From Chelonoidis abingdonii (Eukaryota; Chordata; Testudines; Testudinidae), in contig NC_133770.1 of NCBI RefSeq assembly GCF_003597395.2, positions 94,846,206 through 94,910,205 on the forward strand: a stretch of 64,000 bases of DNA, written 5' to 3'. Under the pieces are notes generated by a model. It did not search any database. It saw only the letters and a list, made by a program, of their open reading frames with translations, and was not told where the DNA came from. Shown here one piece after another: positions 1 to 64,000 of this stretch (within the stretch, counting starts at the first letter, position 1; each line of letters starts with the position of its first letter). The position numbers and the translations under genes are program-made.

Positions 1-473
1 GGGTCATAATTTATAAAAGCCCCTTTCTTTAGATAATTGAAGTAATGGATGTATACCAGTACAATACAGTAAACACACTACAAAACAAGAGATGCTGTAT
101 TTTTCCCATGGCTATTGTTCAATGGAAGCTTGTGTTCATGTATTTTTTCAATATTTTAAAAGTATTTGTTCACATATATGGCATCTCACTGTTTTTAGCA
201 TTGCATTCATATTTTTGGAAACACAACATATGGTGAGATTTTTAAAAAGGGTCTGAAAGGCATATGATGTCTTAACTAATTTGCATATTTCTAGAATAGT
301 GTTATGGGTGGTACCCAATGCCAGGAGCCTGCAGGGACTGTGGTGACAAGGGTATGAAGGACATTGTATACTTATTTACTATGTTGCTTTTGAGTTTGTA
401 GCTTATTTGCCATTTCATGACTGCCCTATTGACCTCAACAGCGTCAGCTGAAACAGAAAAGCTCTACAAACAC
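1..473. other. Unassigned AT-rich sequence
   Basis: No exon, RNA gene or terminal repeat is recognised here. A 63-codon open frame at 45-236 has the low-complexity composition expected of a chance frame. Confidence 0.5.
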
Positions 474-476
474 AAG

Positions 477-563
477 CCCTGATCCTGCAAACCTTTATTC
501 ACACAAGTGGTCCTATTGATTTAATGGTACTACTCACTAGAGACAGGATATGAAGGATTGGGC
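477..563. repeat. Short palindromic MITE
   Basis: The left end (CCTGATCCTGCAA) and the right end (GGAAGGATTGGG-like, read in reverse) form an imperfect inverted repeat around a centre containing CCTATTGATTTAATGG. This matches a short palindromic repeat common in turtle genomes. The copy is old and diverged and has no coding capacity. Confidence 0.5.
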
Positions 564-606
564 ACCAGTGGCCCAATCATGAATGGTTCAAAGTATCTTT
601 TATAAT

Positions 607-993
607 TGTCGGAGGAAAACACAGTTCTCACTTTCTGGTTGGGTGCAGCAAAGTCAGACACTTTATTATCTCAAGCAATTTCATAGAGGGAGAGAGTGCA
701 CTAGGACACAGAGTTTCTCCCTCCTAGACAGGTATCTCTGCAGGTAAACAATTACAGCCAGCATTTATACCTTTTGTTACATACAATAATAAGCAACAGC
801 TGCATTTTGTTTATACCTACGTCATCTCGATATCTTATTTTTCTCACTTCTATTTAGACTACAGTCTACATTCCATACCTAACACAAGGTCGCAACAACT
901 TCTCATACAGTTCTTTCCCATTCGCCTCACACAATCCTCGCTTCTACAAATCTCGCGTTATTAGGGTTAGAGCTAGCCTGACTCTTGCTCACA
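607..993 (-). mobile_element. Solo LTR of an endogenous retrovirus-like element, minus orientation
   Basis: Read on the minus strand, the block starts TGTGAGCAAGAGTC and ends CTCCGACA, giving the TG...CA ends expected of an LTR. It has a TATA box (TATAAA, complement of 764-769) followed about 100 bases later by a polyadenylation signal (AATAAA, complement of 662-667). That is the U3-R-U5 layout of a solo LTR. No internal coding region flanks it and I could not find a convincing TSD, so the outer ends are approximate. Confidence 0.55.
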
Positions 994-1063
994 AAGGTGA
1001 CTGTTTGCATTGAAATCCCCTTCAAATCCCTGTCAGTTCTCGCTCTACTTCCACATTATTTAT

Positions 1064-1184
1064 TTATTTGTATTACTGCAGTATCTAGGAGCCTTTGTTA
1101 TGGATCAGGACCCCATTTTGTGAGGGACCATACAGAAGCAGAACCAAAAAGTGGGCCCTGCTCCAAAAAGCTTAAAATCTAAGT
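1064..1184 (-). mobile_element. Old CR1/L3-type LINE 3' end
   Basis: On the minus strand it begins with the phrase for 'cttagattttaagc' and continues through a GGGGTCCTGATCC-like stretch, ending in the 'tactgcagtaatacaaataaataa' type of tail. This is the pattern of an ancient amniote L3/CR1 3' end that recurs at 6250-6380 and 58960-59065. It is diverged and 5' truncated. Confidence 0.6.
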
Positions 1185-1185
1185 A

Positions 1186-2318
1186 CAGTAAAAGCTTTGT
1201 GATCCGGCATGTTAGAGGAATGGGGGGTGCTGGTAAGTCAAAAATTCCAGTTAACTAAGAGGGAGGGAGTTTGGATGCGGGAGAGGGCTCAGGTGCAGAA
1301 GGGAGTATGGAGCATGGACTCTGGGAGGGAGTTTGGGCGGCGGAGGGAGCTTGGGGCAGGGGGCTGGGGTGCGGGAGGGCGCTCGGGGTGCCGGATGCGA
1401 GCGGCACTCACCTCAGGCGACTTCCCGGAAGCAGTGACATGTCCCTGCTGCTCCTAGGCCAGGGATGAGCAAACTACAGCCTGCCAGCCATTTTAATCTA
1501 GCCCTCGAGCTCTGCTGGGGAGCAAGGTCTGGGGCTTTCCCTGCTCCAGTGCTCCAGCCAGGGTTGAGGGCTGCTTCTCACAGCTCCCAGAAGCAGCAGC
1601 ATGGCCCCGCTCTGGCTCCAATGTGTAGGGGCAGCCAGGTTGCTCTGCTCTGCACACTGTCCCCGACCCAAGCGCTGCCCCCACAGCTCCCCTTGACTGG
1701 GAACTGTGGCTAATGGGAGCTGCAGGGGTGGCATCTGCGGATGGGGCAGCACACAGAGCTGCCTGGCCACGGTTCTGTGTATGAGCCAGAGTGGGAACAT
1801 GGCCACTGCTTCTGGAAGCCATCCAGAGCCTGCACTCCTGAACCTCTCCCCGCACCCTAATCCTCTGCCCCAGCCCATATCCCCCTCCTGCCCTCTGAAC
1901 TCCTTGGTCCCTGCCCGAAGCACCTTTCTACACCCCAAACTTCTCCTCCCGAGCCCCACCCCAGAGCCTGCACCCCCAACCAGATCCTTACCCCAACCTC
2001 AATTTCGTGAGCATTCATGGCCCACCATACAATTTCTATTCCCAGGTGTGGCCTCAGGCCAAAATGTTTGCCCACCCCTGTCCTAGGTGGAGGTATGGCC
2101 AGGCAGCTCTGCGCACTTCGTCCATCTGGAGGCACTGCCCCCACAGCTCCCATTGGCCATGGTTCCATGCGGTTCCAGCTCCCATTGGCCATGGAGCCAT
2201 CCGGAGCCAGGTATGGAGCCTGTCAGCTCTGCACCAACCGGACTTTTAATGGATATTAGAAATGCCAGTTTCTAGAGCTTTCTGGTCGGTAAAGTGCTGG
2301 ATAATACGGCTTTTACTG
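1186..2318. mobile_element. Non-autonomous pogo/Tigger-like DNA transposon (host of a nested hAT)
   Basis: The termini are CAGTAAAAGC at 1186 and its complement ending ACTG at 2318, each flanked by TA (1184-1185 and 2319-2320), the TSD of Tc1/mariner and pogo elements. Inner terminal sequence (GTGATCCGGCA against GGATAATACGG) continues the inverted repeat. No transposase is present. About 620 bases of its interior are a later hAT insertion (1460-2080). Confidence 0.8.
1460..2080. mobile_element. Non-autonomous hAT element nested in the pogo-like element
   Basis: The ends are CAGGGATGAGCAAACT and, in inverted form, CAGGGGTGGGCAAACA. The flanking 8-bp TSDs are tcctaggc (1452-1459) and tcctaggt (2081-2088), matching at 7 of 8 positions. 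The GC-rich interior contains open frames but no transposase motif. Eight-base TSDs and CAGGG termini are standard for hAT elements. Confidence 0.85.
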
Positions 2319-2874
2319 TATAAGATAAGAGACAACAGATGGATGCAGACAAATAGATGGGAAAGTGCAAGGAAACCATGAGACAATATTGATCAGCATG
2401 ATAGATTGTGGTCTCAGAACATGAGTAGCCTAACTGCTGTCAAGATCTTTTTTGTAGGCATCACAGCACATGAGAGGTTTAAGGGGGGATTTGGAGGAGG
2501 ACAATGTGCCTTCTATTTAGGTGCCGAGCATTCTCAACCCAGCTCCTAGCAAGAGATGCTGGTCACTTTGCAAGATTGGGCCCTTAGTCAACAGCGTGTG
2601 AAGAAGGTGAGCAGGATTTGCCCCTATATTAGCAGGCAGACAGAATAATAATAGCTTCTGATCTTTAGTAATTTGCATTATATTTCACGTTTTTTTTAAA
2701 TTGTAAACTTCACAAGTATCATATTTTACAAACAAATTGCAGTTTTTCTTTAAATTAACCAATTTATACAGAACCTGGGCAACTTTGAAATTTCCTCCAA
2801 CTTAATTTTCCTAATTCTAGTGGTGTAGTCATGAAGGCCCAGATCCACAAAGGTACGTAGGCATTTATGCTGGA

Positions 2875-3091
2875 CAGTGGCGTAGCCAGGTTTTCGGCTT
2901 AGGGGGAGCGCAAAACATAAAAAAGGCGCCCCTCCCTTGGCTCCCTCTCTGGCCATGCCCCCAGACCGGATCCCTCCGCTCACCTTCCCTCCTGCACTTC
3001 TGAGCCCGCCTGCCGTCCCGCGTCTCCTCTGGTCGTGCAGTGGGCATCCGGCATCAGTAGCTTCCGCTGAATCCCACCAGCTATGCTACTG
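2875..3091. mobile_element. Short hAT MITE nested in the palindromic element
   Basis: The left end is CAGTGGCGTAGCCAGG and the inverted right end is CAGTAGCATAGCTGG, a familiar hAT terminus. Flanking TSDs are atgctgga (2867-2874) and atgccgga (3092-3099), 7 of 8 identical. The insert splits the left terminal repeat of the host palindrome, so it is younger than that element. Confidence 0.85.
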
Positions 3092-3534
3092 ATGCCGGAT
3101 CCACAAAGGTGTTGCAACACTGAGCATTGCAGCAGGTAACTAGAAATCACAGGAACAACACTGCAATCCATAAAGCCTGAATTAGGCACCTAGGTTCCTA
3201 TACAATGAATGGGAAGACACAGGAGCCTTAGAATACAATTCACAAAAGCCAGCACACTAAGTGTGGAGCTGCCTGAACTATCCAAAGGGAGATGCCAGCA
3301 AATGGGGCGTGTCCTAAACCCCACCCCTCTCACAGACTAGGTGACTTAAGTCTGGGCAGCAAGGAGGTGTCTATCTCTGCTTAGCGATCCACAACTGGGA
3401 ACCTGCCATATGGAGTCAGATGGCTTAGGTGCCAAAGGTGTTTCTTGTAGGAATGAGTTAGGCACCTGCCTCCCTCAACACAAAACTGCCACTGGAGGAG
3501 GAGTTTGTGATGCCACTGCACCTTATAACTTTTA

Positions 3535-3680
3535 AGCCAGGGGTTGGAGCACTCACCTGGGATGTGGAAGACCCAGGTCCAAATCCCCCTTCAGCTACAG
3601 GGAGAGAAAGGATTTGAACAAGGGTCTCCTAGTCCCAGCTCTCAGGAAAGTGCACTTCCCACTAGCCTGTGGGATATTCT
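3535..3680. repeat. Inner palindrome with tRNA-like B-box arms
   Basis: The left arm carries GGTCCAAATCCC, resembling a pol III B box, after GAGCACTCACCTGGGA. The right arm carries the inverted form (GGATTTGAACAAGGG and CCCAGCTCTCAGG). The two arms look like opposed tRNA-derived halves separated by about 20 bases. Whether they come from a tRNA SINE is inference. Confidence 0.4.
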
Positions 3681-3965
3681 GAGATGGGGCTCCTTGAATC
3701 TCTCAGGTTGCAGCTGTTCCTTTTTGTATTAAATAATTAAGAGTTACTGGAGCAGGGGGACTGGACCCTAGGTTTCCCCCCCTCACAAGAAATTACTGAA
3801 GTGCCTAACTCCAGGAGAGGGGTTCCCCACTGTGGTTCCCAAGTACAGAGATGGGCCTCCCTGCAGTGTAGACTCAAATACCTATCTCCTGGAGTGGGAT
3901 GGGGTTTATGACACTGCATCACCCATTGACTATTTTATGTGAATAGGTGGTGGATACAGTAGGTC

Positions 3966-4670
3966 AGGGGAGGCTAGGCCGCCTCACCACCAGATGCATG
4001 GGCCATGGTGGCCCTGCCTGTGCTTCACCTTTTCCCATGCCTGCTCCGCCTCTTCCCTGAGGCCCCCACCGTCCACCACTGACTGTCTGAGTCCCTCCTC
4101 TCCTTCATTCCACCCTGCTCTCTGGAGGTCCCCACGGCTCAATGTGTTCCTCCTCTCCTCCACCCCCTCCTGCCGCTACGTCCCTCCTCTCCTTTACCCC
4201 CCTCCCATGAGGCCTCCACTGCCCTGTATCCCTCCTTTCCCATGCAGGCCTCCTGGGAGAAGGGAGTGTGTGGAGAAGAGGAGGGATGCAGTAAGCAGAG
4301 GGGGAGGAGAGGAGGGACATGGAGAACGCAAGTGACGGGGGCCTCGCAGGGGAGGGGAAGTGGAGGAATGCAGGGAGTGGTGGGTGGTGGAGGCCTTGTG
4401 CAGGAGAAGGGTGGAGGAGAGGAGGGACGCAAGGAGTGGCGGGCAGTGAGGACCTCATGGGGAAGAGAGGGAGGAGAGGAGGAACAAACTGAGCTGTGGC
4501 GGGGGCTCAGAGATGAGGGCGAGTTGGAGTGGGGACAGGGCCTGTGGCAGAGTGGGAGTGGACTGTGGGTGGGGCCGCAGGCAGAAGGGGCGGGGCTGAG
4601 AGCAAGCCTCCCCCAGGGGAAGCTTCACCTGCTGCCCATGCTTATGTGGCTCCCCCACCTCCCCCCAGCA
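3966..4670. repeat. Pyrimidine-to-purine strand switch with tandem repeats
   Basis: From about 4070 to 4250 the + strand is rich in CCCTCCTCTCC-like pyrimidine runs. From about 4255 to 4500 it is rich in GGAGGAGAGGAGGGA-like purine runs. Roughly 60-base imperfect tandem units occur in each half in opposite orientation, so the block is an inverted pair of minisatellite-like tracts. Long open frames here reflect composition, not a gene. Confidence 0.55.
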
Positions 4671-4848
4671 TACTGGCTTTGTTGATCACATTCTTAGTAG
4701 CCTCTCTCTCCTTATTCAATCTTTATGGCGCCTATGTGCCTAACTCCAGCTTTGTGAATCACAGAGTTGTTTCTGTGATTTTCTAAGGACCTAAAAGTTA
4801 GTCATTGCTTAGTGTTGCAATGCCTAAGTCCCTTTGTGGATCCAGGCC

Positions 4849-6249
4849 AAAGTCCTTATCCTGAGAGAAAAAGAGTAAATTGCCTAAAAATTAAAATTAC
4901 AGCATTTATTACACTGTACACAGAATGCCTCAGACATCAGCGTTTTGTTCTTTTTTCTCAAAATGTACTAATTTTTTACCAATCTTCTTAGTGCTCCTAA
5001 TTATTGTATGAAAAGAGAAAAAATTGTTATTTGCAGCCCAAAAGAACCTGACATTAACCTCTCACAAAAACCAAATGAGATTTAATGAGATTAGGTTCAG
5101 TCTTGCTTCAGATTAAGTCAGTGACAATTTTGCCTTTGATTTCAGAGAGAACAGGATAGTCTATCCATTCCACTAATTTTTTTCACCAGTTAATCTATCA
5201 AGCAATTTCTCACTTAAAAGACCTACTCTGAAACAATTTATTACCTTTTTAGAACATCTCCCAATAAATTACCTATTTTAGCTATGGTACGCAATGTGGT
5301 ATCAATGAAAAGACCATGAAAATATGAAGTACAACAGCTTGAAACCCTTACAAGAGAAAAATAATTTTATTTTTCCTGTTCTGTCCTTGTTTGTTCCACT
5401 GTGTTGTCCTTTTTATGGACTAGTTTTTGGAGTATACTGTGTGTGCAATAAACAACTATTCTGGCTATCAAATGCTTGTTTTTATTTAGCATTCAATTGA
5501 CCACAAAAGCCATGTACCTATAATTTAATGTCATGGACATTGCCATCCAAAACAACTACAGTGAAAAGGATTGTTTCTTCTCATCTGTTATGAAAGATAC
5601 AAACTTATGGTAGACAATATTGGGCAGGCTTGTGGCCAAAGATAATAAGAGTCTCTCTCTCTCTTTGGCATCTCAGAACCGCACTATACTGTAACTGTTC
5701 CAGCTCTTGAAGCAGGATAGAACCACAAAGAATGGTGATGCATATATTCTGTAATATAAGTTTAAAGAGTATGTGCCTTCAGTGTTTTCACAAGAAGTGT
5801 TTGCTCACTATGTTATCAGAATAAAATAAAAGTAACTAATTACCAACTAGATGTATTTTTATACACAGTTTAGGAAAAAAATAAAATTGGGTAGAGAATA
5901 TGTTTCATCTATGTCTCTCTCTCTCTCACTGCTTGTTTATACCTTCTTACAACACTACTAATCAGAGAATTCCCATAAGTATCCCTACGCCTTCTACAAC
6001 CATATATGATACTGAGATATCACTCTTGCAGTTGTAAGGAAACTAGCTCCTCTGTACCAACAGTAACAGTTCTGCACTTAAAAGTTCATTCTCAAAATGG
6101 CAGGAAATCAGTTGCATTCAGACATAACACCATAAGACTTGTTAAGACTATGAATATTCCCTCTTTTCTGCTAGCACTTTCTGCATTACAGTAGAGTACT
6201 GATCATTAATGTGACGAGAACTGGAAAGCACAGACCTCTGTAACATCCC
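4849..6249. other. Unassigned AT-rich intergenic sequence
   Basis: I see no exon, RNA gene or terminal repeat. Short (TC)n runs occur near 5652-5666 and 5916-5928. Confidence 0.45.
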
Positions 6250-6380
6250 TAGTACAAAGAAAGTACTTAGATTGTAAACTTCTTAGGGCAGAGACCATCT
6301 TTTTAGTTTGCACTGCCTGGCACACCATATGTCCATGACACTAGGTGTTATTATTTATTATAATACAAATAAATAATAAT
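6250..6380 (+). mobile_element. Old CR1/L3-type LINE 3' end
   Basis: It contains AGATTGTAAACTTCTTAGGG followed by GCAGAGACCATC, GCACTGCCTGGCACA and an AATACAAATAAATAATAA tail. This is the ancient amniote L3-type 3' end in + orientation. It is 5' truncated and has no open frame. Confidence 0.6.
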
Positions 6381-6420
6381 ATAATAGTTTGCAATTGCAA
6401 ACACACATATATAGACATCT

Positions 6421-6511
6421 AGGCCCAGATTTTCAAAGGTATGTATGCTCCTAACTTCCATGAAATCAATGGAAGTTACAAGTCTAAATACCTTTGAGGA
6501 TCTGGGCCTTC
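6421..6511. mobile_element. Palindromic MITE, 91 bp
   Basis: The left arm GGCCCAGATTTTCAAAGGTA and right arm TACCTTTGAGGATCTGGGCC are close inverted copies. The inner arms CTAACTTCCATG and ATGGAAGTTACA meet over a short loop (AAATCA). Almost the whole element can fold into one hairpin. The tips resemble those of the larger palindrome at 2836-4848. Confidence 0.7.
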
Positions 6512-7200
6512 GAGCCTCCAGCACTGGCTCTGAAAGACACGATTTTGAGATTCCAAGGCTTTTTGGCTGAAATATAAAAAATGCAATATTCTAAATTCTG
6601 AGATCAGTGTTTGAGTGAGAGATGGAATTAGTTTGTCTGCCTTTACTGGTATTCATTCTTCTCAGATACCACTACTCTGGCCTTGCAAGTGACGGCATTT
6701 ACCCCTGACTCATAAAGATATTTCTGAAGGCACAATTTACTGTCTTTGGAATGCACCGGACTGAACCAAACAGCATGTATTCTCAGAACAATTGCAAAGA
6801 GACCAAAGGAATACACCTTGAGTCTCCTACAAAGGTTTTATCTTCTTAATGCAAATTGCTGCATACAAACATGGTTTGTTTTTTAAAGATTTCATTCACT
6901 GCTGGGACACACGATTCAAATTAATACTTGCTGACAGCAGGAAAGGTTGGCCAGTATTTACACTTCAGGAATTTGACAGAGGAAGACTGATAATTAAATA
7001 CGCAAAACCTCCAATTCTTAGACAGCTTCACTTAGTTCTTTCCAATCGCGTTTGTATGTATTTATAGTTACAGTTGAAGAAGTCATTTCTTAGGAAAACC
7101 ATTTCTACAAAAAATAAAATCAGACAATAACTTAGTCTCTCATGACAATTTTCATTAGATGATGGGTTTGGTCAAATATTCTTGGGCAAGATTCCCACTT
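6512..7200. other. Unassigned sequence upstream of the CpG island
   Basis: No recognised exon or repeat. Chance frames only. Confidence 0.45.
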
Positions 7201-7229
7201 CCTACTCCTCACAGTGTGGGCCGGACTAG

Positions 7230-8790
7230 GTGTGTATTTGATTGCAGCTCTCCACCCCAGAAGGAGCTGCTTTCCAGCAGGGCGGTACGCTCAGTTTGTA
7301 GCGTGGATGTAAAATAGGCAGCATGGAGCAAGGAGTGCAGGAGCACATGGCGTGTTGTTAGGCTACGTGGTTGGGGGCAGGCAGGCATGTTTGCACTCTG
7401 GTTCTAAAGTGAAGGTTTCCCCCAGGGAGACTGTCCCGGGAGGCGGCGGTGCCTCTCTCCAAGCCTGTGGACGGGCATGGATGAGCAGGAAATTATGGTT
7501 GGCCAAAACATTCCTTGAAGAAAATCACACAGAGAGCGAGCCGCTCGCTCTCCCCTTGACACTCCTCCCGCAGCGGCAGCCTGGGGAGGGTAAGCGCAGC
7601 AGCGCAGGCGGGCGTCTGCTGCGCGAGGAGCCCAACCCGTCCCGGGAACATCGATCCGACGGGGCAGCCTGGTTCACCTTCCCGTCCCCTCCGCCCTCCC
7701 GCCTTCTCTTCGCAGCCGGCGCTCTTTTCCACAGCCAGGGTGCTGTTACGCTAATTGCGTAAATCGCTGACACATGTTTACGTTACGGTGCTGGGCGGGG
7801 GACGAACAGAGCACGTAACGCAGCACGGCGTAGAGAATAACGACTCTACCAGAATAGCTCTGGAAAGAGTTGGAATAGCCGCTTTGCGTAGCCCTGCTTG
7901 TCAGCCATCTTTGATTCGGGCAAGGCCCCCCGCTTCGTAATCACCGTGGCTCAGTCCGGAGGGAGTGGGATTTCCTCCCGACGTTGAGCCAAGCGAACGC
8001 CGCAGAGGCAATACAGGATTTCATCGCCCGGATTCAAAATGGCCGCCGGGCAATTCCACGGGGCGGGGCAATAGTCAAAACTCGTTCAGGGGGCGGGGAG
8101 GAGGAGAAATCTCTCGAGAGTGTTCGGGAGCTCAGGCCGCAAGGCCGGAAGCTGCTGCGTACTGGAAAAGGCGTGGGGAAGTGAAGTCCGCTTGTTATCT
8201 AGTTCGTGTGCGTAGGGGCGGTGTGGTGCAGGGCGGCTACGCTGCGGAATCGGCGTAGGGGACGTTAACGAATCGGCGGGGCGGAGGCAGCGGCAGTAGC
8301 AGTAGCTGGGGTTGGCTAGTGGGGGGAGGGGGAGCTCGGTCAGTGCCGCCGCGGCTGAGGTGGAGGAACGTCAACAGCAGCAGATCCGCCGCCAGCGCCA
8401 TGGGTGAGTATCCAGCCCGGGGCCCGCGGGGCCGCTCTGCGCCCGGAGCCGGGACTGTGACAGTTGGGGCGGGGGGGCGGCGTTTCCTGTGCGCGGCGGC
8501 GGCGGTGGCTCGGGGTCTCCATGACGGGCAGGGCGGAGGGTGGGTCTCGCCGCCGCCCGCGAGGCTGTAACGCCGGGTCTGGCCCAGCCGCCGCCCCCTT
8601 CCAGTCTGAGGCGCTGGGGCCACCCCTCCCCAGGGAGCTCGCTCGCAGCCGGAGCTCCAGGCGCAGCCCGTCGCGGGACCCCGCCCCGCTGCATCCTCAG
8701 AGCTGAGGGCTCCAGTCTTCCCCCCCCCGCCCCCCAGCGTGGGCCGGCCAGCCCCCATGGCCTTCCCCAGACTGGCTCCAGCACCCCCTG
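7230..8790 (+). promoter_or_regulatory. SEPTIN7: SEPTIN7 CpG-island promoter
   Basis: CpG density rises sharply from about 7230 and is highest at 7900-8760, unlike the AT-rich flanks. The core has no obvious TATA box. Recognisable sites are YY1-type CCATCTT (7905-7911) and AAAATGGCCGCC (8036-8047), GC boxes at 8060-8069, 8089-8100 and 8213-8222, and an ETS-type CCGGAAG (8145-8151). This is the usual architecture of a broadly expressed housekeeping gene, which fits SEPTIN7. Start sites are probably between about 8050 and 8300. The island extends well upstream, so divergent transcription is possible. Factor binding is inferred from motifs alone. Confidence 0.75.
8319..8403 (+). CDS. SEPTIN7: SEPTIN7 exon 1, coding part (septin-7 N terminus)
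   Basis: Septin-7 is the obligate subunit of septin hetero-oligomers at the cell cortex, cytokinetic ring and cilium base. This exon supplies only its N terminus. The ATG at 8400 has a strong start context (GCCATGG) and is followed at once by a consensus donor, GTGAGT at 8404-8409, so the shorter product takes only its first codon plus one base from here. An in-frame upstream ATG at 8319 would add 27 residues; that stretch includes VNSS, which also occurs in the recalled N-terminal extension of mammalian septin-7. The exon ends in phase 1, whereas the downstream exon as written needs phase 0 (see findings). The 5' UTR start is not determined. Confidence 0.65.
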
Positions 8791-9832
8791 CCTCACTTCC
8801 TGCATGTAATGTTTTAAGCGGTGCCAAAATCAAAATCGGAAATGCTGGAGAGGTTTTTCTTTTCTTTTTTTTTTTTTTTGGTTACCCCCCCACACACACT
8901 CCAGTTTGTGCCCAAATTTGAGAAGGAGGAATTTGCAGCAGGAATTAAGGCAGGAGAAATATGGAAGAGAGAAGCGAGTGGGACTGAAATCACAGGGGAT
9001 GGGGGGCGGGGGAATAGGAGAGAAATTTCAGCATGTTTCCCTCCTAGTTTCTGTGAGCTGTGGGTATTTTATTTGGTAAAACTTTTTCATAGTCCATGTA
9101 GACACACGTTTTTAATCTCTTTCATCCGACTCCACCCTCAACCCCTCACTCATGTATTGTGAATGAGAGCTCATTTTCACTGGAGTTATCCAGTCACACC
9201 CCAAAAGAACTTGCTGTACTGTTAGACTTCTGGGTTTCATGGTGTATTTGATTCTTTGATGTAATTGAAGTCATAGTAAATGAGTTGCTCAGTATTAATT
9301 TAAAATTAGTCCACTTATGTCTTTTTGTCCTTGAAAGCTTTTTTTTTTTTTTTTTGATAAATTTAAGATACACAGCATCTATTTTATTCATTTTTTAAAA
9401 AGAAACCTACGAAAGAGGTTGGGACTAAGCCTTAACTAAGATTTTAAGACAGATGACCAAATAAATGTTGTGACAGGATATGCAAAACTTAATAGGCAGC
9501 TGTGGGGGAAGTATTAGTTACTTTAAGATACTGTGACTTTGTTGCAGTAGGACTTCAGTCCTAGGAACGGTAGGTATAAATATGTAAAGTGTAACATTTA
9601 AATATCTTTGGATGCAGCTTTGGGCATGTTTCCTTGTGAAGACACAAAAACACAGCAGAGGCTCAGGGGAGTAATATCTTAGTTGAAAATACTTGTTTAT
9701 AATTTGTTCTCTATTACTGTCCTTTATCATCTTCATCTCAGAGGTACTGTGATAGGTTTTCAATCATGTAATGCTTTATACCTGAAAGGTTAAGTTCATG
9801 GAGGAGATATATAATCTTTTGTACATTGAAAA
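8404..9832 (+). other. SEPTIN7 intron 1, proximal part
   Basis: The first ~400 bases are the GC-rich tail of the CpG island. After about 8860 it becomes AT-rich, with poly-T runs at about 8866-8879 and 9339-9355. Possible intronic enhancers cannot be judged from sequence alone. Confidence 0.55.
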
Positions 9833-9840
9833 GTCTAAGG

Positions 9841-10149
9841 CAGGGGTCAGCAACCTTTCAGAAATGGTGTGCCAAGTCTTCATTTATTCACTCTAATTTA
9901 AGGTTTTGCATGCCTGTAATACATTTTAATGTTTTTAAAAGATCTCTTTCTGTATGTCTGTAGTATATGACTAAACTATTGTTGCGTGTAAAATAAAGTT
10001 TTTTAAAAATGTTTAAGAAGCTTCATTTTAAATTAAATTAAATTGCAGAGCCCCCTGGACCGGTGGCCAGGACCCGGGGAGCGTGAGTGCCACTGAAAAT
10101 CAGCTCACGTGCTGCCTTTGGCACGCATGCCATAGATTGCCTACTCCTG
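9841..10149. mobile_element. Non-autonomous hAT element (MITE), 309 bp
   Basis: The ends CAGGGGTCAGCAACC and, inverted, CAGGAGTAGGCAATC form the terminal repeat. Flanking 8-bp TSDs are gtctaagg (9833-9840) and gtctaagc (10150-10157). The interior, with TTTATTCACTCTAATTTAAGG and GGACCGGTGGCCAGG, is that of a very abundant turtle hAT family. It carries no open frame. Confidence 0.9.
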
Positions 10150-10157
10150 GTCTAAGC

Positions 10158-11426
10158 TCTGTATTAATGTTTAGTGAAAACCTTGTCCAATTTAAAAGAA
10201 AAAATAAGCCTAAAATATCAATATTGTTTGTGTATATATGTACTCAACACCTTTGAGAATTGGGTACACCTCTTCATTTCACTGAGGTAGTTAATACCTC
10301 TTTAATCTCTGTAACAATGCCTTTATTGGTCCTAAAATACCAGAATGTTTGCTGAGTTATATAAACTGATTTTTTTTCTTCCACGGGGGACTATGAAGTT
10401 AGGATTATCATAAAAATAACAGATACCAATTGGATCACTCTTGTTGTTCCTAGATGACAGTACTTGTTCAAGTAATCTAAATTTATTTTAAGGTATTTTA
10501 ACATAGTCTGTTGGCTATTCAGTCCTTTTCTCCCTACATTTCCTCTCTTATCTCAGTTAAGCCTGAATTAGTCTCTATCTGGATTATAATGTTTAACTTA
10601 AAAAAAAAATGAGTAAATTGTCAGATGAGAACGTATATTAGATTAATTGTTGTGGTAGTGAGGTGTTGTTTGTTTAAAGTGTAGACATACTACTTTATTC
10701 TAGGGAAGAAGGGAAACACTTTCCTGTAACATCTCCCTTAAAACATATGTAGGTGGGATTTACTTTCTGAAAATATTAGTGAATGAATGGGATACTTGTG
10801 TTTTGTGCCTTTTTTTGTGCATTTGAAGTACTAGGTGAAGCATTTTTGTAATAACTTTTTCATGTTGCCTTCTCCTATAACACTTTTGCATCATGCTTTA
10901 GTATAAAATTGATAAGCAGACTGGGATGGATAGCATTGAAATCCAAAGCAGAGCAGCATTTGTTTTCTAGCTTAAAGCAATATTATCTGCATTTTAGTAG
11001 CAGACACTTTAACGACCAGCCCCAATAAATGGAAGTTGTGTGTGAATACAGGCTTTGAAAAGTGGCTAAAAAATAACGGTTACAGAATCATCCAGATGTT
11101 ACATTTAGGGGCTGATAGGATATTTTAGTACCTCACTTTGAAAATATCAGTATCCACTTAAACCATATCAGAATCTATTGCTTCTGCCTGAGTGACTCTT
11201 TATAATCCCTGAAACTGACAATTTGAGTGACTTTTAGCTCATCCTGTTATTGGGGTAACTATAGGCATGGCATGGATCACCTTGTATCCTGTCTCTTTCT
11301 GGTCAAATTGAAATAGACCAGTAATTTTTAGATTGGTCACTTTAAACTGATCACCTCATAGATGTCCCCAAATGTAACTTCATTTTTGGATGCATGTAAA
11401 TAAATACATTTAAATATGTGGAGATA
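10158..11426 (+). other. SEPTIN7 intron 1, no repeat recognised
   Basis: AT-rich intronic sequence. I see no exon or terminal repeat. Confidence 0.5.
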
Positions 11427-11607
11427 TGCCTATCTTATAGAACTGGAAGGGACCCTGAAAGGTTGTCAAGTCCAGCCCCCTGCCTTCACTAGCAGGACCA
11501 AGTACTGATTTTGCCCCAGATCCCTAAGTGGCTCTCTTAAGGATTGGACTCACAACCCTGGGTTTAGCAGGCCAATGCTCAAACCACTGAGGTATTCATC
11601 CCCTGTT
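11427..11607 (-). mobile_element. Tortoise pol III SINE (tRNA-derived, CR1-like tail)
   Basis: Read on the minus strand it begins GGGGATGAATACCTCAGTGG and passes through an A-box-like segment and a B-box-like GGGTTGTGAGTCCAATCC, the tRNA-derived head. A body follows (GGCAAAATCAGTACTTGGTC), then a tail (GGTCCCTTCCAGTTCTATAA) that matches CR1 3' ends. This order defines the cryptodiran turtle Cry/tortoise pol III SINE, thought to be mobilised by CR1. The copy is nearly full length. It is one of the best taxonomic markers in the window. Confidence 0.85.
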
Positions 11608-13666
11608 ACACAATTTATGGACCGCTGCTATAAACATATAGGTGTTCTATGATAAGGTTCAAGCATGTAATATGCATTGCCCATAATATTGCTTGTTAAT
11701 ACAAGTCCAACACTTTTGTTTTATATCTGTTAGTGTAAAAAAGAAGACTAGTAATTCATCCTCTTGGGACTGAGACAGATACAGCAGAACTCTAAACTAT
11801 GTTCGTATAAAACACCACAGCATTTCCTTCAGTTTACCCACAAAACCAAATAACTTGTCTTGTTTTATAACTTGTCTCTTAAAATGGTTCTTTAGATGTG
11901 TTCTTTAAATTATTTTAAGGGACCATCTTCAAAGAATATACAAAAACATCCATCAGACGTTAAATTCTAAACACAAGATAATAAAACAAGTGTTTTCCTG
12001 GTAGTCACGAATTTAAATTTTGATTGTATACATCTGAAAATTTATATCCTACAATACATGATCTGAATAAAGTTATCTTTAAAACCGGCATACAGCTGTT
12101 GAGTTGATAGTTTCTATTACCCTGCTCTGGTTGGGGTCAGACTTGTCCTTTGTCACTTGGGCAGGTTATTAATAGCGTAACTGAGATTACATAAACCATA
12201 TGTTCATAATGTTAGAGGAATAGTTGGATGTTTTAGTTCAAAAGGAGCAGCAGATCCTTGGTTACTGTACCTGTGAGGTCGGAATGGGGTGATAGACATT
12301 TTTTTAGTAAGTTTTGTTGTAATCATAAGTGCCTACTCCCAGAACTAACTATAAGATGAGGCCTGTAGCTTGATGGGATTGGGATTGTTGTTTTGGAATA
12401 CATTTTTTACTTAAATTTATGATACGGCTTATGTCCACTTAACCTATTGAAACTAGACAGGCATGTGCTTGTTACAGATGTTCCTCACTTCTGAAATTTG
12501 GTTTATTCACCCATGAATAACACAAGCTATCTGAAAGTGTTTTCTCTGTAAGTAGTGGTATTTTAGTCATGACTTGAGTAGCTTGCTTGAGCAGTGTTTA
12601 AATTGGTAATTGAATTTTGAGTAGTGTTCAGCTGTAGGCTAGTGTATAAATTGTAGTTACTTAATGATCTGCAGATACCTAGCCAGAGATGGCTACAAAA
12701 AGGTGTTGTGGGTGAGGAGGAGTGTCAGCATAGGTGTTGTGAAGCTTTTTCACAACTGCAAGGGCTAAAACTTAATTTTAATGAACGTTTAAATTCTGTA
12801 GAATCTGATAGTTTTGATAATCTCTCCTCTTCTTTCAATTCTCCTGGAGAACTTCCTGTTTGCCAATGGTGAGTTGATCAGTGAATTTTTTAACCCCTGT
12901 TTTAATCAGTTTTAAGAGTACTGTTTTTATTGGCTTGTACCGGGATAGGGGCAGCTTTTTTTTTTTTTTTTTTTTTTTTAGGTAGGGGATTTTTTGCATT
13001 ACTAATAACTCTGAAAGTGAAGCTACAAAAAAATTTTAAGTGCAGCTGCTTTGCAAAACCTATTTTACTGCATTGATCAAGTGTAGATGTGAGAAAAATG
13101 GCTGTTTAGGGTACTTTTAGCTATCCCTAATAAAACAGCATGTAGATACCATGCTGTTAAACATCTTAGAAAATAGCACTTCTCAAGAGGAAAGTGGCCA
13201 ATTTGTCTGTAGTATATAAAAAAATGACCCTTGTTTTGACACACATCCTACCACTTTGATTTCATTCTAGGACCAGATTACCCTGCATTCAACATAGTTT
13301 TTATCGTGCCACTATCACCCAGATTTTTCATACTGACACATTCTCTTCTTGACTGTCACTACTATCCCATTTGAAAGTCTGATAGAATCAGCTTAAGATC
13401 CCTGGATACTGGAAGACTAACATTCAGATCACATGCTTGACAGAACATGTTGGTGCTGTCGGAAAGACCAGTACTCTGCATGTTTTAGTCTCTTTAAATC
13501 CCTTGATTCACATGGGGGGAGGAGGGGAATGTGAATACAGACTTGTTTGTTTCCTAGTTGTTTTGTGTTGACTCATTTTAAGTTTCTTCTTCTAAAGTTT
13601 CTCCTGAGGAAAATGCTGCTGTTGTTTCTTAAAGTGACAAAATGTTAAGGGCAAAAGTTTAGTGTA
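11608..13666 (+). other. SEPTIN7 intron 1, no repeat recognised
   Basis: Mostly AT-rich unique-looking sequence with a poly-T run of about 22 at 12957-12979. No exon or terminal repeat is seen. Confidence 0.5.
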
Positions 13667-13871
13667 CAGTGGAGTTGCATCATACGCACATTTAACTTGC
13701 ACGAATTCAACTATATACGCTCAATGAGCATATGCCCCGGAGTAAGCATGAGATGAGAGAAGTGAATTTGCTGTTCCCTCAGTCAGTCTCAGTTCCTGCA
13801 TGCCTCTCAAAGAGTGAGCATCTCGCAGTGCTGTGATTCTAGTGTTTAAAGGTACATATTTTTCATACAAA

Positions 13872-15619
13872 ATGGCCCCTAAATGCAAGCCAGCTACTTC
13901 ATCTGGTGCTCAACAGTGATCTGTTCCAACGCTGGAGGCAACACAACAACACTGGCTGTGTTGGACTTACTGAGAGACAGTGTGTTGGTCTCCAACCTGG
14001 TGTGTAAATACGGCCACAATGAATCTAGCATCCGTGCCATCAAGATTTGAGAGAGAGAAATTCGTCAGGCCGTGGCACAAAGTGCTCCAATAACTGCTAA
14101 CGTGATGAGCCAGGTGCATGATAAGACTTTAGTGAAGACTGTAAAGGCATTAAACTTATGGCTGGAAGATATAAACCATAAACGTGTGCCTATTGATGGC
14201 AACACTGTTGCGAGAAAAGCCTCTTAGTCTCTATGTGCTGTTCAAAACTCCCCCCCCCCCCCCCCCCCGAAGAGGGACAGCCTTCTGTTGAGAAGGAATT
14301 CAAAGCCAGCCAAAGTTGGCTCAACAGTTTTAGGAACCACTTCAACCTCAAATACATGCAGATTACTGGTGAAGCTGCGTCTGCTGATGAAGAGGCAGCA
14401 AAAGCTTACGCTGAACAATTAAAGAAAATAATAGAAGAAAAGTGCTATCATCTGGAACAAGTTTTTAATGCTGACGAGACTGGGCTCTTCTGGGGAAAAA
14501 AAAAATCCCCAGTCACACTTACATTTTGAAATCAGAAAGACAAGTCTCTGGCTTCAAAGCAGCTAAAGGCCATGTGACTGTTGTTTTGTGGCAATACAGC
14601 TGTGCATTTAATAAAGCCAGGCTTACTCTACAGGGCTGCAAATCCGCGTTCCCTAAAAGGCAAGAACAAAAATCTCCTGTCTGTGTTCTGGCAATCAAAT
14701 AAAAAGGCTTGGGTGACGGAAGTATTATTTCTGGATTGGTTCCACAAGTGTTTCATTCCGGAGGTCAAGTGGTACCTCAAAGAGAAAGGGCTTGATTTTA
14801 AAGGGTTGCTGATTGTAGACAATGCTCCTGGCCACCCTGAGGCATGCCAGTTTGGGCATAACAATGTTGAAGTCGTCTTTCTCGCCCCCCATACCACATC
14901 CAGCCTTTCGACCAAGGGGTGATTCACTGTTTCAGGGCAACATACACGAGGCTTACATTCTCAGAGATACTTAGCGCTTTGGATACTGATCCCAATCTTA
15001 ATGTGACGGAGTGTTGGAAGTCCTTCAACATTTGCCGATTGCATCACTTATATTAAACAAGCAATGGATGCAATCAAGCCTGAAACAGTCAATGCATGTT
15101 GGCGAAACCTATGGAAAGAGTGTGTGAATGACTTTAAGGGTTTCCTGACCATTGACAAAAAAGTGAAACGTATTGTTCAGGTGGCCAGGCAAGTGGGTGG
15201 TGAGGGCTTCATCTTCAATCCTTGAGGAAGAAATTGAAGAATTAATTGAGAGCCATAGAGAAACATTCTCTAATGAAGAGTTAGAGGAATTGATAAAATC
15301 ATCTGCAGAAGATGATGACAACGATGACGAACAGGAAGAGCCTGCAAGTTGGAATCTTTCTAAATTTGCTGAAGTGTTCCAAGCACCAGAACACTTAAAT
15401 CATTTAATTTCTGAATACGATCCTGCTATGGAACAAAGCCTCAAAATCACACATAGTATTACAGACAATTTGAGACCCTATCAAGAAATGTTTGAGCAGC
15501 GACAGTTGCCGATCACTGTGTTTTTCAAGAAAAAACAATCAGCAGCAGATGAGCCTGGCCCATCATCTTCTGGATCGACATCAAGCCCTGACGACCACCC
15601 CCCAGTAGTGTCATTGTAG
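13872..15619 (+). pseudogene. Tigger DDE transposase pseudogene
   Basis: This relic once encoded the transposase that cuts and pastes Tigger elements: an N-terminal helix-turn-helix and CENP-B-type DNA-binding region followed by a DDE catalytic domain. The N-terminal third (13872-14230) is broken by several stops. Open stretches then cover a CENP-B-like HTH segment (about 14290-14400), FNADETG with the first catalytic Asp (about 14460-14490), and LIVDNAPGHP with the second (about 14810-14840). An acidic C-terminal region lies at 15220-15619. A run of C bases at about 14249-14268 and an A-run near 14498 coincide with frame breaks. The third catalytic acid is not recognisable. It cannot produce active transposase. 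Confidence 0.85.
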
Positions 15620-15720
15620 ACTAGCAAGAATATCCAGGATGAATGGTGAGTGGTTAGGTTTACTGTTTTTTCCTTTTTTATTCTTTCATTCTTCAGTCTC
15701 TCTCTTATGTAATTAAAAAT

Positions 15721-16335
15721 TGTCACAGAGTCACCGGGCGATGCTCTGGAACTGCTCCCCACCAAACCAGTCAGGACTTTGGGGAGCCTCATCTCCCTTG
15801 GAGCAGACTTGTTCAGGGCAAGAAACTCACATGTCTTCACCTCCTGGGTCTCTCCTTGGAGCATTCAGCACCCCCACTTTGCAGTCAGATGTGACTCTCA
15901 GCCAGCCAGTAAAACAGATGGCAAGATCATGGCCTAAAACAGAGTTTGTAGGTACCGCGAACTGGACCCTTCGGCCGGGTCCTTTCTGGGGGGCAGTGAG
16001 CCAGACCCCCACATCTGCTCTCACTCCTCATCCCCAGCCAGCTCCAGACTAACTATCCCCTCCGAGCCCCTCCTCTCTGCTCAGCCCTTTTCCCGGGCCA
16101 GGAGATCACTGATCTCTTTGTCTCCAACACCTTCAGCTGGCACCTTTGCAGGGGAGGGGCCCAGGCCATCAGTTGCTAGGAGACAGAGTGCCAGGCATTT
16201 AGGTACACTGGCCCTTTGCTCTGTAGCAATCACACACCCTTATTCCACCACCTAGATACTTAAGAACTGCCTAGGGGACACTGAGGCACCAACACTGTAT
16301 TCAGAGCAAACATTAAGAACATTCCCAGTTCGTCA
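15721..16335. mobile_element. LTR-like insertion inside the Tigger element, 615 bp
   Basis: The ends are TGTCACAGAG and CAGTTCGTCA (TG...CA). The insert is flanked by a perfect 7-bp direct repeat, taaaaat (15714-15720 and 16336-16342). The GC-rich interior is a repeat I recognise as common in turtles. TG/CA ends suggest a solo LTR, but 7 bp is longer than the usual 4-6 bp LTR duplication. No coding motif is present. The minus strand is probably the sense orientation. Confidence 0.6.
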
Positions 16336-16679
16336 TAAAAATACAGTACTGTAAAATTATATTTTGCATATGTACTCTTTATTGTGTACTGTACAGGGTT
16401 GTATACTGTACACAAAACCATGTATACTGTACTTTATGGGCTATTTTAAGGGATTTTCAAGGGTAATTTTGATTATACACGATTTTTGCCTTACGCGCTG
16501 ACTTTAGAACCAACCCCCGCGTAAGATGTGACTCCACTGTATAGATGATTGCAACCAGTTTTGAAAAATATTGTCCCAAAACAGATAAAGGCCTCATATA
16601 TTGTGGAGAATGAGTTATATCTAGATGGGGAAAGTTTTTGCATCTAAACAGTAAAAATAATCAAAGATGATTAACTTCT

Positions 16680-17215
16680 TTGTCTCAGCTTAGAGAAAAC
16701 AGTAGATAAACTTTACCTCGGTATAGTGCTTTGGTGAGACCAATATTGGAATACTGCATCCAGTTTGCTGTCAACATTTATAAAAGGATGTTGAAAAATG
16801 GAAGAGAGTTCAGGGAAGAGCCCAAAATGATTCGAGGATTGGAAAAAATGCCCCACAATCAGATTACAAGGAGCTCAACCTGTTAATCATGTGACCTTGA
16901 CCTCTTTGATAAGTGCTTAAGTACCTTGATGGACAGAAAATACTGGATACTAAAGTGCTCTTCAGTCTGTTGAGCAAGGCATAATGAGAACCAGTACATG
17001 GAAAAGAGAAACAAACTAGAAGTAAGCCACAAATTTTTGAGCGTGACTGGAACAAACTCCCAGTGGAAGAGTAGATTCTTCATTTTGAAGTTGTCAAATC
17101 AAGACTGGATGCCTTTCTGGAAGATATTTTAGTCATGATGAAACTTTATGGCTTGTTATACAGAAGGTCAGACTAGATGATCTAAAGTCATCTCTGACCT
17201 TAAAATGTATGAAAT
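16680..17215 (+). mobile_element. Degenerate CR1 LINE, 3' end
   Basis: A broken frame corresponds to the end of CR1 ORF2 (LVRPILEYCIQF-like at about 16730-16770) and runs into a CR1 3' UTR ending GGTCAGACTAGATGATC...CTGACCTTAAAATGTATG. It has frameshifts and stops throughout. It is clearly older than the CR1 at 24760. Confidence 0.75.
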
Positions 17216-17716
17216 GCTGCCTTTTCCCCATACTTTTCACTAGTCATTCCTTATTTATAGCTTTTTAAAAAGAAAGTAGTAGATACAGACAGAGACGTAA
17301 ACATTTTTAATAATTAAAAATATCTGATGAATGTTCTTGATAATTGTGACCCTCTCATTAAAAGAGTAGAACAACACTAAAGCCCCTGTAGGGCATCAGA
17401 GGAAAACCTAATATACCAGTGTTTGGTTTAATGTGACATTCTAGCATCTATCTATTTGTCCTTCTACAAGGACTTTCAGAAAGTTTTAGTATTCTCTTCC
17501 TGTACTTTCAAAGCAGATATATTTGTTTTCCATTTTTTCTGCTCTTCGCCTCTGGGAGATTCCACCCTAAGTATCCAATATTAGTTCTAATCTTGAATAA
17601 CTGTAGAAATGGATTCCAGAGTGGAAAAATGGAATCCAAAGAAACTTGGGGGTTGCAACAAACATCTTTAGGAATTTGTGGTGTATCTTCAAAGTGATCT
17701 CACAAACTGCAGCTTC
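17216..17716 (+). other. SEPTIN7 intron 1, no feature recognised
   Basis: Unique-looking AT-rich intron sequence. Confidence 0.45.
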
Positions 17717-18479
17717 TAAGGGTATGTCTTCATTATGAAATTAGGTTGATTTAACAGAAGTTGATTTTTTTAGAAATCGATTTGATAGTCGATTTTGTGT
17801 ACCCACTAAGCACATTAAGTCAGTGGTGTGCATTCACAGTACTGAGGCTAGCATCAACTTTCGGAGCATTGTACTGTGGTAGCTATCCCACAGTTCCCGC
17901 AGTCTCCGCTGCCCATTGGAATTCTGGGTTGAGCTCCCAATGTCTGATGGGACAAAAACATTGTCTCGAGTGGTTCTGGATACATGTCATCAGGCCTCCC
18001 TCCCTCGTTTCTCGCCTTTTTTTCCTGGGTTACCTGTGCAGATGACATACTACGGCAAGCATGGAGCCCGCTCAGCTCACTGTCACTGTATGTCTCCAGG
18101 GTGCTGCTGGCAGACGCAGTTAGGGTGACTAGATGTCCCAGTATTTCACACTGTGTTTTTCCCCTACGCCAGCGGCCCCTTCTCCCCCCACCCTCATGTG
18201 TCTCAATATTTTCTTCCTGTCATTTGGTCACCCTAGACGCGGTACTGCAGTGCTACACAGCAGCATCCACTTGCCTTGCTTGGCAGACGGTGCAATACGA
18301 CTGCTAACTGTTGTCGTCGTCCCGTGGGTGCTCCTGGCCAACCTTGGTGAGGTTGATCAGGGGAGTCTGGACAAAAATGGGAATGACTCCAGGTCATTCT
18401 CTTCTTTAAATTTTTCAGCTAATGGAGATTTAGTCTTGCCTGGAATATCATGCCAGCTGGAGGCTTCTGCCTCAGGCTG

Positions 18480-18662
18480 CTCTCCCAGTCGGCAGCACCG
18501 CGCGGTCGCATCTCCCCCAGCCTACCCCTTGCTTTCATGGCTGGACATTAGTAAGGAGCAGTTCAACTGTAGGCTGAGCAAGTGCATAATGGTGATAGAA
18601 TGTGCCTTTGGACGATTAAAAGCCAGCTGGTACAGTTTACTGACTCAGTTAGACCTCAGTTA
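18480..18662 (+). pseudogene. Harbinger (HARBI1-like) transposase C-terminal fragment
   Basis: The frame contains FNCRLSKCIMVIECAFGRLK, which corresponds to the conserved 'N-x-R-L-S-(x)-R-x-V-V-E-x-A-F-G-R-L-K' block around the last catalytic Glu of DDE_Tnp_4 transposases. Only about 45 residues of this block survive; upstream sequence in the same frame does not look like transposase. Together with the minus-strand SANT protein it assigns the surrounding element. Confidence 0.7.
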
Positions 18663-19072
18663 AACCAGTATTCCTGTTGTTATTACTGCTTGCTGTGTGC
18701 TTCACAATATCTGAGAGAGTAAGCGGGAGACGTTTATGGTGGGGTGGGAGGTTGAGGCAAATCCCCTGGCCACTGATTACATGCAGCCAGACACCAGGGC
18801 GGTTAGAAGAGCACAACTGGGCACACTGTGTATCAGAGAAGCTTTGAAAACCAGTTTCATGACTGGCCAGGCTACAGTATGAAAGTTCTGTTTGTTTCTC
18901 CTTGATGACCCCCCACCCGCCGCCCCCCTTGGTTCACTCTACTTCCCTGTAAGCCAACCGCCCTCTCCTCCCCCCTTCATCTCAGCTTGCAGAGGCAATA
19001 AAATCATTGTTTCAAATTCATGCATTCTTTATTAATTCATCACACAAATGGGGGGATAACTGCCAAGGCACC

Positions 19073-19369
19073 CTAGAAGGGATGGGGGAGGAGGGAAGCA
19101 CAGGAGGGGGGTTGTTGTAGGGGCACCCCCAGAATGGCATGTAGTTCGTCATAGAAGCGGTATGTCTGGGGCTCTGACCCGGAGTGGCCATTTGCCTCTC
19201 TGGTTCTTTGGTAGGCTTGCCTGAGCTCCTTAAGTTTCACGCGGCACTGCTGCAGGTCTCTGTTATAACCTCTGTCCTTCATGCCCTTGGAGACGTTTTT
19301 CAAATATTCTGGCATTTTGTCTTTTGGAACAGAGTTCAGATAGCATGGATTCATCTCCTCATAAAGCAA
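19073..19369 (-). pseudogene. Harbinger Myb/SANT-like DNA-binding protein, fragment
   Basis: A 98-codon open frame carries a Myb/SANT-like trihelix motif (KVSKGMKDRGYNRDLQQCRV, then KELRQAYQRTREANGHSG), the type found in MSANTD/ZSCAN29-like proteins and in the accessory protein of Harbingers. The N-terminal helix with the first conserved Trp is missing. The frame runs antisense to the transposase relic, as in many PIF/Harbinger elements. It is more likely a transposon remnant than a host gene. Confidence 0.65.
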
Positions 19370-20384
19370 GCAGATGCAGTACCTCCCGTTTGGTCCAGGC
19401 TGGAGCTCTTTTGCGATTTTGGGACTCTATGGTCACCTGTGCTGATCAGCCCACCACACTGGCCAAACAGGAAATGAAATTCAAAAGTTCACGGGGCTTT
19501 TCCTGTCTACCTGGCCAGTGCATCGGCATTGAGAGCGCTGTCCAGAGCATTCACAATGGAGCACTCTGTGATAGCTCCCGGAGGCCAATACTGTCGAATA
19601 GTGTCCACACTATCCCAAATTTGACCCAGCAGGGTCTATTTTTAGCGCTAATCCCCTCATCGGGGAGGAGTACAGAAATTGATTTTAAGAGTCCTTTAAG
19701 TTGACAGAAATGACTTCATCGTGTGGATGGGTGCGGGGTTAAATTGATCTAATGCTGCTAAATTTCGACCTAAACTCATAGTGTAGATCAGGGCTGAGAG
19801 AGGTTGTTACTTGGAGTGTAACAAATGAGTTAAGTACTTGGGTGTCCCTGGAGTTTTCAGGTCTTATCTTTTTGTCTTTTTTTTTTTTGGGAGGCATTAT
19901 AAAACCAAAGATTCAAGTTCAGTTGGTCCTCTTAAGCCAAATAAGTGCAATATAATAAGCAACAATGAAATAAAGTCCTATTTTGGGCTGCCCCACTGCT
20001 GAATATATACGCTTTCTTATACATTAATAAGCCTGAAAATTGGTAGCAGTCTGTGAATGTCTTTGACCCATAGTCTCCCAGGGACAGGGTGATGAATTGC
20101 CTTGGCAGAAGGCTCTGGGCAAAAGAGGTTTTTCCTGTTGGTATAGTCACAAAACTTCACTTTCACTCAGACGTGTTAAACATATGGGTGAACGCTTTTC
20201 ACAAAACGGTCACTCTATATTTGACATATCGGTCCTCATCCTCAAAGGAACCTGCACAACATTATCAAAAGATAAGCTTGGGATCTTAAATTCATAACTT
20301 CGCTGGACACTGAGTCATGGCTTATTACAACAAATTATAAGCCACTAACTATCTCTCTCCCCCTGCCTTCCTTTTCTCCCCATG

Positions 20385-20585
20385 ACTGGAGGGGTGTTAA
20401 CTTCACCTTCAGTGGTCCCTTTAAATATGTGTTAACTACTTATGCTAAATCTTTTCCACCTTGTTTGTAGCTGTGACACTGTTTCCCAGACCTGAAGAAG
20501 AGCTCTGTGTAAGCACAAAAGCTTGTCTCTAACCAACAGTAGTTGGTTCAATAAAACCTCGCCCACCTAGATCTCTCTCTTAAAT
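20385..20585 (+). mobile_element. Penelope-like element terminal fragment with hammerhead-like core
   Basis: The sequence CCTGAAGAAGAGCTCTGTGT followed by AAGCACAAAAGCTTGTC resembles a turtle Penelope-type repeat end. The order CTGAAGA, a stem-forming GAGCTC, a near CGAAA core, then GCTTGTC resembles a hammerhead ribozyme core. Here the GAAA box reads CAAAA, so this copy is probably inactive. It ends with GGTTCAATAAAACCTCGCCC. Upstream matches to the same family may extend to about 20290. Confidence 0.5.
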
Positions 20586-20594
20586 ATTAACACT

Positions 20595-20903
20595 ATATGT
20601 CTACTCACGCTTTTGTTGGTAAAACTTTTTTGTTGGCCGAGATATTAAAAAAACAAACCACTTCCAACTCCTCGCCCAACCAACATAAACTTCGCTGATG
20701 TGGACAGTGCTGTTGCGAGGGGTGGGGGGGGAAAGAGAGACTCTTCCACTGACATATCTCCTGTCACTTCTTGGGGGTAGTTTAATTATGCTGATTAGGA
20801 GAACTTTCTCCTGTCAACATAGTGGCTAAATGGGAGACCTTACAGTGGTGCAGCAGTACGGGTGTGCCACTGTAAGCTATGTAGTGTATACATAGTCTAA
20901 GAC
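20595..20903. mobile_element. Harbinger-type MITE
   Basis: The left end TATATGTCTACTCACGCTTT and inverted right end GACTATGTATACACTACATA resemble the 'catgtctacactac' termini of turtle Harbinger MITEs. The interior has GTTGGTAAAACTTTTTTGTTGG. No coding capacity is present. Confidence 0.55.
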
Positions 20904-23900
20904 TTTTGAAAGACAAAATATACTCCCACAAGCTTCAGTCAGTACTGTTGGTGTTTAAGCAGGTAACAGTCTTCAGTCTGTCAGTACTGAACCAGTGGCC
21001 TAGCATGACATGACAGTATGCTACTGTTTTTTGAATAAGATGTAAAACTGAGATCATGACAAATTGGCATCTACTAAAGATCGCTTGCATTTTTCATAAG
21101 TGGAGTCTTAATCCTGGGCAGTTTGATAACATTCTGTCTAGGTAAATTCACCTTGCAGTTATAGTTGACCTGTCCTAAATTTTTGTATAGTTTTGTTTTC
21201 TACTGTTAAATAGCTGCTACAGAAGTGGGTGCATTTCAGTGATGGATAAAGCTTAAATCATTTGGAGAGCCTCTGGAATGAAAGAGTCTGTAAGTGTATA
21301 TTTAATTTTTTATTTTAAATAATTCAGGTATGGTAGACTTCTTCTGCGTTAAGGCTCAAACATTTGGGCTCCAAATGCAGGCTTAAATAGAGCTAACTTT
21401 TAATTGGAACACCGGAAATTTCCAAAGTGGAAAGAGGCCAAGAAACCCATCTTGATTTTTGTCTCTGTAAATGCAAACAGCACGTATTAATTTAGGAGCT
21501 AAACTCAGACACACTTTTTAATAAAGCAAAGGGGGGGAACCACTAAGACTTTTATTTGTTGCCTTTTGGAGGTTTTGCCAAGTAATGTGAAATCAGGATT
21601 TGAAAAATCAGCTGTCCCTAGGAAAGTGAGAATTATTCCCTGGCAAATGGGAGAAACTACACAATTAACCTCTGCAGGATATAAGCTTACATTTATGGGT
21701 GAGAAGAACAATTTGTACATTTAATGAAGGAATGTCTTCCTAAGTTGCCGGCAGATAGTTCTAGTGATGGCTGCTGTTTTTAGGTGTACCAAGTACTGGG
21801 TTTCACTATATGCCAGAATCTTCTGGCATTTGCAAAAGTGTCAAGAATTTGTAAGTTTCAAACTGCTGTTACTGATATGTAAAGCGGAGACAGGCAATAC
21901 ATTTTATCACTGGGGGAGGGAGTATAGTAGAAATCTTTTCTTCAGTCTCTTCTCAGAAAAGACAGGAAGCTCTCTTCTTTCATGCAGCTCAAGAAGAGTC
22001 CTCTTCAAACTTGCTGTCTAGTAGTTGGGGTTGTATAATGGCTGGAGACTCCCAACTGGGAGTAAACAACAGAAATCGCAGCATTCTCCCTCTTCCTAGA
22101 GCTAGTGGCAAGGGAGCTGGGCTATTCATCAGGGAGTTGCCCCAGGACTTTGCTTGTGTACTGCCTCCTTTTCTTGTCTTTACCTGCAGGTAGTGGGTTA
22201 GGTATCTGGTGATTTTATTTTGTATTTGCATGAAAGAGTTCTTTTGAGATGTTCTGCTAGAATTCTAAAAGCAGCAAATCTTTACACATCTGAAATGTTC
22301 AGTAAGTGATCTATACAGACTGTTTGGTTATTTAACTTTAAAGTAGACTATTTTAATGTTTGGGTGTTTTTGGTCATTACAGAGTTCTTAAATTTTTATT
22401 ATCCAAATGAATTGTCTTGGGCAAGCTTTGAAAATGACTGCAGTGATGATCCTGTACAGAGAACCTTAGTTGGCAGGCTGATGCTTTGGTCCACTGGAAT
22501 GATTCTTTTTGTAGTACGCTGAGGGGTGAAAACATTACAGCTTTAGTCCCCTCACTCTGTTCAGCTTTTCCATCTGGAGCAATGGAGCTGCTAGTAATCG
22601 GTACACTGTTGAATGAATTCTTTTTTCTCACCAACTGGAGTAGTAACAATTGCAACTAAAGTCAGTTTTTAGCCTTAGAATGAACAGCATCAGAAATGGG
22701 CTAAATTTTAGTGGTTTGCAGCTTCCAGTGCATAAATTATGTAGTTATATGATCACTACACTTGCAATCATTGTCTAACAGTACATATTATCATTTAGTT
22801 TAGTCTAGTTTGGGGTGTTAGTGTGGATTATACATCTGTTGAATCTTGTAGACTACTTCCCTTCCATTTATACTGGCAAACATCTTTGGCATCTACAGCA
22901 ATTGTTTAGGTTGAAAAGATTGTGTTCACTAAAATTTCTTATTTAGCTGTCTTGTTGTTTTTCTCCAGTTGAAAACAAGAAATGACAAGATGATGTGGCC
23001 AGCCAGCTCTGTGTTTTGAGACCACTAGTGGTCCACAGACTATAGTTTGAGTGCATTTGGTCAAACTTTTCCAATTCGTTGCCTAACTTTTTTGTGTTTT
23101 GAATTGATGTCACTCTTAAAATGATTACAAATTCACAATCCCTCCTTTCTTCTAATAACCATCCACCCAGTATTTTGATAGAACTGGAAGTCTTCAGATA
23201 TTCAGGGAATAGCTTCAAAAATCATAATTTAGACTTAATTGTGAGTTCTTTCCAGGGAAATGTAGACACTTTCTAAATGCTGCTAATCCAATTGACATGT
23301 AACAAAGCATTGTTTTACTGTAGATCCTGACAAACAGATATGCTAATGGAAACAGTTTTTTAAAGCAATATTTAAAAGTAAAAACTAAATGTTCAGAAGG
23401 TGGTGATTTTTGGTTCTAGCTTTAGTGTCTAAAATGTGTTGTACATAGTGAAGAATAGGAGTTATTGAAAACACAATCTGCTTCAAACAGATTGTTTCTT
23501 AGCTACACTCAGGTAGGGGTGGTTCTTATAAGACACAGTATTAAAAGCATCCAGAACTGGTTCCCAAAACATGGGGGATAGGGTCAGAATAAACAGACTT
23601 CTTCAGTGATCTAAAATGAGAATTCATCGACGGCAAGTATAAAAATGACCCATTCTTAAAATTATAGAAAATAAGAAATTTAGGACTACTTTATATATTA
23701 AAAGTGAAATAATGTTCAAGAGTAAGTTGGCTAAACTCTCTGAGAGTAGGTTCTCCTAGAGCTAAATGTTTGCAGAAGGAATTTGAAGGTCTGCCAGTAT
23801 GTCAGTTGTGCCTATGTTTGGAACATTTGGTCTTTATTTTAGTGGATAAAACCTTGAGAATACAGGAATATTTTAAAGAAAGATATTGCTCCTCTGCTGA

Positions 23901-24759
23901 GCTGTAGTAGATGTGTATGGTGGCTTCAGTCGGAAGAGAAATACACAACATAGAGTCTGAGTATATTGTCAGTGAAGTTTGTTTTTTTTTATGTACAGTC
24001 TTGGAACTGCAATGGTCACAAGCAGCATGCATGCAATTGCTCCCTTTCAGGGGCATCAACTCAAATATCATTGCCTGGCTTCCAGCGAGCTTCTCTTCCT
24101 CAAGAGTTCACTCTAATTAGAGAGTTTAAGGTGGAAAACACTGACTGCTTGCCACAGCTCTTCCTAGAAATTTGCAAGAAACAGTCACATTTTCTGAAGA
24201 CTAAAACTTGCTTGCACTGCTAAGAATTTGTAAGGTACTAATACCATCCGGTGACACCTGTTATAATGGATGAATTAATCAAACTGAATATTCTGAGGGG
24301 AAAATATTTTTCTACTTATCTTGGGTAGATATGGAAAATATTTAAAAACAACCTAGGTGAAATTTGGTACAAACTATATCTTATTTTGGAAAAATCACCT
24401 TTCCTTTTTGAAAAGACTCTAATTTTGTAATTCAGTTGATGTAATAAAAGGAGTTGAAAGCATTTGCAAGTACTGTTTGCTCCCAAATCCCCACATCTGT
24501 TTTTGTTCTAATCACATCCTACACAACTTGAAGAAACTGAATTTGACATACTTGTGGGTATGCACCAACTGAACCCATGAGAAACTTATCTTTCATTTAG
24601 AGTAATGTGAGATGTCACTTGTAAAAATTGTAAAAGACATTTTTTTAAAGTTGATTCTCTTTTGTTAATTTTAGGAGTAAGATTCTAAGCTAGCTTTTGC
24701 AGCTTCAGCTTGATGCTGGCAGTTGCATTTTATTCCTTTTTCCCACCTCTTCTCCTACA
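20904..24759 (+). other. SEPTIN7 intron 1, no exon recognised
   Basis: Largely AT-rich sequence with only short chance frames. I see no terminal repeats. Confidence 0.5.
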
Positions 24760-27489
24760 CGAGACCTGGAGCTACTGGTGCAGGAAGTGAAACCGGATAT
24801 TATAGGGATAACAGAAACCTGGTGGAATAGTACTCATGACTGGAGTACAGGTATTGAAGGCTATGTGCTGTTTAGAAAAGACAGGAAGAAAGGCAAAGGT
24901 GGTGGAGTAGCATTGTACATCAATGATGAGGTTAACTGTAATGAAATAAGAAGTGATGGAATGGATAAGACAGAGTCTGTCTGGGCAAAAATCACACTGG
25001 GTAAAAAAGCTACTAGAGCCTCCCCTGAGATAGTGCTTGGGGTGTGCTACAGACCGCCGGGATCTGATTTGGATATGGATAGAGACCTCTTTAATGTCTT
25101 TAATGAAGTAAACACTAAGGGGAAATGTGTGATCATGGGAGACTTCAACTTCCCAGATATAGACTGGAGGACAAGTGCTTGCAAGAATAATAGGGGTCAG
25201 ATTTTTCTGGATGTGATAGTGAATGGATTTCTTCACCAAGTAGTTGAAGTACCGACAAGAGGGGATGCCATTTTAGATTTGGTTTTGGTGAGCAGTGAGG
25301 ACCTCGTAGAAGAAATGGTGGTAGGGGACAACCTTGGTTCGAGTGATCATGAGCTGATTCAGTTCAAACTAGATGGAAGGATAAACAAAGGTAGATCTGG
25401 GATTAGGGTTTTTGACTTCTCAAGGGCTAATTTTAAAGAGTTAAGGAAATTAGTTAGGGAAGTGGATTGGACGGAGGAACTTGTGGATTTAAATGCGGAG
25501 GAGGCCTGGAATTACTTTAAGTCGCAGCTGCGGAAACTGTCGGAAGCCTGCATCCCAAGAAAGGGGAAAAAAACCATGGGCAGGAGTTGTAGGCCAAGCT
25601 GGATGAGCAAGCAACTCAGAGAGGGGATTAGGAAAAAGCAGAAAGCTTACAGGGAGTGGAAGAAAGGCGGGATTAGCAAGGGAAGCTACCTTAGTGAGGT
25701 CAGAACATGTAGGGATAAAGTGAGGAAGGCTAAAAGCCGCGTAGAACTGGACCTTGCAAAGGGAATCAAAACCAATAGTAAAAGGTTCTACAGCCACATA
25801 AATAAGAAGAAAACAAAGAAAGAAGAAGTGGGGCCGCTATACACTGAGGATGGAACGGAGGTTAAGGATAACCTAGGCATGGCCCAATATCTAAATAAGT
25901 ACTTTGCCTCGGTCTTTAATAAGACTAGTGAGGAGTTTAGGGATGATGGAGGGATGATAAACGGGAATGTGGATATGGAGGTGGATATTACCGCATCTGA
26001 GGTAGAGGCCAAACTTGAACAGCTTAATGGGACAAAATCGGAGGGCCCGGACAATCTCCATCCGAGGATATTAAAGGAACTGGCGCATGAAATTGCGAGC
26101 CCGTTAGCGAGAATTTTTAATCAATCGGTAAACTCGGGGGTTGTACCGTACGACTGGAGAATTGCTAACGTAGTTCCTATTTTTAAGAAAGGGAAAAAAA
26201 GTGATCCGGGTAACTATAGGCCTGTTAGCTTGACGTCTGTAGTATGTAAGGTCTTGGAAAAAATTTTAAAGGAGAAAGTAGTTAAGGACATTGAGGTCAA
26301 TGGTAATTGGGACGAATTGCAACATGGATTTACTAAAGGTAGATCGTGCCAAACCAACCTGATCTCCTTCTTTGAGAAGGTGACGGATTACTTAGACAAA
26401 GGAAATGCGGTAGATCTAATTTACCTCGATTTCAGTAAGGCGTTTGACACGGTTCCGCATGGGGAACTGTTAGTTAAATTGGAAAAGATGGGGATGAATA
26501 TGAAAGTTGTAAGGTGGATAAGGAACTGGTTAAAGGGGAGACTCCAGCGGGTCGTACTGAAGGGTGAATTGTCAGGCTGGAAGGAGGTTACTAGTGGAGT
26601 CCCTCAAGGATCGGTTTTGGGACCGATCTTATTTAACCTTTTTATTACTGACCTTGGCACAAAGAGCGGGAATGTGCTAATAAAGTTTGCGGATGACACA
26701 AAGCTGGGGGGTATTGCTAACACGGAGAAGGACCGGGATACTATACAGGAAGATCTGGACCACCTTGTAAACTGGAGTAATAGTAATAGGATGAAATATA
26801 ATAGTGAAAAGTGCAAGGTCATGCACTTAGGGATTAATAATAAGAATTTTAGATATACATTGGGGACGCATCAGTTGGAAGCAACAGAGGAGGAGAAGGA
26901 CCTTGGGGTATTGGTTGATAGCAGGATGTCTATGAGCCGCCAATGCGATATGGCCGTTAAAAAAGCAAATGCGGTTTTAGGGTGCATCAGGCGAGGTATT
27001 TCCAGCAAGGATAAGGAGGTGTTAGTACCGTTATATAAGGCGCTGGTGAGACCCCACCTGGAATATTGTGTGCAGTTCTGGTGTCCCATGTTTAAGAAGG
27101 ATGAATTCAAACTGGAACAGGTTCAGAGACGGGCTACTAGGATGATCCGAGGAATGGAAAACCTGCCTTATGAAAGGAGACTCAAAGAGCTTGGCTTGTT
27201 TAGCCTGGCCAAAAGAAGGCTGCGGGGGGATATGCTTGCTCTATATAAATATATCAGGGGGATTAACGTTAGGGAGGGAGAGGAATTATTTAAGCTTAGT
27301 ACTAATGTAGGCACAAGGACAAATGGGTACAAACTGGATATTAGGAAGTTTAGACTTGAAATTAGACGAAGGTTTCTAACCATTAGGGGAGTGAAGTTCT
27401 GGAACAGCCTTCCGAGGGAAGTAGTGGGGGCAAAAGACTTATCTGGCTTTAAGACTAAGCTTGATAAGTATATGGAGGGGATGTTATGA
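24697..27489 (+). CDS. CR1 ORF2 protein: endonuclease-reverse transcriptase, N-terminally truncated
   Basis: This protein nicks target DNA and primes reverse transcription of CR1 RNA (and probably of the tortoise SINE, which shares the CR1 tail). The first ~20 codons are host-derived because the insertion is truncated. The AP-endonuclease domain follows (IIGITETWW, then GDFNFPDIDW at about residue 150 and SSDHELI). The reverse transcriptase shows YLDFSKAFDTVPH, GVPQGSVLGPILFNLF and the catalytic FADDTKL near residue 670. The CR1 C-terminal region (RPHLEYCVQFWCP) then runs to the stop. The frame is 930 codons with no break, so the insertion is young. The first part of the endonuclease is missing, so this copy itself is probably not autonomous. 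Confidence 0.9.
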   Translation: MQLQLDAGSCILFLFPTSSPTRDLELLVQEVKPDIIGITETWWNSTHDWSTGIEGYVLFRKDRKKGKGGGVALYINDEVNCNEIRSDGMDKTESVWAKITLGKKATRASPEIVLGVCYRPPGSDLDMDRDLFNVFNEVNTKGKCVIMGDFNFPDIDWRTSACKNNRGQIFLDVIVNGFLHQVVEVPTRGDAILDLVLVSSEDLVEEMVVGDNLGSSDHELIQFKLDGRINKGRSGIRVFDFSRANFKELRKLVREVDWTEELVDLNAEEAWNYFKSQLRKLSEACIPRKGKKTMGRSCRPSWMSKQLREGIRKKQKAYREWKKGGISKGSYLSEVRTCRDKVRKAKSRVELDLAKGIKTNSKRFYSHINKKKTKKEEVGPLYTEDGTEVKDNLGMAQYLNKYFASVFNKTSEEFRDDGGMINGNVDMEVDITASEVEAKLEQLNGTKSEGPDNLHPRILKELAHEIASPLARIFNQSVNSGVVPYDWRIANVVPIFKKGKKSDPGNYRPVSLTSVVCKVLEKILKEKVVKDIEVNGNWDELQHGFTKGRSCQTNLISFFEKVTDYLDKGNAVDLIYLDFSKAFDTVPHGELLVKLEKMGMNMKVVRWIRNWLKGRLQRVVLKGELSGWKEVTSGVPQGSVLGPILFNLFITDLGTKSGNVLIKFADDTKLGGIANTEKDRDTIQEDLDHLVNWSNSNRMKYNSEKCKVMHLGINNKNFRYTLGTHQLEATEEEKDLGVLVDSRMSMSRQCDMAVKKANAVLGCIRRGISSKDKEVLVPLYKALVRPHLEYCVQFWCPMFKKDEFKLEQVQRRATRMIRGMENLPYERRLKELGLFSLAKRRLRGDMLALYKYIRGINVREGEELFKLSTNVGTRTNGYKLDIRKFRLEIRRRFLTIRGVKFWNSLPREVVGAKDLSGFKTKLDKYMEGML

Positions 27490-27925
27490 TGGGATAGTTT
27501 AATTTGGGCAATTGATCTTGGATTATCAGCAGATAAGTCTGCTCAATGGTCTGTGAGGGGATGTTGGATGGGATGGGAACTGAGTTACTGCAGAGAATTC
27601 TTTCTTGGGTGCTGGCTGGTGAGTCTTGCCCACATGCTCAGGGTTTAGCTGATCGCCATATTTGGGGTCGGGAAGGAATTTTCCTCCAGGGCGGATTGGC
27701 AGAGGCCCTGGAAGTTTTTCGCCTTCCTCTGCAGCGTGGGGCATGGGTCGCTTGCTGGTGGATTCTCTGCAGCTTGAGGTCTTCAAACCACAATTTTGAG
27801 GACTTCAATAACTCAGTCATGGGTTAGATGTTGTTATAAAAGTGGATGGGTAGGGTTCTGTGGCCTGCCTTGTGCAGGAGGTCAGACTAGATGATCATAT
27901 TGGTCCCTTCTGACCTATGAGTCTG
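24760..27925 (+). mobile_element. CR1 LINE, 5'-truncated, otherwise well preserved
   Basis: CR1-like sequence starts at about 24760 inside the endonuclease domain, continues through a complete reverse transcriptase, and ends in a 3' UTR closing GGTCAGACTAGATGATC...CCCTTCTGACCTATGAG. The single open frame (to 27489) shows no stops or frameshifts. 5' truncation is usual for CR1 insertions. The element lies in sense orientation with SEPTIN7. Confidence 0.9.
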
Positions 27926-29080
27926 TTGGATAAACTATCTGAAATACAATTGATATTTACAGACTTGCTGCTGTTTCTAATGTTGACAAACATACTACTT
28001 TGCCTTACTCTCCTTATAGTCTTCCCTATTTCTGTACTGAGCTCTCTCCCAGTATCTTGCTGCTTTTCTGTTCTCTTGTTGGCCTGCTTTTGTGACCTCA
28101 ACATTTTCACTCTTTACTTTCTTCTCTGTTTAAAAAAAAAAAAATAAAAAAAAATTCTAGAATCTTAATCTTTAAATTATTCTTCTGGCTCTTCGGAGAG
28201 AGGTGTTCTTGTAACATCCACTTGTCTGCATGCGTACAAGGGTGGAAGACACAACAAGAGAACAGGAATCTAAGACTTGCATGAAATATTTGGATGGGTT
28301 TGATTTTTTTTTTTTTTTTTTTTTTTTAGCTTTTTAAAACCTATGGCATATTGCTTCAGTGATCAGTTTTGTACCAAACTCAGTTTGTCCACTTCTAGTA
28401 AAGTGAGAAACTTCTGTCCAAACTTAGTTTCCTTTATTAACGCAGTCACTAAAGTATGTGGAGGTGGGAGGGGGCAGCAAGAACCAGAAGCCTCCCAAGC
28501 CTCCAGTTATGTGCTTCCACAACACATACAACTCTTGAGCAGTGAAAGACCTGAAACATTCATTGCTGCCAATAAGTTAAAATTAAAAAGAGGTCATTTG
28601 TGTAGTTTCTTGATTTCTATAAACTTTCAGATTTTGATGCTATTAAATAGAAGAAATGCAGTAGTATTGATAATGGCAAAGAGCTCTTGATACTGTGCAA
28701 AGAAATAAGGTAAACATTGCTCTCATAATAGTGAATGGAATAGCACTGTGCATATAATGAAAAGGAATGGTGTGGCATTAAATGACAACTACTTGATTAT
28801 GTGCAGTGCATGTTTGATTTGAGTGTCATGTGGGAATGAAGCCATGTAGAAGTTTTACGTTGTAAAATTGTACCATGCTATTGTAAAGGTTTTTAACTTT
28901 GACAGAAAAAAATTTAATACGAGAGGCATGCAAGTGTCTGGTTTTAGAAGTAACTGAGTTTTCCCAGTTAGTTTTTGTTTTTCTAGATAGCAGCTTGATT
29001 TGATCGTGCTAAGGCACTCATTGGTTGTTTCAGTCTGGAACGCTGATTGTTTCCACACTAGCCACTCTCTTCTGTTTAAG
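27926..29080 (+). other. SEPTIN7 intron 1, no feature recognised
   Basis: It contains A-rich (about 28131-28155) and T-rich (28304-28328) runs; otherwise unassigned. Confidence 0.45.
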
Positions 29081-29081
29081 G

Positions 29082-29330
29082 CAGAGGTCCCTAAACTGTG
29101 GGGCATGCCCACTAGGGAAGCACGAAGGAACCTGCTTGGGGTGTGTGTGTGGTTGCGACTGGGGTCAGGGTCAGCTCCCTTGGAGGGATGGGGAGGGAGC
29201 ATCTTGTGGCTCAGGTCCTGGCTGCCAGCCCCCTTGCCCCTGTCTGTGTCGTCTCCTCCCCCCCTCGGAGCCAGCTCCCGGGGGGTGGAGGGGAGAGGTA
29301 AAAAGTTAGGGGGGCACTAGTTTAAAGTTT
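29082..29330. mobile_element. hAT-like MITE, GC-rich
   Basis: It starts CAGAGGTCCCTAAACTGTGG, matching the common hAT end 'CAGTGGTCCCCAAACTGTGG'. The GC-rich interior ends near GGGGCACTAGTTTAAAGTTT, a degraded inverted end. No TSD could be defined. Confidence 0.55.
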
Positions 29331-29507
29331 GCCCATATGTCCCTATGATTAAGATAGGGCTGTTAAAGTTGACCAGTCCCTCAACTGGTGAACCTCTTTG
29401 GTTTGCCAACTGAGTCTTCTCTGTTCCTTGCGCTAACCCTCAGTCAGCAACGTAACCCATGTTACCTGTGAAATGCCCCCTGCTTCTGGTCTTCATTTTC
29501 CCCACTG

Positions 29508-29960
29508 CACCTCTACCCCAATGTAGCGTGGTCTTCAGGAGCCAAAAATCCCTACCACATTATAGGTGAAACTCTATTATATTGGGGTAGCGGTGGCAGG
29601 GTGCAGCAGTGATTTAAAGACCCCAGAGCTCTGGCTGCGGGGAGCCTTGGCCCTTTAAATCGCTGCCAGAGCCCCAGGGTAGTGGCTGCGGGGCTCTGTC
29701 AGTGATTTAAAGGGCCTGGGGCTCCCCACAGCAGCCAGAGCTCTGAGCCCTTTAAAAAGCCAGCTGAGCCCCGCTGCCGCAGCTCTGGGATAGTGGCAGC
29801 AGAGCTCCACCTGTGATTTATAGGGCCCGGGGCTCCCTGCAGCAGCCGAAGCCCTGGGCCCTTTAAAACACAGCTCGAGTCCCGCTGCCGGAGCTCTGGG
29901 GTTACTGCACTATATGTGAACCCAAGTTATATTGGGGCGCGTTATATAGGGGTAGAGGTG
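29508..29960. mobile_element. DNA transposon with CACCTCTACCCC termini and internal repeats
   Basis: The left end CACCTCTACCCCAATGTAGC and the inverted right end CACCTCTACCCCTATATAAC form a clear terminal inverted repeat. Inside are three imperfect units of about 110 bases, each with 'ggagctctggg', 'gatttaaagggcccggggctcc' and 'ccctttaaaa'. No transposase is present. The superfamily is not certain and the TSD is not obvious. Confidence 0.7.
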
Positions 29961-31245
29961 TAGATGATTCATCTGTGAGTCACCAGAGGAGACTTCATTC
30001 TGACTCCTCTCCATAACCTCCCAGTGTCCTGCTACTTCTGGCTGTCCTCTGTTCTAGCTCTCCTGTGCCTTAGTTGATGACTAGCTGATTTCCTGGTTGA
30101 GTCTCTTGTTTTGACAAACGGCAGCTGATTTATGAGTATTGGTGACCAATACCCATGGATGATTGCTGTCTGGCATTGCAGCAAGAGGAGAAGCATGAGT
30201 TGTTGTGCTCTCACAGCTTCTTGGCTTCCAGCTCTCCTTCCAAATCTAACTGGGCATAGATGACACTTGAGTTGACAGTGCATCAGATGTGCCAGTTTGA
30301 GACTCAGTCAGCTGGACTCAAGGCATACTGTAGATATTTCAGTAGAAAGCTGCAGTTATTGTTATCTTGTGCGGTGCTTTTTAATCAGTTAGCTTAATTT
30401 TCTTGCGTGGGCAGAGCCTTACATTTTCCTTTTTTAAGTCCAAATTATCCTACTTCCTTAAAAGCTTCACAATTTCTGCTGGCTGCAGCTGACTCCCACT
30501 GGTGAGAGTAGCTCTACTGGTTTCCTTTCTGTCAGTGCTAAACCTTTGGTACCCTGTTCATAACAGTTATTCATTATTGATGTAGACTTCTACATTCAAC
30601 TGAATACTGAAAGGAAAAATTCTTCCCATTTGTAGAAGTTTTGAATAAGCATAATTTGATAAGACAGGATAACTTGTTTTCCCTTTTTTGCCATTTCTAC
30701 TATACACTTGTTCAGGGTGAGTTTTTTATGTGAATTTGGCCAATTTTTGTAGTGCTCAGAAAAACAGGATTGATAGTGCTGCCTAAAAGTATATGCTGAG
30801 ACCTTCTACAGTCCTGTTATACACCTTGGTATTAAATGACTACACTCTAGTACTCCATCCCTAATATCACTGTAACAGAAATTGCCAGTTGCAGAACATA
30901 TGTGCAGGTATTTACGTGGTCATTTGCTTCTGGGACGTCTCAGGAGTGTAGGATGATAGTGAGAGGAAGAAACAGTGTTATACACTCTATTAACAGGAGT
31001 ATACTTTTCTAGTTTTTAATGTTTAGGTAAATTATGACAAGCTTTAGAGTAAAACCTCTTTATCAGTAGTCTTCAGTCGTGTTTTGATATGTCAATCTTA
31101 ATCCACAATGAAGACTTGAGATACCAGCAAGTGTGGGGGACTTCAAGGGTCCACCAAAATCTTTTAACAGTGTAAAAATTGTAACTCTCTTTAAATATAC
31201 GATAGGTTAACAAATTACTTGTTTCAATTGTGGTTTATTGATTTA
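29961..31245 (+). other. SEPTIN7 intron 1, no feature recognised
   Basis: Unassigned intronic sequence with no recognised exon or terminal repeat. Confidence 0.45.
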
Positions 31246-31305
31246 ACCTAACATGGCGTGGTGGCAGAAATCTGTAGTGCTGACATGGCCTAAGTCACTT
31301 CTAAC
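31246..31305 (+). repeat. Harbinger MITE end fragment
   Basis: AACATGGCGTGGTGGCAGAA followed by TAGTGCTGACATGGCCTAAG closely matches 37776-37830. Both look like one terminus of a Harbinger-type MITE. Confidence 0.45.
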
Positions 31306-32089
31306 CTAAAACTAGAAATTCTACTAATTGACTCTATTCACAGCATCTTGGGCCTGTAGCCAGCTGAGTAAAAACATAGAGGCAAATAAACTGAATATAG
31401 GGTAGGGTTCTGAGAGGGAGCTGTTTAAACATCTTTACTGGGGAAAAAAGATATAGCAAGTGCAGTTTCTTAAGGTGCCAAACTATGAGGGTTTTTTTCC
31501 GAAACAACCTTTGTACAAAGAAAAACCTTCATTCTGTTTATCTGGATTTCTTACCAATGTGGCATATTACATTCTATAAAATGTTCCCAAATGTGCATAA
31601 GGTTGCCTAATGCTTTCTATTTTCAAATCCTGCTTTCAGCTGCTTGTAACTATGCCCAAAATCAACTGTTTGGGCTGAATTTTCCATCATAGGTGTCTGG
31701 CTGAGGCTGAACTTTTTGGGAAAGTTTCAGTTAAAATGGTACAGTACAGCCATTTCTTAGATGAAAGCCAAGGAAATTTTTTTTGCCCACATTAGTGACA
31801 GAATAACACCTTTTTTAAAAAAAAGGTTCTGCCGCATTTTGGCAAGGGCATTAGAGGTCACCCAGATGCTAGGGATGTTCCTTTTGCTAATCCCATGAAG
31901 GCTTACTCAGCAAGTTGCAAGCCTCTGAAAAATCTGAAGTTCACTATGCTCAGTGGGAGGTGTGTTAGAGACTGGAAGCTAAATTCCCAAAAGATTCTCA
32001 GCACTGAGCATGCCACCTCTCCAAACAGCTGCGCTGTGTTAATCAGACTGTGCATTTACTAAAACCCACAGAGTGACTGAGTATGCTCT

Positions 32090-32760
32090 GTCTTGGGCTG
32101 CAGGGGCTGAGCAGGACTTTATCTGCAATTGCTCCTTCTAGCAGCTGGGAGGTATGGGGACCATTGTGATCCTATTGGGATCCAGGAAGTGGGTGGGCAC
32201 AAGTCCACCCACTGCTAAAGGACCTCGCCCCAGCCTAAGGGGAGTATCCACAGAACCTGGAAACCAAGTGATGGTGGGGTACAACTAATGAGATAACAGG
32301 GACAGGAGTGAGGTCAACAGGTCAAATGAAGGGAACCTGATGGGACACCAAGCAGAGAACCCCAGACAGCACCCATTGCTCCTCAGAGACGCCAAGGGAG
32401 CCAGTGGATGCCGCCCAGAGGAACTCTGCCCGGATTTGTGAGCAGACGGAGGATAGGAAATAGACCCCACAGTCACCAGGCAGCAGAACTGAGAGCAGAG
32501 AGACTTTCTCCTTTGTTCCTGCTGCTGGTGCAATGTGGAAGAGGAAGCAGCTGACAATGAATGAATTGGGTGTGAGAAGGGAGGTGAGGTGGCTGAGACG
32601 CAACTGGCAGTGGGTGGATAGGAGCAGAGAGGTACAGACAGGCTTGAGGGATGCTACAAAAGAGTTTGACCAGTAAAGAACACTCCCCTCCAGAAAGTGC
32701 AGTTGAATCCAGGTTCATCATGTCAGCGGGTGTCTGGGAAAGCCACTAGCAAAGTGTCTC
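32090..32760. repeat. GC-enriched repeat-like block, unclassified
   Basis: GC content is clearly higher than in the flanks and the text is familiar from dispersed turtle repeats (for example CAGTCACCAGGCAGCAGAAC). It lacks clear termini and coding motifs, so I cannot assign a class. It could be an LTR or internal retroelement fragment. Confidence 0.35.
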
Positions 32761-35180
32761 TCATCCCCCTCTAGTCACTGGCTCACTTGGAGGGTGCTAC
32801 CAGTTACTCATTTAGTTCAAGTAGTTCCAAACCTGCTGCTTAATTCATGTAGGGGTCTGCGTGATTTTGCGTGAGTGTGTTTTTTCCCTACTTACTTTTT
32901 AAAAAATGAAGAATTATAAAAACTACATTAAAAAAAAAAATTACAGTTGCCAAGCTCTCAAAGGTTAGGAAATACTAGAATTGTGTTTGCTCATGCAGCT
33001 TCAGTTTGGCCCCCATGTGAATGTGTATTATGGTAGTCTTTAATTATATGATATACTGTTTTTTCCCTCATACAGTGCACGGCATGGCTAGTACACTGAA
33101 CATGGTTTAATTTAGGCTTGTGTAGTGAATAAAGGTGTCTGTAGGACCCCTACCGCAGTTGTTGCAGAGGTGTGCTGTGGACAGGGCAAGGAATGGCAGG
33201 AAGAGAGAGGATGCTTTTGTGGTCAAGGTATTTAAATGCCACCCTGGAGAAATGGATTCTATTTGTGCCTCTGCTATTTGATGCTAGTTAGGTTGCTTGC
33301 CAGAATTTTCACTTGTGGCCGCTAATTGTATTCTTCATTTTCTGGACACCTAATTCAAGACACCTGGGTCCAAATTTACAGAAGTGCTGAGTGCTTAAAC
33401 TGCAGGTGGAGTTAATTGGAGCTATACATTGAACATAAGAAATATAATAAAAATGCTGAGTATTCTGAAAAATCAGGCCTCTTAAATTGGGAACTCCAAA
33501 AGTAATGGGCACTTTTGATGATTTTGGCCTTAATTGCTATGCCTCCGTTCTCTCATTGTAAAATACGGTTGTACAGTTAATCTTTCAGGGATTTTGTGAA
33601 GATGATATTGTTTGCATGCCACTTGGATACTAGTCAGAATACCACAGAAAAGATCATGGGGAAATTCATAATTTTGTATTCCGTGTGGGGTTTGGATGGT
33701 GTCTGCTAAAAAGGCCTGGGTCACACATTGAATGAGAAACAAATTTAAAGAGCCCATCTATTCTGTTCACTGAAAGAGGTGATGGTCATGTTGGAAAAAA
33801 AATTGTGATCATGGACTAAGACTGCATTGTAATCATAGACTCCAGGAAGCCAAATTATGGTTGTACGTATTTAGTGTAGTCTGTACTAATAAGGAATAAA
33901 CATTTGTTTTTTTAATCAAATTATAAGCAATGCTGTAGACTATTAAAATGATTGTTGATCAAATGTAAGTAACTTTAGATTTTTCCTCCCCTTGCTTTGT
34001 GTTCTGCTGCGTGCTGCTGGACCTGTCGTTGCAATGCTTGGAATTCATCACTTTTTACTGTTACCCTTGGATGTACTCTCTCAATATCTGGAACACTGGA
34101 ATGATGGAAATATGTTGTTTACAAAGTAGCTGTGAGTATCACTACTTTTACAATTACACTTACTCTAAACAAACCAACACTGTTTTTTAGTCTAACTGTT
34201 GAACTAAAACTTTATAGAATACAGTTGGATGAAGATCAAGCTAAGGATAAAAAAGTTAAGCTAGTGTAGGTATTTAAACTTGATGTTCTGACCTGTATAA
34301 TGATTCACAGTGTGGAAGTAAATCAATGAAATAGTAGCAAAAACAGATTTAGAAAAACATTTGAGGAATTTAAAAGCTAAAAATATAGTAAATTGCTGGA
34401 CGATAGAAATTCATAAAAAGTGGAATGAGATTAATCATGATTTAAATCAGCAAGCAGGAAACTATGATTTAAACTTGTTTTTTATCATTTTACATTTGGT
34501 TGTTTTCTTGAAGAGAAGTTCATTCTCATTAATGTGTGTAACTATATTATGTTGATTTATAATTAACATTGTACTAAATTTGGTACTGCTTTTTGTTAAC
34601 CAGGAGTATATGCTGCATCTGTACATTTATTTAAGCAATTATATAGTGAAGTCAAAGTTTCTCCAAAGCAATGGCTCATCAGGCTGATGCAGTGTAAGGC
34701 ACATCAGTTTCATAGCCAGTGGTACACAAGAGAGTGATGTGGCCAGCATTATGCCTCATTGCCTTTGACTGTCCTAACCTGATGGGTCAGGTACCGGTTT
34801 TACAACTGGGTGAACTTTAGGTGACCTAGTGTGACAACGAGCAAGATGCGAATCCATGAAGTTGAGGATTGTAGTTGAGCACCTTAACCACTCAGTCATT
34901 GCACCTCAATCAGTGTTATAGTTTAACATGTGTTTATTCAGATAATTATTTTATTATGCTAGAAAATGGTGAGTGAAGCATTTCTTTAATTTTTACTCAG
35001 CATTTGTCAAGCTGCATTTGGATTGGAATTCAATAAAAATGCACAAAACCAGCATTTTTAAAGGTTTTTTTGTTAAATAAAACTACCTTAATGTACTGGA
35101 TACATAAGAAATTTAGGAAAAAAGTACCAAGATATGTTTTGCATTTAAAACTCACTAACTTTACAGATATTTCTGGTCAC
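32761..35180 (+). other. SEPTIN7 intron 1, mostly unassigned
   Basis: Includes a possible diverged palindromic MITE at about 33357-33530 and a possible tRNA-like or MIR-like fragment at about 34785-34910. Neither is strong enough for its own entry. Confidence 0.4.
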
Positions 35181-35185
35181 TATGT

Positions 35186-35291
35186 GACCAGACTTTTCAA
35201 AGGTGTTTAGGTGTCCTATTTAGGTGCCTAATCTGCTTGGGCACTTTTGGAAATCCCATTAGATATCTATATACCTTTTGCAAATCTGGTC
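35186..35291. mobile_element. Palindromic MITE, diverged
   Basis: The left arm GACCAGACTTTTCAAAGGTG and the right arm CACC-like ACCTTTTGCAAATCTGGTC are inverted copies related to the 6421-6511 palindrome. Confidence 0.55.
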
Positions 35292-37066
35292 CCATGTCAC
35301 TTAGGTTTTTAGGACTGGTAGATCTCATCCTCTCACCTAGTTTTTAATTCATAGTTGCAAGAGGAAAACTTCTCAACTTTGAACTAGTTGAGGTGAAGGA
35401 AATATTCTTTGCATCTCCAACTAAATTGAAACCTAAAATAATGAATGCAAAAGCTTTACTACACAACTAACTGAAATTATTTACATTTGGAAAAATAAAA
35501 TACCAAAATTCACTCCATTTTAAAGGCTGAAAATAATATTTAATACAGCCAGTCATGGTGTGCTATACCTAGAAAGCTTGAGAGAACCTCAAAAGTTAGA
35601 TATTCCCTTCCCTCCATTTTTTGTGTAATGAAAAAATCAGCACTGTTTAATTCATTAAAATGAGGTCTCATTGATGCAGCATATCTTCAAATGATTGTAA
35701 TAGATTATGGATAGGTTTATTTTTAAAAAGAAATGTATATAGTTTAAATAACACTTTGACCACTCTGTTTAAAAAGACAACAATGCATCTAATCAAAGCA
35801 AAGCATGTAGAGTAACTGACTTCTTAAAGTAACTTATCCCTCCAGAGATTCAGGATGTGTGTGAAGTAAGTGGTGGTGTTGTTACAGTAAAGATATCACA
35901 GCAACACTTTTACTGAGTATAGGCAGTACTAATGAAAAGACACAAGTGTGAAATATACTATAGCAAAGCTTTTAACTTTTATGTTCTCTTTAAAATATAT
36001 ATATGAAAAAGAATTTTCCGAAAATGAAAACTGATGGGTTATAGTACGCAGTAATGACTACTGCCTTTAACCACTTCAGTTTAAAAAGACCAAACCACAT
36101 GCATAATATTATTTTACAAAATGTCTGCTGCACATGCACTGAGGCTAAAGATTTTTAGCCTAGGGTCTTAGTGCAAAAGCATGGCAACTCTAGCAACATA
36201 GAATTGCTCTGAACTATATTAATTTGCAACTATTGGTAAAAATATTGTGCACAATGTACTTGCAAGATAATGTACATTAGGGGCTCAATCCTGTTCTTTT
36301 ATGCAATTTAATTGTGGATTTATAGTTCAAAAGGGGAAAGGGAAACTGAAAAAATAACCCTTGCAGCATGACCTGAAATCAGCGGATCTGGGCTCCGTTG
36401 AAGTAAATGAGGAAGTGGGTTCTAGAATTGAAGACCTGTCACTGAAAAATCCATCATGACTGTCTTCCCATTTAAATTTGGAAGCTCTATGCTGCACATA
36501 TTTGCTTTACTAGTTGTTTTTGTTCTCAAGTATTGAAGACAGTATTACTCTCTAACCAACTGGTGATTCAGAAAAGTAATAGTCAGTAATAAACCAGTCT
36601 AGGTTGTTTTTAGTTTTTCTGGTGACACAAGGTTCCTCCACTCTCTATGGGAAATTACTGTTCCACCTAGGGTTTCTTCATAGGGCTGTCAAAGACTTTT
36701 TCACTGTGTGGTATGTAGAAGCTTTATTTGTCCTGGTCCTAGTGGGAGTAGGGTTGGGATCAAGCAACTTCTCCTTTACAGTGTAGCATAGGGGTGAACG
36801 CAGCAGCTTACCATCAAAGTGTAACAACCCCACCCCCAGCACAGTGTGATGGAACAGGCTCCTTCTTTCCCCTTCTTTCCCCCCATCCCCCCCCCCCCCC
36901 CCCGTGAGAGAAACTGTTTAAAACCATTTAAAAATTTGCCATAAAGGATGAAACTAAACTTTCTGTTCCTTAAAAACAAGCCCCACCCCTCACACACCTG
37001 AAATGAACAGTCCTAAGATTCCTTTAAAGGAACAGCACGCGATACCAGTCATGTGGGTATTACTGG
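35292..37066 (+). other. SEPTIN7 intron 1, no feature recognised
   Basis: AT-rich, with a C homopolymer of about 16 at 36888-36903. No exon is seen. Confidence 0.45.
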
Positions 37067-37074
37067 TTCTCGAT

Positions 37075-37242
37075 CAGTGGTTCTCAACCTATTTATCGTT
37101 GTGGGCCTCATATGCAGCTCTCTGTGTTACATGGACCTCATCCGCACAATATATATACTACCTGTATGGCCCTGGGGATGTCACATGAGCCACAGCTATG
37201 TGCTGATTAGGCTGCAAGTGGCCAGTGGGTTGAAAACCACTG
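37075..37242. mobile_element. hAT/Charlie-like MITE, 168 bp
   Basis: The ends CAGTGGTTCTCAACC and, inverted, CAGTGGTTTTCAACC are near-perfect terminal repeats of a widespread hAT type. The interior keeps TGTGGGCCTCATATGCAGCT. The flanks do not show a convincing 8-bp TSD. Confidence 0.8.
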
Positions 37243-37384
37243 ATCTGGTTTGAAGAAGGGGTAGGATTAAGCTGCAAAAGCCTTTATTAATAGGTGGCAA
37301 AATAGGCACTGACAACACCCACATCCTTCCCAACTCTCCCTACAAAAGGCATCCTTCTGAACTACTGGTGAGGAAATGGAGACT

Positions 37385-37905
37385 TATGTCACATCTACAG
37401 TAGGTTTTTATTTTTGTACCAGTACAATCACACTGAGCTAGGCGCACTAGCGATGATCCCATGTAGAAGTGGTGCACTGGTGTGATTTGGCTCAGTTTCA
37501 GATTGGGCTAAATTGCGCCAATGCAAAGGCATAGCTATACTAGGAATGCTTTACTGATATAGAGATACAGGTAAAGTATATCAGCAAAGTGCTGGTAATG
37601 TGGATGCAGATATACTGATACAAAGTGCAGTTTTGCCAGGATCATACCCCCCCCCCCCCAGCAAAATGTTTTGTACCATTAAAAGTGCATCTTTTCTGGT
37701 ATAACTGCATCTCCAGTAGGTACTTTTGTTGGCAGTTATTTCAGTCAGGGATCACGCCTCTTCACACTCGATCAACATAGCGTGATGGCAGAAGTCTATA
37801 GTGTTGACATGGCCTAAGTCACTTTTTACATTGTTGCAGTACCATATATACTGAGAGTTTGCACCAGTACCACCACCATGGTATAGCTATACTTATGCAA
37901 AATAC
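37385..37905. mobile_element. Composite of Harbinger-type MITE fragments
   Basis: Phrases such as GTCACATCTACAGTAGG and TAGTGTTGACATGGCCTAAG (37800-37820) resemble Harbinger MITE ends. The repeated motif 'cagtataccagcaaag' type occurs within. The block is probably two or more overlapping fragments; a C-run lies at 37648-37658. Confidence 0.4.
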
Positions 37906-38102
37906 CTTTGTAGACAATGGCTGGCTAGCCCCCACTCCAGTCTTCTGCTTGGTGCTACAATTTAATGAATAAACATCTTGACTTAATCAGGATTGGCATA
38001 AGTTGTACATATGCTAAAAGCTAACGAAGATTAGTCTGAAGTGTATTAGAAAATTGCATGCATTTCTTTTGACTATTTAAATGTCTTTTATTTTTGCATT
38101 AG

Positions 38103-38205
38103 CAACAGAAGAACCTTGAAGGATATGTGGGGTTTGCAAATCTCCCAAATCAAGTTTACAGAAAGTCTGTGAAGAGAGGGTTTGAATTCACGCTCATGGT
38201 AGTAG
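38103..38205 (+). CDS. SEPTIN7: SEPTIN7 coding exon 2 (septin-7 N-terminal region up to the P-loop)
   Basis: The exon encodes [20 protein letters not shown] followed by [14 protein letters not shown] and one base of the next codon. This segment is the conserved start of vertebrate septin-7: the polybasic KSVKRGFEF precedes the GTP-binding P-loop, whose GxxxxGKS motif should begin in the next exon. The acceptor is ATTAG after a T-rich tract (38070-38102). The donor is GTGAGT (38206-38211), leaving phase 1, as expected before the P-loop Gly. The TAG directly before CAA means no more upstream acceptor can be in frame, so the exon must begin at phase 0, which does not fit the phase-1 donor of exon 1. 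A missing CT dinucleotide (AG|CTCAACAG expected) would explain this. Confidence 0.93.
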
Positions 38206-41200
38206 GTGAGTTGTTTTCTTTATGCATCTGATTGGTGGTTCACCTTCCCCAAAAGAATTTGGAGTAACTGAAGTTTCAGCTATTCACGTTTACCTCATTT
38301 GTGTAAGCTAATTAGAATGTATGTTATACTTACCATTTTTGTTTTTTAAAATGTTAAATTCTAAAGTGTTTTTTTTTTAGGGCATACAGTCCATTTGAAC
38401 ATTCATTTTTTGTCTTCTATTACATAGGCAGATGAATAGGGACAGAAAAGGGGGAGATAAAGAGCCTTCAGCAGAGAGAGGGTGTTGTGCTAGCCTGTGC
38501 GGAAACATTAATGTAGATCTACTGAAAAGTGACTGCAAAAATGATGTAGTGGAAGTCATTGAGGTCTAGAGGTCAGCATCATGTGTGTTCAGTCTACAAG
38601 TAACAATCTCTTTTAGTTGTCAATGAAACAGTTTCAGCTGGGGATCTGAAAGTCTAGCTGGATCCTTTCTTGCATATCAGTAATCAGGACCCTGTGTATC
38701 CTGTGTTTGTGGCATGAAAATTTTGCTACAGAAGCCAACCCTTCATGTAAAGAAACATTTATAGTTTGCATGATGACAAACAAAAACAAATAGTGTTTTT
38801 TCCAGTGACTTCAAATATCTTCAAACAACCACAGATACATGTAACTAATCCTGCTTATTACAGTGGGATGTTAAAATTAATGGTTGTTCTTCTGCATATG
38901 AGTTAACTTTGTTGGTCACTTTAGATGAATGTTTCTGCTAATGAGTTTATCCCATAATGCTAAATTACTGTCCATGCTGTTTGGGTGTCAAACTTTCATT
39001 TTCCCCCTGATTACATGTATGATGTAGCTGTGTGATCAAAGTGAAATATCTGCAGTACCTTGGAAACTAAATATGAGGCAAGTGTAAAGCTGGTTTGTTT
39101 ATTTTTATCATCTTTAAAAAAACAAAGTTTATATAAAAATCCCAGCTTGTGAATTTAAATGAAGCTGTCTCACAACAGATAGTTTGCTGCAGAAAACATT
39201 GACCATGCTCCACTGCTTTGTTAATTTGATGGAAGATAGTTTTCTGCTATTTAGATTCGAACCAAATTGCTGTCTTAACTGTTGGATGTGTAACTGAGTT
39301 AACAGGGCAGGTACATTTAAAAAAAAAAAAAAGTATGCTTTAGTGATAGGTAGCTGTTCAGTCCTGCCCTCATTTCTTGAACTTGAAATCCTGAAATGGA
39401 TCAAAAACTACTTAGCTTGCCTAAATTTTGCTCATGTTTTTGTAACTTTGTGATGAACAATGTAATAAGTAGAAATTTTAAAATAGGCACATCCTGTAAT
39501 AGCCAACTGTCCTTATTCATCAGTACTTCCATCTAATCTGTAGTTTTGATTAACCAATAAGTGTCTCAGTATTATGTAATCAGATTGAACTGATAGCTTG
39601 TGTAATCATTGCGTCCGTATAAGAGAATGTGCACAAGTATAGTACTCATTGGTTGAGTTACAAATCTAGGTCAAATTGGGTCTAACTCATTACAAATCAC
39701 TGTTCAGGGAAATGAAGAATGTGAGTTGGAATAAAACAATTTGCGTTTGGGGCTTATTTAAAAGTTCCATTATAAACATGCATTCAGCTGCATAAGTTGT
39801 CATGAAGCACAAAACCCCATTTGGTCTTAACTCTTTACCAACCAAAAATGTATTCATTTTTCAACTTGTAAAGTTAGGAATCATGCTGTCCTTAAACAAG
39901 GATGAGTTCAGAAAATAATCACACGGTACAGAGACTGTCTTCATAAGGTTGTAGTTGCTGAGAGGTGAAAATTGGCAAATTCATTTAACAAAATGGGATA
40001 TGCGTATTCTATAGTCACTATTTTAAAACTATAACTTTTAAATCTCATGGAAAACAAATCTCTAAGAACCAGCAAGCTGTGCTTGGTTAGTATCTATCTC
40101 TGTTCCTCATAACTTGAAATCTTCAGCATCTAAAGCAGTTTTCAGTGCAGATGCGTTCAGAGGAGTGCTAAAAAAAACGTTGGTGGTTAATTAGGAAACT
40201 TTAATCTAAAAATTAAATTTTCCATAGGAGATTGACCTGAAAACTAGGAAGTGAAGCTTTGCAATTACTGACTTTGTTTTTAGTATCAAATCTTTGTACT
40301 TCCTAGTATGCATTCACATTCCATTCTGGCAAATGATCAGAACTTTCGTTGGCAGGAAGTTAATACATTATTGTGCACAGACCATAAGTGCTCTCTGAAA
40401 ATTTGAATTATTTCCTTGATGAGAGGTCATTTTAAAAAAAAAATTACCAGGCATTTCATAGACTTAATTTAGTCTGAATATCAGAAGGTGGTCTTTGATT
40501 GGGTGAAAGTGTTCCCTATACACTAGGTCAGTATTTCGTGTGTAATAGTATGTAAACTCATATGGTGCAGCTACAGCATATTTTTCACTATATTTCCTGC
40601 CATGTTTGACTCAGTATAGCAGAAAACAATTAGAGCCTTTTAATATTTTAATTTTTTTTTAGCAATAGGAGGTTTTTAGACAAGTGGTAGTAGAAAAGTA
40701 AAGCTTAATTTTTTTTTAACAGTTCTAGTCACAGATAAAATTAGGTATACTTAACTGCTTTAAGAAGTATTGTAACAATTGTGAAATGTATTAAGCCTTT
40801 TAAATAGAATACAAGGTGGAGAGGAATTCAGTCTGAGATTTCCAAGCAATGCATTTGGAAAGCTTTTGATTTAAGAGAGAAATTCCCCTGGATCTTCCAA
40901 ATATGAAGGATTCCAAGTATCTGTTTTTAACATAAAAATGATTATGAATCTATTGCAACATCTCATTTTGTTTTATAACTCAACTATGACAGACTCTACT
41001 AATCTTGAAATATGGATTGTCACTTATTTTTGTACACTGTCTTGGAGAGGGGAGTACTGACTTGATTTGAAGCATCTAGTCACTACCACAATGTAAATGA
41101 TTAATATTAAAGAAGAAAATCTATCAATGGAATATGTTGGACTAATATAAGATTCTAAACTTAAAAAACTCACGTTACTTGCATATATTTAGATTTATTT

Positions 41201-43879
41201 GTTGCTGAGTATTGGCTGATACATTTGGAAAAGATATTGTATATGCCGCATAATGTTGTCTTATTGTTTAGAATGGCCCTCTGGAAGCTTAACTAAAATA
41301 TTTCCGATTTTTTTCCTCCCTCATGGATGCATGCTATTTGATTACTGTGGGGTTCCACATAAGTGCTGGCCTGCTGGCTATATTTTATTTATAGATGCTT
41401 CAAAGTCAGTGTATTATCCATTTGTTCTGGAGTGAAAAATGCAATGTGGACTTGCCAAACAGATACAAGGACATAAAGCAGGTCATGTTTAGGGCTTGCA
41501 AACCTTGAATGTCTGATGACTATTTTCATATGTTCTATAGATTGGAAAGCATGGATTGCAATTTTCTGTTAAAATTATTTTCCAGTTGTTCATATAGTCT
41601 GGAATGAACTGTTAATCTTCTAAATCTGATCCCCACACCAAGGCAGTTTAAAGCTAATCATTTTTCAATATTAACTACTTTATTTTGAGGAAGAAGAGCA
41701 AATGTTTCAGGTGTTTGGCAGCTAGGTTAGTTTCTGATTGATTGTGTGGTAGAAAAGATCCATGGCTCAGTTTAACTGCATGTGATATGTCAAGTTGTCG
41801 TACATTCAAAATGCAGGACATTTAAAAATAAATTAAAAAACTGTATACTAATGATCTTAAACTCCATTTGCCCAGCGTGGGTAGGAATCTTTTGCTAAGT
41901 GAGTGCTATCAATTTCTGCCGAATCTCATCTTTCATCTAAAATTTTGGCATGCTTACAATTGCAAAGAAAACCTTCCAGATATGAACTGAGTGTAAACTG
42001 TGAAGTGATGTTGTCATAAATCTGCAAAGTTAGCTCTGTCAGGATGATGGGACTGTCACTCCTGTGTGGGAGCTCTTAATTGCTGTCTGCTGTTGGAATG
42101 GTTGTACACATGGGGCATGCAGAGGCACTGAGTCTTAGGTTTAGGGTTCCCTGCTCTCTTGCATCTCCTAAAACAGGATGCCAGTGGGCTCCCCAGTCTT
42201 CCCATCAAAGGCGTCTGTAATCACTTATTTAAGGTGAGACAGTCTACACTTAAGTGTTTTGGGAGAACTTTCAGCATTAATTTATTTGTGAGAGAGGTAG
42301 CATACGTTGTTTGGAGGGTGAGTGCGGGGGGGAGAGGGCGGAAAAGTGGCCCACCACTGTTTGGTTTATTGGAGATGGTATTAATTTCTTGTGTACATGG
42401 TGATGGAGAACTTAATTGATATTGGTGCTTACATCTCCAATTCAGTGCGTAACCCTCCACAGAGTTCGGCCAGTAGGAGAGCGATGTCTTTAGGCCCAGT
42501 CAGCAGGACATACTTGACTGGGTAGGTGTCAATTGGGAGGGACATGGCTTAGGACACTGGTGTATTTCAACTAAGAGAGTGGGCTTAATTATTGGGCATC
42601 TTGGTGTTAAAACATTTTTAAATTCTGTAAGTGTGGAATCAATTTCTTTGAAGTTACAGAACATATTGCATTAAAATATGTAAATATGCAGTAAATGAGT
42701 AACTGCATCTCATTTTTACTATAAAGTGTATATATGATTAGACAGTAGGGTCTGTGTAAGCTTTTCACATTCTACTATTTTAGTAACATTTTAAAATTAA
42801 ATAGAATTATTATATACTTACAGGAAGTTATTAATTTTTTAAATTGTATTTGGCCTTGGTTAACATTAATAGGTTGACAAGTTATTTGTAACTTACCTGT
42901 ATTTTCACAATAAGTACAGTTACATTGTTTCCTTTTAGAGTAGTTCTAAAAACATTTAATTATAAGCTAGACCAAAGTAATCCAAATTGTTCTCCTTAAT
43001 TGACTATTTGCATTTGAAATTTGTTCTGAAATTAAAGTATCTGTGTGGAAAACTAAGAAAAAAATTGAGGTGATATCTGCTATCCTGTTCCAATCCTGCA
43101 AGGTTATGTAACTGAAATGCTGTTACATTTCAGTTCAGTGTGGAACAGCAAAAGGAATTAGACATCCCTTAGGCATAAGACATAAAGGATATTAAAAACA
43201 GAAACAAACTCATAATCAAATTAATGTTCTGTGCTGGATGCCTTTGAAATCAAGGTTTATAAATACAGTTTCAGAAGGGTTATGTCTAAGGTCAGGAATA
43301 AAAGCATTCCACAAACTGAGGCACACGTGTAAAAAATCTTAACAATACCTGTTGTCTCTGCAGACCCCAATCTTCAGAAATCCCATATGTTTTCAGTAGT
43401 CCGTAAGCTAAACCCTAAATAATCCATTGGTATCATTAGGTGGGCAAAATCTCTTCCTGAGTTTTGGATAGCTCTATGTCAATGGATGATAAAAAGTTAT
43501 GGTGGACCTTCCTGCAGAGTAGATAGGTTCAGTCCTACCTCTAATTTTTTTGTTGGCAAAATTCCTTAAATGCAATTTTTTGTTATATAATTTAAATGAA
43601 AGGTAGCACACTTTGATTATATTTTATTTAGCACATTGTTTATTAATAAGCAAAAAAGAGTATTTTGGTATCACGTTAGACATTAATTTCAAATCTAAAT
43701 TTACAAAATATATTATTAAACCACTTCTGCCATCTAAATACCACATAATGTTTTTTTTTGAAGCTTTTTCAATGCTACTAATGTTGTATGTTCTGCCATA
43801 ACATTGAGTGACATATTAAGCCTACAATAATATAAAATGGATAACCTATTAACAATCCAGTGTTCCACATATAACTGGA
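38206..43879 (+). other. SEPTIN7 intron 2, proximal part
   Basis: AT-rich intron with few recognisable repeats. I looked for the P-loop exon (GESGLGKST-type) and did not see it. The block at 42040-42480 is somewhat less AT-rich but unassigned. Confidence 0.5.
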
Positions 43880-46523
43880 ATGTCATCATCTGAACTGTCC
43901 TCCTCATTCGTATTCATTTATTTGCAGCCTACATGCTGGAGAGCATTTGCGTCCATTTGCAAGGCACTGGAAAACAGGGAGTTTATAGTCTGTATTGCAT
44001 TTACAAGCTATCAGCTGCAACGCTACCTCAGGGGTGGATGGACCTTTCATCCATTCAGTTGTCAGTTCACCCTGACCCAGCCATGCCGTGTTTCAGGGCT
44101 GGGTGTGACAGGATACTTCTCCAGGCTCCTACACCAGACAGCAGCCTCGTAACTGGCACACAAAACATGAAGTTAGTGGAAGTCTTTCCATGGAGACAGC
44201 TAGCCAGATTCAGCATCTCCCTTCTTAGCATGGAACAGCTGGTATCTTAGCTCATTCCCCTCAGTCATATTTGACCAAGCTGCATACGTTCTATAGGTGA
44301 ATTTTTGAAGGAGAGAGATCTGTAGATAAGACCCAGTGTTGCCCTAGCTCTGCCAGTGCTCTCTGAAAGAGTCTCTTCTCTGGTGATCAGCTTTAGGCCA
44401 GTCACCTCCCGACATTCTGCAAAATGTGCTAACAGAATCACATCCAGTGAATGCATGCATTCCTAACATGTGTTCAGACTTTCTAGTGTTGCTTGCTTGC
44501 TTGTTTGCTTGTATATACTTCATGCACTTTTTTTGATATCACGTCTTATGTAGATTTTACTGATGTCCCTGAAGAGAGGAAGAGTAAGAATTACCACATC
44601 AGTGTCCTCGGATACAACAACTCATTCGTGGTTCTTTGATGCATGCTTTACGTGTAACATAATCAGTGTCTGTCTCTTGTTGTGAAGACTAAGTTCAGAA
44701 AGTTTGATGCCCCTTCTCTGGTTAAACGTGTTACAATCTTTCTGGCACATCACACTGTTTTCTTACCTAGTTTCTCCAGGAAATTGGGGCCTTTTCAATT
44801 CATCATATAAGAACTTGATGAAAGCAGTCTTGCTGGTATAACATCCAAGAACGCTGTGCCTCCATTGTTGGGTCTTGTAACTAGATATAATGTTGTTCAG
44901 TAGTCCTCCAGGGCCAGACCTTTTGTTTTCCCTCCCTGAATTTTTAATGGAGATATTATTTTACACATCAAAGATCATCTCTGTGCTGCTGTTGTCAGTT
45001 CCAGTCTTCAAGACTGACAGACATGCTCTGACAGATCACTATATGTTTTGTTCTCAACATTTATTTTCTGTACAAGAGCCTTTCCATTTATGATGCAGGC
45101 AGAATGACTAGGTATTCTCAGCTGTTACTTTTTTTTTTCTCTCAAGATTCCTTGCCAGAGCTGCTTTGCCTCTCTCATGGTGCTATCAAAGTTGGAGAGA
45201 GCCCAAGGCAGTGATCCTAAGGAGTGTTGCAACACTTCCCTCATGTCCAAATTCCTCCTTGCTGCTACCAAAAGCAGTATGGCCAAAAAAAATCTTGTGA
45301 TCTGCCTTTAATATAATCTTTTCTGATGCTTTTGTTTTACTGGATTTCTGTGTCGTTGCATATCTTCAGTTTTTGCTTTGGCAGACTGTCATAGATTCTC
45401 TGGGTTGACTGCACTGTTTCTAGCCAGCTACGTGTCAGTGCTGTGTATGCACCTTCTCCTTTCTTATTTGCATGTAACAGATCCTCTCAAATGCCTGCAA
45501 GAGCTGCAGAATTAGTGGAGACAGGCTAACTCATTTCTCTCTGAAAAAGGATTGACCCCATCTTCTCCAGTGTATATATCTGTGACTGCACATCTTTTTC
45601 ATCTCTCTATATGCCTGATGGTTCTGCATGAGATATGCCAGGTGTTTAGACTTTGATCATTTGTCTTAGTTTCCTCAGACAAGTACTTCTGCACCCTGCC
45701 CCAGCTGTAAGACTGAATCCTTTGGTTTCACCTGCTGTGTCTGTGCCCTTATTGACGGTCTCGTCGATGGCTTGATCCACAGTGGTTTGATAACCTCATC
45801 TGTATAGAAAAGCCGCCATTTTTAAAAATTATCGTGCACTTCAGGATGTTGTATTTCAGTCATGTAATTTATGTGTAGTATACTAACAGACATCTTGCAT
45901 AATTCTGCTTGTCTTAAGAAAAGTACCAGGATATTCTTGCTCTTACCATTGCTAGGTGAAGAAGCCAGTCACCTTCTCTGGATGCTCAAATAGACCAAAG
46001 AGCCACCTCAACCATATCAGTGTAGATAATCCAGAATGCTGATAGCTTGCCATTTTCATGCTTCAAGAAGTTCAGATGTGTGTTGAAAACTGAAAGATCA
46101 TCAAACATCTGTCCTGTGTTTGGACATCATTTAGCTGTTCCTGTGTAGTGTTGCTGCACAACTTTTCCATCTTGATTATTTTCGTTGAGGCTTTAAGTGA
46201 ACCAGGTGGTGTTCATTCAGATATAAAAGCAGGGCCTCATACACTGATTTATGTAATCTGACAGCTCAATTGTAGTTTTGTCCCTCCAGTACACTCCTGA
46301 TGAAACCTTCAGCAATAATACTGAACTCAGCTGTGGGACCAGCATCCTGGAATCCTTTCCCAATGATCAGAGACATACTGCGTATGTGTGAAATGTTCCT
46401 ATTCTGATTATGGACTTGAGTTTGTCATCCTTCCGCAGTATTTCTGCAGCCTTGGCATACAATGGTGAAGCACACATTCTATCTTTCAAGTCAAGTTTTT
46501 CCAGTGTTTTCAGTCTTCAGGAT
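43880..46523 (-). pseudogene. Relic of a large uncharacterised protein, C-terminal half (FEN/XPG-like motifs)
   Basis: No host gene name can be given. On the minus strand, frame-shifting but recognisable coding sequence runs from about 46520 to 43880. In order it shows an IIRIGTFHT-type block (about 46425-46385), a Leu-rich LDMREVLQHSLGSLPWALS block (about 45260-45200), an ETDT...LHVKHAS block (about 44690-44640), VVSEDTDVVIL (about 44622-44590), GMHAFTGCDSVSTF (about 44465-44420), and a Cys cluster (ISCKCN, then CSPAC) near 44020-43910. I recall this motif order from multi-copy 'uncharacterized' proteins in fish and cnidarians. The E-x-D, D-x-D and GCD acids resemble the FEN/XPG-type PIN nuclease core; that is inference. 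Several stops and shifts make this copy dead. Its N-terminal half lies beyond the DIRS insertion. Confidence 0.6.
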
Positions 46524-47004
46524 TCTTCTTCAAGTGATTGCTCATATCCATTCCAGTTAGGTGTGCGCACATCGCGTGCACGTTCCTCAGAAGACTTTTT
46601 ACCCTAGCAACACTCGGTGGGTCAGCTGGGCACCCCCTGGAGTGGCACTGCTATGGCACCGGATGTATACCCCAGCCGACCCAGCCACCCTTCAGTTCCT
46701 TCCTACCGCCCGTGTCGGTCGTTGGAACAGTGGAGCGCGGCTTAGCTGACCTCCACTTCCCTAGCTACTCGTAGTTCTCGTTCGTTATCATGTATATAGT
46801 TATAATCCTTTTTATATATATATGCGTTTTTTTCTTTACTAACATAGTTAGTTTAGTAATAGTTAGCGGGGTTCGGGGACTAGCCCCTTCCCCGCACCCG
46901 GTGCCGGAGCTCACCGGGTTTCAAACCGTGTTCGGCCTGCCACAAGCCGATGCCAACAGGAGATCCACATGACTCCTGTTTTGAAGTGCCTCGAGGAATA
47001 GCAC

Positions 47005-47580
47005 TTGACAGCTAAGTGCCCCATTTGCAAGGCTTTCAAGCTGAGAACAAAAAAGGAGCAGGACATCAGGCTTAAGCAGCTCCTCATGGAGGCGGCCCTC
47101 ACCCCTCCACTTTCAGCACTGAGCACTGGTCAGTCGGTGAGCAGAAGCGCCTCTGTGGCACCGGACTGCACCGGTACGCCCAAGGACTCGCGGCATCGAA
47201 CGTTGCCGACACTGAAGTCAGCTCAACGAAGCTCTCTCTCCCCGAGGTTGAGAGAGGCCAAGACTCCTGCTGCTTCGGCACCGCCCGCACCGCAGCCTGA
47301 GAGTACGCCTAAGTCGGATCGCCCGGCGCCGACACCTGCTGTGGCACCGACTAAATCGGCACCGTCAATTCCGGTCCCACAAGGGCTGTCGAGTCTGGCG
47401 CCTGTTAGCTCCCTGGCGCGTGCCGCGGTAGAGCTCACCATGCCGTCCACGCCAGAGGCATTCTCAGCAGCGAGGGACCTGATCACCCTGACAGACTCGG
47501 CACTGCCCCTACCCCCGGCACCGCCAGTGAGGGTAATCCAATCCATAGGCAAGCTGACCACCCTCTGTCGGTGCAGCTGA
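47005..47580 (+). pseudogene. DIRS gag-like ORF fragment
   Basis: A 191-codon open frame begins with CPICKAFKLRTKKEQ, a Cys-containing and basic segment, and continues with Ser/Thr/Pro/Ala-rich sequence typical of the low-complexity gag-like protein of vertebrate DIRS elements. Coding-like sequence continues to about 49020 in shifted frames (for example 48190-48543 and 48720-49019). The product would package element RNA. The assignment rests on position and composition rather than on a conserved fold. Confidence 0.6.
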
Positions 47581-49079
47581 CCGGCACTGCTCACGATTGT
47601 GGTCCCGCAGACGCTCCAGGTCCAGACAGCGCTCCCGCTCTCGACGCCGTTTGCAGTCCCGCACTGTTCTACTTCACGGCACCAGTCAGACTCACGGCAC
47701 CAGTTGGACTCTCGTTCACTGGCTCATTACACATGGCACCGTGCCTCCCAAGGCCATTCACGATGCCAGGATTCGAGATCTCGGTTGACCTCCAGGCACC
47801 GATCTGGTCGCAGGTCCTGCTCTCGATCCCGGTACTCATATGCATCCCGGCACTGGTCCCCGATACCAAGGGGAGCCAGGTCCGTTGGAACATCTGCACA
47901 AGGCTGCTTCGCTCCTCCATGGCCATCCAGGCATACATCGGTGTCCTCCCATGCGGACAGCTACTATGGCCAAGACCGCAATTCCGATGTGTTTCAAGAA
48001 GCCCGATCTCAGGACCCAGGACCTCACCAGTGGTCCTTTTGGACACCTTGGGCGTACCACCAGGCCCAAGGTGCTCCGCTAGTTCCGGCCCGCTCCGCTT
48101 CGTCAGAGCACTGAGCACCAGAGGCCACAGTTAGTCGTCGTCCTCCACCCGGGACGGAGGAACGACTACTCCACCCACCGGGTTCCCCGGTGCCACTGGA
48201 GCAGGAACCGCTGCAGGAGCAAGAGGCCATACAAGACCTGCTCGTCCCCGGCGTTTCATCTTCTTCCTCTGCAGATGAGGCAGTGTCAGGGACTTCCTCC
48301 TCGGGGCCGCCTCCAATAGACCTAAGAGCCCATCAGGACCTCCTCAGGAGAGTGACGTTCAACATGAACCTCCAGGTGGAGGAGGTCCCGGAGGTTGAGG
48401 ACCCTGTAGTGAGCATCCTGTCGGCAGATGCCCCCACTAGGGTGGCTTTGCCCTTTATCAGGACCATCCAGGCTAGTACAGACACCTTATGGCAGTCCCC
48501 AGCCTCCATCCCCCCTACGGCAAAGGGGGTCGAGCGCAAATAGATGGTACCCTCTCGGGGGTACGAGTATCTGTATGTCCACCCTCCTCGCTGGTTGTCC
48601 AATCGGTCAACGAGAGGGAGCGCCATGGCCAACAGGCACCAGCCCCAAAGTCAAAGGAGGCTAGGCGAATGGACCTACTCAGCCGCAGGGCGTATTCGGC
48701 AGGCGCCCTACAGCTCTGAGTGGCAAGTCAGCAGGCTCTACTGAGCCGTTATAGCTACAACACCTGGGCAGAGGTGGGTAGATATACAGAGCTACTCCCC
48801 CCGGACTCCCGACAGGAATTCGCTGCATTCCCAGAGGAGGGAAAAAAAGTAGCCAGAACCTCCCTCCAAGCTTCTCTAGATGCGGCCGACTTGGCAGCTA
48901 GAACTCTGGCTTCCGGTATCACCATGAGACTCATCTCATGGCTACAGGTGTCCAACCTACTGCCTGAATTACAATATACCATCCAAGACTTACCCTTCGA
49001 TGCTAAGGGTCTGTTCTAGGAGAAGACTGACCCCAGGCTACAAAGCTTGAAAGACAACAGGGTCATCATGCGCTCCTTG

Positions 49080-50219
49080 GGCATGCATGCACCTGTGACC
49101 CAATGCAGACCTTTCCGTCCCCAGACTCACCGCCTGTACTTTGTGCCCAGACACAGGCAAGACTTTAGTAGACAGCGCGGGCATGGTGGCCGTAGACGTC
49201 AGGCCGGACCCCAAGGGGCCCAAAACCACGGCTCCTCAAAACCACCAGCGGGGCCTAAGTCTACCTTTTGAAGGTACACCCAAGGATGGCGTACCAGTTT
49301 CAGGACAGGATCCTTTTCCTCCCTTCTCCAACCACCTCTCCTACTTCCTCCCGGCGTGGTCCCAATTGACCTCAGACCTATGGGTCCTACGCACTGTGAA
49401 ACAAGGATACCACCTCCAATTTGTTTCATCCCCGCCTTTCCACCCTCCCACCTGGTCTCTCTTCAGGGACCCCTCTCACGAGCAGTTTCTCCTACAAGAG
49501 GTGCAGACGCTCCTCGCCACAAGAGCAATAGAGGAGGTGCCACAAGACGAGAAGGGCAAAGGGTTTTATTCCTGGTACTTTCTGATCCCCAAGTCGAATG
49601 GAGGCCCATCCTAGACCTGCGAGGCCTCAACAAGTTCATGATAAAGTTGAAGTTCCACATAGTCTCCCTAGAGACCATTATCCCATCCTGGAGACTGGTA
49701 TGCTGCCCTCGATATGAAGGACGTGTACTTTCACATCGCCATTTTTCCTCCACACAGGAAGTGCCAACCAACAGCACTTCCAGTTCACGGTCCTCCCGTT
49801 TTGGCCTCTTCACGGCCCCAAGGGTGTTTACAAAGTGCATGGCTGTAGTCGCCGCACACCTCCGCCGACGTCGGATACACGTATTCCCGTATCTGGACGA
49901 CTGGCTCATCAGAGGGACCTCTGAGACACAGGTCAGACAGCATATAGACATTGTCAGGGACCTGTTCACATGCTTAGGCCTGATGCTCAATGTGGAGAAA
50001 TCCACACTGGTCCCCACACAAAGGCTAGACTTAATAGGAGCTACCGTGGACTCCAATCTAGCCAAGGCCTACCTACCCCAACCACGATTCCAGGCAATGG
50101 CAATGATCGTTCTAGGTCTGCAGAACTTCCCGACGACCTCGGCTCACACCTGTCTCGGTCTCCTAGGTCACATGGCTGCCTGTACTTATGTGACCAAATA
50201 TGCCAGGCTCCACCTCTGA
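49080..50219 (+). pseudogene. DIRS reverse transcriptase, frameshifted
   Basis: The catalytic block VFPYLDDWL lies at about 49888-49914, giving the YxDD signature. The preceding RT block LDMKDVYFHI is encoded at about 49707-49736 but in another frame. A 'FYSWYFLIPKSNGG' block sits at 49565-49606 in a third. These breaks show the gene is inactive, although every expected RT block is still present in order. It overlaps the RNase H frame at its 3' end. Confidence 0.8.
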
Positions 50220-51169
50220 CCCCTCTAAATGTGGCTCAACTCGGTCTACTGTCCGGGCAGGGACCCGATAGACACAATAGTCACCATTCCCCCGAGCACC
50301 CTACGCTCCCTCGACTGGTGGCTAACACCCTCCCTGGTATGTGCAGGGTTACTGTTCCATCTGCCACAACCCTCAGTGTCCCTGACGACGGACGCATCAT
50401 CTCTCGGATGGGGGGCTCACCTCAGACACCTTCGTACCCAGGGCCTTTGGTCACCATAAGAGCTGACGCTTCTCATAAATGTCCGAGAGCAGAGAGCGGT
50501 CCGCCTAGCATGCCAGACATTCCAGCAGCATCTACATGGCCGTTGTGTCTCAGTGTTTACAGACAACACAACGGCCATGTATTATATCAACAAACAGGGA
50601 GGGACTCAATCTCCCCGCCCCTCTGTCAGGAGACCATCCGACTCTGGGACTTCTGCATAGCCCACTCGATAGACCTGGTAGCGTCCTTTCTCCCAGGGGT
50701 TCAGAACACTCTAGCGGATCAGCTGAGCAGATCCTTCCTCTGCCACGAATGGTTGATAAGACCAGATGTTGTTCATTTGGTCTTTCAGAAGTGGGACTTT
50801 CCCCACATAGACCTGTTCGCCTCTTGCACAAACAGGAAATGCCAGGCGTTCTGCTCCTTCCAGGGTCTTTCACCGGGATCAATCTCGGACGCATTCCTCA
50901 TGTCATGGAAGCACCGGCTGCTCTGTGCCTTCTCTCCATTCCCACTGGTTCACAAGGTCCTGATAAAACTCAGCAGGGACAGAGCGCACCTAATCATGAT
51001 TGCACCAGCGTGGCCCAGACAGCACTGGTACACCACACTGCTCAGCCTGTCCATAGCCAGCCCAATTACCCTGCCTCTCCACCCGGACCTCATAATGCAG
51101 GACCATGGCAATATTCACCACCCGGACCTGCAGGCCCTCCACCTCACGGCGTGGCTCCTGCATGGCTAA
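49970..51169 (+). pseudogene. DIRS RNase H region and linker
   Basis: The RNase H motifs TDASSLGWGA (about 50388-50417, in a second frame) and LADQLSRSF (about 50712-50738) mark the domain that removes RNA from the RNA-DNA hybrid. The 399-codon frame then covers the connecting region HIDLFASCTNRKC typical of DIRS polyproteins. One or more frameshifts separate the first RNase H motif from the rest. Confidence 0.75.
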
Positions 51170-51171
51170 AC

Positions 51172-52217
51172 AGGTTGGAGTTATGCTGCTCCGCTCCGGG
51201 ACAACATATACTCCTGAGTAACAGACAGCCTTCCACTCGGTCAACATATCTGGCCAAGTGGGAACGTTTCTCCTGCTGGTGTGAAACGCAGACTACTACT
51301 CCCTCTCAGGTCTCAATCCCCACTATTTTGAACTACCTCTGGTCCCTTAAGCAGCAGGGCTGGTGATATCGTCTCTGAGGGTGCACTTGGCGGCGATCTC
51401 CTCATTCCATCCAGGGGAGAGTGGACACTCCATGTTTTCCCATCCTTTTAGTTACTAGGTTTCTCAAGGGCCTGGAGCTCCTGTACCCCTAAGTACGCCG
51501 CTCTGCCCCTACCTGGGACCTCAGTCTAGTCCTAAGCAGGCTTATGCTTCCACCATTCAAGCCATTGGCAACTTGCTCGCTGCTATACCTGTCCAGGAAG
51601 ACAGTTTTCTTAGTAGCCATTACATCGGCCAGACGAGTCTCCGAGCGCTAACGGTGGACCCACCGTATACTGTCTTTCACAAGGACATGGTACAGTTGTG
51701 ACCGCATCCGGCGTTCCTCCCTAAGGTGGTGTCGGCCTTCCATACCAATCAGGACATCTTCCTTCCGGTCTTCTTCCCGAAGCCTCACTCATCTTGACGG
51801 GAACAGCAGTTACATTCCTTAGATGTCTGTAGGGCGCTCGCTTTTTATATCAATCAGACGAAGAAGCCCTTCCGGAAATCGCCCCAACTCTTTGTTGCTG
51901 TGGCTGACCGGATGAAAGGCCTACCTGTCTCCTCCCAGAGGATCTCCTCTTGGATGACAGTATGCATCCGCACGTGCTATGACCTGGCTCATGTTCCCTT
52001 GGGCCATCTCACTGCACATTCTACCAGAGCTCAGGCTTCATCAGCCGCCTTCCTGGCCCATATACCAATCCAGGAGATATGCCGCGCAGCTACCTGGTCC
52101 TCAGTCCACACCTTTGCTTCGCGCTATGCTCTGGTCCAACAATCTAGAGATGATGCAGCCTTTGGCTCAGTGGTTTGCACTCTGCCACATCTCACTCCGA
52201 CCCCACCGCCTGGGTAA
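51172..52217 (+). pseudogene. DIRS tyrosine recombinase, frameshifted
   Basis: Instead of an integrase, DIRS elements use a phage-type tyrosine recombinase to insert a circular DNA. The N-terminal core-binding part (STRSTYLAKWERF) is at about 51235-51273. The C-terminal catalytic part carries HSTR (H-x-x-R), AATWSS and the likely catalytic Tyr in FASRYAL (52018-52135). The middle (51366-51900) contains shifts and stops. A broken but complete domain order supports a once-active element. Confidence 0.75.
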
Positions 52218-52221
52218 GGCT

Positions 52222-52574
52222 TGGGAATCACCTAACTGGAATGGATATGAGCAATCACTCGAAGAAGAAAAGATGATTACTCACCTTTGTAACTGTTCTT
52301 CGAGATGTGTTGCTCATATCCATTCCAAACCCACCCTCCTTCCCCACTGTCGAAGTAGCCGGCAAGAAGGAACTGAAGGGTGGCTGGGTCGGCTGGGGAA
52401 TATATCCGGTGCCATAACGGCGCCACTCCAGGGGGCACCCAGCTGACCCACCGAGTGTTGCTAGGGTAAAAAGTCTTCCGACGAACGTGCACGCAGCGCA
52501 CGCACACCTAACTGGAATGGATATGAGCAACACATCTCAAAGAACAACAGTTACAAAGGTGAGTAACCGTCTTT
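52222..52574. repeat. DIRS right terminus: inverted repeat and internal complementary region
   Basis: Positions 52222-52265 are the reverse complement of the first ~40 bases of the element. Positions 52300-52530 are the reverse complement of about 46530-46750, including the phrase GACCCACCGAGTGTTGCTAG. The motif CTCATATCCATTCC occurs in both orientations within 250 bases. Confidence 0.8.
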
Positions 52575-53950
52575 TTCATATACCATAGACACCTCCATTG
52601 TTGGCACACTTCTGGTTCCGAAATACCCAACACTGACCCGAGTCTCACTGCGCATACCAGTCCAGGAGCTGACCATCTGGTCATTTACATTTGTTTGCCT
52701 GACCAGAGACCATACTTGGTTCTTAATCTGAGTATTGTGAATGGGCTCTTCATAGTCTGTCCCCACTGGTTCCATCTCAGGAAGGCCAGCTTGGTTACAG
52801 ACATTATCAAGAGGAAGCATTAGTAGTGGAGGGAGTGATGCTGTGATTTTTTTGTTTATTTTTATTTTATACTGTCTCTGCATGTGTAAGCTCATTGGGT
52901 TGTCCAGTAGTTGGTACCTCAGGCTGCACTCCAATGCCGCTTATTCTGTGTGATGTCCCTGCACTACTGAGTGTCTTCAAGTCTGTTGATGATATATGCC
53001 AAAGGTGAGGATGCAGGACAGACCATTGGATGGTATTGCCACACCTGCCTTGTCCCATTAGTCAGTTTTTGTAGACAGAAGGCAATGTCCATTTCCTCCA
53101 GCCAACTTAAAGGATACCCCATAACCTAGTTGGTTGGTTATCTCATTGCCTGTGAGGTATTTCACTTACTATGGTAACAGAATTTGCTTGGCAGGTTTCT
53201 GCACACCTCCACTAACAGCATATATATGATCGTAAGGGAAAGGACAGTATGAGTCTTTGAGTTTATGAACGTGGTATGCTCTTTTGTGTTCCCAATTAAA
53301 GCCATTTTGGTGTCTCATTGGGCCACAGGTTGGTAACCACAGCTGTATAACAAGATCTGATACTGTGCATCAGCTGCTACCAGCTCCCTTGATGTAATAG
53401 CCAGTGTCTTTCCGTCCATCTACTCTTCTGCTCTTTTCTGTACATCACTACTTGACTTGATCTACTGCTTGATGCAGTGGGTCTTGATCCTTTTCACATG
53501 GATACTTTGTCACAAAATATACACACTTTTTCATTGTCCGATGGATGATGGTCTATTTCCCTTTTGATTTGTGGCCAATTTCTTCACTATCGCTGGAAGG
53601 TTCTGCTTGTTTCTCAAGCTGTTGCAGAATTCTGTTTTGTGTGAAAATCTTTCCACAGTTTAAGTGATAAAATGTGAGGTAGTTCGTTCGTATCTTTATA
53701 TTACACGATAGCAGCACATTGTTTGACCTATGTTGCTCTTAAAAAGATTCTTCCATGATTCCGGATCTTGCTTTTGTAAGGTCTGTGAAAGGAGCCTCCA
53801 CATCACATATCATGCATGTTTAGGCCTTCGCTGTTTGTGTATGCTTTTTGGGAACTTCTGAATTGGATTCCATGATTTATTCAGGAATCACAGGTGCATC
53901 ACAGTCAAATCTGAAGCAAACAGGAAGACATACATAAATCTTTGGTCACA
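52575..53950 (-). pseudogene. Relic of the same uncharacterised protein, N-terminal half
   Basis: This is the upstream part of the relic interrupted by the DIRS element. On the minus strand, broken frames show a Cys pair CMICDVEAPF (about 53815-53785), a second pair EKVCIFCDK (about 53545-53510), then ITSRELVAADAQY-like text (about 53400-53350). An open 127-codon stretch (52934-52551) follows, ending SVPTMEVSMVYE just before the DIRS junction. The two Cys pairs look like an N-terminal zinc-binding region. The reading resumes on the far side of the DIRS at about 46520 with an ILKT-like text, which fits a single original gene. Multiple stops make it nonfunctional. Confidence 0.55.
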
Positions 53951-54883
53951 ATACCTTATTGTATACAACTACCTAAATATTGATTTTAAGTTGGAAAAAA
54001 CAATACCTGTGGGAACACAGTAGTTTTTTCACATGAAGAGTGACCTCCCCCTTGTTGATAGGTTGTTGGCAGTTGCCATGGCAACTCCCATACAAAGTAG
54101 ACAAATTTGTATACATTTCATTATTTTAATGAAATGTAATTACCCAAAATTAGGTGAAGATGTATTCATTTTTAGTCAAAATATAGCCATACCCATTTTT
54201 CACTCCATGCTTACACTTACATTTTCCATGGAAACAGGCCTAACTCCACTTCTAAGCTACCATGCAGAAAGGCCCACCAGTATTTTTGTAGTGTGTATGC
54301 ATGGACCCTTCAAAACTAGATGGGATTTTGCCAACACAGATGAGTACCAAAAGTTATCTGGCTCATGGATAACAAGTATGAGATATAGAGGACCTGAAGA
54401 TGGTTGAAGTAGTTGAGAACCCAGTTTAAATGCTTTGCTTGTTAAAACCAAAAGCTGAATCTCATTTGTCTCACTGCATCTTGTTCAGAGTAAAGTGCAA
54501 GGCAGAGTTCCACTTCTGAGAACATTTTCTGAACCCATTGCATTCTGCAGTCATGTTGGTAGCTCACTGTAAAGCACATCAGTTTAACCTGAGTTGTCAG
54601 TAAGATGGACCTCATCCAGCCTAATTAAAATGATAGTGTACATTGACTAAAATATCATCTTGACCATAACTTGAACCTAAGTGTCAGACATCTTACATAC
54701 AATTAATACCAATCAGATTTTATCTCTCTCCTTTAAACTGTTGTATTACTGTGAGTAGTTATGTTGGTTGAGATTTTCATAAGTGCCTATGACTTGAGTG
54801 CAAGTCCCTTAGACTTTCAGTGGGGCTTGCTCTCCTATGCCCAGAATGTCTTCTGTACCTCCTTTAAGATGTTACTAGGCTAG
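53951..54883 (+). other. SEPTIN7 intron 2 segment with an RFX X-box palindrome
   Basis: Unassigned, apart from the perfect palindrome GTTGCCATGGCAAC at 54072-54085. The 5' part may belong to the flank of the relic element. Confidence 0.45.
54072..54085. promoter_or_regulatory. Candidate RFX X-box
   Basis: GTTGCCATGGCAAC fits the RFX consensus of GTNRCC and RGYAAC half-sites with a 2-base spacer and is a perfect 14-bp palindrome. Binding is inferred from motif only. Confidence 0.4.
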
Positions 54884-55229
54884 ATTGCAGTTAGGGCTGC
54901 CAAGTGATTAAAAAAGTTAATCACTATTAATTGTGCTGTTAATAATAGAATGGCATATATTTAAATATTTTTGGATGTTTTCTACATTTTCAAATATATT
55001 GATTTCAATTACAACACAGAATACAAAGTGTACAGTGCTCACTTTATATTTTTGATTACAAATATTTGGACTGTAAAAAACAAGAGAATTTTTCAGTTCA
55101 CCTATTACAAGTACTGTAGTGCAATCGCTTGATCGTGAAAGTTGAACTTACAAATGTAGAATTATGTACAAAAAATAACTGCATTCAGAAATAAAACAAT
55201 GTAAAACTTTAGAGCCTACATGTCCACAC

Positions 55230-55840
55230 AGACCTGCTTCAGCCAATGGCTCAGATAAAGAAGTTTGGTTACAATTTGCAGGAGATAATGCTGCCTGCTT
55301 CTTGTTTGTCACCTGAAAGTGAGACTAGGTGTTCACATGCCACTGTTGTAGCCAGCGTGACAAGATATTTACATACCACATGTGCTAAAGATTCATATGT
55401 CCTTTCATGCTTCAACCATCATTCCAGAGGACATGTGTCCATGCTGATGGTGGGTTCTGCTTGATAACAGTCCAAAGCAGAGTGGACCGACGCATGCTCA
55501 TTTTTATCATCTGAGTCAGATGCCACCAGCAGAAGGTTAATTGTCTTTTTTGGTGGTTTGAGTTGTTTCCACATCTGAGTGTTGCTCTCTTAAAACATCT
55601 GAAAACACGCTCTGCACCTCATCCCTTTCAGATTTTTGGAAGGTACTTCAGATTTTTAAACCTTGGGTCAAGAGCAGTAGCTATTTTTAGACATCTCACA
55701 TTGGTACCTTCTTCGTGTTTTGTGAAATCTGCGGTGAAAGTGTTCTTAAAATGAACAACATCTACTGGTTGGGTCATTATCCAAGTCTGCTGTAACATGA
55801 AATAAATGGCAGAATATGCATAAAACAAAACAGGAGACAT
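55230..55840 (-). pseudogene. hAT transposase fragment, minus strand
   Basis: An open stretch (55840-55628) reads VVHFKNTFTADFTKHEEGTN and ATALDPRFKNLKYLP, the LDPRFK motif typical of hAT (ZBED-like) transposases just before the dimerisation domain. Downstream (55600-55230) the frame is broken, with traces of the CP...W block and of the C-terminal 'R...SLSGD' text inside the left inverted arm. It is nonfunctional. Confidence 0.75.
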
Positions 55841-55879
55841 ACAATTCTTTTACAAGGAGTTCAGTCACAGATGTAATTA

Positions 55880-56130
55880 TTGCATTTTTTTTTAATGAGC
55901 ATCATCAGCATGGTAGTATGTCCCCTGGAATGGTGGGTGAAGCATGAAGGGGCATGTGAATGATTAGCATATTTAGCATATAAATACCTTGCAATGCCGG
56001 CTGCAAAAGTGGCATGCGAACGCCTGTTCTCACTTTCAGGTGACGTAAATAAAAAGCAGGCAGCAGTATCTCCCATAAATGTAAACAAACTTATTTATCT
56101 TAGCAATTGGCTGAACAAGAAGTATGCCTG
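55880..56130 (+). pseudogene. hAT transposase C-terminal dimerisation region, plus strand
   Basis: Plus-strand text contains CPLEWWVKHEG, then YLAMPAAKVACERLFSLSGD and NVNKLIYLSNWLNKK, with a stop in the middle. CERLFS and the NxNKL block are the hAT C-terminal dimerisation signature. The same region is present in inverted form in the left arm, so this is a duplicated copy produced by the fold-back structure, not a second gene. Confidence 0.75.
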
Positions 56131-56296
56131 AGTGGACTTGTAGGCTCAAAAGTCTTACTTTGTTTTGTTTTTGAGTGCAGTTATGTAACACAAATGATCT
56201 ATGTTTGTATGTTATACTTCACAATAAAGAGATTGCACTACAGTATTTGTATGAGGCTATTTCTTTTTTAATTTTTTCAGTGCAATTATTTGTAAT

Positions 56297-57036
56297 TGTC
56301 ATAAACAGATGGTTACGGGTTAATGTCTCTTTTACCTGTAAAGGGTTTAAGAAGCTCAGTGAACCTGGCTGACACCTGACCAGAAGACCAATTGGGGGAC
56401 AAGATACTTTCAGATCTTGGTGGAGGGAAGTCTTTGTTTGTGCTGTTTTGTTTTGTTCGTTGTTCGCTCTTGGGCCTAAGAGGGACAAGACGTGCAACCC
56501 AGGTTTCTCCTATCTTTCTGAAACAGTCTCTCATGTTCAAAATAGTAAATACTAGCTAGAAAAGGCGAATTAGTCTTATGTTTGTTTTCTTAACTTGCAA
56601 ATATGTATTTTGCTGGAAGGAGTTTTACCTCTGTTTGCTGTAACTTGGAATATCAGGCTACGGGGGAGGGAGTCCCTCTAGGCTATATAAATCTGACTAC
56701 CCTGTAAACATTTTCCATCCTAATTTTACAGAGATAATATTTACTTTTTTCTTTCTTTGATTAAAGCTTTCTTTTTTTAAGAAACCTGATTGATTTTTGG
56801 TTATCTTGTGTAAGACCCAAGGGGAGGGGGTCTGTACTCACCAGGGAATTGGTGAAGCCCCTCAAGGCCACCCAGGGAGGGGAGGGTTTTGGGGGGAAAG
56901 GGAGTGATCCAGACTCTGAAAATTCTGGATGGTGGTGGCGCTATCAGATCTAAGCTAGAAATTAAGCTCAGAAGTGTCCATGCAGGTCCCCACTTTTGGA
57001 TGCTAAAGTTCAAACTGGGGGAAAAATACCTTGATA
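56297..57036 (+). mobile_element. Solo LTR inserted in the hAT element
   Basis: It starts TGTCATAAACAG and ends ACCTTGATA (canonical CA mutated to TA). A perfect 5-bp TSD, gtaat, lies at 56292-56296 and 57037-57041. It has a TATA box (TATATAA, 56694-56700) and an ATTAAA polyadenylation signal (56760-56765) in the expected order for + orientation. Its length of 740 bp and TSD fit a retrovirus-like or Gypsy-type LTR. No internal coding region remains. Confidence 0.88.
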
Positions 57037-57258
57037 GTAATAAAAATATAAAGTGAGCACTGTACACTTTGTATTCTGTGTTGTAATAGAAATCAATATA
57101 TTTGAAAATGTAGAAAAACACCCAAAATTATTAAACAATAGAATACCAATTTAAATTTATTAATCAGTTTGATTTAAGTGTGATTGTTTTTTAACTCAAA
57201 AAAATTAATCCCAATTAATCGTGAGTTAACTGCAATTAACGACAGCCCTGTTTGCGGT

Positions 57259-58450
57259 ATATTTTCCTTTTAGTTGTAGCTATGATGAGCAACAAAATCT
57301 TGGCTTCATAGTTCTTTCTGGTGTTAGAAACATTTCTTGCTTAGAGTTTCATTATGACTTTTCTCTTGTCCTCTGGTTTAGCTGCATGTACAATTGCAAA
57401 TGTTAGATGTTCAGACTCGGTGAGTTTGGATGGTTTGTGGTTTACATATCTCTGCAGCTACAAGCATATGTGTTGTAAATTGCTGCCTGCACACAGTCAT
57501 GTGACTTGTTGCAAGTGCCTTCTCTGCAGTTCCTGTTGCCTGAATAGGTTTTCTGTAGCTCTTGTCTGACTCTAAACGCTCACTTCAAATCTCAGCCTGT
57601 GTATCTTCCTCTTGTATTACTTTGCATTTGTACTTCTCCTAGCTCTGTAGATAATTTTTGGGTTCCAGATTGTGGGAAAGATGATGTACCCCCTACTGTG
57701 GGTATTGAATATACTTAAAAAATTAAATACAGTTCAAAGTCACAAACTTAAATTTGACTATTTTAGGCTTGGAATTTTATACAAACGAACATGTACAGAC
57801 TTGAAAAGAGCCAAAGTACAGTCTTTGGTTTTAAAACATTTGTAATTTAAAGTGTCTTTTTAATGGAAAATGCATAGTTGCTGTAAGTTGAGTTAGGTTC
57901 TTCTGGTACTTGTCCATATTTCAGTTAGAATTGCCCTCTTAAATTGTCCACCTTGGTGTATAGCTTCCTTAATGGAAGCCAGCAAGTGTATGAAAGGAGC
58001 TATTTTACCAAGAGATGAGTGTAACAAAGGTCTCAAGCTAAGCCCAGTTAATAGGAATTTTAAATTGTAACTTGTCTATTTAAATTTGGTTCAACTTGTC
58101 ATTTCAACACTGATCAAGCTTTAGCTTGGCCAGTCACCTTCAGGGTGTTTTAAACAAAACATCATTAAATTGCTGAAATATTCTTTGAAAATTAGCTGTT
58201 GATTATTCATTTCATAGTATTGTTTAAAAAAATTTACACTGAAATCAATACACTTTTCACGTCTGTCTGCACCAGATCTCTTAACACTTGACCACTTTAA
58301 AATACTTTTAAAATCAGATTTTAAAATGGTTCTGCTAATGTTAAAGGCTCAGTGTGAAGAGCTTAATTGAACTTGTTTGGGATTAAGTGAATGGGAAATA
58401 GTTATCTGGGACTGAAAGTTTTTACTCCTTCCTATTATTTGTGCTATTGT
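57259..58450 (+). other. SEPTIN7 intron 2, no feature recognised
   Basis: AT-rich unassigned sequence with no recognised exon. Confidence 0.45.
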
Positions 58451-58454
58451 AGCA

Positions 58455-58535
58455 GCTCTCGTCCTGGGGCTGGATCCTGGTGTGCTGGGTGCTTTACAAA
58501 CACACACAACAAAGACAGTCACTGGCACAGCCTAC
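58455..58535 (-). mobile_element. L3/CR1-type fragment
   Basis: GGGGCTGGATCCTGGTG...GTGCTTTACAAACACACAC resembles the inner part of the L3-type 3' end, in the same orientation as the copy at 1064-1184. Confidence 0.4.
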
Positions 58536-58735
58536 ATCTAGGCTCATGTGATCAGGACTTTTGCTTGATGCATCAGAGCTGGAAGAAATGGAAGATGGCG
58601 ATGCTTGTTCTGTTTTCTGCTACTGTTGCGTTGCTGATGCCCACATAGAATAATTCTAAATCTAGAAGCAAAACCATTAAACCTTTCTGGGGGACGGTGA
58701 GGGGGGATAATCATATGGGAAAATAGTCTATGAAG

Positions 58736-58860
58736 AGGATAGTAGCGGATAGGGCACTGCATTGGGGGTTCTGTTCCCACCTCTGCCTCTGACCTGCGGT
58801 GACTTTGAGCAAGTCACTTCACTTCTGTCTTCTTAGGGTTTGTATCACCACCCATCACTA
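58736..58860 (+). mobile_element. MIR-type (tRNA-CORE) SINE
   Basis: The sequence GGATAGGGCACTGCATTGGG, then GTTCTGTTCCCACCTCTGCC (B-box-like), then GACTTTGAGCAAGTCACTTC is the MIR/CORE pattern: tRNA-derived head and the conserved CORE. It is an ancient copy. Confidence 0.75.
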
Positions 58861-58929
58861 TGGTATCTGAGCTTCCTTCCACGCTTCTTTCTCCCCTCCC
58901 ATCCTTTTTCTGCCTTTTTGGTTTAGACT

Positions 58930-59065
58930 GTCAAGTTTAGACTTTTTGGTCTAGTCTCGTTTAGGCTCTTTAGGGCAGGGATTCTTACTATATGTACATG
59001 CCTAATACAATGGGACTCTTGTCTGAAGGCCTCTGGACCCTACTTCAATAAAAATAAAAGCAAAA
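58930..59065 (+). mobile_element. Old CR1/L3-type LINE 3' end
   Basis: TTAGGCTCTTTAGGGCAGGG, then CCTAATACAATGGGACTC and a CTTCAATAAAAATAAAAG tail match the L3-type 3' end seen at 6250-6380. Confidence 0.6.
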
Positions 59066-59195
59066 ATTTTAAAAATATTTACATACAAGTTTTATTGAAT
59101 TTATGAAGAAGATATCAGAACTGATTCCATATTCTCTTGCTTGAGAACACTTAATTTTAGTTACAGTAGGCCCTGTGCCACTGTGTCATTGCCTT

Positions 59196-59500
59196 GAGCC
59201 TTGTCTACACAGAGGATTAAGTTTGCACTGTGACACCCACTAATTGGTGCGCAGTACGTAAGTTGTAGTAATTGCATGCACATGACTCAGCTGTGCCCTC
59301 TTTCAGTTTGCCCCATTGTGTGTACACAGTAGAGCTTGGGGCACACTAAGCACATGACATTCTGGGACAGTATCCTATGGGCCTTTGCTTTGATGCTGAA
59401 CAGTGTGTATTCTGGAATTTTTTTCTCACTGCATGCTGTGTAATATATACTGGAAGTCAGATGGGGAGCTAGTGGAATTCTAGGTCTTGGGGTCAAATTT
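59196..59500. mobile_element. Harbinger-type element, left part
   Basis: It starts with a GAGCCTTGTCTACACAGAGG-type Harbinger terminus. The body (ACATTCTGGGACAGTATCC) resembles the flank of turtle Harbingers. Together with the HARBI1-like relic at 59890-60310 it probably represents one element later disrupted by a CR1 fragment. Confidence 0.5.
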
Positions 59501-59574
59501 TAAAAATCCCATGACTTTGCTCTCTACATCCCTTGCTGGTCAGGGACACAGCCCTATGCTCCAGCTGTCCCTAA

Positions 59575-59735
59575 ACCTCTGACTGCCAGAAGCTGGGACT
59601 GAATGATAAGGAATGGATCATTTGATAACTGCTCTATTCTGTTCATGAACTTTGAAGCATGAGGCATGACCACTGTAAGAAACAGGAGAGTAGGCTAGAT
59701 GCACCATTGGTCTGATCCAGTGTGACCATGCTTAT
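59575..59735 (+). mobile_element. CR1 LINE 3' end fragment
   Basis: GGATCATTTGATAACTGC followed by AGGCTAGATGCACCATTGGT and CTGATCCAGTGTGACCATGC is a standard turtle CR1 3' UTR. No coding part is present. Confidence 0.75.
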
Positions 59736-59889
59736 CCTTCTCTTTTTGGGGGTGGGGTGGGGGGAGGGAGACAGGAACTAGTGCCATTTTTGAATTGCTG
59801 TCAGCCTGCATGGACTCAGCAATGCTCTGCGCTACTATGTTTGAAACTGTAAACACACAGAGTCTGTTTGGTCTTTATTTGAGCTCTTG

Positions 59890-60310
59890 GAGCCAAGTGG
59901 CTTTGGTTTTGAACTTCACCCATTGCACTACCAAGCAGATGAGGCAGTAGCAGCAGCAGAGGGAGGAAAATGAGGATAACACCATGCAACTGCTACTTCA
60001 GGAGCTATTAATGGAGCAGCTTCATAACAGTGCAGCATTATTTCTTGGCTCAGAAAATGAGCTTTGAATGGTGGGAAAGGATCATTCTGCAGACCTGGGG
60101 TGATCAGCTGTTGCAAGAGAACTTCAGGAAGGCAAAGGCAACCTATCTTGAGATGTGTGCAGAACTAGCCCTGGAGCTGTAATGGTAGCATGCCAACATG
60201 CAGTGCCCCATATCTGCAGAGAAGTAGGTCGTCATCGCCATCTGGAAGCTGGCCGCTCCTGAATGTTACTGGTCCATAGTCATGCCCAGATGTGATGCCA
60301 TGCACAGGAC
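59890..60310 (+). pseudogene. HARBI1-like transposase N-terminal relic
   Basis: Plus-strand text reads WWERIILQTWGDQLLQENFR, then KATYLEMCAELALEL and, after a stop, VVIAIWKLAAPECYWS. This corresponds to the N-terminal region of PIF/Harbinger transposases (W-x-R...NFRM-K-x-TF-x-x-LC...VA-A-WKLATP-x-YRS). It has several stops. The catalytic DDE domain that should follow is absent; GC-rich sequence replaces it after about 60320. Confidence 0.65.
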
Positions 60311-60319
60311 TCAGCATTT

Positions 60320-60960
60320 CTCAGATATGGCTACTGTGGCCGCCTGAGGCCACCAAAGGCTTTTTTTGCAGCTGCAGCCTCCTGGGATGTGATTTGGGGG
60401 AAGGGGACAAAGTAGCAGCCCTTCCCTCTCCTGTTGTTCCTGGATGCACTGCCTTGGTGTTGGTTGTCGGGGCCACCTCTGGAGACAACTGGGACACAAT
60501 GCAGGAGGACCAGGCAGCTGGTGAGTTCCCCACACTCCCGGGGCAGTGAGGCTCAGGCTTTGGGATTCAGCCCTGGGGAGGCAGGGTGTCAAGCTCTGAC
60601 CAAGAGGGTTCAGACTTCATCCCCAGGCTCCAGCTGCACGGCGGCAGGCCCCAGGCTCTGGATGCAGGGCTTCAGGCTCTGGCTGTGGGGCTCAAGCCCT
60701 CCCCTCCCCCACGTTGTCTCCCCAAATCCACCATCCAGGGCTTAATTTGTCCCCTGACTTGGCAGGGCTGAGAATCTGCTGTGAAAAGTGATACTTGTAT
60801 GTTTGTTGATATCACTTTTCACTACAAACTTACTCATTAGCAATAAGTGAATTACAATGATTTGGACATCTGTATTTATGCATATTTATTTGTTTTTTCC
60901 TAAAGCTAATTACGTATTTTAGGAGAAAGTGTGAGCGCAGCCACTAGAGTGTGGCCACCA
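60320..60960. repeat. GC-rich repeat block and repeat tail, unclassified
   Basis: Positions 60320-60740 are GC-rich with repeated 'caggctctgg' phrases and open frames on both strands that lack protein motifs. Positions 60740-60960 contain TGAGAATCTGCTGTGAAAAG followed by two inverted copies of AGTGATA/TATCACTTTTCAC, which I recall as a turtle repeat. The class is uncertain. Confidence 0.4.
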
Positions 60961-63261
60961 AAAAAGTTGTCCTTAGAACCCCTATTTCACGGAGTTTTAA
61001 AGCTTGCTATTGATTTTTACATGTGAGGAGGTCTTAAATTGTATTAGGGCAATCGATGAGACTAATCTGCCTATCATTTGCCTCATATATCAGGGTTCTG
61101 GTTTTATAAATGGAAAAGGGTATTTCTCTATGGTGCTCCAAAGCACAGTTGACCACTTTGCAGGGTGGTTTGGAAAGGTTCTCAATCCTAGGATGTTTCC
61201 AAAGGTGTCCGCACCTCCATTTGAAAATTGTTAGGGGTCTGCAAATGAAAATAAGTTGAAAACCACTACTCTAGAGTGTCTTTTGGTCATGGCAACGCTG
61301 TCTGGCCATGCGAATGCTCTCTTTGGGTAGCTCCCTGTCATTCCTCTCAAACCTCAAATACAACCTCCAGCTGTCTGTCTTTTTTTGGGGGGGGAGGGGG
61401 GGACTCTATAGTGAGGTCTGGGACTTCTAAGATGGTGGATGATGTGTATGTGTTTGAGGATTGCTAGACTGGGATTTTTTCAGTGTTCACTGTATGCTCT
61501 TTGGGTGTGCAGTGGTGTGTGGCAGACTGTCTTGTGTTGGGAATTGTGTTATTGGTCTGTCTTTGCAGTTTTGATGGGCCTTATATGGACATGGGACATG
61601 CTTATATGGGTCGGTGGGGTTAGTGGAGGGCATCTGGGGTGAGCTGTAAAGTAATCCCCTATACATCCACTTTGTGCTGTCCTGACTCTTGATGTTACAT
61701 TGAGGCGAGTGACTGAGAGGCAGAGAACCGTCTTATTTAAAAAGGCAAAGAGCAGATCAGAGAGTGATGCTGTGAAGTTACACATCAAGTTGGTATTCCT
61801 CGAAATGCAGCAGGAGTGAATTGTGAGCTATACCAAGGCAGTGACTGTGCCGCTATCTCACAGAATGTCTATACCAAAATCAAGCAATTTCTCAATCTTA
61901 GGTTCCTTATCTTCCCTGTGGATGTGCTGGAAGCACAGAGAAAGATAGGGTTCTGCACTGGTTATTTGAAGCCTAACTGCACCCAGTCTTTCTATGTAAG
62001 TCTCTGAAAAGCCATTAAGAGCAATATGGATCTTCTGTCCTTAAACTAAACATCTTTTGATGTACGAATGTGTGCTACAGGGCATGTATACTTCAGCTGT
62101 AGCCTTAGTACCTTTATCGGCAAGCAATGTCCATGTCTACCTCATGTAAAATGAGAATACTAACCAAACTTTTCCTGTAACTACTGTCTCAAAAAATGGT
62201 TGAATTTAGTGCAACTGAATGTTCTTTCATTATTCAAATATGCTGCCAAAGAGCTGGTGGGATAGAGGTTCAGCTGTACCTTGGTGCCATATACCATCTG
62301 GAGCAGATGAATAGTTTTTTGGGACACGGGGATGACATTTGGCAAGCAGGAGAGATGCAGGGAGGTGAAAAGGAAATAGGTATGTGGATGGGTGTCTCTC
62401 CTCCATGGCAGGGGCTTATAAACAATTGATGGTTTGGGGCTTTAGCATGAGACAGAAGCTGATTGCTCAGCTGTTCAAGACACTATTGTGAAAAATGTCT
62501 GCTGGGAGTGGGAATGAATGAAGGTGGGACAGCATAGACCCAAGGGAGGCAGAAATTGAAGATTTAGTCTCCTAGCTCATATCTGCCAAAGATGGCTGCA
62601 GTAGTGGGGCACCTGGAACAGAAGTTAGCACAGCAGTATAGTATAATAAACTGTAAAGATAGATACTTGCATACTGAGGTTCCCTTGATAGGATCTGCCT
62701 CCTAAGTCCTGGGCTGGGTTTCTGGCTGGGAATTGGGCTTCATTCCTGCACAGCAGGCCTCAGTATCCGTAATCCCAAAGAGAGATCCTGGCTTTCCAGG
62801 GAGAGGTGTTCATTACTCTCCTCATAATCACCTCTGACTCTTGCTATTCATCCTCAAGGGAGAGAGAGGGTAGGAGGTTGCATGGTCGACAACCTCCCTA
62901 GGTTCTGTATTGATGTAATTGCTCACAATCCCGTCCAGCGCCTCAGCAAAAAAACAGATGCTATTTCCTGACATCTCTGGTTTTAGTGTAAAGGCTTCCT
63001 GTGTCTTTGAAATTCCCCAGCAAGCAAAACCTGCAAAGGATATTACACCTGTGTCTTGTGGATGCAGCACACTTTTCCAGCAGTGACCTTAGTAGCACAT
63101 TAAATTTGATAGACTCTGGCCACTGTTAGCATCTCAGTATAAGGACATTGGTTGTGAGCACAAGTACGTTGGTCAAGACAAGCGAAGGGAAAGGAGACAG
63201 AAGGAAGTTAGTCCAAAATAGACTTATAGTACTGACTTAGAGGTATTGAATAGTAGACACA
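60961..63261 (+). other. SEPTIN7 intron 2, mostly unassigned
   Basis: A hAT-like end (GTTGAAAACCACTACTCTAG) occurs at about 61256-61275. No exon is recognised. Confidence 0.45.
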
Positions 63262-63274
63262 TAGTTTAGTCTTA

Positions 63275-63462
63275 AGTATCAGAGGGGTAGCCATGTTAGT
63301 CTGGATCTGTGAAAGCAGCAGAGAGTCCTGTGACACCTTTGAGACTAACAGACATATTGGAGCATGAGCCTCCTGGGTGAATACCCACTTCGTTGGATGC
63401 ATCCACGAAAGCTCATGCTCCAATATGTCTGTTAGTCTAAAAGGTGCCACGGGACTCTTTGC
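63275..63462. mobile_element. Hairpin retroposon (Penelope-related, hammerhead-like core), 188 bp
   Basis: A perfect 13-bp TSD, tagtttagtctta, lies at 63262-63274 and 63463-63475. The body has 53-base inverted arms (63317-63369 and 63411-63463) around a 41-base loop. It has no poly-A tail. The loop-side text (ACGAAAGCTCATGC and its inverted partner with GAAGTGGG) resembles the hammerhead-type core of Penelope-like repeats. The repeat family is common in turtles; linking it to Penelope is inference. Confidence 0.7.
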
Positions 63463-63475
63463 TAGTTTAGTCTTA

Positions 63476-64000
63476 TTCTCTCAACGCTTGGGAGTCTTGT
63501 GGAGGTACCACATACCCTTGGAATGGACCCTTTTTTTGCTTTAATGACATCTGACTAAAGGAGCACCATTGCCTTTTTACAGGAGGGAGTGCTATGATAT
63601 AGGCTCTCTGTGAGAGGGGAGATCAGATGAACTTGGAAGACATCCCTATCTGAAAAAAGAAGCAATAAGGGACTTCGCCTCCTTTCTGCTACTGTGAATC
63701 TTTCCTTAAGTCCTCTTTAATTCTGTTTGGGAGTTCTGGGGAAAGAGAGTTGTGCAAAATCCAAAGATTGGTGCAAGAAGAGAATTTTAAGATGAGTGTT
63801 TGAGTTTTCAGATGTCAGCCAAATGTCATAGTTAATTGGATTAGTAATTCAGAAAAACTCAAGATGGTTTCCATTTCTTCTTGCCATGCTGACTCCATTT
63901 TAAAAAGCGAATGTGCTACTGGAAAGAATGGACTTCCCTTTTCACTTTGTTCCACCACGTTCTATTTTAAAATCCCATCTCACTTCCCTGTCACCACCTA
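63476..64000 (+). other. SEPTIN7 intron 2, end of window
   Basis: No exon or terminal repeat recognised. The gene continues beyond the window. Confidence 0.5.

Follow-up and report, generated by a model that had tools for sequence, protein, structure and literature searches.

A decayed inverted-repeat DNA transposon in the Chelonoidis abingdonii genome, most likely of the Academ superfamily, with a relic of a probable FEN/XPG-like nuclease

The stretch of DNA analysed here (the window) comprises 64,000 nucleotides of the Chelonoidis abingdonii contig NC_133770.1. Its minus strand carries the remains of a long gene, bounded by degraded inverted repeats and interrupted by a retrotransposon. The preliminary description placed the relic at 43880..53950 and named a series of protein motifs. 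Translations and a check of the coordinates confirm that all of these motifs are present on the minus strand in the order given, and that the element, at 43397-54372, extends beyond that interval. Its features are as follows; P0002 and P0003 are two open homologues, described below.

43397..54372, minus strand: the decayed element in full, DIRS insert included (10,976 bp, or about 4.9 kb once the insert is subtracted)
54257..54372, minus strand: degraded 5' terminal inverted repeat (local alignment to the 3' end over about 54357-54257; outermost bases placed by register)
52560..53880, minus strand: 5' half of the pseudogene, with the Cys pairs CMIC and CIFC and an unassigned part preceding the DIRS insert (translations; collinear in other copies)
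within 53819-53802, minus strand: CMIC, an N-terminal Cys pair
within 53529-53506, minus strand: CIFC, an N-terminal Cys pair
about 46514..52573, plus strand: DIRS retrotransposon insert with inverted terminal repeats and a reverse transcriptase (borders accurate to some tens of bases)
45129..46513, minus strand: middle of the pseudogene, with the RIGTFHT, VDQAIDETVNK and RNLDMREVL blocks (translations)
46405-46385, minus strand: RIGTFHT
44370..45128, minus strand: relic of a FEN/XPG-like nuclease domain, with the ACIING, MIFDV, ETDT, VVSEDTDV and HAFTGCDSVS blocks (homology to P0002 and P0003; the FEN resemblance is judged on these homologues)
from 44676, minus strand: ETDT
44657-44637, minus strand: LHVKHAS
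44618-44586, minus strand: VVSEDTDVVIL
44457-44428, minus strand: HAFTGCDSVS
43922..44369, minus strand: C-terminal part with a Cys cluster (translations, tblastn)
44008-43931, minus strand: the C-terminal Cys cluster
43397..43522, minus strand: degraded 3' terminal inverted repeat, covered by seven of the ten other 3'-end matches

The minus-strand gene contains many stops and occupies more than one frame (ETDT and HAFTGCDSVS lie in one frame, LHVKHAS and VVSEDTDVVIL in another), and it is therefore a pseudogene. Its conceptual 3' part shares 43% identity with the open homologue P0002 over 586 alignment columns. P0002 and P0003 were found with a composite query; of the 821 candidates drawn from about 5.8 billion sequences, no other protein reached E≤10. 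Both are long open frames, with 44% mutual identity over 547 columns. When compared with the entire 64-kb window by tblastn (E limit 0.01), P0002 matches a single region, 45690-43922 on the minus strand (best E 1e-79), and P0003 likewise a single region, 45780-44110 (best E 4e-36). As the matches are confined to the relic, the motifs are not due to chance. The later part of the pseudogene middle is matched by P0003 from residue 35 and by P0002 from residue 6, and the 5' half (52560..53880) lies outside the reach of both proteins. The N-terminal half is decayed in the window and missing from P0002 and P0003. At the other end, a CXC-like match to the C-terminal part of P0002 (PF03638) falls below the threshold (E 0.51). 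Smaller queries (a fragment of 128 aa and a region of 101 residues) retrieved no homologues, scans of viral and prokaryote contigs found no relatives, and plasmid and phage proteins yielded nothing beyond matches of E 2 and 7. One scan of viral contigs looked for FEN yardsticks and found none. The loci returned by the viral-contig scans were rejected, their ORFs being judged chance matches.

The suggestion that the gene had been split by a DIRS element is borne out by the other copies in the genome. Homology to these copies runs to window position 52574 and resumes at 46513-46502. In four of them (L033, L034, L035 and L037) just 14-29 bases separate the two homology blocks, and these copies thus have no DIRS insert at this site. 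On the plus strand, an open reading frame of the insert matches reverse transcriptase (RVT_1, E 6.9e-12), and a match to phage integrase, that is, to a tyrosine recombinase, stays below the threshold (E 0.008). The insert is of the same kind as other DIRS retrotransposons; it arrived separately and later, and does not belong to the nuclease gene. The DIRS element has therefore inserted into an older element.

That the relic belongs to a mobile, multicopy family had been proposed because similar 'uncharacterized' proteins were said to occur in many copies in fish and cnidarians; the genome itself supports the proposal. P0002 has at least 73 matches in the genome to which the window belongs, several per locus, five of them being the window itself. 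Stops are present in 64 of the 73 matches listed. Copies are about 65-81% identical to the window element at the DNA level, indicating that the family is old in this genome. No intact copy was seen among the loci inspected, which are a subset of all loci. Six weaker loci, picked because their frames seemed long or uninterrupted, proved to be fragments or relics that match P0002 or P0003 in short pieces at about 21-40% identity.

The copies have common ends. On the 5' side, the similarity of the window element to the rest of the family in the genome ends at 54366-54381, and on the 3' side at 43384-43400; re-alignment gives 43384-43398 for those copies that extend to the 3' end. Within the 2.26-Gb genome the 5' end of the window element has four other matches, three of which start at window positions 54369, 54368 and 54366, and the 3' end has ten other matches at seven places, six of which reach 43400-43394. 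The better preserved copies carry TAGTCC(A/G)TGAGC at one terminus and GCTCATGGACTA at the opposite one, so that the ends of the family read TAGTCC...GGACTA. The exact ends of the window element, 54372 and 43397, were set by the register of TAGTCC and GGACTA in these copies. The copy L033 measures 4,640 bp between its ends.

A search for terminal repeats, which the preliminary description had proposed for intact copies, shows that these shared ends form inverted repeats. Under one scoring, the regions 43370-43522 and 54257-54401, which flank the pseudogene, pair with each other as a degraded inverted repeat. In 100 block shuffles the score of the ends was not reached once under any of three scorings, two of which gave near-global, little informative alignments. 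In a control at a single scoring, one of 281 random pairs of window segments reached the score of the ends; it lies near 53688 and 56243 and is itself an inverted repeat. At three other loci (L034/L047, L042 and L043) the 3' end is matched, in the inverted sense, by the 5' end of the window element, and at one locus (L031/L038) the 5' end is matched by the window element's 3' end. Such cross-matching between loci is expected of inverted repeats. The ends of L033 pair weakly: they score 16.6, compared with 29.5 for the ends in the window and 25.0 for those of the C3:157 copy, in a comparison made without a shuffle control. A 12-base direct repeat near both ends, noticed by eye, was set aside in favour of the inverted repeats.

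The bases immediately outside these ends suggest a target duplication of 3 bp. Over the five copies with both ends, the three flanking bases agree at 9 of 15 positions. The agreement in individual copies is 3, 2, 2, 2 and 0 of 3, so that it is perfect in one copy of five and absent in one. One of 399 other registers reaches 9 of 15, and the mean of the other registers is 3.9. The count takes the final G of L033 as a mutated last A (the other reading lowers it to 7 of 15), and the anchors were picked after the ends had been seen. The statistics are thus suggestive of a 3-bp duplication in this family.

By combining these observations it is possible to propose what the element once was. The window element is most likely, at a probability of about 0.75, a dead copy of an ancient DNA transposon with terminal inverted repeats, belonging to the Academ superfamily and within it to AcademX. 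Its single long protein would have combined a transposase part and a metal-dependent nuclease of FEN/XPG type with ends rich in Cys. The nuclease of AcademX is XPG. The element resembles AcademX, by description, in its terminal inverted repeats, its length of about 5 kb, its probable encoded nuclease and its suggested 3-bp target duplication. Terminal inverted repeats, a criterion for Academ, are found in the window element, and their pairing is weak within L033. Target duplications are given as 3 or 4 bp for AcademX and as 9 or 10 bp for AcademH in the account of PMC10045372, where the length of the duplication is related to the encoded nuclease (AcademX) and helicase (AcademH). The curated Academ elements of molluscs have a mean length of 5565 bp in the figures of PMC10294476, and a fossil in the human genome, found through turtle, is described in PMC9004415 as aligned to Academ-1_NV_tp. 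The copy in the window differs in being dead and split by a DIRS element. The agreement of anatomy, suggested target duplication and length with these published descriptions, together with the fossil, is the reason for filing the element as most likely AcademX, and the name is an assignment from descriptions of Academ anatomy rather than from direct comparison of sequences.

The same observations might be accommodated by a cut-and-paste superfamily outside Academ, with inverted repeats of its own and an independently acquired FEN/XPG-like, flap-endonuclease-type domain that would cleave the second strand or trim flaps during transposition. The inverted repeats, the many copies and the FEN-like blocks would all be present in such a superfamily, and the likeness to Academ comes from descriptions, not from sequences. 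This explanation is nevertheless unlikely, as the nuclease content, the duplication length and the element length fit AcademX and Academ as they appear in the accounts of PMC10045372 and PMC10294476, and an Academ fossil common to human and turtle is on record in PMC9004415. With the Academ assignment preferred, the earlier view that the family is undescribed and has no clear published role is probably wrong, its anatomy fitting a named superfamily and the AcademX lineage as outlined in PMC10045372. The result is therefore useful as an identification and does not add a new type of element. It offers a likely name and mechanism for the 'uncharacterized' protein family, and it fixes where the elements of an old family end in the C. 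abingdonii genome. The identification would carry greater weight if the part of the nuclease in transposition were demonstrated.

The resemblance of the domain to FEN/XPG nucleases, which the preliminary description had seen in the spacing of its acidic residues, stands in part. The order and spacing of the acids, a profile match to P0003 and a profile-profile alignment favour it, but most profile searches are non-significant and the kinship, suggested by these statistics, is not proven. The acid blocks occur in P0002 and P0003 in the FEN order D ... D ... ExD ... DxD ... D, as in the 5' nucleases FEN1, XPG, bacterial Xni and the N-domain of PolA. In P0002 the acids are D213, D254, E351/D353, D376 and D433, and P0003 has the same blocks. 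The relic in the window retains every block except the first, where the acid in the ACIING block is now N. The second acid of the DxD block is D in the relic, V in P0002 and E in P0003, so that both homologues are without the second aspartate of SEDTD. Unlike FEN/XPG nucleases, compared here by the spacings of FEN1, the family has its second and third acid blocks about 97 residues apart (254-351 in P0002), and its domain sits in a long transposon protein with Cys-rich ends and shows weak profile evidence.

The NCBIfam flap endonuclease Xni model matches residues 406-542 of P0003 (E 6.9e-4) and has no match in P0002. BLASTP of P0003 against E. coli Xni aligns IIDAMNLVQKI with IVDALNLIRRI in register at the first acid (20.4 bits), and EAD...SED with EAD...STD in register and ungapped (13.5 bits), the EAD...D spacing being 25 residues in both proteins. 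This comparison is non-significant (E 0.083), and an out-of-register piece of 16.2 bits outscores the EAD...D piece. When eight rows of the family were aligned with 14 FEN proteins by hhalign, the EADT/EADD and SEDT/DKD blocks and the last acid with the G-x-G block that follows it fell in register (E 0.036-0.054), and column shuffles were as good in 2 of 235 cases when anchored on Xni and in 4 of 235 when anchored on PolA. The program's own probability is about 1%. Smaller alignments, with a probability below 1%, align the same blocks at E 0.079 and 0.12. The profile-profile comparison is suggestive of FEN kinship.

It is possible in principle that the domain has some other fold and that its acids are spaced as in FEN nucleases by chance. 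The profile matches are weak or absent: no XPG_N or XPG_I match was found in Pfam, where the best match of P0003 is an unrelated PH domain (E 0.011), no significant match was found in the PDB, and no FEN match in PHROGs. Against an ad hoc profile of bacterial and phage FENs, P0003 ranks tenth of 4002 sequences, under nine shuffled decoys, which is non-significant. The hhalign probability is low, as stated, and two structure models (mean pLDDT 33.7 and 35.2) are too poor to use. The chance explanation is quite improbable all the same, as the best matches with the Xni model, in the hhalign comparisons and with the ad hoc profile, along with two of the BLASTP pieces, coincide in register on one set of blocks. 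P0003 also has a YacP-like NYN match (E 0.079); YacP-like NYN is a PIN-like family. That the copies are not a transposon but a nuclease gene family of the host, enlarged by duplication and then decayed, is an explanation for which the long open frames of P0002 and P0003 might be adduced; it is very improbable, since the copies have common ends with inverted repeats and lie on many different contigs.

Of the way in which the AcademX-like element may have moved, the anatomy alone is observed directly, and the steps that follow are predicted from it. Academ is counted among the DDD/E superfamilies in the treatment of PMC9587614, and DDE chemistry is predicted for the present element. The transposase part would cut the element out at its TAGTCC...GGACTA inverted repeats and insert it elsewhere with a 3-bp stagger. 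The FEN-like domain might remove single-stranded flaps or cleave the second strand, which would give the predicted nuclease a role in transposition. The Cys-rich ends of the protein may bind DNA.

A further copy of the element, represented by two loci on one contig of the same genome (L036 and L037, C3, ~157.22-157.23 Mb), also contains DIRS-like sequence. This sequence is 67-69% identical to the DIRS of the window and is positioned near the equivalent of window 44632-44636, a site other than that occupied by the window's DIRS. More remote relics of the family are found in the same genome at L052 and L053, where the last-acid block takes the variant forms HALSGCKSTSAF and HVLTGCDSVS, respectively.

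The C-terminal end of the relic is compared here with P0002, an open homologue of its protein:

44008-43931, minus strand: C-terminal Cys cluster of the relic, counterpart of P0002 residues 580-613

Residues 580-613 of P0002 match the CXC (Tesmin/TSO1-like) domain at E 0.51, which is below threshold.

Immediately outside the element, window 55631-55849 (minus strand) is possibly a hAT transposase relic, as judged from its sequence, which matches Pfam hAT-like_RNase-H weakly (E 0.024). A strong inverted repeat pair (window ~53688-57694, score 86) surfaced as an outlier among the random window pairs used as the control for inverted-repeat pairing of the element's ends.
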